IMG/VR virus record: IMGVR_UViG_3300032282_001316
Location: 1-31,978 of that record
Length of the DNA: 31,978 nucleotides
Source: a virus
Strand: one strand, 5' to 3'
The notes beneath the pieces are model-generated. The model saw nothing but the letters and a program-made list of their open reading frames with translations. It had not been told where the DNA came from and ran no database searches. Positions 1 to 31,978 of this stretch are shown here, in pieces. The position numbers and the translations under genes were made by a program. The first letter of the stretch is position 1. Each line of letters starts with the position of its first letter.

Positions 1-123
1 GTAATTAACTAAACGTTTAAAGAATAATGAAAGATAAATTAAAAAGCGTTAGAGAGTTTTTAGAGCAAAAATTCAACGTGAAATTAAAGTTAGAACAAAT
101 GGAAGTAAAATTAGCACAAATGA
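1..123. repeat. Terminal direct repeat, left copy
   Basis: Bases 1-123 are identical to bases 31856-31978. The repeat runs through the start codon and first 32 codons of the scaffold-like gene. This is what an assembler leaves when a circular or circularly permuted genome is cut at an arbitrary point, so the unit length is 31,855 bp. A real packaged terminal repeat is possible but less likely, because the repeat lies inside a gene and its length is in the assembler k-mer range. Confidence 0.9.
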
Positions 124-632
124 AACTTGCTGATGGTGTTACTGTTTTAGAGTTCGATTCATTAGAAGTTGGAAAAGAAATTTTCATTGTTTCAGAAAAT
201 GGAAATGTACCAATGCCTATTGGAGAATATGAATTAGAAGACGGTAATATGTTAGAAATCTACGAAGATGGTATCATTGGAGAGATTAAAATGCCAAGTG
301 CAGAAGAAGAAAAAGCACCAATGGAACAACCTGAAGCTGAAGTACCTGTGGAAGCGTCAGTTGAAGCACCACAAACTGCAAAGAAAACAGTTGAAACAGT
401 ATCTAAAGAAACGTATTTCTCAGAAATGGAAGAATTAAAGAGAGAAATTACTGAACTTAAAGAACAGTTAAAACTAAAAGAGGAGGTTAAAGAAGTAGTA
501 TTGGAAGAAACTCCAAAACCTATAACTTTCAATCCTGAGAATAAACACGAAGTTAAGCACATTAAGTTAACTTCTAATCAACAACTATCTTCAAGAGATA
601 GAATTTTAAACACTATTTACAACAACAAATAA
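27..632 (+). CDS. Putative capsid scaffold-like protein
   Basis: 201 aa, strongly charged, ending 11 bases before the capsid gene. Residues 1-35 and about 130-160 are Lys/Glu-rich heptad-like helices. Residues 40-90 look beta-rich. Residues 95-120 form a Pro/Glu/Ala linker. The basic C-terminus has a helix-like end. Size, coiled-coil character and place directly before the major capsid protein fit a scaffolding protein that fills the procapsid and is later removed. No family motif was recognised, so the role is inferred from context. A decoration or capsid-assembly factor is the main alternative. The start is the first ATG after the AACGTT motif. Confidence 0.55.
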   Translation: MKDKLKSVREFLEQKFNVKLKLEQMEVKLAQMKLADGVTVLEFDSLEVGKEIFIVSENGNVPMPIGEYELEDGNMLEIYEDGIIGEIKMPSAEEEKAPMEQPEAEVPVEASVEAPQTAKKTVETVSKETYFSEMEELKREITELKEQLKLKEEVKEVVLEETPKPITFNPENKHEVKHIKLTSNQQLSSRDRILNTIYNNK

Positions 633-643
633 ATAATAAATAA

Positions 644-1600
644 ATGGCAACTACTGCAACAATTACAAGTACATATGCTGGTCAAGATTCAGCAATGTAC
701 GTTAAAGCTGCTTTATTAAGTGGCAACACTTTATCTAGTGGAAAAATTACAATTTTACCAAACGTAAAATACAAAACTGTACTACACAGATTGCTAACTG
801 ATGGTTTGTTAAAAGATGCTTCTTGCGATTTTACTGCTACTTCAACAGTAACTTTAAACGAGAAAGTGTTGACTCCGAAAGAGTTACAAGTAAATTTACA
901 ATTGTGTAAAAAAGATTTCCATTCAACTTTTGAATCTGAATCAATGGGAATGTCTGCACACGATGTACTTCCTAAAAACTTTTCAGATTTCTTAATTGCT
1001 TACATTTTAGAAAAAGTTTCTGCTCAAGTTGAAACTGCAATTTGGACGGGTGCAACAGGTACTTCTGGTTCAATCGATGGTTTCATGACACAATTAACAG
1101 TTGACGCTGCTTTACCTACTGCTAACGAGGTTGCTGGTACTACTGTAACTGCTTCAAATGTTATCGTTGAGTTAGGAAAAATCGTTGATGCTATTCCAGC
1201 TACACTTTACGGACGTGAGGATTTATACTTATATGTTTCTCAAAACATCGCTAGAGCATACGTTAGAGCATTAGGTGGATTCGGAGCTTCTGGATTAGGT
1301 GCTAACGGTTCAAATAATCAAGGTACACAATGGTATCAAAACTTAAACGATTTGACATTTGACGGTGTAAAAATCTTTGTTGCTAATGGATTAGCTTCTA
1401 ACACTGCAATCGCTACAACTTCAGATAACTTGTTTTTTGCGACAGGTTTAAATTCGGATTTGAACCTTGTGAAATTGTTGGACATGAGTGAATTAGACGG
1501 CTCAGAAAATGTAAGATTTGTTATGAGAGCAACTGCTGGAGTTGGTTACCATACGGTTGGAGATGTCGTAACTTACGGAATCACTAACAGTGCAAATTAG
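644..1600 (+). CDS. Major capsid protein (HK97-fold expected)
   Basis: 318 aa, rich in Ala/Thr/Gly/Ser and low in Cys, typical of a virion shell protein. It has an N-terminal arm (about 1-40), a mixed alpha/beta body, and a long Gly/Asn-rich loop near 215-235. It lies between the scaffold-like gene and a strong terminator at 1625, a common arrangement for the most highly expressed gene. Length fits HK97-type capsid proteins that rely on a separate scaffold. Codon choice is regular and optimised-looking compared with the early genes. The call rests on position, size and composition; no diagnostic short motif exists for this fold. Confidence 0.75.
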   Translation: MATTATITSTYAGQDSAMYVKAALLSGNTLSSGKITILPNVKYKTVLHRLLTDGLLKDASCDFTATSTVTLNEKVLTPKELQVNLQLCKKDFHSTFESESMGMSAHDVLPKNFSDFLIAYILEKVSAQVETAIWTGATGTSGSIDGFMTQLTVDAALPTANEVAGTTVTASNVIVELGKIVDAIPATLYGREDLYLYVSQNIARAYVRALGGFGASGLGANGSNNQGTQWYQNLNDLTFDGVKIFVANGLASNTAIATTSDNLFFATGLNSDLNLVKLLDMSELDGSENVRFVMRATAGVGYHTVGDVVTYGITNSAN

Positions 1601-1624
1601 TAAATAACTAATTATCAATTAATT

Positions 1625-1656
1625 AAAGGGTGGTGAAATAAACGCCACCCTTTTTT
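1625..1656 (+). terminator. Intrinsic terminator after the capsid gene
   Basis: Stem GGGTGG (1628-1633) with CCACCC (1645-1650), extended by flanking A/T pairs, an 11-base loop, and six T at 1651-1656. No promoter is visible between it and gene 1682, so it probably acts as a partial terminator setting capsid expression above downstream genes. Confidence 0.85.
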
Positions 1657-1681
1657 GTTTAACTTATTAAAAACCAATTAT

Positions 1682-2230
1682 ATGGCATGCGATTTAGCTA
1701 ACGGACGAGGTGAATCATGCAAGGATAGTGTCGGAGGAATAGACATTATCTATATTGCGAACTTCAACCCAACAATGCAAAGTGATTTAACGTATGATGG
1801 AACGTCTACGGATATGATTACTGATGTAAACAATATTAGTAACCTTTACAAATTTTCTTTAAAAGGGAATAATTCATTTGTACAAAAAGGTACATCTTCA
1901 AGAGAGAATGGAACAACATTCTTTGAACAAACATTAACTATTGACTTGAAAAAACAAGACGTAGCAACGACCAAAATGATTAAAATTTTGAGTTATGGCC
2001 GTCCACACGTAGTAGTACGTAATCGTCAAGGCCAGTACTTTTTGGCTGGTTTAGAATTCGGTTTAGACGTTACAGAAGCGACTATTGACAATGGAACGCA
2101 AATGGGCGACTTCAATGGTTATAAATTAACTTTTACGGGAATGGAAAGAATTCCTGCAAATCATTTGAATTGTTCAACTGAAGCAGGTTTAGCGACTTTG
2201 TTTAGTTCTGCAACTGTAGTTACTTCTTAA
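1682..2230 (+). CDS. Structural protein of unknown function downstream of capsid
   Basis: 182 aa, starting MACDLANGRGESCKDSVGG. The ATG at 1682 is preferred to an in-frame TTG at 1655, which lies inside the terminator T-run. The N-terminal pattern (Cys3, Cys13, then a hydrophobic strand) is one I associate with structural proteins of Bacteroidetes phages; the function is not known to me. The rest looks like an alternating beta-rich fold. It is flanked on both sides by intrinsic terminators, suggesting its dosage is separately set. A major tail protein or a head decoration protein are both possible; none of the neighbouring genes settles it. Confidence 0.5.
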   Translation: MACDLANGRGESCKDSVGGIDIIYIANFNPTMQSDLTYDGTSTDMITDVNNISNLYKFSLKGNNSFVQKGTSSRENGTTFFEQTLTIDLKKQDVATTKMIKILSYGRPHVVVRNRQGQYFLAGLEFGLDVTEATIDNGTQMGDFNGYKLTFTGMERIPANHLNCSTEAGLATLFSSATVVTS

Positions 2231-2249
2231 AATTAACTATTACTACTTT

Positions 2250-2281
2250 AAAAGGCTGCCTATAATTAGGTAGCCTTTTTT
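2250..2281 (+). terminator. Intrinsic terminator
   Basis: GGCTGCCT (2254-2261) pairs with AGGTAGCC (2268-2275) through one G-T wobble, followed by a T-run at 2276-2281. It separates gene 1682 from the portal block and is followed closely by a candidate late promoter. Confidence 0.8.
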
Positions 2282-2287
2282 ATTTTA

Positions 2288-2309
2288 ACAAATTAATCAT
2301 TTCAACGTT
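2288..2309 (+). promoter_or_regulatory. Candidate late promoter upstream of gene 2318
   Basis: ACA at 2288-2290, 13 bases, AACGTT at 2304-2309, then ATG 8 bases later at 2318. It lies directly after a terminator in a short non-coding gap, where a restart of transcription would be expected. See the finding on this motif. Confidence 0.5.
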
Positions 2310-2317
2310 TTATAGAT

Positions 2318-2650
2318 ATGATAGTTTTAAAAGAAATCGGTACGGCTCAAACGTTTAGTTTCATTCCTAGAAGTGACACTTATACAACTATGACTATAAC
2401 GGATGAACAAACAAATGTAACTACTACGGTAGCTATTACAAGTTCAACGAATGTAAGCTATTATCATACTATTACGGCGACTTTCTCACTTAAAGAGGAG
2501 CATACATATAGGTTAGAGGTTTTAAACTCAACAACACCCGTTTATATAGATAAAATATATTGTACAAATCAGACTATTTCAGACTATACAATAAATAAAG
2601 ACACGTACACAAGTACAACAACATCAAACGACTTCATAATTTTAGATTAA
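2318..2650 (+). CDS. Small beta-rich structural protein
   Basis: 110 aa with alternating Thr/Ser/Val strands and almost no charged helices, consistent with an Ig-like or other beta-sandwich domain. First gene of the portal transcription unit; its TAA shares its last base with the portal ATG at 2650. I believe similar small proteins precede portals in related phages, but I recognise no named family. A minor virion or head-decoration protein is likely. Confidence 0.4.
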   Translation: MIVLKEIGTAQTFSFIPRSDTYTTMTITDEQTNVTTTVAITSSTNVSYYHTITATFSLKEEHTYRLEVLNSTTPVYIDKIYCTNQTISDYTINKDTYTSTTTSNDFIILD

Positions 2651-4380
2651 TGGATAACGAAAAAATACAAGTAATCAATTTAGCTGAATATAAAGCACCG
2701 ATTATTAACGAAAGTACACGTGAGGATTGGGTTGAATATGGCGAGGACAACAACTATTTCCAATTCTTAATTGATAGGCACATTAATTCGGCTACAAATA
2801 ACGCTGTAATTAACAACATTACTAGACTTATTTACGGTAAAGGTTTAACTGCTTTAGATGCTAGTAAAAAACCTAATGAGTTCGCTCAATTAATTACTTT
2901 GATTTCTTCGGATGACTTACGCAAAATTACAGTTGAAGCGTATTTGTTAGGTCAATGTGCAATTCAAGTACACTACGATAAAGGTAGAACTAAGATTTTA
3001 AAAGCGTACCATATACCCGTTCAATTATTACGTGCTGAAAAGTGCAATGAAGATGGCGAAATTACGGGTTACTACTATTCTGATAATTGGGAGGATGTTA
3101 AAAAATACAAGCCTAAAAGATTAGATGCTTTTGGTTTTGGTAAATCAGAAATTGAAATACTTTATGTTAAGCCTTATTCAGTAGGCATGAAGTATTATTC
3201 AAACGTAACTTATACGGGTGGTTTACCTTACACTATAATGGAGGAGGAAATTGCTGAATATTTAATTAACGATGTTCAAAACGGTTTTAGTCCTACAATG
3301 GTGGTTAACTTTGTTGGAGGTACGGGAACAGAAGAACAACGCAGACAAATTGAATCACAAGCGAATAAAAAGTTAACGGGTTCAAAAGGTAAAAAGATAG
3401 TTTACTCATTTAATAAAAATAAGGATAACGCTACGACAATAGAGTCAATTCCTTTAAACGATGCACCCGCACATTATCAGTACCTTTCTGATGAATGTAT
3501 GCGTAAAATATTACTTTCACATAATGTTACTTCGCCTTTATTATTTGGTATTGCAACGACAACGGGATTTTCTTCTAATGCAGACGAATTAAAGAACTCT
3601 TTATTGATATTTGATAATCTAGTAATTAAACCGTTTCAAAACTTAATTACGGATGCTATTGATAAGATTTTAGCAGTTAACGGAGTTAGTTTAAAACTAT
3701 ACTTCGAGGGTTTAAATCCTTTTGAAGATATGTACGCTAAAAAAGAAGAAGCAATTGTTCAAGATACAACGTTATCTAGTCAAGAATTAGATTTATCAGA
3801 GTTTGGAGAGGAGTTAAACGAAGATGAATGGGTATTAATTGACTCGCATAAAGTTGACTACGATAATGAAGATGAATTAGATGCTAAAATTAAAGAGTTA
3901 AATAACCAACAACCTACTAAATTAAAGCAAATTATTAACCTAGTTAAAACGGGTGTAGCTAATCCAAACGCTTCGTCTAGTCAAGATGGCGAAATATTCA
4001 AGTCAAGATATAGATATTCGGGTAATGTTGGCGAAAATTCAAGAGGTTTTTGCAAAGCAATGTTAAGTTCTAATAAAGTATATCGTAAAGAAGATATAAT
4101 TAGAATGGAAACACAAGAAGTAAATAAAGGTTGGGGGCCTGAAGGAGCAGACAATTACTCTATTTGGTTATATAAAGGAGGAGGAGATTGCCACCATTAT
4201 TGGACTAGAGAAACATATTTAAGAAAATCAGATGTTAACTCTCCATTAGCTAAAAAATATACTCCAAGCGAAGCGAGAAAACAAGGAGAGATATTACCAA
4301 CGAATGATAATAGAGTATACCAACAACCAAAGGATATGCCTTATAATGGATTTTTACCAACAAATAAACGCTTTAACTAA
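2650..4380 (+). CDS. Portal protein with a C-terminal extension
   Basis: 576 aa. Residues 1 to about 360 are portal-like: an N-terminal region with acidic/aromatic residues (DWVEYGEDNNY, 26-36), a mixed alpha/beta clip and stem region, and a long helix-rich part ending in YFEGLNPFED (351-360). Portals form the 12-fold ring through which terminase packages DNA and to which the neck attaches. Residues about 375-576 are a separate extension with a conserved-looking segment (448-526) that includes GWGPEGADNYSIWLYKGGG and then CHHYW. That part is unusual for portals and may be a fused head protein. The portal follows rather than precedes the capsid gene. Confidence 0.75.
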   Translation: MDNEKIQVINLAEYKAPIINESTREDWVEYGEDNNYFQFLIDRHINSATNNAVINNITRLIYGKGLTALDASKKPNEFAQLITLISSDDLRKITVEAYLLGQCAIQVHYDKGRTKILKAYHIPVQLLRAEKCNEDGEITGYYYSDNWEDVKKYKPKRLDAFGFGKSEIEILYVKPYSVGMKYYSNVTYTGGLPYTIMEEEIAEYLINDVQNGFSPTMVVNFVGGTGTEEQRRQIESQANKKLTGSKGKKIVYSFNKNKDNATTIESIPLNDAPAHYQYLSDECMRKILLSHNVTSPLLFGIATTTGFSSNADELKNSLLIFDNLVIKPFQNLITDAIDKILAVNGVSLKLYFEGLNPFEDMYAKKEEAIVQDTTLSSQELDLSEFGEELNEDEWVLIDSHKVDYDNEDELDAKIKELNNQQPTKLKQIINLVKTGVANPNASSSQDGEIFKSRYRYSGNVGENSRGFCKAMLSSNKVYRKEDIIRMETQEVNKGWGPEGADNYSIWLYKGGGDCHHYWTRETYLRKSDVNSPLAKKYTPSEARKQGEILPTNDNRVYQQPKDMPYNGFLPTNKRFN

Positions 4381-4880
4381 TGGCAGAAGCATTACTTATA
4401 AACAGAACGGATTTAGTTAAGCATACTAGCTTAAACGGAAACATAGACACAGATACTTTCATTCAGTATGTGAAAATCGCACAAGAAATACACATAGCTA
4501 ATTATTTAGGGACTGATTTATTCAACAAGTTAAAAGCTGATATTGTAGCAAATACTTTAAGTGGTAACTATTTGACTTTATTAACTACCTATGTTAAACC
4601 TATGCTTATTCATTGGGCGATGGTCGAGTGGTTGCCATTTGCGAGTTATACAATTAATGCTAAAGGTATATTCAAACATAGTTCGGAAAACGCTAATAAC
4701 GTAGAAAAGAATGAAATAGATTTTTTAATTGATAAAGAAACTAGTTTGGCTCAACACTATACAGAAAGGTTTGTTAGGTATATGTCGTTTAATCAAACTT
4801 CATTTCCTGAATATAATAGTAATTCAAACGACGACACTTTTCCAGACCATGACACTAATTTTACAAGTTGGTTAATATGA
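4380..4880 (+). CDS. Head-tail adaptor / head completion-like protein
   Basis: 166 aa, mostly helical. The N-terminus (INRTDLVKHTSLNGNIDTDTF) and following pattern resemble small adaptor proteins of Bacteroidetes phages that lie directly after the portal (DUF6712-like, from memory). Such adaptors bind the portal ring and start the neck. Its ATG overlaps the portal stop by one base (TAATG), indicating translational coupling. The last 30 residues are Asn/Asp-rich and probably disordered. Confidence 0.55.
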   Translation: MAEALLINRTDLVKHTSLNGNIDTDTFIQYVKIAQEIHIANYLGTDLFNKLKADIVANTLSGNYLTLLTTYVKPMLIHWAMVEWLPFASYTINAKGIFKHSSENANNVEKNEIDFLIDKETSLAQHYTERFVRYMSFNQTSFPEYNSNSNDDTFPDHDTNFTSWLI

Positions 4881-4966
4881 AAAAAGAAGCTAAAAATAAC
4901 AACCTAAAAAAGTTAACGTTATTATTAAAGAAGTTAGAAAAGAATGAGCAATCAAAGAATAAGTGA
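4877..4966 (+). CDS. Possible 29-aa Lys-rich peptide
   Basis: ATGA overlap with the preceding stop and a 23-base overlap with the next gene. Starts MKKEAKNNNLKKLTLLLKKL and is highly basic. The coupled start favours real translation, but most of it overlies the candidate late promoter at 4899 and the next gene's start, so it may simply be a leader that delivers ribosomes to gene 4944. Confidence 0.3.
   Translation: MKKEAKNNNLKKLTLLLKKLEKNEQSKNK
4899..4920 (+). promoter_or_regulatory. Candidate late promoter upstream of gene 4944
   Basis: ACA 4899-4901, 13 bases, AACGTT 4915-4920; the ATG at 4944 is 23 bases downstream. Here the motif is further from the start codon than in the other cases, which argues that it is a transcription signal and not part of a ribosome site. 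Confidence 0.35.
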
Positions 4967-5387
4967 ATTAACAACAAGTAGTGTTCCAATTAAGGCGACT
5001 GATTACCTAGAGGTGTCAGTTTACAACGGTGCGACATACGATAGTAGAAAGGTTAATTCTGACTATTTAAAACCTTATAAAGTATACGCTGCTTTAATTA
5101 CACAAAGTGGTACAAGTGCGCCTACTGTTACTGTATTAGAAAATACAATTGGTACAATCGTCTGGACACGAACTGCGGCAGGTGGTTATAGTGGAACGTT
5201 AACGGGTGCATTTACTGCTTCAAAGACATTTACTCAATTAACATTAAGTGCAACTGGTCCCGCTGCTATCGGTTACGCAATAAGAGATAGCAATAATATT
5301 GTTAAGATTAAGACATATAATACTTCATCATCAGGAATAGACGATGCTTTAGATAGTGCAAGTTTTGAAATTAGAGTTTACAATTAA
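4944..5387 (+). CDS. Fibre- or collar-type structural protein
   Basis: 147 aa. Begins MSNQRISELTTSSVPIKATD, a pattern seen at the N-termini of phage fibre and decoration proteins that anchor to the virion. It continues with Thr/Ser/Gly-rich beta strands (about 45-147). No catalytic residues. It is in the block between the adaptor and the lysis genes together with two other beta-rich proteins, so a head-fibre, collar or receptor-contacting role is inferred. Confidence 0.45.
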   Translation: MSNQRISELTTSSVPIKATDYLEVSVYNGATYDSRKVNSDYLKPYKVYAALITQSGTSAPTVTVLENTIGTIVWTRTAAGGYSGTLTGAFTASKTFTQLTLSATGPAAIGYAIRDSNNIVKIKTYNTSSSGIDDALDSASFEIRVYN

Positions 5388-5400
5388 AATATAAAATAAA

Positions 5401-5670
5401 ATGAGTTTACCAAACATAGATAAATTAGTAGCAAGTAAAGGAGTTTACATTTGCAACGATACAACTGCGGTTACTAAAACAATTGCGGGAATATTAGTAT
5501 TAGAAGATACTGTATTTAGTGCTATTCGTGTAGCGGGTACAGATGTTAAATCTAGTTATATCTCAACTCCTGCAACTGCAGTGAAAGCTGGGGCATTTAT
5601 TACAGGTTTAGGTGTTCTATTTAGCGGGGTTACTTTAACTAGTGGTTCAGTTGCTTTAGTTATCGGATAA
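5401..5670 (+). CDS. Small beta-rich structural protein
   Basis: 89 aa, no Trp and few charged residues, built of Val/Thr/Gly/Ala strands, with a probable small beta-sandwich or beta-prism fold. The stop overlaps the start of gene 5670 by one base (TAATG), so the two are translationally coupled and probably work together in the virion. Function unknown. Confidence 0.4.
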   Translation: MSLPNIDKLVASKGVYICNDTTAVTKTIAGILVLEDTVFSAIRVAGTDVKSSYISTPATAVKAGAFITGLGVLFSGVTLTSGSVALVIG

Positions 5671-6524
5671 TGTACGGAGTAGGATTTGGAATAGGTGCGA
5701 TAGGTGCTACTACAAAAAGAAGTGGCGGTGGTGTTGCTTATAATTACTTATTAGATACGTATAGCGGTGCAGTTGTAGCTTATTCACTAAGAAAATTATC
5801 GTCTACTTATACTGGTAATTGTATTATGGTTCGACGTTCATCTGACAATGCAGAGCAAAATATTGGTTTTGTTTCTAATGTTTTAGATACTACATCTTTA
5901 CTTTCTTTTGTTGGTTCCTCAAATGGTTTTGTTACAAAATGGTACGACCAAAGCGGAAATGGTAATGATGCTTATCAAAATACAGCTTTACAACAAATGA
6001 AAATAGTTAATAGTGGTGCTTTGATTACTTTGTCGGGGACTTCTATACCTATGATTAAAAACCCAGCTACTAATGGTTTATATTCATTTACTAATAGTGT
6101 TACTATTCCATCTAATTTTACTAATGTGTTGGTGTATGATAATTTAGCGAATGAGGAAAATGTAGGCATAGGTGGTCCAACAAATAATACTCCTTATTCT
6201 GTATATACTTATTATGCTGGTACAAAAATATTGATTTCAGATGGTTCAAATTATGTGTTACACAATGCTGATTTAGCTATTAAGAAAATGATTGGTGTAT
6301 CATATAGAAAATCTAATACCAACACGGGTGTTTATATGAATGGTGCATTGCAAAATACCGAAATCACTTTGACTGTATCTAATGGAAATCCATTGTATTT
6401 AATGAATAGGGCAAGTGCTGGAATTAACAACAATTTAACTGAATGTATTTTGTTTAATGTTGATTATTCAAGCCAAATAAATACTTTAAATAACACTATA
6501 AATTCATTTTATGGCATCTATTAA
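5670..6524 (+). CDS. Lectin-like (LamG/concanavalin-type) virion protein
   Basis: 284 aa. Residues about 30-105 contain AYSLRKLSSTYTG and FVTKWYDQSGNGNDAYQ, the signature of concanavalin-type domains related to the catalytic domain of GH54 arabinofuranosidases (ArabFuran-catal). The Gly-rich N-terminus (GVGFGIGAIGATT) looks like an assembly or anchor tail. Such domains in phages bind or trim host surface glycans, so a receptor-binding role is likely. Whether it is catalytic cannot be told. The region has fewer ACG/GCG-type codons than its neighbours, which may mean recent exchange. Confidence 0.6.
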   Translation: MYGVGFGIGAIGATTKRSGGGVAYNYLLDTYSGAVVAYSLRKLSSTYTGNCIMVRRSSDNAEQNIGFVSNVLDTTSLLSFVGSSNGFVTKWYDQSGNGNDAYQNTALQQMKIVNSGALITLSGTSIPMIKNPATNGLYSFTNSVTIPSNFTNVLVYDNLANEENVGIGGPTNNTPYSVYTYYAGTKILISDGSNYVLHNADLAIKKMIGVSYRKSNTNTGVYMNGALQNTEITLTVSNGNPLYLMNRASAGINNNLTECILFNVDYSSQINTLNNTINSFYGIY

Positions 6525-6750
6525 AGCATATATATACAATACTGAATTAGAAGTACAAAACGCTATTAATTCTATTAATTCAAGTTTAGTAATTCCTAAA
6601 AGTGCGGGTTCAATAACTCAAACTTATACTAATTATGAGTTTAATAATTCAAAGTATATTATTCGACATGACGAAGAAATAGATAGCGTTTTAGGTTTAC
6701 CTAGTGATTTTGATTATATTACACCAATTATTGAAAATCCTTTTATCTAA
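6511..6750 (+). CDS. Hypothetical protein
   Basis: 79 aa, overlapping the previous gene by 14 bases and the next by one base (TAATG). The N-terminal half looks helical (YIYNTELEVQNAINSINSS) and the rest beta-rich with several Ile/Tyr/Pro. I do not recognise it. Its place between the lectin-like protein and the lysis genes suggests a chaperone or small partner of the receptor protein. Confidence 0.4.
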   Translation: MASIKAYIYNTELEVQNAINSINSSLVIPKSAGSITQTYTNYEFNNSKYIIRHDEEIDSVLGLPSDFDYITPIIENPFI

Positions 6751-7106
6751 TGAATGCAGAAGATTATATAAAACTAGTTATTGGTTTAGTTGTGGCAGTA
6801 ATAGGCTACTTTGTAAAAGACCTTGTTAAACAGTTAAAGGATTTAGAGATAAATGTCGATTCTAAAAGCTCAAAGTTTCATGATACTGTAACGATATTAA
6901 AAAGCAAAGTTACTGCATTAGAACAAGCACATGATACTAAATTCGATAACCTAGAGAAGATAATCGATTTGAAGTTTACTCAACAGAATCAAAACATTGA
7001 GGAGTTGAAAAGTGCAGTTAGACACGCTGAACGTACTATTAATATGAATGCGACTGCTTTTGTTGACCTACTTAAAGAATTAAAAAAAAATAATATAAAT
7101 CTATAA
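6750..7106 (+). CDS. Small membrane protein with coiled coil (lysis-associated)
   Basis: 118 aa. One N-terminal transmembrane helix (about 7-22, KLVIGLVVAVIGYFV) followed by a long heptad-rich helix (25-110). This is the layout of spanin-like or holin-associated proteins, and the gene begins the block that ends with the endolysin. It has no lipobox. Exact lysis role unproven; a minor virion protein is the alternative. Confidence 0.45.
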   Translation: MNAEDYIKLVIGLVVAVIGYFVKDLVKQLKDLEINVDSKSSKFHDTVTILKSKVTALEQAHDTKFDNLEKIIDLKFTQQNQNIEELKSAVRHAERTINMNATAFVDLLKELKKNNINL

Positions 7107-7108
7107 CT

Positions 7109-7315
7109 ATGAAATTAATTGACAATATTAAAGCAAAAACACCCCGTAAACATAAAATTGCTGGTAAAATTGCAACGGTTTTAAGTGTTGCATCATTAAC
7201 AATTGCAGAAAGTGGAGTTGTAGACAATAGACCATTGATTAAAGTAGGTTTACAAACTTTATCAGGTGTTTTAGGTTGTCAGGCTTTATTTCACGCTAAT
7301 AAGACTTTAAAATGA
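7109..7315 (+). CDS. Putative holin-like small membrane protein
   Basis: 68 aa, basic N-terminus (KAKTPRKHK), then two moderately hydrophobic segments (about 20-33 and 45-60). Size, charge and position two genes before the endolysin fit a class II-like holin, which would open the inner membrane at lysis. The segments are short and weak, so this is a context-based call. Confidence 0.4.
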   Translation: MKLIDNIKAKTPRKHKIAGKIATVLSVASLTIAESGVVDNRPLIKVGLQTLSGVLGCQALFHANKTLK

Positions 7316-7392
7316 TTGAACTAGTCGCAGTATTTTTAATTTTAACTACTGCTTTGATACTTAAAAATATAGATAATGGAGAGAATCAGTAA
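7312..7392 (+). CDS. 26-aa single-span membrane peptide
   Basis: ATGA overlap with gene 7109 and a 17-base overlap with the endolysin. Residues 2-17 (IELVAVFLILTTALIL) form one clean transmembrane helix, followed by a short polar tail. Between a putative holin and the endolysin, a lysis accessory peptide (pinholin- or antiholin-like) is plausible. The hydrophobic stretch and overlaps favour a real gene. Confidence 0.4.
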   Translation: MIELVAVFLILTTALILKNIDNGENQ

Positions 7393-7789
7393 ACATATAA
7401 CATTTAAAGAAGCTACATTTAGTGCAACTGCTCAAAGATTAGGTATTAAAAATCAACCTACTTTAGAGCATTTAAAAGCTATGATAACAGTAGCAGAAAA
7501 ATGCTTTGAGCCATTAAGAGAATGGTACAATAAACCATTAAGAATAAACTCATTTTATAGAGGTAAAGACTTAAATAAAGCAGTTAAAGGGAGTTCAACT
7601 AGCCAACATTGTAAAGGCGAAGCTATTGATATAGATGCTGGAAGCATATCAGAAAATAAAAAGATTCATGATTGGATAAAAGACAATTTAGAATTTGACC
7701 AATTAATTAACGAGTATAATTATAGTTGGGTTCACGTATCTTTTACTGATAAAAAATCCAACAGAAAGCAATTAGTTGTAATAAAATAA
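7376..7789 (+). CDS. Endolysin, peptidase M15 family (D-Ala-D-Ala / L-Ala-D-Glu type)
   Basis: 137 aa, the usual length of a single-domain M15 peptidase (Peptidase_M15_3). Zinc ligands are visible: His78 and Asp85 in SQHCKGEAIDID (76-87), and His120 in SWVHVSF (117-123). The Arg-containing RINSFYRG (57-63) matches the conserved substrate-side segment. It would cleave peptidoglycan peptide crosslinks during lysis. It has no signal peptide, so a holin is needed for export. Last gene of the structural-lysis unit; a strong terminator follows. Confidence 0.9.
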   Translation: MERISKHITFKEATFSATAQRLGIKNQPTLEHLKAMITVAEKCFEPLREWYNKPLRINSFYRGKDLNKAVKGSSTSQHCKGEAIDIDAGSISENKKIHDWIKDNLEFDQLINEYNYSWVHVSFTDKKSNRKQLVVIK

Positions 7790-7824
7790 CTATCTTTACA
7801 ACGCATATTTTCTATTTTAGTTTT

Positions 7825-7853
7825 AAGAGTGTAAAGAAATTTACACTTTTTTT
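7825..7853 (+). terminator. Intrinsic terminator ending the structural-lysis unit
   Basis: Perfect 8-bp stem AGTGTAAA (7828-7835) / TTTACACT (7840-7847), loop GAAA, then Ts to 7853. Separates late genes from the early promoter that follows. Confidence 0.9.
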
Positions 7854-7864
7854 ATTAAATATAG

Positions 7865-7894
7865 TTTGTAATTAAATAAAATTAGTTACATTTG
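7865..7894 (+). promoter_or_regulatory. Bacteroidetes-type promoter of the recombination block
   Basis: TTTG at 7865-7868, 18-base spacer, TACATTTG at 7887-7894. This matches the Bacteroidetes -33 TTTG / -7 TAnnTTTG consensus. It gives a short leader before the ATG at 7916 and rules out the TTG at 7892 as a start, since that codon lies inside the promoter. Confidence 0.85.
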
Positions 7895-7915
7895 CATAAA
7901 CTAATAATAAGAAAT

Positions 7916-8434
7916 ATGGAAAGTTTAAAACACATTCAAAGCGAATTAAAGGCTAATAAGTCGCAATTCAATTCATTTGGTAAATACTATTACCGTAGTT
8001 GCGAAGATATCTTAGAAGCGTTAAAACCACTATTAAAAACGTATAATTGTACTTTAACAATTAGTGATGAAGTTAAAGAAGTAGGAGGTTTAGTTTTTAT
8101 TCAGTCAGAAGCTAGAATAATTGACAATGAAAGCAAAGAAGAAGTATTTGTAACTGCTCAAGCTGGTATTGATATTAACCGTAAAGGAATGGATGTTTCT
8201 CAATGTTATGGAAGTTCATCTAGTTATGCTCGTAAATACGCTTTAAATGGTTTATTTTTGATTGACGACACTAAAGATTCAGATGCTACTAATGACCATA
8301 AGAAACAAACTATTGATAACACTAGATTTGAGAAAGCATTAGAAAAAATCAAAGAGGGTACTTACACAGTTGAGAAACTTAAAGCAACTTTTGAATTAAC
8401 TGAATTACAAAATAAAGCATTGATGTTATTGTAA
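7916..8434 (+). CDS. ERF-family single-strand annealing protein
   Basis: 172 aa. The ERF signature is clear: GSSSSYARKYALNGLFLIDD at 99-118, preceded by the usual beta-rich core (LTISDEVKEVGG..., 47-65). ERF proteins (P22 Erf group) anneal complementary single strands and drive phage recombination and replication-linked repair. First gene after a strong early promoter and followed by an SSB-like gene, its usual partner. The C-terminal 40 residues are a charged helical tail. Start set by the promoter and the A-rich upstream sequence. Confidence 0.85.
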   Translation: MESLKHIQSELKANKSQFNSFGKYYYRSCEDILEALKPLLKTYNCTLTISDEVKEVGGLVFIQSEARIIDNESKEEVFVTAQAGIDINRKGMDVSQCYGSSSSYARKYALNGLFLIDDTKDSDATNDHKKQTIDNTRFEKALEKIKEGTYTVEKLKATFELTELQNKALMLL

Positions 8435-8438
8435 TAGC

Positions 8439-8514
8439 ATATAACGGATCGGTGCTACACGATGGTAGCATATTAAACACAGTACGTGCTACTATCTTGT
8501 AACACTTGTTAGTA
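8439..8514. repeat. Imperfect palindrome resembling an integron attC-type site
   Basis: Arms 8450-8470 and 8487-8507 pair in 16 Watson-Crick and 2 wobble pairs of 21, with a 16-base loop and unpaired bases. They are bracketed by outer boxes TAAC (8442-8445) and GTTA (8508-8511). There is no T-run, so it is not an intrinsic terminator. TGCTAC occurs on both sides of one GTAGCA, so two alternative small hairpins are also possible. Outer TAAC/GTTA boxes around an imperfect stem is the layout of attC sites; the assignment is tentative. Confidence 0.4.
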
Positions 8515-8551
8515 GATGAAGAAAAACCCGAATAAAATAAATTTAAAAAAG

Positions 8552-9244
8552 ATGAGTAAAGTAAAAGTATTAGAATTATTCGCTGGAAGTAGATCAATAG
8601 GAAATACAGCTGAAGAATTAGGAATGGAAGTTTTCTCAGTAGATTGGACACCATACGAAAAAATAGATTTAGCAATTGACATTGAAGAACTGCAAAAAGA
8701 ACAAATTCCATTTATTCCTAATATTGTTTGGGCTTCTCCTGATTGTACGACTTATTCAATTGCAGCAGTTTCTAAACACAGAAGAAATAGGACTGAACCA
8801 GTAAGCGAATACGCAGTTAAATGTGATAATGTAAATCAACATTGGATTGGAGTGATTAAGGAATACTTAAAGGTGAATCCTGACCTAGTTTTCTTTATTG
8901 AAAATCCTCGTGGAATGCTTCGACACATGCCTTGGATGAAAGATTTTAAAAGGCATACTGTTTGGTATTGCAAGTATGGTGATGACAGAGCAAAACCAAC
9001 AGATATTTGGACTAATTCAAAAACTTGGACACCAAGACCAGAATGTTGCAATTACAAGTATGATTGTGATGGTAATATCATAAATAAACATTGCCACCAT
9101 GAAAGTGCAAGAAGAGGTGCAAGAACAGGAACGCAAGGTAAAAAAGATAGTTACAATAGATCAAAGATTCCAAAAGAACTATGTTTAGAAATATTACAGA
9201 GTTATTCACACGTTGGTATTCAAGGCAACGAAGCGAAATCTTAA
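8552..9244 (+). CDS. C5-cytosine DNA methylase-like protein
   Basis: 230 aa from ATG 8552; an in-frame ATG at 8516 adds 12 residues but abuts the upstream palindrome. Motif I is LELFAGSRSIGN (7-18, S-adenosylmethionine site), motif IV SPDCTTYS (62-69) with Cys65 as nucleophile, and the motif VI position reads ENPRG (117-121) where classical enzymes have ENV. Motif VIII (QxRxR) is not clear; KPTDIWTN is present instead, typical of a short phage group. Probably protects phage DNA from host restriction; no restriction enzyme gene is nearby. A changed specificity or chemistry is possible. A 9-bp inverted repeat (8508-8516, 9260-9268) flanks the gene. Confidence 0.7.
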   Translation: MSKVKVLELFAGSRSIGNTAEELGMEVFSVDWTPYEKIDLAIDIEELQKEQIPFIPNIVWASPDCTTYSIAAVSKHRRNRTEPVSEYAVKCDNVNQHWIGVIKEYLKVNPDLVFFIENPRGMLRHMPWMKDFKRHTVWYCKYGDDRAKPTDIWTNSKTWTPRPECCNYKYDCDGNIINKHCHHESARRGARTGTQGKKDSYNRSKIPKELCLEILQSYSHVGIQGNEAKS

Positions 9245-9259
9245 AAGGGTTTTTCTTTT

Positions 9260-9268
9260 TCTACTAAC
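9260..9268. repeat. Right half of 9-bp inverted repeat flanking the methylase gene
   Basis: TCTACTAAC here is the exact reverse complement of GTTAGTAGA at 8508-8516. The two sites bracket the methylase gene and nothing else, suggesting insertion or excision of this gene as a unit. Confidence 0.4.
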
Positions 9269-9278
9269 TAGCTGATAG

Positions 9279-9294
9279 GCGTAACTAATTACGC
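9279..9294. promoter_or_regulatory. Palindrome GCGTAA-CTAA-TTACGC, possible operator
   Basis: A perfect 6-bp inverted repeat with 4-base centre, about 20 bases upstream of the weak -7 element at 9313, where a repressor or activator would touch the -33 region. GC-rich for this genome. No DNA-binding partner is identified. Confidence 0.35.
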
Positions 9295-9312
9295 AAATAC
9301 AACAAAAATTAA

Positions 9313-9320
9313 TATATTTA
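9313..9320 (+). promoter_or_regulatory. Weak TAnnTTTG-like promoter
   Basis: TATATTTA matches 7 of 8 positions of the -7 element, with no clear TTTG at -33. The gap since the previous gene is 91 bases with no terminator, so gene 9336 could also be read from the promoter at 7865. Confidence 0.4.
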
Positions 9321-9335
9321 CAAAAAATTAGAATT

Positions 9336-9812
9336 ATGCAAAATAGAGAAGAACAACAGTACATGGAAGAAAACTACAACGGTGTTAGTTTAACTACGGA
9401 TTCAATTAACGTTATTCAGAATCAAATTGATTTAGTAATAAGAAATGTAGATTTAGGATTTACAAACTCATTAGAAGCGTTTGCTTGTTTTAGAGAGTTA
9501 GAGAAGCGTTTTAACGAAGCGAAAAAGCAAATAGATGAATTAGCCTACAATGAATCAGAAAAGTACGATAAAACGTTTAAAATAGGCTCTTATCAATTTA
9601 CACGTGTTGAGGGTAGAAAACAATTCGATTTTAAAAACATTGATGAATGGAAAGTCGCAAAAGAAAACCTGGTTCAAATTGAGAATAAATATAAATCGGT
9701 TTACGAGAATAATAAAAACGGTATTAGTTCATTGAATGAACAAACAGGAGAGGTTTTACAAACTCCAATAGTAACGTTTAGCAAAAGTAGTTTATCAGTT
9801 AAAAATAAATAA
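9336..9812 (+). CDS. Conserved early protein of unknown function, recombination block
   Basis: 158 aa. Helical N-terminal two thirds (heptad-like, 25-75), then a beta hairpin (FKIGSYQFTRVEGRKQFDF), a second helix (105-125) and a beta-rich tail ending in basic residues. I recall proteins of this general layout between annealing protein and SSB genes in Bacteroidetes phages, without known activity. It may bind DNA or load the annealing protein; that is inference. No catalytic motif seen. Confidence 0.45.
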   Translation: MQNREEQQYMEENYNGVSLTTDSINVIQNQIDLVIRNVDLGFTNSLEAFACFRELEKRFNEAKKQIDELAYNESEKYDKTFKIGSYQFTRVEGRKQFDFKNIDEWKVAKENLVQIENKYKSVYENNKNGISSLNEQTGEVLQTPIVTFSKSSLSVKNK

Positions 9813-9835
9813 TAACCAATAATAAATAAATAAGT

Positions 9836-10123
9836 ATGTCAGCAATTTTAAATTTAAGTATCGATTTATCTAAAGTAGATAAAAGTAAATTAGTAGACGG
9901 GAAGTATTTAAATACTCAAGTATTCATTAATGATGAATCAAAGTATGGTAATAATGTTTCAGTAGCTTACAGTCAATCTAAAGAGCAAAGAGAAGCTAAA
10001 GAGCCTAAACAGTATATTGCTAATGGTAAAGTAGTTTGGACAGATGGAAACATCAAAGTAGCTGAAAAGGAAGTTGAAAACGTGGTTAATAATACTAAAG
10101 AAGATAGTAATTTACCCTTTTAA
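9836..10123 (+). CDS. Short single-strand DNA-binding-like protein
   Basis: 95 aa. A compact beta-rich body (1-60, ILNLSIDLSKVDKSKLVDG) is followed by a charged linker and the C-terminal end EDSNLPF, which resembles the acidic tip of SSB proteins (consensus DDIPF) through which SSB recruits partners. The body is shorter than a full OB-fold SSB (about 110 aa). Last gene of the recombination unit; a 12-bp terminator follows. The role is inferred from tail and context. Confidence 0.5.
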   Translation: MSAILNLSIDLSKVDKSKLVDGKYLNTQVFINDESKYGNNVSVAYSQSKEQREAKEPKQYIANGKVVWTDGNIKVAEKEVENVVNNTKEDSNLPF

Positions 10124-10143
10124 CAAAAAATAATTTAAACTTT

Positions 10144-10177
10144 AAAAACCTAGCTTGTAATGAGTTAGGTTTTTTTA
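10144..10177 (+). terminator. Intrinsic terminator ending the recombination block
   Basis: 12-bp stem: AAAAACCTAGCT (10144-10155) with AGTTAGGTTTTT (10163-10174), one G-T wobble, 7-base loop, and a continuing T-run. Confidence 0.9.
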
Positions 10178-10233
10178 TGCAAAATAATTAAAAATAATTT
10201 ACTATTTCATGTAATTAATTAAAATTAAATACA

Positions 10234-10241
10234 TATCTTTG
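10234..10241 (+). promoter_or_regulatory. TAnnTTTG promoter of the small early-gene run
   Basis: TATCTTTG is a perfect -7 element. The -33 region is weak. It lies directly after a terminator and 41 bases before ATG 10282; the leader is purine-rich with no stable fold. This and the terminator account for the 158-base gap. Confidence 0.65.
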
Positions 10242-10281
10242 TTTCAACAAAAGGAAATAAAAAAACTAAAATTTAGAAATT

Positions 10282-10488
10282 ATGCAACACAAAAGACACA
10301 TTGAATTTAAAGGTATCGAATTAACAGTTGTTTACCAGGTGTTAGTTTACGAAAGCCACTTCGGTTTAGAAATTCACGAAATATACGTTAGAGATTCAAA
10401 AACCGATATTATAGATATGTTAGATGTTCAGTTACATTTAATCGAGGAAGTATTAGAAAACGAATTAAGCCCACGCCATGAGATATAA
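10282..10488 (+). CDS. Small early protein, unknown
   Basis: 68 aa. A beta hairpin (RHIEFKGIELTVVYQVLVY) is followed by an acidic helix (DMLDVQLHLIEEVLENEL). Acidic overall. Not recognised. First gene of a run of overlapping small genes after an early promoter, as in host-takeover regions. Its last 11 bases overlap the next gene. Confidence 0.5.
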   Translation: MQHKRHIEFKGIELTVVYQVLVYESHFGLEIHEIYVRDSKTDIIDMLDVQLHLIEEVLENELSPRHEI

Positions 10489-10651
10489 TGAAGACTGGTT
10501 AATTAACCAATACCAAAAAAGAATTGAGATTTATCAGGAATTGAAAATAAATAACGCTTCAAATCCTAACGAATTAAGAAAGTTAAGAGCTTTAATAATA
10601 GCAACGGAAGAGTTTATAAATGATTTAAAAGATTTAAAAGAAGCAAGATGA
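10478..10651 (+). CDS. 57-aa helical early protein
   Basis: Begins MRYNEDWLINQYQKRIEIYQ; almost entirely helical and charged, two helices with a turn at NNASNPNE. It overlaps the previous gene by 11 bases and the next by 4 (ATGA). Tight packing on both sides supports it as a gene. Function unknown. Confidence 0.55.
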   Translation: MRYNEDWLINQYQKRIEIYQELKINNASNPNELRKLRALIIATEEFINDLKDLKEAR

Positions 10652-11010
10652 GAGTGTTTGAATTACCAGCGAATTACAGAATAATGATGCTTACAGACGA
10701 TGCAAAATATACTAGTCAAGCAATAGCAAGAGTTAAAGAGTTAATCGAAAAATATAAAATTTGTGTTGTTAACCGAAAAAAAGAATTAGTATTTAAACGC
10801 CAATTGATTTGTTGGTATTTGAAAAAGAATACTAAATTAACACTTCAAGAGATAGGCGACATTTGTGGAGGTAAAAATCATGCTACTGTATTACATGCTA
10901 TTAAAAGTATTGACAATTATAAAGGATATAAAGATAAATATTTTACAGAGGTTACGGATGAACTAAATACCGACTTAAAAAATACATTTATTAACGGTAC
11001 TAAATTTTAA
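10648..11010 (+). CDS. Stand-alone DnaA domain IV-like DNA-binding protein
   Basis: 120 aa. Residues about 45-95 match domain IV of DnaA (Bac_DnaA_C): a helix ICWYLKKNTKLTLQEIGDIC, then the signature GGKNHATVLHAIKSI (74-88), equivalent to GGRDHTTVLHA of DnaA. Domain IV binds DnaA boxes in the major groove. The AAA+ ATPase domain III is absent, so this protein can bind but not melt an origin. It might mark the phage origin or compete with host DnaA. A transcription regulator is the alternative. Confidence 0.8.
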   Translation: MRVFELPANYRIMMLTDDAKYTSQAIARVKELIEKYKICVVNRKKELVFKRQLICWYLKKNTKLTLQEIGDICGGKNHATVLHAIKSIDNYKGYKDKYFTEVTDELNTDLKNTFINGTKF

Positions 11011-11013
11011 GAT

Positions 11014-11166
11014 ATGAAAACGAATATAACATGGGATTTAAATACTTATAATCCAAAAAAGAAAAACATTCAAAATACAATTGTACCAAGTAATCCACTA
11101 AACACATTTAACGATTGGATTAACTACATTCATAATTTAAACAACAAAATAAAATACGGTAAGTAA
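11014..11166 (+). CDS. 50-aa early protein, unknown
   Basis: Starts MKTNITWDLNTYNPKKKNIQ; Asn/Lys-rich with two Trp. It lies 3 bases after the DnaA-like gene, and its stop overlaps the next start by one base (TAATG). The spacing favours a coding gene. No family recognised. Confidence 0.45.
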   Translation: MKTNITWDLNTYNPKKKNIQNTIVPSNPLNTFNDWINYIHNLNNKIKYGK

Positions 11167-11390
11167 TGACACCATTTGAAAAATTAAGAGGTTTTGTAGA
11201 ACGTGATAGGATGCAAAGCTCATATACTAAAGAGCAAATAATTGAATTAATAGATTTGATTTATTTAGACTTAGAAAAACAACAAATAATTGAAGCTCAT
11301 GGAGATAAGTTAAAAAAATCATCAGGAGTAACTAATTATGAATATTGGTTTAGTGGAGAAGATTATTATAATAAAAAATTTAATAAATAA
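11166..11390 (+). CDS. Small early protein, unknown
   Basis: 74 aa, mainly helical (TPFEKLRGFVERDRM; EQIIELIDLIYLDLEKQQII) with an aromatic C-terminus (YEYWFSGEDYYNKKF). Coupled by TAATG to the previous gene. Not recognised. Confidence 0.45.
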   Translation: MTPFEKLRGFVERDRMQSSYTKEQIIELIDLIYLDLEKQQIIEAHGDKLKKSSGVTNYEYWFSGEDYYNKKFNK

Positions 11391-11391
11391 G

Positions 11392-11637
11392 ATGACAAAA
11401 AACGGTGGAATAAGCGAAGAAACAAGAATTGAAAATAAAGCGATTAGAGAAAGTATTTATTTATTAGAAAGTCAATATGTAGCTAAAGGCGAAAAAGGTC
11501 GTAGAATCATATCTAAAATGCTAATAAACGAATTTAATATGTGTAACACTTCATTGAATTTATGGTTAAATAGACATATTGACTTTAAACAAGAGAATTT
11601 AAACAGAGTAAAAGAATTTTTAAAACAAGTAAAATGA
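11392..11637 (+). CDS. Small protein with possible helix-turn-helix
   Basis: 81 aa from ATG 11392, one base after the previous stop. An earlier in-frame ATG at 11338 would overlap the previous gene by 53 bases and add an unlikely Ile-rich leader. The C-terminal half (SKMLINEFNMCNTSLNLWLNR) has helix-turn-helix spacing of the kind in small phage regulators. DNA binding is inferred only. Confidence 0.4.
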   Translation: MTKNGGISEETRIENKAIRESIYLLESQYVAKGEKGRRIISKMLINEFNMCNTSLNLWLNRHIDFKQENLNRVKEFLKQVK

Positions 11638-11873
11638 TTAAATTATATTTATTAGCATTCACATTATTTGCATTAATAGTGATTATTGCTTTTATGGTGG
11701 TTCAAACTGTAAACATTCGTAAAGAAACAAGGCAGTTAACAGACGATTATTTAAGAAGAAACGATAGTTTTATTAATCCAAAAGTTAATATTAAAGAAGT
11801 GATTGAGGATTTAGAAAAAGAAGAACGTTATTTTAATTATTTAAATAAAAATGAGAAAAAGAATAATAATTAA
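11634..11873 (+). CDS. Small inner-membrane protein
   Basis: 79 aa. Residues 3-25 form a strong N-terminal transmembrane helix; the rest is a charged cytoplasmic-type coil ending in Lys/Asn. ATGA overlap with the previous gene. Early phage membrane peptides of this kind often change host physiology or block superinfection, but nothing here shows which. Confidence 0.5.
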   Translation: MIKLYLLAFTLFALIVIIAFMVVQTVNIRKETRQLTDDYLRRNDSFINPKVNIKEVIEDLEKEERYFNYLNKNEKKNNN

Positions 11874-11988
11874 AGAATGGTCAAGAGCCATGATAAGAAA
11901 GCAAAGATTCTTTAGAAAGGATTTTAAAGCGTTTGCAGTAAGTAAAAAGTGTTGTGATTGGTACGTAAATAACGAAGAATATGATTGA
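11851..11988 (+). CDS. 45-aa very basic peptide
   Basis: MRKRIIIKEWSRAMIRKQRF start; Arg/Lys-rich with Cys-Cys and two Trp/Tyr near the end. It overlaps the previous gene by 23 and the next by 8 bases. The charge suggests nucleic-acid binding. Reality as a gene is supported only by the packed arrangement. Confidence 0.4.
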   Translation: MRKRIIIKEWSRAMIRKQRFFRKDFKAFAVSKKCCDWYVNNEEYD

Positions 11989-12235
11989 AACAAACCATAA
12001 AAAACTATTTGCTTCATGTATTATGATGCCTGTATTAGCTGATTTTTTAGAAGATGTTTTAAACGATGAACAAATGCGAGATGATATAATAGATAAACAT
12101 TTAGCAAACAACATTAAAACGGTAATTAAAAAGCTAATTAAAGCAGATAGCAGATTAATTGATAATGCAGATATACAAAGCATTGAAGAACAAAATAACG
12201 TTAAATTAAAATTAAGACAATTTTTTGAATTATGA
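11981..12235 (+). CDS. Small helical early protein, unknown
   Basis: 84 aa, all-helical prediction by eye, acidic middle (FLEDVLNDEQMRDDIIDKHL) and a Lys-rich second half. Overlaps the previous gene by 8 bases and the next by 4 (ATGA). No family recognised. Confidence 0.5.
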   Translation: MIETNHKKLFASCIMMPVLADFLEDVLNDEQMRDDIIDKHLANNIKTVIKKLIKADSRLIDNADIQSIEEQNNVKLKLRQFFEL

Positions 12236-12624
12236 TTGGAGTACATAAAGAACTAAAATTTAAAGTTAAAGTAACTAGACTTAATAAGGATAAATTTACG
12301 GGTACAGTAATTGAAAGTGATAGTATAATCTATCCCCAAAATTACTACGGAACTAGTTTTGATAGTTCACAATATTCGTTTTATTCTGAACCTGGTGATT
12401 ACGGATATAAAACAGAAGTAGAAACAAGCGATTTAAAGACACCTAAACACTACGATAATAGCAAAGGTTCACTTTATAAGTTTAGCGAAGAAAAACAGCT
12501 TAATTCATATGAATTTGATATTATTAAGCGAGTGATAAGATGTAGAAAAAAAGGAAACTTTAAAGAAGATTTAGAAAAAACAAAATTTTTAATTGATTTA
12601 TACTTGAAAGAGCATGAAATTTGA
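12232..12624 (+). CDS. DUF3310-like protein with N-terminal beta domain
   Basis: 130 aa. Residues about 92-128 (KHYDNSKGSLYKF ... RVIRCRKKGNFKEDLEK) resemble DUF3310, the family that includes T7 gp1.7, a nucleotide kinase. The usual GNxxKYxxR core is modified to DIIKRVIRC. The N-terminal half is beta-rich and unrelated. A role in nucleotide metabolism is possible by family only. Confidence 0.5.
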   Translation: MIGVHKELKFKVKVTRLNKDKFTGTVIESDSIIYPQNYYGTSFDSSQYSFYSEPGDYGYKTEVETSDLKTPKHYDNSKGSLYKFSEEKQLNSYEFDIIKRVIRCRKKGNFKEDLEKTKFLIDLYLKEHEI

Positions 12625-12721
12625 ATATTTAATAAAAACTTTAGAAACTTGCAAATTATATGTAAGTGATAAAAAGAAAAAAGAAATAGATAAAAAGATA
12701 AAAGAATTAATTAAAAAGTAA
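12614..12721 (+). CDS. 35-aa Lys-rich peptide
   Basis: MKFEYLIKTLETCKLYVSDK then a Lys-rich helix. It overlaps the previous gene by 11 bases and is the last frame before the terminator at 12746. Probably real but of unknown role. Confidence 0.4.
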   Translation: MKFEYLIKTLETCKLYVSDKKKKEIDKKIKELIKK

Positions 12722-12745
12722 TTAGTTAATAAAAATATTTAATTT

Positions 12746-12777
12746 AGCAACGTTATTAAGTTAGCGTTGCTTTTTTT
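12746..12777 (+). terminator. Intrinsic terminator ending the small early-gene run
   Basis: AGCAACG (12746-12752) pairs with CGTTGCT (12765-12771), 12-base loop, T-run to 12777. No good TAnnTTTG promoter is seen between here and 12798, so the next gene may depend on read-through. Confidence 0.85.
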
Positions 12778-12797
12778 ATGTATTAATTAATTAGTTT

Positions 12798-13913
12798 ATG
12801 GTTGAGAATATCGACAGAATATTGGAATTATACAGTTCCAACTCAAAACGGGAAACTGCTCGTTTAATGTGTAAAGAATTAAATATCGAATTTAACGATA
12901 ATGTTAGACGAAACATATCTAAGTTAATTAGTAGTAGAGTCGACAAAGGAATATTAGACGAATGCGACAAAGTAGGAATAGACCCCGAAAAAGTAAAACA
13001 TTATTGGTATAAAGGAAAAAACTACTCAATCAATGTTAAAGGAGAAAATAACATATTTAACTACGCAGACTTCAAAGAAGATTTTATAGGTAGCGTAAAA
13101 GATTTAAGACCTAACCACATTCAAATAATTAGAACTGAATCAGATGAAGACGGACACTGCTTATTAATAGACCCAGCAGACGTGCATATAAATAAACTTT
13201 GTTCAGCATTTGAAACAGGCGAAGAATATAATTCACAGATTGCAGTTCAAAGAGTAAAAGACGGAGTTTCTAGTATTATACAAAAATCAAAAGGTTTCAA
13301 CATTGATAGAATTATTTTAATAGTTGGTAACGATATACTAAACACCGACAACACTAAAGGACAAACAACTAAAGGAACGCAGCAAGATTCTCACTTAAAA
13401 TGGTTTGATGCCTTTTTAATGGCTAAACAACTATACATTGATATTATTGAAACGCTTGTAAGCATTGCAGATTTAGAAATAGTTTACAATGTATCTAATC
13501 ATGATGAAATGTCAGGTTTTTTCTTAATGGATAGTTTATATTCATGGTATAATGAACACCCAAATATTAAATTTGATAGGTCGCCAAGCCATAGGAAGTA
13601 CACAACTTACGGCAAAAACTTAATCGGTACAACTCACGGAGATGGTGCAAAGCAAAATGATTTACCATTGCTTATGTGCCACGAAGCGAGTGAGCATTGG
13701 CATAAATGCAAACATAGATATTGGTTTACTCATCACGTACATCATAAAACAAGCAAGGATATAATGAGCGTTCAAATAGAGTCATTACGTTCTCCAAGTC
13801 CAGCAGATAGTTGGCATCATAAAAGTGGTTACCAACATTCACCTTTAGCTATTGAAGGTTTTTTATTCCATAAAGATTTCGGGCAAGTCGCACGCTTAAC
13901 GGTAATTTTTTAA
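12798..13913 (+). CDS. Calcineurin-like metallophosphoesterase
   Basis: 371 aa. The five metal motifs appear in order: Asp128/His130 (PADVH), Asn178-Asp179 (VGNDI), Asn234-His235-Asp236 (SNHDE), His280 (THGDG), His313/His315 (THHVH). Residues 1-60 form an extra N-terminal domain resembling a helix-turn-helix (SKRETARLMCKELNI). The family includes SbcD/Mre11 nucleases; in phages of this type the gene travels with replication genes, so a nuclease in DNA processing is likely but not shown. Substrate cannot be read from sequence. Single gene between a terminator and a direct repeat. Confidence 0.8.
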   Translation: MVENIDRILELYSSNSKRETARLMCKELNIEFNDNVRRNISKLISSRVDKGILDECDKVGIDPEKVKHYWYKGKNYSINVKGENNIFNYADFKEDFIGSVKDLRPNHIQIIRTESDEDGHCLLIDPADVHINKLCSAFETGEEYNSQIAVQRVKDGVSSIIQKSKGFNIDRIILIVGNDILNTDNTKGQTTKGTQQDSHLKWFDAFLMAKQLYIDIIETLVSIADLEIVYNVSNHDEMSGFFLMDSLYSWYNEHPNIKFDRSPSHRKYTTYGKNLIGTTHGDGAKQNDLPLLMCHEASEHWHKCKHRYWFTHHVHHKTSKDIMSVQIESLRSPSPADSWHHKSGYQHSPLAIEGFLFHKDFGQVARLTVIF

Positions 13914-13916
13914 GCC

Positions 13917-13963
13917 TATAACCTTAAAATAAAATTAAAATTTAAACATATAACCTTAAAATA
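13917..13963. repeat. Short direct repeat upstream of gene 13963
   Basis: TATAACCTTAAAATA occurs at 13917-13931 and again at 13949-13963, a spacing of 32 bases (about three helical turns), filling the gap between two genes. It may be a protein-binding pair or the remnant of a duplication. Confidence 0.5.
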
Positions 13964-14178
13964 TGGCAAAAGTAATATTAGAGTTCGATAGTTTTGAAGA
14001 TGCAGACGAATTAAAAGACTGTATGAATGGTTTTAAATGGAGAATGTTAGTTACTCAATTAGATAACTATTACAGAAATATGTATAAGTATTCAGAAAAT
14101 GGAGAAGAAATTCAATTAGCTAAAAAAGAACGTGCTAAATTAAGAGAACTATTAGAAGATAATGAATTATTTTTGTAA
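13963..14178 (+). CDS. Small conserved phage protein
   Basis: 71 aa. A beta start (KVILEFDSFEDADELKDCMNG) leads into two helices; the layout recalls a small protein found in many phage replication regions, of unknown role. It ends just before the promoter at 14185. Confidence 0.5.
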   Translation: MAKVILEFDSFEDADELKDCMNGFKWRMLVTQLDNYYRNMYKYSENGEEIQLAKKERAKLRELLEDNELFL

Positions 14179-14184
14179 AAAAGT

Positions 14185-14213
14185 ATTGTATTTAAAATAA
14201 ATTACTATATTTG
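14185..14213 (+). promoter_or_regulatory. Bacteroidetes-type promoter for the leader RNA
   Basis: ATTG at 14185-14188 as a near-match to TTTG, 17-base spacer, and a perfect TATATTTG at 14206-14213. It shares the sequence TTTGCATAA with the promoter at 7865. Transcription should start near 14220. Confidence 0.8.
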
Positions 14214-14219
14214 CATAAC

Positions 14220-14309
14220 GAAGCGTGGAAACTTCCAAAGAAATTTTATAACAACAAATAAAGTCAAGTTAAGTAGGTTTTCCACGCACCTATTAGCTTG
14301 GCTTTTTTT
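14220..14309 (+). ncRNA. Structured ~90-nt leader or small RNA with terminator
   Basis: Starts after the promoter at 14206 and ends at a strong intrinsic terminator: left arm 14262-14277, right arm 14289-14303, 15 paired positions with one bulged G, T-run 14303-14309. The 11-base loop contains TTTCCACGC (14279-14287), perfectly complementary to GCGTGGAAA (14223-14231) at the 5' end. The RNA can thus form either a pseudoknot or a long-range helix that competes with the terminator. It contains no ORF worth naming. Either a stand-alone phage small RNA or an attenuator for the replication genes that follow. Confidence 0.65.
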
Positions 14310-14326
14310 ATTAAAAATTATATATT

Positions 14327-14572
14327 ATGTATTACGAAGTTTTCCCTTTTGGTAAATACAAGGGAGTAAAATTAAAAGATTTACCATCTACTTATATTGT
14401 TTTATCATTAGAACAATTTGAATTACCAATAGATTTACATAATGAATTAAGATTTATTTTACTTGGAAGATTAAATGTTTATTCATCAGTTAAAAACTTA
14501 TCAAATGATATTTCAAAAAAAAGACATATCGAAATACTAGATAAATTAATAACTCAATATGAAAATAAATAA
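14327..14572 (+). CDS. DUF3820-like small protein
   Basis: 81 aa. Residues 6-22 (FPFGKYKGVKLKDLPS) match the core of DUF3820, a small family sometimes fused to exonucleases. First gene after the leader RNA, with no promoter of its own, so its expression should depend on read-through of the terminator at 14309. Function unknown; a role close to replication is inferred from neighbours. Confidence 0.6.
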   Translation: MYYEVFPFGKYKGVKLKDLPSTYIVLSLEQFELPIDLHNELRFILLGRLNVYSSVKNLSNDISKKRHIEILDKLITQYENK

Positions 14573-14574
14573 TT

Positions 14575-15318
14575 ATGAATAGCTATGAACTTTCTAGAAA
14601 TTGGTTCGATTGGTGTTTCGAGAATCCAGAAAAAATAAATCCAAATCATTCTGCATTATATTTCTTTTGTATTGAACACTGTAATCGTTTAGGATGGAAA
14701 CCTAAATTCGGCTTACCTACTACAATGGCAAAAGAAGCTATTGGAATTAAATCTTATAATACATATTCAAATACTTTAACTGATTTAGTTGAATGGGGCT
14801 TTATCGAAATGTTAGAAAAAAGTAAAAATCAATATTCAGCAAATATAATTGCTCTATCAAATAATGATAAAGCACTTGATAAAGCACTTGATAAAGCATT
14901 AATAAAGCACGCAACAAAGCAAAGTGAAAGCACTAGTGAAAGCATTAGTAGTATAGATAAACAAATAACAATAAACAAAGAACAAGAAACAATTGATTAT
15001 GATAAACTTTTAAAATATATAAATTTAACTTTTGATAAAAAAATTCAAAAAGTAAACGATAAAGCAAAAAAACAATTTAATGCTAGATTAAAAGATTATT
15101 CTAAAGACGTATTTAAAATAGTAATTGATAACCTTAAAAATGACGAATACCATAAAGAAACAAGTTATAAGTTTATTACTCCTGAATACATATCTAGAGA
15201 AAAAACAGTTGAATTACATTCACAAGAAATTAAAACAATAATACCTGATAATTTAACAGAGTACGAAAAGTATATGATTAAATCAACTGGTTTAACTTAC
15301 GAACAACTTAAAGGATGA
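14575..15318 (+). CDS. Replication initiator / replisome organiser
   Basis: 247 aa in two domains. Residues 1 to about 92 look like a winged-helix DNA-binding domain (LSRNWFDWCFENPEKINPNH; TMAKEAIGIKSYNTYSNTL; EWGFIEML). Residues about 140-212 resemble the conserved phage C-terminal domain Phg_2220_C (FNARLKDYSKDVFKIVIDN). The linker 96-135 is low-complexity and its DNA holds seven repeats that look like origin iterons. This is the plan of lambda O: origin inside the initiator gene. The downstream gene, coupled by ATGA, is the helicase it would load. Confidence 0.75.
   Translation: MNSYELSRNWFDWCFENPEKINPNHSALYFFCIEHCNRLGWKPKFGLPTTMAKEAIGIKSYNTYSNTLTDLVEWGFIEMLEKSKNQYSANIIALSNNDKALDKALDKALIKHATKQSESTSESISSIDKQITINKEQETIDYDKLLKYINLTFDKKIQKVNDKAKKQFNARLKDYSKDVFKIVIDNLKNDEYHKETSYKFITPEYISREKTVELHSQEIKTIIPDNLTEYEKYMIKSTGLTYEQLKG
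14869..14949. repeat. Seven AAAGCA iterons, candidate replication origin
   Basis: AAAGCA begins at 14869, 14881, 14893, 14904, 14916, 14927 and 14939: steps of 12, 12, 11, 12, 11 and 12. Most copies continue CT or TT (AAAGCACTTGAT twice). Steps of 11 break the codon frame, so the periodicity belongs to DNA, not protein. An A-rich, easily melted stretch follows at about 14955-15070. Confidence 0.65.
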
Positions 15319-16268
15319 TATTAGCAAAAGGAAGTATTACCGATTATGTTAACAAGGTTAAAAACGGTAAAATAAAAGCAGGACTAGGATTAAACAATGA
15401 TTTTGTAGATGAGTACATTCGTTACAAACAAGGTCAAATGAACATGATTCTAGGATTTGACAACGTAGGTAAGTCTTATTGGTTTCAATGGTATGCTTTA
15501 GCAGTTTCAAGCCACCACGATATTAAATGGACTATATGGATGGGCGAAGATGAAGTAGGCGAAACAATGATTAACTTAATTCAAATGTATTCGGGAAAGA
15601 GATTAAACGAAATGGATGAAAGAGAGTTACAACGAAATATTATTAAAATTGAATATTGGTTTTCTTTTGTTGACCCTAGCAAAATTTACACACCTAGCGA
15701 ACTATTAACGATATTTAAAGAAAGTGATTCAGATGCTTTTTTTATTGACCCTTATACTGGTTTAAAACGTGGTTACGGTTTTAGTGATAACTATGATTTC
15801 TTAAATGAGGTTAGACAATTTTGCAATGATAAGAATAAAACAGTTTATATATCTTTGCACCCAAGTACAGAGAGTGGTCGAAATACTGGATTACACGCTA
15901 AAGGTCATATGTTTGAGGGATATATTAAACCACCAAAGAAAGCAGATGCAGAGGGTGGACAATCATTTGCAAATAGAGCCGATGACTTTTATATAATTCA
16001 TAGATACAATTCACATCCTACACTTTCAACTACTACACAAGTACACGTGGTAAAGAACAAAAGAAATAGAACGGGAGGTAAACCAACTTTAAAAGATAAT
16101 CCAGTTATGTTAGAATTTAATAACGGTTTTGGATTTACTTCTAACGGCATTGAATGTATAGCAAGAAAGAGTTTAGTAACAAAAGAAGAAATAAAACCTT
16201 TGTCAAGTTCAATGAGTGATTTTGAAAAGCCTTTGAAATATGTTAAACCTGATGACACCCCATTCTGA
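15315..16268 (+). CDS. DnaB-like replicative helicase (RecA-type ATPase core only)
   Basis: 317 aa. Walker A GFDNVGKS (47-54), Walker B AFFID (141-145), sensor-like His in ISLHPST (179-185), and a C-terminal segment GGQSFANRADDFYIIHR (214-230) typical of DnaB-family cores. The N-terminal primase-binding domain of DnaB is missing and no primase gene is seen, so the phage probably uses host primase. ATGA overlap with the initiator gene. It would unwind the phage origin. Confidence 0.75.
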   Translation: MILAKGSITDYVNKVKNGKIKAGLGLNNDFVDEYIRYKQGQMNMILGFDNVGKSYWFQWYALAVSSHHDIKWTIWMGEDEVGETMINLIQMYSGKRLNEMDERELQRNIIKIEYWFSFVDPSKIYTPSELLTIFKESDSDAFFIDPYTGLKRGYGFSDNYDFLNEVRQFCNDKNKTVYISLHPSTESGRNTGLHAKGHMFEGYIKPPKKADAEGGQSFANRADDFYIIHRYNSHPTLSTTTQVHVVKNKRNRTGGKPTLKDNPVMLEFNNGFGFTSNGIECIARKSLVTKEEIKPLSSSMSDFEKPLKYVKPDDTPF

Positions 16269-16558
16269 TGACACAAATAGAAATTAACTTAAATATTGTA
16301 AATTTACGAAGTTTACAAGCTACTTTAAAAATAATGTATTTAACGGCATTAAAAAAAGACAGTCAAGGTAATTATACTAAATTACTAGAAAGCTCTTTAG
16401 AAGACATTAAAAACGCTTTAAATTGTATTATAGAGTTAGAGAAAGTATTAAGAAGTAACGAAACATTAATATCAAGCTATCAAATAGCATTAATGAGAGT
16501 AGATAAACAATTAGAAGAAGCAAAACAAGAAAATAAAAACTTAATAGAATTATTATGA
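16268..16558 (+). CDS. Small coiled-coil protein, unknown
   Basis: 96 aa, two long helices with Leu/Ile heptads (27-60 and 62-96) ending NLIELL. Its ATG overlaps the helicase stop region (TGATGA). ATGA overlap with the next gene. Possibly an accessory of the helicase, by position only. Confidence 0.45.
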   Translation: MTQIEINLNIVNLRSLQATLKIMYLTALKKDSQGNYTKLLESSLEDIKNALNCIIELEKVLRSNETLISSYQIALMRVDKQLEEAKQENKNLIELL

Positions 16559-16860
16559 TAAACAACGAAGTGAAACAAAGAGTAAAAAGTATTTTAGAAC
16601 ATAGTAAAAATGCTAGAGATTGCGATAGGGAATTAATTGCAGAAATATGGGAAAAAGATATAAAAGATTATTGTAGAATACCATATCAAATTAGTGGACG
16701 TGATTTGCTAAATATGTTAAAAGATGGACAGTTAACAAGTAGTGAAACTATTAGAAGATGTCGCCAACGTTTGCAAGAGGAAAACGAAACTTTAAGAGGT
16801 TATAAATATAAATTAAGAAAACAACTAGGCGAAGAAGTAAGAGCCACAATAAGCAAATAA
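16555..16860 (+). CDS. Conserved phage protein, unknown
   Basis: 101 aa. Helical N-terminus (KQRVKSILEHSKNARDCDRELI) and a basic C-terminal half with SSETIRRCRQRLQEEN, a pattern recalled from many phage proteins of unknown function. The Arg-rich helix could bind nucleic acid. Coupled to the previous gene by ATGA. Confidence 0.5.
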   Translation: MINNEVKQRVKSILEHSKNARDCDRELIAEIWEKDIKDYCRIPYQISGRDLLNMLKDGQLTSSETIRRCRQRLQEENETLRGYKYKLRKQLGEEVRATISK

Positions 16861-16861
16861 G

Positions 16862-17128
16862 ATGAATAAAAGATTAATTAAATTCTATAAAGGAATTTGT
16901 CTTGAAAAGATACACACTAGATTAATAGAGTTAAGAGATTCAAAAACTATTAACGAAGTAGATAGATTCTTAAAAGAGTATGCGGGTTTTAATCCTAATG
17001 TTTCAACTTTAGATATGACATCAGACGAATTAAACGAGCTTATTGTTTGGTCTTTTGCTTTTGGGGATGAAATAGGAATACACTTAAACTTTTTAGATAA
17101 CGATTGCGATTTTATTAGAGAACTTTAA
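16862..17128 (+). CDS. Small acidic protein, unknown
   Basis: 88 aa, helical with an acidic C-terminus (NDCDFIREL). It lies one base after the previous stop and 11 bases before the methyltransferase. Not recognised. Confidence 0.45.
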   Translation: MNKRLIKFYKGICLEKIHTRLIELRDSKTINEVDRFLKEYAGFNPNVSTLDMTSDELNELIVWSFAFGDEIGIHLNFLDNDCDFIREL

Positions 17129-17139
17129 AAAAAATAAAA

Positions 17140-17817
17140 ATGAAAATATTAAACTTATATGCCTGTTTAGGTGGTAATCGTTTTAAGTGGGATGAAGTCG
17201 CAAAAGAAGCAGGGATTGAAATAGAAGTAACGTCAGTTGAATTAGACACTGAAGCAGCAAGATTATACCAAGAAAGATTTCCAAACGATAGGGTAATTGT
17301 AGCGGATGCACATCAATACCTATTAGAAAACTTTAAAGAGTTTGATTTCATTTGGAGTTCGCCACCTTGTCCAACGCATTCAAGAGCAAGATATTGGAAT
17401 AGTTCAAACTATGATACTACTACAGAAGCAGTTTATCCAGATATGATGTTGTATCAAGAAATATTATTTTTACAGCATTATTATAAACACGGAAAATTTG
17501 TAGTTGAAAATGTAATACCATACTATGAGCCATTAATACACGCACAAAAACGAGGAAGGCATTTGTACTGGACCAACTTTAATTTGCCGAATGATTTAAA
17601 TGATAGAAGATTTGCAATCTCAGCAAAACAAGAGTTAAAAGGTTTATGTGATTTTCATAATTACGACTTTACAAAATATGAAGGCAAACAATCTGTTTTA
17701 AAAATGGCTCGTAATTTGGTTGACTATGAAGCAGGAAAAACGATACTTGAAACTGCTTTAAGAATAATTAAAAAGAAAGATATAAAACAAACTTCAATAT
17801 TTGATTATGAGATGTAA
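17140..17817 (+). CDS. C5-cytosine DNA methyltransferase
   Basis: 225 aa, short for the family. Motif I LNLYACLGGN (4-13), motif IV SSPPCPTHS (73-81) with Cys77 as nucleophile, motif VI VVENV (121-125), motif VIII QKRGR (136-140) are all intact; the target-recognition region is compact. Should transfer a methyl group from S-adenosylmethionine to cytosine in phage DNA, most likely against host restriction. No cognate nuclease. Differs clearly from the methylase-like protein at 8552. Ends within the start of NinG. Confidence 0.85.
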   Translation: MKILNLYACLGGNRFKWDEVAKEAGIEIEVTSVELDTEAARLYQERFPNDRVIVADAHQYLLENFKEFDFIWSSPPCPTHSRARYWNSSNYDTTTEAVYPDMMLYQEILFLQHYYKHGKFVVENVIPYYEPLIHAQKRGRHLYWTNFNLPNDLNDRRFAISAKQELKGLCDFHNYDFTKYEGKQSVLKMARNLVDYEAGKTILETALRIIKKKDIKQTSIFDYEM

Positions 17818-18328
17818 ACAATGTCGAGAAAAGTTTATACCAAAGTATATGCTACAAAAATACTGCATGGTAAACGATGAATGTATAAAACACTTTGCAG
17901 AACAAACAAAGTTGAAAGCATGGAACGAAAAGAAAAAGAAAGTTAAAGAAGATTTATTAACCGTTCAAGACTATTTAAAACTAGCACAACAAGTATTCAA
18001 TAAATATATTCGTTTAAGAGATAATGGTAAACCTTGCATAGCTTGTAATTCAAGTAACATGAAGAAAGTTAACGCTTCACATTACTATTCAGCTGGTGGA
18101 CATTATAACGTTCGATTTGATGAGAATAATGTTTTTTCAGGTTGTGAACATTGTAACACTTTTTTGAGTGGCAATCTAATACCATTTAGAGAAAACTTAA
18201 TTAGACGAATAGGTTATGAAGCATTTGAAAAACTTACGGTAGATTCACAATTAACTAGAAAATTTACGGTAAATGAATTAAAAGAAATAATAGAAAAGTA
18301 TAAACAAAAGATAAAAGAAAATGACTGA
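17807..18328 (+). CDS. ninG: NinG/Rap-like recombination endonuclease
   Basis: 173 aa from ATG 17807; a TTG at 17801 is less likely. N-terminal zinc-finger Cys pairs (CKQC at 3-6, later Cys). The core shows CIACNSS, SHYYSAGGHYNVRF and CEHCNTFLSGN, matching lambda NinG, a nuclease of Holliday junctions and recombination intermediates. Length is close to lambda NinG (about 200 aa). It overlaps the methyltransferase gene by 11 bases and fits the ERF recombination system. Confidence 0.85.
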   Translation: MRCKQCREKFIPKYMLQKYCMVNDECIKHFAEQTKLKAWNEKKKKVKEDLLTVQDYLKLAQQVFNKYIRLRDNGKPCIACNSSNMKKVNASHYYSAGGHYNVRFDENNVFSGCEHCNTFLSGNLIPFRENLIRRIGYEAFEKLTVDSQLTRKFTVNELKEIIEKYKQKIKEND

Positions 18329-18455
18329 ATTTGAAACATTAAAAAACTTCTTTATGTGGTTTAGAGAAAACGGAGAAAAGTATTTGGGTGCAAGTATTGA
18401 ACAGATGTTAGAAATATATATTGAAGAAAAAAACAAAGAAATAGATTCAAATTAA
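18321..18455 (+). CDS. 44-aa acidic helical peptide
   Basis: MTEFETLKNFFMWFRENGEK start, then an acidic helix (EQMLEIYIEEKNKEI). It overlaps the end of NinG by 8 bases. The tidy acidic/aromatic composition favours a real small gene. Function unknown. Confidence 0.45.
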   Translation: MTEFETLKNFFMWFRENGEKYLGASIEQMLEIYIEEKNKEIDSN

Positions 18456-18465
18456 AAAAGATTAT

Positions 18466-18473
18466 TATATTTG
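18466..18473 (+). promoter_or_regulatory. TAnnTTTG promoter close to a start codon
   Basis: Perfect TATATTTG; the ATG at 18478 follows after only four bases. If this promoter is used, the transcript starts at or next to the ATG, giving a leaderless mRNA. The -33 region is weak. Confidence 0.55.
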
Positions 18474-18477
18474 CTTC

Positions 18478-18663
18478 ATGGAAAACAGAGAACTTCTTAA
18501 ACAAATTTTGCAACTACCGTTAAGACGTTGGATAATAACTGATTACGGAACATTCGAGAACGTGCATAAGACTTGTATACTTATATATGATGAATCAGAC
18601 TACATAAAAGAACTTTATTTACACATTTTGAAGTTCTACAAAGATTTTAAAACAAAGAAATGA
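18478..18663 (+). CDS. Small protein with a probable leaderless start
   Basis: 61 aa. Helix (ENRELLKQILQL), short beta part (RRWIITDYGTF), and a basic C-terminus. First gene after the promoter at 18466 and first of the sigma-like unit. Overlaps the next gene by 4 bases (ATGA). No family recognised. Confidence 0.5.
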   Translation: MENRELLKQILQLPLRRWIITDYGTFENVHKTCILIYDESDYIKELYLHILKFYKDFKTKK

Positions 18664-18773
18664 AACGAAGTAAGCAACTAACAACGAAAGCACGTAAGAT
18701 AGTTTACGGAATGTACTTAAAAGGTGCTAATAAAGTAATGATGTTCGAACAATTTATAAGACTGTTTTGGTAA
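18660..18773 (+). CDS. 37-aa basic peptide upstream of the sigma-like gene
   Basis: MKRSKQLTTKARKIVYGMYL start. The ATGA overlap at its start and the TTGGTAA overlap at its end link it tightly to both neighbours, so translating it would deliver ribosomes to the TTG start of the sigma-like gene. It may be a leader or a small partner. Confidence 0.4.
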   Translation: MKRSKQLTTKARKIVYGMYLKGANKVMMFEQFIRLFW

Positions 18774-19306
18774 ATAAAATTAACATACTTGCTGCTCAAC
18801 ATAAACAATGGGTTGCAATAGTTGAAAAGTTCGGAGAGCATACATTCTCGGAAGACATTGTACAAGAAATGTACATGAAAGTAATTAGATGTAACCATAT
18901 CGATAAATGCGTTAATAATGGCAAAGTTAATCGTTCATATGTCTACATGATATTAAGAACGTTACATGGCGACTTTGATAGGTACAAAAAGGTTTTAATT
19001 AAAAAGAAGTTACCGATAGATGAATGTAGATTTTTAACAAACGAAGAAAGTACACTAGATGAACAGGAAGCCTACGAGAATATAAAGTTAAAGATAAACG
19101 AAGAAACTTTAAATTGGCATCCTTTCGATAAGTTAACGTTTGATATCTATACCGAGAGAAAGTTAAGTATAAGAAAGATTGCTGAAAAGTCTAATATTCA
19201 TTACATGACTATATTTACAACGTTAAAGAGATGTAAGCAAAAGTTAAGAGAGAATGTAGGCGAAAGCTACGAAGATTATTTAAACAAAGATTACGAACTA
19301 ATATAA
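18767..19306 (+). CDS. Sigma-70-like (ECF-type) transcription factor
   Basis: 179 aa starting at TTG 18767; the next in-frame ATG would cut into the conserved part. Residues about 10-45 (QHKQWVAIVEKFGEHTFSED then IVQEMYMKV) look like sigma region 2, and about 140-172 (LSIRKIAEKSNIHYMTIFTT) is a region 4 helix-turn-helix. The central linker is acidic. It would direct RNA polymerase to phage promoters; it sits just before the packaging genes, and a separate late-promoter motif exists. Sequence is divergent, so this is a strong family guess, not proof. Confidence 0.65.
   Translation: MVNKINILAAQHKQWVAIVEKFGEHTFSEDIVQEMYMKVIRCNHIDKCVNNGKVNRSYVYMILRTLHGDFDRYKKVLIKKKLPIDECRFLTNEESTLDEQEAYENIKLKINEETLNWHPFDKLTFDIYTERKLSIRKIAEKSNIHYMTIFTTLKRCKQKLRENVGESYEDYLNKDYELI
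19203..19224 (+). promoter_or_regulatory. Possible late-promoter motif inside the sigma-like gene
   Basis: ACA 19203-19205, 13 bases, AACGTT 19219-19224. It could start transcription of 19312 and the packaging genes, but it lies in coding sequence and may be chance. Confidence 0.2.
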
Positions 19307-19311
19307 GCAAA

Positions 19312-19698
19312 ATGAAAAGAGTAAGAAGAACAAAGGAACAAATAGAAGCGTCTAAAGGTTTAGGAGATACTATTGAAAAGATAACTACTGCAACTGGAAT
19401 AAAAGCATTAGTAAAGTTTATTGCTGGAGATGACTGTAAATGCGATGAACGTAAAGAGAAACTAAATAAACTATTTCCTTACAAAAAACTATCATGTTTA
19501 GTAGAAGACGAATACAACTACTTAACAAACTTCTTTAATATAACACATAGAGAAGCAATAAAACCAAGTGAGCAAATAGAACTATTAACAATTTATAATA
19601 GAGTATTTGGAACGAAAGAAGAACCAACTCAATGCGGTTCATGTTGGAGAGAATACATTAACAACTTACAAAAAGTATACAACGAATATGAAAACTAA
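19312..19698 (+). CDS. Cys-rich conserved phage protein, unknown
   Basis: 128 aa. Basic N-terminus (MKRVRRTKEQIEASKGLGDT), then CKCDERKEK, a lone Cys in KLSCLVEDE, and CGSCWREY near the end; the Cys pairs could bind zinc. I recall similar proteins upstream of terminase genes in Flavobacterium phages. A packaging or transcription role is inferred from location. It overlaps the lipoprotein gene by 11 bases. Confidence 0.5.
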   Translation: MKRVRRTKEQIEASKGLGDTIEKITTATGIKALVKFIAGDDCKCDERKEKLNKLFPYKKLSCLVEDEYNYLTNFFNITHREAIKPSEQIELLTIYNRVFGTKEEPTQCGSCWREYINNLQKVYNEYEN

Positions 19699-19954
19699 AC
19701 TATTAATACTTATTTCACTAATTGCATTAAGCTGCAAAAAAGATGAGATTAAACAAAGCACACCTACAACTTGTAACTGTTACGAAAGACATGAAGCAAT
19801 AGACACTTATTTAGGTGCAAACGGACAAATTCAATTAGGTTGGATATTTCAATACAACACAACAACGCAGCCAGACCTATGTAGCAAAGAAACAGGAGTT
19901 TGGGTATATAGTGGTAATCCTACACAATTTAGATACAAAGTAATATGTCAATAG
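19688..19954 (+). CDS. Small lipoprotein, possible superinfection exclusion
   Basis: 88 aa from ATG 19688. Signal peptide MKTKLLILISLIALSC with lipobox L-A-L-S-C; Cys16 would be lipidated. The mature part is polar with Cys residues (CNCY near 34, two more later) that could form disulfides. Phage lipoproteins of this size (for example T5 Llp, by family knowledge) block receptors or DNA entry of rivals. An upstream in-frame ATG at 19607 would bury the signal peptide and is rejected. Confidence 0.7.
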   Translation: MKTKLLILISLIALSCKKDEIKQSTPTTCNCYERHEAIDTYLGANGQIQLGWIFQYNTTTQPDLCSKETGVWVYSGNPTQFRYKVICQ

Positions 19955-20181
19955 AAGTAGAGAGAGTATTCAAGAAGCTAATTAAAAAGATTCCACAAGA
20001 ACAAAAGAATAAAGAGTTTTATTTACTTTGTTTTGGTTTAGCATTCTATAACAAAGAAAAGTACAAAGGTTATAAAGTATTTAACGTAGAAAGCGAAAGG
20101 GATGAAGTAACAATAATTTCAAAGGATGACTTTGTTAGAATGTTTACAGAAGATATAGAAGAAGCACAAGTTGTAAATTGA
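19945..20181 (+). CDS. Hypothetical protein
   Basis: 78 aa. Basic helix (EVERVFKKLIKKIPQEQKNK) and a beta part with Tyr/Lys (KYKGYKVFNV), acidic C-terminus. Overlaps the lipoprotein stop by 10 bases and lies 19 bases before small terminase. Unknown. Confidence 0.45.
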   Translation: MSIEVERVFKKLIKKIPQEQKNKEFYLLCFGLAFYNKEKYKGYKVFNVESERDEVTIISKDDFVRMFTEDIEEAQVVN

Positions 20182-20200
20182 TTAAACAATACTTAAAACA

Positions 20201-20473
20201 ATGGCGGGAAGAGGAGGAGCAATTCCAGGAAATGGTAGAAAGAGCAAAGCAGATGAAGAAAAAGTAAATACTTTATTTGCTAATGCCTTAAAAACATTCT
20301 ATAAAGTAGATACTGAATTTGAAGCAAAAGAAAAATTAGTTCATACATTATTAGAAAGTCAAAGAGGTCAAATATTTATTAGTGAACATCTATTTGGCAA
20401 ACCAAAAGAAACAGTAGACAATAATATTACTTTAAACGATATTAATATTAAAGAGCTTGTTAAGTTTAAATAA
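20201..20473 (+). CDS. Terminase small subunit
   Basis: 90 aa. Starts MAGRGGAIPGNGRKSKADEE, the Gly-rich pattern seen in small terminases of this type, followed by a helical core and SQRGQIFISEHLFGKPKE (53-70). It would bind phage DNA and bring the large subunit to the packaging site. Shorter than many (140 aa or more), without an obvious extra helix-turn-helix. Overlaps the large subunit by 17 bases. Confidence 0.75.
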   Translation: MAGRGGAIPGNGRKSKADEEKVNTLFANALKTFYKVDTEFEAKEKLVHTLLESQRGQIFISEHLFGKPKETVDNNITLNDINIKELVKFK

Positions 20474-22472
20474 GAAGTACATCCCACTATTTGCGAATGA
20501 TTCACGTTACTATGTAATTACGGGTGGTCGAGGTAGTGGGAAATCATTTGGTTTAACCGTATTTTTAGAGCTTCTAACGTACGAAGTAGGACACGTAATA
20601 CTATTTACTAGATATACTTTAACGTCTGCTCACGTTTCAATTATTCCAGAGTTCATAGAAAAGATTGAGTTAGCAGGATTGCAAAACGATTTCTATATTA
20701 CAAAGGATGAGATTATAAATATTAAGACGGGTTCAAAGATATTGTTTAGAGGTATCAAAACAAGTAGTGGAAATCAAACTGCAAATCTTAAATCATTGTC
20801 AGGAGTTACGACTTGGGTACTAGATGAAGCAGAGGAATTAACAGATGAAGATGTATTTGATAAGATTGATTTGTCTATTCGTAGTCAATCAAAACAGAAT
20901 AGAGTTATATTAGTCTTAAATCCTGCAACGAAAGAGCATTTTATTTATCAAAAGTTCTTTGAAGCAAAAGGAGTTGAAGCGGGAAGCAATATTGAAAAAG
21001 GCGACACAACGTTTATTCATACGACTTATGAGGATAATATCGAAAACCTATCAGAAAGTTTCTTAAATCAAATAAAAGACGTAAAGAAACGCAGACCTGA
21101 AAAATATAAACATACTATTTTGGGAGGTTGGTTAGATAAAGCAGAGGGCGTTATCTTCACTAACTGGAGAATAGGCGAGTTTAAAGAAGTTAGTCCAAGT
21201 ATATTTGGGCAAGATTTTGGATTTAGCAACGATCCGACAACGTTAATCGAAACATCTATTGATAGCGCTAATAAAATTATCTACGTAAAACTACATATTT
21301 ATCAAACGCACTTAACTACTTCACAAGTGTACGAACTTAACAAAACATTTGCTAATGATTCATTGATAATTGCTGATTGTGCAGAGCCTAGATTGATAAA
21401 CGAATTACAAGATAGGGGATTGAATATTGAACCTGCAGTAAAGGGAGCGGATTCAGTTCGATTTGGTATTGCATTAATTCAAGATTACGATTTAATAATA
21501 GATGAAAGCAGCATTGATTTAATCAAAGAATTAAATAACTATTGTTGGTTAGAAAAGAAGTCAGAAACTCCGATTGATAAATATAACCACTGCTTTGTAG
21601 GAGAAACAATGATAACAACAAATAAAGGAAATGTTAGAATAGACTCTATAAAAGTTGGTGATTATGTTTTAACAAGTGAGGGATATAAAAAAGTGTTGAA
21701 AACTTTTAATAACGGATTAAAACAAGTTAATAACTACTCGATGCACTTCGATACTTTTTCTTTATCTTTGTGTTCAACAAAAGAGCATAAGATAAAAACC
21801 AATAAAGAATGGAAGAAAGTATCAGAGTTACAGAAAGACAATGTGTTATACCAATACAAATATTCAACGAAAAGGAATATAAATTGTATGATAGTGAAAG
21901 ATATTTTAGTAGAGGCCAAAAGAAACTACATGTTGAAGTGTGGAAGTATTACAAAGGCAGTATACCAAAAGGGTATCATATACACCACGTTGACGGTAAT
22001 ACCCACAATAACAACATTGAAAACCTTAACCTTATTAATGGAAGTTTGCACCTTAGGTATGAAGGTAAAAAAAGGTTTAAAGAAAATCCTGAGTTTGCGA
22101 AATCCTTTCACGCAAAAGGAATTGAAAAAGCAAAAGAGTGGCACAAGTCAGAAGATGGAAGAGAGTGGCATAGACAACACGGTAAACAATTGTGGATTAA
22201 TAAACAGATGTTTAAAAAGAATTGTACGGTATGCGGAAAAGTATACGAAACTCCATTCCCAACAAGAAGTAAATACTGTCATCAAAACTGCAAAGCTAAA
22301 GCACTTAGAAGTAGGAGAAAGTTATCAAGCGAACGTTTATGATATTATGGTAGAAGATTGTCATGAATATTTTGCAAATGGTATATTAGTACACAATTGC
22401 CTAGATGCTTTACGTTATGCGGTTACTTATCAGATAAACGAAAACCAAAATAGCTTGCCATTCATTCGATAA
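20457..22472 (+). CDS. Terminase large subunit interrupted by an intein
   Basis: 671 aa precursor; TTG start at 20457, since no ATG occurs before the conserved region. N-extein 1-378: Walker A GGRGSGKS (23-30), Walker B TTWVLDEAEE (118-127), nuclease Asp253 (GQDFG) and Asp307 (IADCAE). Intein 379-647. C-extein 648-671 begins CLDALRYAVTYQ, giving the third nuclease Asp two residues after the splice point. The spliced enzyme would be 402 aa: the ATPase motor and nuclease that packages phage DNA. Splicing is needed for the nuclease centre, so the intein must work. An HNH gene is nested in another frame. Confidence 0.9.
   Translation: MLSLNKKYIPLFANDSRYYVITGGRGSGKSFGLTVFLELLTYEVGHVILFTRYTLTSAHVSIIPEFIEKIELAGLQNDFYITKDEIINIKTGSKILFRGIKTSSGNQTANLKSLSGVTTWVLDEAEELTDEDVFDKIDLSIRSQSKQNRVILVLNPATKEHFIYQKFFEAKGVEAGSNIEKGDTTFIHTTYEDNIENLSESFLNQIKDVKKRRPEKYKHTILGGWLDKAEGVIFTNWRIGEFKEVSPSIFGQDFGFSNDPTTLIETSIDSANKIIYVKLHIYQTHLTTSQVYELNKTFANDSLIIADCAEPRLINELQDRGLNIEPAVKGADSVRFGIALIQDYDLIIDESSIDLIKELNNYCWLEKKSETPIDKYNHCFVGETMITTNKGNVRIDSIKVGDYVLTSEGYKKVLKTFNNGLKQVNNYSMHFDTFSLSLCSTKEHKIKTNKEWKKVSELQKDNVLYQYKYSTKRNINCMIVKDILVEAKRNYMLKCGSITKAVYQKGIIYTTLTVIPTITTLKTLTLLMEVCTLGMKVKKGLKKILSLRNPFTQKELKKQKSGTSQKMEESGIDNTVNNCGLINRCLKRIVRYAEKYTKLHSQQEVNTVIKTAKLKHLEVGESYQANVYDIMVEDCHEYFANGILVHNCLDALRYAVTYQINENQNSLPFIR
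21591..22397 (+). mobile_element. Intein in the terminase large subunit (269 aa)
   Basis: Starts with Cys1 (CFVGETMITTNKG, block A). Block B is STKEHKI with Thr63 and His66. The C-terminal blocks are VYDIMVEDCHEYFANGILVHN, ending His-Asn, followed by Cys as first C-extein residue. All splicing residues are present. Residues about 85-240 in this frame look like unstructured Thr/Lys/Leu-rich linker, because that DNA encodes an HNH nuclease in another frame. The insertion point, NH|CLDALRYA, is the conserved nuclease motif of terminase, a classic site for inteins. Confidence 0.92.
21809..22342 (+). CDS. HNH homing endonuclease nested out of frame in the intein
   Basis: 177 aa from ATG 21809, in the -1 frame relative to the terminase-intein frame. 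Residues about 20-85 carry KKLHVEVWKYYKGSIPKGYH, then HIHHVDGN and NNNIENLNLINGSLHLR: the HNH core (His59/His60, Asn, His81). A C-terminal zinc finger has Cys139, Cys142, Cys157 and Cys161. It should cut intein-free terminase genes so that repair copies the intein. Stops at 21788 and 21803 close this frame just upstream, so it starts on its own ATG or by frameshift; no clear slippery heptamer was found. The first 20 residues may be dispensable. Confidence 0.85.
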   Translation: MEESIRVTERQCVIPIQIFNEKEYKLYDSERYFSRGQKKLHVEVWKYYKGSIPKGYHIHHVDGNTHNNNIENLNLINGSLHLRYEGKKRFKENPEFAKSFHAKGIEKAKEWHKSEDGREWHRQHGKQLWINKQMFKKNCTVCGKVYETPFPTRSKYCHQNCKAKALRSRRKLSSERL

Positions 22473-22473
22473 T

Positions 22474-22495
22474 ACAAATAATAAAAATAAACGTT
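22474..22495 (+). promoter_or_regulatory. Candidate late promoter upstream of the tail genes
   Basis: ACA 22474-22476, 13 bases, AACGTT 22490-22495, then ATG 22504 eight bases later. It occupies the only gap between terminase and the tail block. Confidence 0.5.
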
Positions 22496-22503
22496 TTAAC
22501 ATT

Positions 22504-23199
22504 ATGAAATTAGAGTTAATTATTCCCGAAAGTTTGAATGAAGTTCCATTACTTCACTATCAACAATTTGTTGACGATGTGAAAGGAAGTGAAGACGAAG
22601 ATTATATAGGGCAAAGATTAGTAGAAAGGTTTTGTGGCATTGAATTAAAAGAAATAGTTAAGATAAAGCAAAAGGATATACTTAACCTTACAAATCATTT
22701 TAACACTTTATTTAAAGCAAAGAATATATTTAAACCTAGATTTAAGATTCAAGGAGTTGAATTTGGTTTTATAACCGATTTAGAGAACATTACAAGTGGA
22801 GAGTATATTGATTTAGAAAAGTACTTACAAGATGTTAACACGCTTCATAAAGCTATGGCAGTAATGTATAGACCAATAGTTAAGGAAAAGGGAGATAAAT
22901 ACGAAATAGAGCCTTATCAAAGTGCTTTGAACTATGCCGAAGTAATGCAATATGCTCCACTTTCAATTGTACTTGCTGCACAGGTTTTTTTTTGGACTTT
23001 AGGACAACAATTGTTGAAAGCTATTCCTACCTTTTTGGAGAGGGAAATGAAGAAGATGAGCAAGAAACAACAAGCGACTTTAGCGGAGCAACTCAATTCG
23101 CAAAACAATGGGGATGGTATACAAGCATATATGAACTCGCTCAAGGGGATGTTAGAAGATTCGATGAAGTTACACGACTTTCCATTCATCAATGCTTAA
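22504..23199 (+). CDS. Tail assembly chaperone, short form (gpG-like)
   Basis: 231 aa, helical and charged, read to the in-frame stop. Position directly before tail genes and a slippery T-run with an overlapping -1 frame are the marks of the lambda G / G-T chaperone system, which holds the tape measure protein during tail assembly. Residues about 150-175 (AQVFFWTLGQQLLKAIPTF) lie after the slip point. Most translation should give this form. Confidence 0.65.
   Translation: MKLELIIPESLNEVPLLHYQQFVDDVKGSEDEDYIGQRLVERFCGIELKEIVKIKQKDILNLTNHFNTLFKAKNIFKPRFKIQGVEFGFITDLENITSGEYIDLEKYLQDVNTLHKAMAVMYRPIVKEKGDKYEIEPYQSALNYAEVMQYAPLSIVLAAQVFFWTLGQQLLKAIPTFLEREMKKMSKKQQATLAEQLNSQNNGDGIQAYMNSLKGMLEDSMKLHDFPFINA
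22985..22994 (+). other. Programmed -1 frameshift site
   Basis: Nine T then G. In the upstream frame the codons are GTT TTT TTT TGG, so the heptamer T TTT TTT allows both tRNAs to re-pair after a one-base back-slip. Both frames are open for about 200 bases afterwards. Confidence 0.7.
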
Positions 23200-23246
23200 C
23201 ATGGTTAACTTATAAAAAACAAAGACTAGAAATATTTAAGGAATGA
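22992..23246 (+). CDS. Tail assembly chaperone, -1 frameshift extension (gpT-like)
   Basis: 84 codons in the -1 frame, reached by slipping on the nine Ts at 22985-22993; the fusion is about 247 aa (163 + 84). The extension, acidic then TQFAKQWGWYTSIYELAQGD and later RLSIHQCLTWLTY, is the recognisable T-type segment. No ATG exists here, so separate translation is unlikely. It ends ATGA-coupled to gene 23243. Confidence 0.7.
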   Translation: MDFRTTIVESYSYLFGEGNEEDEQETTSDFSGATQFAKQWGWYTSIYELAQGDVRRFDEVTRLSIHQCLTWLTYKKQRLEIFKE

Positions 23247-23698
23247 AAGGACACTTACAAATAATAGATGCAATTCGTACACAGTTAGAAGCTGATGAAT
23301 TTATTAATACGGTAACAGAGGGAAGTTTATTCGATATTGATTTGGCTAAAACAACTATGTTTCCTTTATCACATATTATAGTTAACTCATTCCAATTTGT
23401 TGACAATGTAATTAAGTGTAACCTCTCTATACTTGCGATGGATGTTGTAGACTTATCAAAGAAAGAAGTAACAGATATTTTCGTCAGTAATGATAATAAG
23501 CAATATGTTATTAATACTGCTTTATTAACTTTAAATAGATTATACCAACAGTTAAGACATGGTAGTTTAGTTGATAGCGGTTACATTGTTGAGGGTTCGC
23601 CAAGTGTTGAACCATTTGAAGAACGCTTTGAGAACTATATCGCAGGTTGTACAATGACATTAGACGTTTCATTTTTCCCTGATATGACAGTATGTTAA
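23243..23698 (+). CDS. Tail terminator / completion-like protein
   Basis: 151 aa, alpha/beta with strands LSHIIVNSFQFV, VIKCNLSILAMDVVD and TMTLDVSFFPDM. Size and place between chaperone and neck-like gene fit a tail terminator (gpU-like), which caps the tail tube. Sequence alone does not prove it. Overlaps both neighbours by 4 and 7 bases. Confidence 0.45.
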   Translation: MKGHLQIIDAIRTQLEADEFINTVTEGSLFDIDLAKTTMFPLSHIIVNSFQFVDNVIKCNLSILAMDVVDLSKKEVTDIFVSNDNKQYVINTALLTLNRLYQQLRHGSLVDSGYIVEGSPSVEPFEERFENYIAGCTMTLDVSFFPDMTVC

Positions 23699-24252
23699 GT
23701 AAAGGAGTTGAAAAGGAGTTACAACGATTTACAGACTATGTAATTAAAGAAGCACAGTCGAACTTAACACGTCTAAAAAAAAACAGTACAAGGACTTTAT
23801 ATGATAGTCTAAAAGGTAATGTAAAAGTTTCTGCTAACTCTTTTGAGATGTCTATTGAAATGGAGGAGTACGGACATTATCAGGATCAAGGTGTTAACGG
23901 TGTTGGTCCCGCTGGTAAAGATAAAAACGGTAATCCAAAACAAGTTGTAACTAACGGTAAATATAAATTCGGTACGGGTTCAGGTCCAAAGGGTGGTTTA
24001 ACAAAAGGCATTGATACGTGGATGATACGCAAAGGAATTGCGCCAAGAGATAAGAATGGAAAGTTTATAAGTAGAAAATCGTTAAGATTCTTAATAGCAA
24101 GGTCGGTATTTAGGCATGGTATTAAACCAAGTTTATTTTTGACAACACCATTTGAAGCAGCGTTTAAAACTTTGCCTGATGAATTGATTGAAAAATTCGG
24201 TTTAGAAGTTTTAGACTTATTTAATTATACAATACAAAATCCAAAGAAATGA
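23692..24252 (+). CDS. Neck / minor tail protein (HK97 gp10-like)
   Basis: 186 aa. Contains EYGHYQDQGVNGVGPAG (about 63-79), the pattern Y-x-Y/F-Q-D-x-G-V of gp10-like neck and tail-completion proteins, followed by a Lys/Gly-rich loop (GTGSGPKGGLTKG) and a helical C-terminus. Would join head and tail. Overlaps the next gene by 4 bases. Confidence 0.5.
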   Translation: MLSKGVEKELQRFTDYVIKEAQSNLTRLKKNSTRTLYDSLKGNVKVSANSFEMSIEMEEYGHYQDQGVNGVGPAGKDKNGNPKQVVTNGKYKFGTGSGPKGGLTKGIDTWMIRKGIAPRDKNGKFISRKSLRFLIARSVFRHGIKPSLFLTTPFEAAFKTLPDELIEKFGLEVLDLFNYTIQNPKK

Positions 24253-25304
24253 GTAACAGAATATTTGCAAGATCGCCTTTTATTATTGAGGTTAACGAAG
24301 CATTACAAACAAGTAGTAAAATAGAGGTGTTTTTATGGAATGCGGGAAGTGTTCCAAGTTCGCCACAATACACACTTTCTAAAGCTATACCAAGTACAAC
24401 GAATTTACAAACGTTATACAATGTTTCGCCTTTAATTCGTGAGTACATTAAGTTTATTAATCCATCTTTGAATTATAATTCGGTTGGTACTGCTTTGTTT
24501 AACCAATCTTATTGTAATGTTCAAATTAAGCGATATAAGAATACGGGTACTTTATTAGATACAACAACTTATTATGGGTTTGACGGTTATTCAGAATATG
24601 TTCAAGGTTACAATTACGACAGAGGTCAATACTTATTAGATGAGGGAACGTATTACTATTATTATGACGATTCATCTACATACGATGTTACTAAAGCTGG
24701 GGATATTACTTTAGAGGTTACAAATGGCTGGAAAGCAAAGTTTACTAATCTAGTAAGTGGAGCAACTACAACGGGAACTTTTAACTCAAGTGGTTTAAAA
24801 ACCATTCATCGTGTTAGTGGAACATATTGGGCTAATGGTAATAAATTAGAGATTCTAAACGCTTCAAATACGGTGTTAAGAACTTACTACTTTAAACCTA
24901 TTGAAGAATGTAAATACACACCTTTACCGATTGATTTTGTTAATAAGTACGGAGCATGGCAAAGAGAATGGTTTTTTAAAGCTAGTTATGATAATATTGA
25001 GATTCAAAATACTGAATACAATTTAATGCCTAGTGTTTTACCTAGTTATTCATATAGAGAGGGACAAACTAAAACATTTAACACGAACGCAAAAGAAAGC
25101 ATAAGAGTTAATACGGGGTGGGTAAACGAAAACTTTAAAGCAACTATTCAAGAAATAATGTTAAGTGAAAGAATATTATTAAATGACTTGCCTGTAAGAT
25201 GCAAAACTAAACAGATTGAGAAGTTTAAATCTATTAATTCAAAAACTATTAACTATACTTTAGAATTTGATTACAACTACAACACTTTAAACAACGTTCT
25301 ATAA
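24249..25304 (+). CDS. Tail tip / baseplate-type protein
   Basis: 351 aa, beta-rich with many Tyr and Thr; SPFIIEVNEAL at the N-terminus and a central Tyr-rich stretch (YLLDEGTYYYYYDDSS, 125-140). I recall paired proteins of this and the next size in Bacteroidetes phages, but no enzyme motif is visible. The following gene starts at the base of its stop (TAATG). Confidence 0.45.
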   Translation: MSNRIFARSPFIIEVNEALQTSSKIEVFLWNAGSVPSSPQYTLSKAIPSTTNLQTLYNVSPLIREYIKFINPSLNYNSVGTALFNQSYCNVQIKRYKNTGTLLDTTTYYGFDGYSEYVQGYNYDRGQYLLDEGTYYYYYDDSSTYDVTKAGDITLEVTNGWKAKFTNLVSGATTTGTFNSSGLKTIHRVSGTYWANGNKLEILNASNTVLRTYYFKPIEECKYTPLPIDFVNKYGAWQREWFFKASYDNIEIQNTEYNLMPSVLPSYSYREGQTKTFNTNAKESIRVNTGWVNENFKATIQEIMLSERILLNDLPVRCKTKQIEKFKSINSKTINYTLEFDYNYNTLNNVL

Positions 25305-27679
25305 TGAGAAAGGTAGATTTATATATTGAAACGGTTGAGAATAGTGGAAACTACTCTAAAATAGAATTGTTTAATGATGAAGAAATTACGGTATCTAGTT
25401 CGATTCAAAACATTCAGGATATTAGTAAGATATTCACAGACTATTCACAATCTTTTACAGTTCCCTCAAGTGTTGTTAACAATGCAATATTTGAACACTT
25501 TTACAATAACGATGTAGATACTTTACTAGACCATAACCTACGTAGAAACGCTTACATTGAAATTGATTATATACCTTTTAGAACTGGTAAGATTCAATTA
25601 GAAAAAGCAATAGTTAAGAATAATCAAAACGAAAACTATTCGATTACGTTTTACGGGGAAACACTTTCTTTAAAAGATAAGTTTGGGGATGTTAAGTTAA
25701 AGGATTTAGATTACTCAAATGTTACATCTACTTATTCGGGTTCAGCGGTTCAATCTAGAATTACAGACACTACAGATTACGATGTACGTTTTCCTTTGAT
25801 TACTTCACAAAGGCTTTGGACATACGGAGATTCAACAAGCACAGATATAAGTATTGTAGGAGGTAAAATAGATTATACTGAATTATTTCCTGCTTTAAAG
25901 ATTTCAAAGATATTTGAAGCAATTGAAACAAAATTTAGTATAGATTTTCAAGGTTTATTTTTAACAGATAAAAGATTTACTAATTGTTTTTTGTATTGTA
26001 AGAATAAAGAAAGTTTTGAAGTATTAACAGTTCCAAAAACTATTGACATTATAGATTACGAAAATTACTTAGACCAATTTTTAGGATATGAATTAATGGA
26101 TATAGTAAATGATACTGTAACACTAAAAGAATCTAATTTTGCAGCATCAATAATTGAAGCATCTATAGTATTAGAATTAGTTATATTTAATGTAACAGAT
26201 TTAAATGCAAATTATTTTATAGATGTTTATGAAAATGGAACATTATTAACAACCGTAAATGGAAGTGGTAATAATACTTATAATGTTAGAACAATAAATA
26301 CAACAACTGCAAGTGGAAATACTCATGTTATAAAATGTATTATAAGAGCAAATAAAGGCTTTAATTTTGATAGTTATTATAATTATCAAAAAGTTGAGAA
26401 ATATAATATACCTGATGTTGGTTATGGTATATTTGACATGGACACATATTTGTTAACTGGTTACAATGCAAATCAGACATTAAGCGCAGGTTCAATCGGT
26501 TTATCTTCATTAATGCCTGAAATGACTGTTTATGATTTCCTTAGTGGTATATTCAAAAACTTTAATTTAACTTGTTATGCACAAAGTAAAACTATATTTC
26601 AAATTGAACCTTTAGAAGATTGGTATAATAAAGGGAGAATAATAGATATAACTAAACACACAACTACTGAAGAAATAAGCGTTTCAAGAGTTCCGTTATA
26701 TAAGACAATTAAGTTTGAGCATGAGCAAAGTCAATCGTTCATGAATCGTGAATTCTTTGATTTGTTTGGTAAAGAATATGGAGATTTAAACAACACTTAT
26801 GACTACGATGGTGGAGAGTATAATATTAAAGTACCTTTTGAAAATTTATTACATACAGAGTTTGACGGTACAATGACACAAGTAGGTTTCTGTTTAACAA
26901 AAGCACCAGATTTTAAACCGTACATTCCTAAACCTATTTTGCTTTATATGTATGAGCAGCAATCGACAAGTATAAAGTTTTATAATGGGACAACAACAAA
27001 CACGCTTACAACTTATATGCCATTTGGTCAGGACATGAAAAAGAGTACGGTTAACTATTCATTAAATTGGGGAAGTGATAATTCAAGTCTTTTAAATGTT
27101 CCAATTACACAAGGTAAATTTGCGACTTATTACTATGGTTATTTATCTAACTTATTTAACAAAAAGAATCGAATTACAAACGTTAAAACTATATTACCAT
27201 TAAGCATACTTACAACGCTTAAATTAAACGATAGGTTAGTGATAAGAGATAAGAGATACATCATTAACCAAATGAATAGTAAGCTAACAAATGGCGAAGT
27301 TAGTTTAGAATTAATAAACGATTTCAGACCAGTTAAACCTAACACTACTTTTAAAGCAAAGAAACCTACAAGTGTAGTGGATGTTGAAGTATTATTTCCT
27401 AACTATGTTAAGAGTGCTTTAATAACAACAACAACAAGCGGAGTTACTATCTCGCCAAGTACAATTACTAGTGAACAACGTATAAGCGTAACCGTTCCAA
27501 CAGATACAAATGTTTACTATGGTAGAATTACGGAAGATGGTAACACACGAGTAACTGAATCGTTTTTAAATAGAATAACAGAACAAGGTGAAGATAAAAT
27601 AATAGACTTAGAAATAGAATACACTTTTGAAGATGGAACAATTGATACTTATAATACTTACATAATTCAAGAACAATGA
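25304..27679 (+). CDS. Large baseplate / tail-tip protein
   Basis: 791 aa, largest structural protein. The N-terminal part (KIFTDYSQSFTVPSSVVNN, then LRRNAYIEIDYIPFRTGKIQ) is typical of conserved tail proteins in these phages. Residues about 235-450 (DNA about 26000-26650) are richer in ATA/AGA codons and poorer in ACG than the flanks, suggesting a swapped domain. The C-terminal 100 residues are beta-rich, Ig-like. Likely part of the host-recognition complex. Confidence 0.5.
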   Translation: MRKVDLYIETVENSGNYSKIELFNDEEITVSSSIQNIQDISKIFTDYSQSFTVPSSVVNNAIFEHFYNNDVDTLLDHNLRRNAYIEIDYIPFRTGKIQLEKAIVKNNQNENYSITFYGETLSLKDKFGDVKLKDLDYSNVTSTYSGSAVQSRITDTTDYDVRFPLITSQRLWTYGDSTSTDISIVGGKIDYTELFPALKISKIFEAIETKFSIDFQGLFLTDKRFTNCFLYCKNKESFEVLTVPKTIDIIDYENYLDQFLGYELMDIVNDTVTLKESNFAASIIEASIVLELVIFNVTDLNANYFIDVYENGTLLTTVNGSGNNTYNVRTINTTTASGNTHVIKCIIRANKGFNFDSYYNYQKVEKYNIPDVGYGIFDMDTYLLTGYNANQTLSAGSIGLSSLMPEMTVYDFLSGIFKNFNLTCYAQSKTIFQIEPLEDWYNKGRIIDITKHTTTEEISVSRVPLYKTIKFEHEQSQSFMNREFFDLFGKEYGDLNNTYDYDGGEYNIKVPFENLLHTEFDGTMTQVGFCLTKAPDFKPYIPKPILLYMYEQQSTSIKFYNGTTTNTLTTYMPFGQDMKKSTVNYSLNWGSDNSSLLNVPITQGKFATYYYGYLSNLFNKKNRITNVKTILPLSILTTLKLNDRLVIRDKRYIINQMNSKLTNGEVSLELINDFRPVKPNTTFKAKKPTSVVDVEVLFPNYVKSALITTTTSGVTISPSTITSEQRISVTVPTDTNVYYGRITEDGNTRVTESFLNRITEQGEDKIIDLEIEYTFEDGTIDTYNTYIIQEQ

Positions 27680-27834
27680 TAGCACAACTTATTCAATTAT
27701 TACAAATATCTAACTTTTATGGCGAAAGTGAATTTATAGATATTGCAAAAGGAAAGTTTAAAATTGAAACTACTATTATAGGTAATTACAAGCAAGGAGT
27801 TAGAAAAATTAAAGCGTTGAAAAATGGCTATTAA
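27676..27834 (+). CDS. 52-aa protein before the tape measure
   Basis: MIAQLIQLLQISNFYGESEF start, then a basic part (KGKFKIETTIIGNYKQG). ATGA overlap with the previous gene and 11-base overlap with the tape measure gene. Regular composition and tight fit support it. Perhaps a small tail or chaperone component. Confidence 0.45.
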   Translation: MIAQLIQLLQISNFYGESEFIDIAKGKFKIETTIIGNYKQGVRKIKALKNGY

Positions 27835-29764
27835 AAAGGAAATAGAGTTAGATATTAAGGTTGATAGTGTTGAAACTCTTAAACAACAACTTAGAGAAGC
27901 GCAAAATGAAGTAAATGAACTTAGCGCAAAGTTTGGAGCAACGTCCGATGCAGCAGTAAAAGCAGCAAAGAAAGCAGCTGAATTAAAAGATGAGATAGGG
28001 GATGCAAAAGCGTTAACCGATGCCTTTAATCCAGATGCTAAATTCAACGCTTTAACAAGTTCATTAGGTGGGGTTGCTGCGGGTTTTGGAGCATTTCAAG
28101 GAGCATTAGGTTTAGTTGGTGTTCAAGGCGAAGCAGTCGAAGCTACTTTGTTAAAGGTGCAAAGTGCAATGGCTATTTCAGATGCATTACAACAGTTGGG
28201 CGAAGCTAAAGATTCATTTAAACAATTAGGCGCAGTTGGTAAACTTGTATTTAAAGGTATTAAAGCAGAGGTTGCAGCAACGGGAATCGGTTTACTAGTT
28301 ATTGCAATAGGTACTATTTATGGTTATTGGGATGACATAAAATCATTAATGACTGGTGTTACTGCTGAACAAGAAAGGCTTAATGTAAAGTCAAAACAAA
28401 ATTTAATAATTGAAAAAGCTAAATTAGAAAAATTAAACAATCAGGATAATGTTTTAAAACTACAAGGATTAAGCGAAAAACAAATACTTAGATATAAAAT
28501 TGCACAAACAGACGAAGTAATTAAGAAAGCAAAAATTGAATTACAAAACAGTTTAGATTCTTATAAATTACAAGTTAAGATTGAGCAGCGAAATAAAGAT
28601 ATTTTAACGGGCGTCTTTATGTTTGTAACGGGTGGCTTACAAATTATTTTAAAAACAGTAAGTGAGGTTGCTAAAGTTTTAGGTAAAGATTTAGACTTAA
28701 ATAATAAGTTAAACAAATGGGTTACTTCAGCAATGTTTGACCCTAAAGAAGTTAAAAAAGAGGGCTATGAAGTTTACTTAGAACAAAAAGAAGCATTAGA
28801 TAAATTAAGAAATGACCAAGCTGGTTATAAGTTGCAAGTTGATGCAATTGATAAAGAGGCATTAGATGAACGTAAAAATATTAATTCAGAAAAAGTAAAG
28901 AATGAGGAAAAAACTTTAGAGGATATTAATAAATTAAAAAATGATTATGCAGAATTAGAGAGAAAAGCAAAAGAGGAAGCAAATAGAAATGAGTTAAAAA
29001 ATAAACAAGATTTTTTAGAGCAAATTGTAAAAGCTGAAAATGATTATGAAGATTCTAAATTAAGCGCAAAAGATAAAGAGATTCAAGATGTAAATGATAA
29101 ATATTTTGAACTAATAGCTAGAGCAGAACAATACAATTTAGATACTGTTATATTAAAAGAAGCACAAGCTAGTCAATTAGCTTTAATTGACGAAAAGTAC
29201 GCAGAGAAGTCAGTTAAGACAGAAGAAAAGTCCGCTGCTGATTTAAGAGATATAAAATTAAAATCTCATAACCAAGAATTAGATTTAGCAAGTAATGCAT
29301 TTAAAGCAGTAGGAGATTTCACAGAATTAATGGGTAATCGTACTGAAAAAGAAAGACGTAGAGCCTTTAAAATTAAGAAAGCTGCTGATTTAGCTGGAGC
29401 AAGTATTGATGGAACAAAAGCAATTCTTTCCGCTTACGCTGATACTCCTGGTGGACCAATTATAAAAGGGGTGGCAGCGGCAATTGCTGGTGGATTTAGT
29501 GCTATTCAAATAGCAAAAATTGCAAAAATGCAATATAGTGGAGGAGGAGATACTACTTCAACTTCATCTAATTTAGGCGGTTCAAATCCTAGTAGTGCAA
29601 ACAATCCATCCTCTTTAATATCGCCAAACTTTAATATCGTAGGTAATAACGGACAAAACCAATTAGGTCAATTAGGCACACCTATTCAAGCGTATGTCGT
29701 AAGTGGCGACATGACATCACAACAACAATTAGATAGAAACAGATTAAGAAATGCAACGTTCTAA
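27824..29764 (+). CDS. Tail tape measure protein
   Basis: 646 aa. N-terminal coiled coil (about 5-70, TLKQQLREAQNEVNELSAKF), Gly/Ala-rich hydrophobic stretch (75-125), transmembrane-like helix (150-170, TGIGLLVIAIGTIYGYW), long charged coiled coil (190-480), then an Ala/Gly C-terminal region (KAADLAGASIDGTKAILSAY). Tape measures set tail length; at the usual 1.5 angstrom per residue this gives roughly 95 nm (calculated). Thus a moderate siphovirus tail. Confidence 0.8.
   Translation: MAIKKEIELDIKVDSVETLKQQLREAQNEVNELSAKFGATSDAAVKAAKKAAELKDEIGDAKALTDAFNPDAKFNALTSSLGGVAAGFGAFQGALGLVGVQGEAVEATLLKVQSAMAISDALQQLGEAKDSFKQLGAVGKLVFKGIKAEVAATGIGLLVIAIGTIYGYWDDIKSLMTGVTAEQERLNVKSKQNLIIEKAKLEKLNNQDNVLKLQGLSEKQILRYKIAQTDEVIKKAKIELQNSLDSYKLQVKIEQRNKDILTGVFMFVTGGLQIILKTVSEVAKVLGKDLDLNNKLNKWVTSAMFDPKEVKKEGYEVYLEQKEALDKLRNDQAGYKLQVDAIDKEALDERKNINSEKVKNEEKTLEDINKLKNDYAELERKAKEEANRNELKNKQDFLEQIVKAENDYEDSKLSAKDKEIQDVNDKYFELIARAEQYNLDTVILKEAQASQLALIDEKYAEKSVKTEEKSAADLRDIKLKSHNQELDLASNAFKAVGDFTELMGNRTEKERRRAFKIKKAADLAGASIDGTKAILSAYADTPGGPIIKGVAAAIAGGFSAIQIAKIAKMQYSGGGDTTSTSSNLGGSNPSSANNPSSLISPNFNIVGNNGQNQLGQLGTPIQAYVVSGDMTSQQQLDRNRLRNATF
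29739..29760 (+). promoter_or_regulatory. Candidate late promoter upstream of the protease gene
   Basis: ACA 29739-29741, 13 bases, AACGTT 29755-29760, ATG 29769 eight bases later. The stretch from AACGTT to ATG differs from that at 22490-22506 in two of 17 bases. It supports 29769, not 29751, as the start codon. Confidence 0.45.
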
Positions 29765-29768
29765 AATT

Positions 29769-30353
29769 ATGAAAAAGATACAAGACATTGAAATGATAAT
29801 AAGTGATGAAAGCGTTGACGGAGTTTTCGCAATTTCGCTTGTAGATAAACCCGCAATTCAAGAGGACTTTATTTATTTGTCTTCACATGAGATTGAGTTA
29901 AAGGTAGTAAACGAAGAAAAAAGAGAGGTCGTAGGTATTGCTTTAGTTCCTGATAAAAAGATTTATAGAAACATAGATGGAGAGGAGTTTAATATTTATT
30001 TTACTTCACAAACTATTGAAAAGACAAATGAGTTATTCATGCGAAATCTGAATTTAAATAAAATTACTTCACAACACGAAAGAGATGTTGAGGGTGTAAG
30101 CGTTATTGAAAGCTGGATTGTAGAAGATTCTAAACAAGATAAGTCTAATATTTACAACTTAAATGCACCCGTAGGAAGTTGGATTGTAAAGATGAAAGTT
30201 TACAACGATAGCGAGTGGGTACGAGTTAAGAATGGAGAGTACAAAGGTTTCTCAATTGAGGGTAAATACAAAGAAGCTGATGTTAAAGCGAGTGAACAAG
30301 TAGATGAAACAGATGAGTTAATCAAAGAAATAGAAAACTTAATTAATGAGTGA
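29769..30353 (+). CDS. XkdF-like prohead serine protease
   Basis: 194 aa from ATG 29769 (alternative 29751 adds 6 residues). Contains GIALVPDKKIYR, SQHERDVEGVSVIESWIVED (102-121) with His as likely catalytic base, and NGEYKGFSIEGKY (155-167) with the candidate nucleophile Ser162. This matches the XkdF-type peptidase S78 group, which removes scaffold during head maturation. It is placed after the tape measure, separated from portal and capsid by two genes, and is close to the scaffold across the contig joint. Confidence 0.75.
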   Translation: MKKIQDIEMIISDESVDGVFAISLVDKPAIQEDFIYLSSHEIELKVVNEEKREVVGIALVPDKKIYRNIDGEEFNIYFTSQTIEKTNELFMRNLNLNKITSQHERDVEGVSVIESWIVEDSKQDKSNIYNLNAPVGSWIVKMKVYNDSEWVRVKNGEYKGFSIEGKYKEADVKASEQVDETDELIKEIENLINE

Positions 30354-31635
30354 AATACCATATTTTGTAAGGTATAAAGACGTAACCACTTTGGATGGTA
30401 CGGAAAGCATTTATTTAGATGCTTCGGATTCTGATGTTCCAAAGAAAATATTGTACAGTAATTTCGCTTCGGGCATTAGTTCGATATCAAGTGGAAATAT
30501 AGTATTTGTATCTGTTAAATCAGATTTACCAACTGCAGTAAGTGGTGTTATTACATTAGCTAATAATATAACATATTACATAACTACAACTGTAGACTTA
30601 ACGGGAGATAGGTTAGTTTGTGGATTGAATACCGTTATACTAGGCGCAAGTTCAGAAAACTGTTACATAAAAAGTACGGGTTTAAGTTCGTCAACTGCTT
30701 TAGTTACTTCGGTTTATTCTTTGCCAATTCGTAACGTATCATTCACACATGGTAAAGTATTTGATTTAGATGGCGATGGTGTAACTACTGCGTTAGATTG
30801 GTTTGGAATTAACTTTGTGGATTGTGCAACGGTTGGAACGATTAAAGATTATTCTAACTTTATTTTAGGAGACTCAGCATTCCTTAATTCAAGTGGTTTA
30901 ACTTTTGACGGAACGATTGGAACTATTGGAATGATTAATTGCTTATTTGATGGTAGGTCTTCAAGTACAGTTATTACTTTACCAAGCACATTAACAGTTA
31001 GTAGACGTTTCAGAATTATATATTCTTCATTTGTTACGTTATCAGGCGAAACATCTATAAACGTTTCAAGTTCTGCAACGATTGGAAATGAAAGATATAT
31101 TTTAGATACTGTTAACTTTAGTGGTGGTGGTACTTATATCTCAGGAGTAGATCAAACAAGTAATAAGTCTTTGTTTGTTAATTGTGTTAATATTACAAAT
31201 ACTGCAGTTAATGGTCAGTTATATATGCAAGGAAATTCTACTGCAACTACAATATCAGTTGCAAATACATTTTATAAAGTATCAGGTACAACAACTGCAA
31301 GTTCAGATAATGCAAAATATACACATACAAACAACAGACTGACAAATGATGCTAGCATAAGTAGAAAGTATCTTATTCAATGTATATTATCATTTACTTC
31401 GTCAGCAAATGATGTTTGTGAGTTTGGATTCTACGATTCTAAACTAAGTGCAGTAAGAACACCTTCAAGAACAAAAGCAACTTCAAACGCTTCTGGTCGT
31501 GCTGAAAATGTATCATTTAGTTGTGTAGTTTCTCATATACAAGGAGATTACCTTGAAATACATTGCACTAATACTTCAGGTTCAAGAAATATTACAGTTG
31601 ACCAATTAAACTTCATAGTAACAGAAATAAAATAA
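30346..31635 (+). CDS. Beta-helix fibre or spike protein
   Basis: 429 aa. Residues about 50-290 repeat short Thr/Ser/Gly strands (ANNITYYITTTVDLTGDRL; ASSENCYIKSTGLSSSTAL), the texture of a right-handed parallel beta-helix. The C-terminal 110 residues look like a jelly-roll type domain. Likely a trimeric virion fibre contacting host or head surface; no catalytic residues assignable. Overlaps the protease stop by 8 bases. Confidence 0.6.
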   Translation: MSEIPYFVRYKDVTTLDGTESIYLDASDSDVPKKILYSNFASGISSISSGNIVFVSVKSDLPTAVSGVITLANNITYYITTTVDLTGDRLVCGLNTVILGASSENCYIKSTGLSSSTALVTSVYSLPIRNVSFTHGKVFDLDGDGVTTALDWFGINFVDCATVGTIKDYSNFILGDSAFLNSSGLTFDGTIGTIGMINCLFDGRSSSTVITLPSTLTVSRRFRIIYSSFVTLSGETSINVSSSATIGNERYILDTVNFSGGGTYISGVDQTSNKSLFVNCVNITNTAVNGQLYMQGNSTATTISVANTFYKVSGTTTASSDNAKYTHTNNRLTNDASISRKYLIQCILSFTSSANDVCEFGFYDSKLSAVRTPSRTKATSNASGRAENVSFSCVVSHIQGDYLEIHCTNTSGSRNITVDQLNFIVTEIK

Positions 31636-31640
31636 ATATA

Positions 31641-31841
31641 ATGGGAAGAAAAAAGAAAACAGAAAGCCTTACAAGTCCACAAGGTGGGAATAGGGGTTGC
31701 CTATGTGAAGACGGTACGTATAATGTAAATTGTTGTGATGGAACTTTACAAGCTCAAGGAGTTGGAGCATTACAAGAGCATACAATTTCAAATGTTACAA
31801 ACACGAATGTAGAACGTACAATAACCGTAGCTAGAGGTTAA
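31641..31841 (+). CDS. Small Cys-rich virion-associated protein
   Basis: 66 aa. Basic start (MGRKKKTESL), then CLCEDGTYNVNCCDGTLQAQ with four Cys that could bind metal or form disulfides, and a beta-rich end. I recall similar small proteins beside structural genes of Bacteroidetes phages, unknown role. Followed by the candidate late promoter at 31851. Confidence 0.5.
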   Translation: MGRKKKTESLTSPQGGNRGCLCEDGTYNVNCCDGTLQAQGVGALQEHTISNVTNTNVERTITVARG

Positions 31842-31850
31842 GTATATATA

Positions 31851-31872
31851 ACAGAGTAATTAACTAAACGTT
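31851..31872 (+). promoter_or_regulatory. Candidate late promoter upstream of the scaffold/capsid genes
   Basis: ACA at 31851-31853, a 13-base spacer, then AACGTT at 31867-31872 (the same as bases 12-17). The scaffold-like gene's ATG follows 9 bases after AACGTT. The same ACA-N13-AACGTT arrangement occurs before genes 2318, 4944, 22504 and 29769. No TAnnTTTG promoter is visible here. The role is inferred from recurrence and position only. Confidence 0.45.
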
Positions 31873-31978
31873 TAAAGAATAATGAAAGATAAATTAAAAA
31901 GCGTTAGAGAGTTTTTAGAGCAAAAATTCAACGTGAAATTAAAGTTAGAACAAATGGAAGTAAAATTAGCACAAATGA
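31856..31978. repeat. Terminal direct repeat, right copy
   Basis: Exact copy of bases 1-123. The partial coding start at 31882 is the same gene as the one at 27, not a second gene. Joining the two copies gives a closed 31,855 bp circle. Confidence 0.9.

Follow-up and report, generated by a model that had tools for sequence, protein, structure and literature searches.

A probable replication origin of short iterons inside the initiator gene of a phage of Bacteroidota

The gene for a replication initiator in the viral record IMG/VR IMGVR_UViG_3300032282_001316 carries in its linker a regular array of seven AAAGCA repeats, which is very probably the replication origin of the phage, located within the gene of its own initiator. 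The window analysed here is the whole record (31,978 nt of viral DNA, positions 1-31,978), which contains a tailed-phage gene set including terminase, an Erf annealing protein, an exonuclease and a helicase. The host is very likely a bacterium of the phylum Bacteroidota, considering that the relatives of the initiator come from Polaribacter, Flavobacterium and Riemerella phages and from Bacteroidota chromosomes. Elsewhere in the record the gene of the terminase large subunit (20457-22472) is interrupted by an intein-like Hint region, and a 177-aa HNH-like ORF (21809-22342) lies inside the interrupted gene in another frame. Origins inside initiator genes are textbook knowledge, and the one proposed here is therefore not a new kind; the literature searched contains, however, no description of such short iterons lacking palindromes, of the conserved 12/11 schedule, of the motif flanking the array or of cassettes exchanged across Bacteroidota phages. 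The features discussed below are collected in Table 1.

Table 1. Positions of the array, its flanks, the initiator gene and the adjoining gene in the window
Feature	Positions	Strand	Remarks
Initiator gene, 247 aa: N-terminal winged helix, iteron-encoding linker, C-terminal helical domain	14575..15318	+	phrog_428
N-terminal winged-helix domain, residues 1-95, putative iteron binder	14575..14859	+	AlphaFold2, VIA-align
Conserved upstream shoulder, in relatives similar to ATAATTGCYCTATCAAATTTT	14845..14865	+	Raised synonymous conservation, codons 91-97
Iteron 1, AAAGCA	14869..14874	+	Phase 0
Iteron 2, AAAGCA	14881..14886	+	Phase 0
Iteron 3, AAAGCA	14893..14898	+	Phase 0
Iteron 4, AAAGCA	14904..14909	+	Phase 2; lysine codon switched to AAG
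Iteron 5, AAAGCA	14916..14921	+	Phase 2
Iteron 6, AAAGCA	14927..14932	+	Phase 1; serine encoded by rare AGC
Iteron 7, AAAGCA	14939..14944	+	Phase 1
Very unstable DNA adjoining the array, putative unwinding region	14945..15044	+	DNA stability
AT-rich conserved motif AGTATARATAAACA on the immediate 3' side of the array	14950..14963	+	Synonymous sites fixed
C-terminal domain, Phg_2220_C/TIGR02220-like, swappable, putative helicase-recruiting part	14992..15216	+	Weak TIGR02220 match, AlphaFold2
Ring ATPase of the DnaB/primase-helicase type	15315..16268	+	phrog_18375 (E 7e-19), phrog_239 (E 7e-14)

The earlier note had described seven AAAGCA repeats at 11-12 bp steps, and exact copies were indeed found at all seven positions, the steps being 12, 12, 11, 12, 11 and 12 bp (mean 11.67; four of 12 bp and two of 11 bp). 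As the same note had pointed out, the 11-bp steps shift the codon phase: the two of them take the array through all three phases. In phase 2 lysine is encoded by AAG, which is used less than the AAA of phase 0, and in phase 1 the serine codon is AGC, a rare one. The paired pattern has seven matches in the whole window, six of them in the array, against 0.05 in dinucleotide shuffles. In 20,000 redraws of the codons according to the usage of the phage, with the protein held fixed, chains of 11/12-bp steps reached 5 copies at most, against the 7 observed; the joint chance of AAAGCA at all seven sites, given the amino acids and calculated as the product of the site values, is about 2e-6. The array is present once in the 32-kb record.

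One could suppose that the repeats are a feature of the protein, i.e. a lysine- and serine-rich linker with a four-residue repeat, of which the DNA repeat is a by-product, as most of the steps are 12 bp long and thus in frame, and repeats of the KAKPKAKP type with three AAAGCA copies do occur elsewhere. However, those protein-type repeats stay in one phase while the array crosses all three, AAG and AGC codons are used where the frame requires them, and AAAGCA persists in the relatives while the linker peptide varies, which makes this explanation extremely improbable.

The persistence of the repeats was followed in 140 loci with the N-terminal domain, obtained in two scans of viral contigs and one genome scan. 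At least two array copies at 11/12-bp steps are present in 99 relatives of distinct sequence, from both phages and Bacteroidota genomes; summed over them, 290 steps are of 12 bp and 151 of 11 bp, and the commonest schedule is 12, 12, 11, 12, 11 (, 12). The earlier note had asked whether the repeats persist while the linker residues change, and this is what these 99 relatives do: the peptides of array keepers read, for instance, KALDKALDKAL, QSTGQSTGQST or KALDKALDKALIKH. The linker is QSTGQSTGQSTG in L061, all seven copies of which are in phase 1, QSTYQSTLQSTC in L065, which together with L046 reads QSTxQST/CEST, and KANEKQ in L123, which, like L124 and L146, changes phase at other places. In L064, whose N-terminal domain is 53% identical to that of the window, the core has changed in concert (AAATCA, AGATCA, GAATCA, TATCA, i.e. 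ARATCA-like) with the schedule unchanged. Linkers without the repeats, which the earlier note had named as a refuting case, were encountered in only a few chromosomal relatives: four Gillisia loci (L054, L058, L060, L062), in which the N-terminal domain is kept and the arrays have decayed, and a truncated Maribacter gene (L066), which is without an array. Even so, CAAGCA, AAGGCA, CAATCA, AAAGCA, GAAGCA and AAAGCA still occupy the expected slots in L054. The AAAGCA family holds to the schedule 12, 12, 11, 12, 11, 12 (35 bp for every three repeats) across long distances, and the types with DUF6291, discussed below, keep mostly to strict 11 bp.

Codon choice in the same genes (101 aligned sequences) points in the same direction. 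Synonymous codon homozygosity above expectation is 0.45 in the 14 iteron codons versus 0.06 in 84 codons of the N-terminal domain (Mann-Whitney p 1.7e-8). The non-iteron codons of the linker are conserved as well (0.41), mainly in the two flanks, i.e. codons 91-97 and AGTATARATAAACA; 87 of 94 relatives have the AGTAT of the latter motif, and the bases after it are nearly fixed. The A-rich tract that had been noted after the repeats proved to be an A-rich, unstable stretch directly 3' of them: of all 100-bp windows, 14940-15039 and 14945-15044 belong to the least stable 1%, and the latter ranks fifth among the peaks of instability in the record. The corresponding 3' stretch of 94 relatives is AT-rich too, with a median at the 6th percentile of stability per locus.

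As for other possible marks of an origin, GC skew is uninformative for this record because nearly all of its genes are on one strand. Rfam yielded nothing at the locus, and the matches of a promoter scan did not exceed chance. A terminator-like hairpin on the minus strand (14850-14874) overlaps iteron 1. Three DnaA boxes were found, below the number expected by chance, and none of them is near the array. A small protein with a DnaA DNA-binding domain (Bac_DnaA_C, E 5e-14) and without the ATPase is encoded at 10648-11010, and a similar 'DnaA protein' is encoded close upstream of the same initiator in Polaribacter Danklef phages; it is possible that this protein acts as a helper or a decoy at the origin.

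The initiator itself matches phrog_428, 'replication initiation protein' (E 5e-9), in the PHROG profile search, where the lambda O-like family phrog_345 gave a non-significant E of 0.023; Pfam scans revealed no RepA_N match (PF06970), and a sequence search of the PDB no relative. AlphaFold2 predicts residues 1-95 confidently as a winged helix (pLDDT 80-95). When compared using VIA-align, this model resembles winged-helix proteins including RepA_N initiators with Z 9.1-9.9; the RepA_N structures 4pql, 4pt7 and 5kbj (Z 9.1-9.3, rmsd 3.6-4.2 over 105-109 residues) are among the best matches but tied with the winged helices of Fur/Zur and LexA. The C-terminal part matches TIGR02220 weakly and short of the cut-off (E 2e-4), two relatives of this domain passing the Pfam cut-off; it is modelled as a small helical fold (pLDDT 90) for which the PDB offers no match despite the confidence of the model. 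The ATG of the adjoining helicase gene overlaps the initiator stop codon by four bases (ATGA). Among ten relatives tested, five have a gene for a DnaC-like loader next to the initiator, one a DnaB helicase and one a primase-helicase.

The array travels with the N-terminal domain and not with the C-terminal one. The 89 complete proteins form a single N-domain cluster and 17 C-terminal clusters, the exchange taking place just past the AGTATARATAAACA motif, while proteins with the C-domain of the window fall into 12 N-terminal clusters. On other N-domains this C-domain is accompanied by other arrays: AACAAA at 11 bp (L030), AACCGAA (L151), AGGGCAAA (L185), TGATACGG (L183, the Riemerella type) and, in Marinitoga MPV1 (L150), AACAGCAC; in many other initiators with it no array was detectable. 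The Riemerella phages PT33 and GRAP2 are nearly identical in the C-terminal half and differ in both N-domains and repeats. A plasmid collection searched with the N-domain contained no plasmid using it as a replication gene.

These exchanges raise the question of whether the array is mainly a recombination seam for swapping initiator halves. The C-terminal halves are exchanged just past it, 17 types of them on one N-domain, and recombination joints are marked just 3' of ori in the lambda record. A seam, however, would need neither the fixed 11/12-bp schedule, nor the concerted change of the core in L064, nor the matching of N-domain and repeat type, and we therefore regard this function as very unlikely to be the main one. 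The swapping of halves more plausibly results from the binder and its site being kept together.

Within the loci studied, which are replication neighbourhoods and not random genes, arrays of this kind proved to be specific for initiator genes. From these loci 1,094 ORFs (120 aa or longer) were scanned for near-identical 7-mers, the requirements being a minimum of four copies, 11/12-bp steps and the use of more than one codon phase. Such multi-phase arrays occur in 70 of the 81 ORFs with this N-domain and in 28 of the 55 with DUF6291. Among the 928 unclassified ORFs there were three, all of which turned out on inspection to be initiator genes or their fragments, and none of the other ORFs (about 925) has a frame-shifting array. 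A gene-blind scan of viral contigs, in which three AAAGCA copies were required, gave a similar picture among the matches listed: 49 of 54 multi-phase arrays of at least four copies lie in the AAAGCA N-domain family, several of the other multi-phase arrays in initiator-like genes (DUF6291 and DUF1376 types), and many ordinary KAxx protein repeats, such as KAKPKAKP, stay in a single codon phase.

A close relative is protein QQV90525.1 of the Polaribacter phage Danklef, the N-domain of which is 65% identical to that of the window and which has nine AAAGCA copies, as many as L049, on a similar schedule. Unlike the initiator of the window, it has another C-terminal part and is annotated as a 'transcriptional regulator', with neither an initiator nor an origin mentioned; this Danklef_1 protein (L147, 4001-4891, MT732458.1) is probably the replication initiator. 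The DUF6291 phage proteins have an unrelated N-domain, but their linkers, too, often contain arrays that pass through all three codon phases; here the steps are mostly of exactly 11 bp and the cores AAGCAAA or AACCRAA. A domain search of viral contigs provided 46 distinct usable loci, in 33 of which the array exceeds all codon shuffles, and in 29 of those 33 it occupies more than one phase. The DUF6291 loci are L335-L396, to which L151, L216, L270 and L398 can be added. In two cases (L335/L270 and L340) a frame change within the array splits the DUF6291 gene, so that the DNA repeat is kept and the peptide is broken, which is a further argument against a protein feature. On a Bacteroides plasmid, dnaB follows a DUF6291 gene whose array has four copies at 11 bp; a survey of 148 Bacteroidota genomes gave one match to DUF6291. 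In general, DUF6291 (PF19808) looks like an iteron-binding initiator domain. The literature search, with most subscription journals outside its scope, gave no account of the domain or of the origin in these phages.

We suppose, with moderate confidence, that a more general rule may be at work, namely that in many unrelated phage initiator families the low-complexity linker is an all-frame iteron array with 11-12 bp steps, and the N-domain together with this array forms one mobile cassette moving between helicase-recruiting halves. The candidate families, for several of which the rule has support, are the SRNWFD type (that of the window), DUF6291, the LHR type, the DUF1376-like type and the Marinitoga MPV1 type.

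The arrangement could alternatively be understood as an operator, by which the initiator or another DNA-binding protein represses transcription or translation of the replication genes, replication starting elsewhere. A winged helix encoded beside its own array is the anatomy of an autorepressor too, and the array is a predicted replication start, recognized from sequence. Yet its place is not at a promoter but within the gene, some 300 bp in, it is followed by a conserved AT-rich motif and then by helicase or loader genes, the same layout recurs in different phage initiator families, and its precedents, the intragenic sites of lambda and pSK41, are origins (PMC7466680, PMC5703833). We consider a purely operator function unlikely; autoregulation could coexist with that of an origin.

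The comparisons made here establish conservation at the level of DNA, linkage of the array to the N-domain, an AT-rich neighbour and an adjoining helicase or loader gene; the binding of the iterons by the 247-aa initiator and the start of replication at the array are inferred from these. An origin of this structure might operate as follows. The N-terminal winged helix would bind the iterons, one per protomer, side by side, and neighbouring protomers, turned by about 40 degrees, would build a compact O-some-like nucleoprotein complex. This complex may strain the adjoining AT-rich stretch (AGTATARATAAACA and the DNA following it) until it opens. The C-terminal domain could then recruit the helicase encoded by the next gene, and the fork would start; in those relatives that have a DnaC-like loader, the latter would bring the host DnaB.

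Few phages have a mapped origin, and this applies above all to phages of Bacteroidota; for a widespread family of them our analysis predicts the origin, its binder and the site of unwinding. The signature, i.e. short repeats whose 11-12 bp steps cross codon phases, picked initiator genes and no others among the 1,094 ORFs, and it points to a likely function of proteins that bear the annotations transcriptional regulator, hypothetical or DUF6291. The many swapped pairs of N-domain and array are material for learning which winged helix reads which repeat. If the general rule is true, both origins and the code of recognition between initiators and iterons could be read directly from phage sequences.

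Among known systems, the RepA_N initiators of pSK41 and pTZ2162 (PMC5703833, PMC7145576) have a winged-helix N-domain and an origin located inside rep between the N- and C-domains, which is also the position of the array in the window. In pSK41 the N-domain of RepA binds boxes in the middle of its own rep gene, the linker peptide being dispensable (PMC5703833), and in the hybrid pPR9 the N-domain and the origin have been swapped, as one block of about 500 bp, for a phage-like one, and the replicon is compatible with pSK41 (PMC5703833, PMC7145576). The repeats of RepA_N origins are, in contrast, semi-palindromic, and the window's initiator has no Pfam match to RepA_N, the likeness being one of predicted fold, in which Fur/Zur proteins score equally.

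The comparison with lambda, drawn already in the earlier note, holds. The ori/O region of lambda and the O gene of Stx phages (PMC7466680) also have multi-phase iterons inside the initiator gene between the N- and C-terminal parts: the lambda record annotates four O iterons in the linker, at 348, 368, 392 and 415 nt of gene O, and their phases are 0, 2, 2 and 1. In lambda, too, an AT-rich stretch adjoins the iterons and the next replication gene overlaps by four bases, although this gene is P in lambda and the helicase in the window. With the repeats persisting while linker residues change and with the lambda layout matching, the sequence evidence supports the origin first suggested in that note. 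The lambda iterons differ in being four 18-bp units with an internal dyad at steps of 20-24 bp, whereas the window has seven non-palindromic 6-bp cores at 11-12 bp. Considering these differences in period and palindromy, the statement that the array works like lambda ori is supported, and the statement that its initiator is a relative of lambda O is not.

Follow-up and report, generated by a model that had tools for sequence, protein, structure and literature searches.

Inteins are taught as one polypeptide in which the endonuclease is nested in frame, and the gene analysed here raises the question of whether one stretch of an essential terminase gene can instead encode an intein in one frame and a nuclease in another. 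The sequence is IMG/VR virus record IMGVR_UViG_3300032282_001316, the whole 31,978-nt contig of which is referred to as the window. Its terL frame (20457-22472, + strand) is a single continuous reading frame of 671 codons with matches to Terminase_3, Terminase_3C and Intein_splicing (Pfam) and also to TIGR01443 (intein C-terminus). A preliminary description had reported that this frame stays open across a 269-codon intein with intact splicing blocks and that positions 21809-22342 encode a complete HNH nuclease with a zinc finger in the -1 frame. Both readings were confirmed, with coordinates and frames exactly as described (Table 1), the nuclease by a PF13392 match above cut-off and a four-Cys ribbon. 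Elsewhere in the window, two ORFs (8516-9244 and 17140-17817) resemble DNA cytosine methyltransferases by eye.

Table 1 Features of the terL locus, in window coordinates
Feature	Position	Strand	Description
terL N-extein	20457..21590	+	378 aa; ATPase and most of RNase-H-like nuclease domain; Terminase_3, Terminase_3C, phrog_2
Intein, whole	21591-22397	+	269 aa, from Cys1 through Asn269; next residue is the +1 Cys
Intein N-terminal splicing block	21591..21860	+	Cys1; block B TxxH = T63, H66; Intein_splicing (Pfam); pLDDT 86-97
Intein-frame linker	21861..22280	+	HNH gene read through; zero stops; pLDDT <50 nearly throughout residues 91-229
Intein C-terminal splicing block	22287..22397	+	Terminal His-Asn; TIGR01443
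terL C-extein	22398..22472	+	Starts at +1 Cys (CLDALRY...); 24 aa and stop
HNH_3 endonuclease ORF	21809..22342	+	177 aa, -1 frame; PF13392; phrog_15471; pLDDT 89.5; codon wobble in HNH frame
TAA closing HNH frame upstream	21803..21805	+	Just 5' of HNH start; ORF opens 3 nt before ATG
HNH start ATG	21809..21811	+	Last A of intein codon GAA (E73) and TG of TGG (W74)
HNH C-terminal four-Cys zinc ribbon	22223..22291	+	C139, C142, C157, C161; invariant in HNH alignments

The intein frame has the sequence features of a class-1 intein, including Cys1, the block B TxxH, a final His-Asn pair and a +1 Cys nucleophile. Intein_splicing scored above the Pfam cut-off with the intein alone as query, and alignments of intein relatives showed C1, T63 and H66 to be invariant, together with V249, D251, H258, E259, L266, V267, H268 and N269 in the C-terminal splicing block. 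AlphaFold modelled the Hint halves at pLDDT about 86-97 and residues 91-229 with low confidence, and in Foldseek the Hint model matched the Mtu RecA and gp41-1 inteins (2imz and 6qaz, probability 1.00). On its motifs and structural model, the element qualifies as a class-1 intein that is predicted to splice. It is inserted in the TerL C-terminal nuclease domain, just before a D-A-x-R-Y motif, and the TerL proteins that carry it belong to different Pfam types.

Canonical intein endonucleases are in-frame domains flanked by blocks B and F, but this HNH is read in the -1 frame. Its HNH_3 match (PF13392) scored 47.8 bits against a Pfam cut-off of 24.8, residues H41, H60, N68, N72 and H81 were invariant in the alignment of relatives, and the HNH profile found I-HmuI (PDB 1u3e, E=3.6e-4). 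The HNH reading gave a confident AlphaFold model (Table 1), and the same DNA read in the intein frame gave an unfolded linker. Because Foldseek searches with the HNH model returned only weak PDB matches, the placement of this family rests on sequence.

Could the second frame be open by chance, or be an artefact? With the HNH protein held fixed and codons sampled from the phage's own usage, 6.9 stops were expected in the intein frame and the probability of none was about 10^-5; in the reverse case, holding the intein-frame residues constant, an open HNH frame had a probability of about 2x10^-9. Across 92 loci, which include near-duplicates (50 groups at 90% DNA identity), no intein-frame stops were observed compared to 766 expected. 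These values bear out the earlier view that such an opening is unlikely to be fortuitous. An RNA intron with an ORF can be practically discounted, since phage group I introns frequently carry HNH ORFs but here the host frame is open throughout, with conserved Hint splicing blocks, and an Rfam search of positions 20400-22600 at E<=0.5 returned no match and no group I ribozyme core. The preliminary description had itself raised a different alternative, in which two compensating indels in the assembly mask an in-frame HNH. Within one contig these would yield an identical picture, but the gapless layout recurs in dozens of independent, divergent assemblies and in the GenBank genomes TJE1, Highwayman and LS06-2018-MD07, and the switching of wobble positions described below is consistent across relatives, leaving this explanation with a negligible probability. 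As more than 100 other distinct phage sequences share the layout, it is genuine and of long standing, not the product of sequencing errors.

The distribution of the layout was obtained from three kinds of search. Using the TerL protein against viral contigs, we found nine other contigs with an identical gapless layout. Separate HNH-led searches, a check that the preliminary description had proposed, imposed no selection for frame (a single HNH; a diverse HNH alignment, with viral and cellular contigs) and recovered strong matches at 186 loci, or 138 after dereplication. The HNH was -1 to the open intein frame at 128 of the 186 loci (92 of 138 dereplicated, or 93 with locus L222, assigned by reading) and +1 at 25 (13 dereplicated); a split terL intein with the HNH between its halves was found at 14 loci (14 dereplicated), and the relatives at 18 (18 dereplicated) were free-standing or unassigned. 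An 'in-frame' flag at L265 was rejected, the HNH there being a separate ORF within a split terL. Finally, a search with the intein blocks, which was ranked by whole-intein similarity and may favour intact elements, gave an HNH in the -1 frame for 78 of 80 loci, the other two being a mini-intein and a locus cut by a contig end. The mini-intein (L332, 3001-3414) is a 138-aa member of the same family that lacks the HNH and may be either a remnant left after homing or a form that predates invasion. No in-frame relative was found in the searches by HNH, TerL or intein blocks, and none of the 138 representatives from the HNH-led searches had the HNH in frame. The preliminary description would have been overturned if homologues had carried the HNH in frame and the present layout had been absent from all of them; the result was the opposite. 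The out-of-frame layout is the rule for the window's intein family, in both the -1 and +1 registers.

GenBank examples of the layout include MT838676, OP947163, OZ038341 and HQ225832. For TJE1, Highwayman and LS06-2018-MD07, the GenBank entries record terL alone and miss the HNH gene, and a clear HNH ORF without public annotation is also present at L083, L084, L085 and L267 (OP947163, OZ038341, HQ225832 and ON529862). Cellular contigs with relatives include those of Bacteroides, Desulfovibrio, Patescibacteria and one archaeal MAG. One terL ORF (L137, 2-3259) seemingly contains two inteins, the start-proximal one with an in-frame LAGLIDADG-like region and the end-proximal one with an out-of-frame HNH. 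The terL of OQ791282 (Shigella phage Henu10) matches the query as well as those of Riemerella phages do, and this record may be mislabelled.

Selection differed between the two frames. Among 29 distinct -1-class inteins, change was fastest at the intein third position up to nt ~250, at the HNH third position from intein nt ~252 to ~700 and at the intein third position again thereafter, and the +1 class showed the same wobble switch in the other register. For pairs saturated at HNH third positions, linker identity was 0.319 compared to 0.315 expected on the assumption that only HNH residues, codon make-up and the absence of stops matter; this comparison revealed no hidden amino-acid selection on the linker. 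The wobble switch and the agreement of linker identity with expectation indicate selection on the amino acids of the HNH but, in the linker, on nothing more than an open frame, and the AlphaFold results agree, with the Hint halves and the HNH reading confident and the linker not. The proposal that two overlapping genes are selected together is supported by the wobble switching and the absence of stops. Its two parts, that the terL frame avoids stops and that HNH amino acids are kept, both stand, with the refinement that the constraint is asymmetric and leaves the linker residues free.

How, then, is the nuclease translated? Its ATG in the -1 class straddles two intein codons, the A being the last base of one and the TG the first two bases of the next, which encodes a conserved Trp. 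An A precedes the Trp codon in 33 of 33 representatives of this class with the Trp (18 GGA, 9 GAA, 3 TCA, 2 AAA and 1 ACA). The product of codon-usage probabilities for the start was log10 P = -13.2 for the -1 class and about 10^-2.7 for the +1 class, values calculated from related sequences and thus from trials that are not independent. These codon choices indicate that the HNH start is kept by synonymous choice. Most representatives have an HNH-frame stop 0-18 nt 5' of the ATG. In distant relatives, 32 of the 102 candidate starts follow a Shine-Dalgarno core, compared to 9.7% of control triplets (for example, ataaaggaggatatatt-ATG at L206). None of 37 starts in the window's close relatives had one, which is expected if their hosts do not use Shine-Dalgarno sites; Bacteroidota use such sites little.

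Programmed -1 (or +1) ribosomal frameshifting would instead produce a TerL-IntN-HNH fusion and no free nuclease. The overlap of the frames and a switch point near the end of the N splicing block would suit it, but an HNH reached in this way would have a slippery site and no start of its own, whereas the observed ATG is conserved, with a stop just upstream; both registers occur, and no canonical slippery heptamer was seen by eye between 21809 and 21880. Frameshifting is therefore very unlikely, and the kept ATG, the nearby stop and the Shine-Dalgarno enrichment in distant relatives favour internal initiation.

Evidence on mobility came from intein-free terL alleles (L011-L018), which have 87-90% DNA identity around the site and no insert. 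They encode Ala where intein alleles have the +1 Cys, so that the Cys codon either moves along with the element or is favoured by selection once insertion has taken place. An HNH_3 profile with conserved His/Asn, and the absence of the element from similar alleles, are the marks of an HNH_3 homing endonuclease, and both were observed here. The presence/absence pattern could also be due to loss or ordinary recombination rather than homing by the window's HNH. At one of the intein-free loci (L013, 633-1055), an HNH match lies upstream of terL without any intein block. HK97-type phages encode HNH proteins beside terminases, and the HNH might similarly serve DNA packaging, given its location within terL and the free-standing relatives that adjoin terL or terS (PAE1, SN1, an Exiguobacterium phage and BP10). 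However, the close relatives L011-L018 have the same terL without the HNH, the family is HNH_3, with a profile that finds I-HmuI, and the element is located exactly at an intein insertion site and has an HNH-less mini-intein (L332) as a relative. We consider a packaging role unlikely.

Taken as a whole, the locus is very probably a class-1 intein overlapped by a second gene, translated independently, for its homing endonuclease. What the sequences show is the double open frame, two-frame selection, the conserved start, the intact splicing motifs, the presence/absence polymorphism and wide conservation. The endonuclease would be a separate HNH gene overprinted in the -1 frame on the intein linker and not a domain of the intein. 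Ribosomes on terL would make a TerL-intein-TerL precursor, in which the Hint halves would fold around the disordered linker; splicing would then yield a 402-aa TerL with Cys instead of Ala at the junction. Other ribosomes would initiate at the conserved ATG in the same mRNA and make the free nuclease, as suggested by start-codon and Shine-Dalgarno conservation. The nuclease would cut intein-free terL, and repair would copy the element together with its +1 Cys, a step to which the empty alleles point. The cost that this model must accept is a long, apparently useless linker made at every terL translation.

Several known systems resemble parts of this arrangement. Fractured genes, reportedly described by Dassa et al. 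in 2009, are said to be split inteins whose two halves flank a free homing endonuclease. As in these, intein and endonuclease are separate proteins from one locus, and 14 HNH relatives lie in a terL split into two ORFs, but in the window, where terL is one 671-codon frame, and in most relatives the host gene is continuous and overlaps the endonuclease gene. I-HmuI (1u3e) is a phage mobile-element nuclease with profile similarity, but it is intron-encoded, whereas the window's HNH family adds a C-terminal zinc ribbon and resides in or beside terL. Mycobacteriophage TerL inteins also interrupt the large terminase, but all seven sites are in the ATPase domain, and the endonucleases assayed and aligned for BAKA and Bethlehem are LAGLIDADG domains (Kelley et al. 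2016, PMC5050341); the window's site is in the nuclease domain and its HNH is out of frame. The ShiLan insertion is an out-of-frame HNH with zinc fingers in a phage methylase whose frame stays open (Arsenault, Gosselin and Gogarten 2025, PMC11855218). It resembles the present element in these features, in its patchy distribution and in the internal initiation proposed for it, but its host gene is a non-essential methylase, and its authors detected no splicing domains in it, nor evidence that it belongs to any known kind of intein (PMC11855218). By contrast, the window's intein has invariant splicing blocks in the host frame, and its host gene is terL. For overlapping frames in actinobacteriophages, the ShiLan paper cites a preprint on non-canonical actinophage intein architecture (Gosselin, Arsenault and Gogarten 2025, doi 10.1101/2025.01.02.630785, known here through that citation in PMC11855218), which may describe related intein layouts. 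Among the papers that our literature search covered, none described an intein with intact splicing blocks on which an endonuclease is overprinted; in view of this preprint, priority is uncertain.

Free-standing HNH relatives adjoin terL or terS in phages of Pseudomonas, Sphaerotilus, Exiguobacterium, Brevundimonas and Acinetobacter, and the split-intein form occurs, for example, in the isolates Lactobacillus phage CL2 and Vibrio phage 1.238.A, where the annotations read 'hint domain protein' and 'hedgehog/hint domain protein'. The loci with the HNH gene between the parts of a split terL are L265 (455-2771), L270 (158-3886), L183, L184, L197, L198, L209 and L210, and further L233, L237, L240, L242, L246 and L247. 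In a Flavobacteriales sequence (L262, 1325-3756), a ribonucleotide reductase-like gene has an intein N block at its end and continues into another ORF, which matches the HNH more weakly; the arrangement resembles a fractured gene. These states are mixed on the HNH tree, which was built with FastTree only, and well-supported branches force at least 3 changes for +1 and at least 4 for split, counts that are soft because many other branches are weak. It is plausible that fused and split forms interconvert via gain or loss of linker stops. By analogy to introns, for which collaborative homing has been proposed (as cited in PMC10448857), a free-standing endonuclease targeting terL may plausibly have joined an intein at the same site.

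The window's intein departs from textbook in-frame nesting, and its nuclease gene is of a kind overlooked by annotation. Some 450 bases of an essential gene form a well-measured asymmetric overlap, with one frame selected for sequence and the other for openness alone. Because one nuclease occurs at one site in free-standing, split and overprinted form, the origin of endonuclease-bearing inteins becomes testable. We lean, by a little, towards the view that this terminase-intein family, found in phages of Bacteroidota, Proteobacteria, Actinobacteria and other groups, invariably has its HNH out of frame, whichever the register, and that this arrangement originated repeatedly, from split inteins and from free-standing HNH genes next to terL. 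If this is true, overprinting would be a stable, repeatedly chosen route by which one essential gene yields two separate proteins, an intein and a nuclease.
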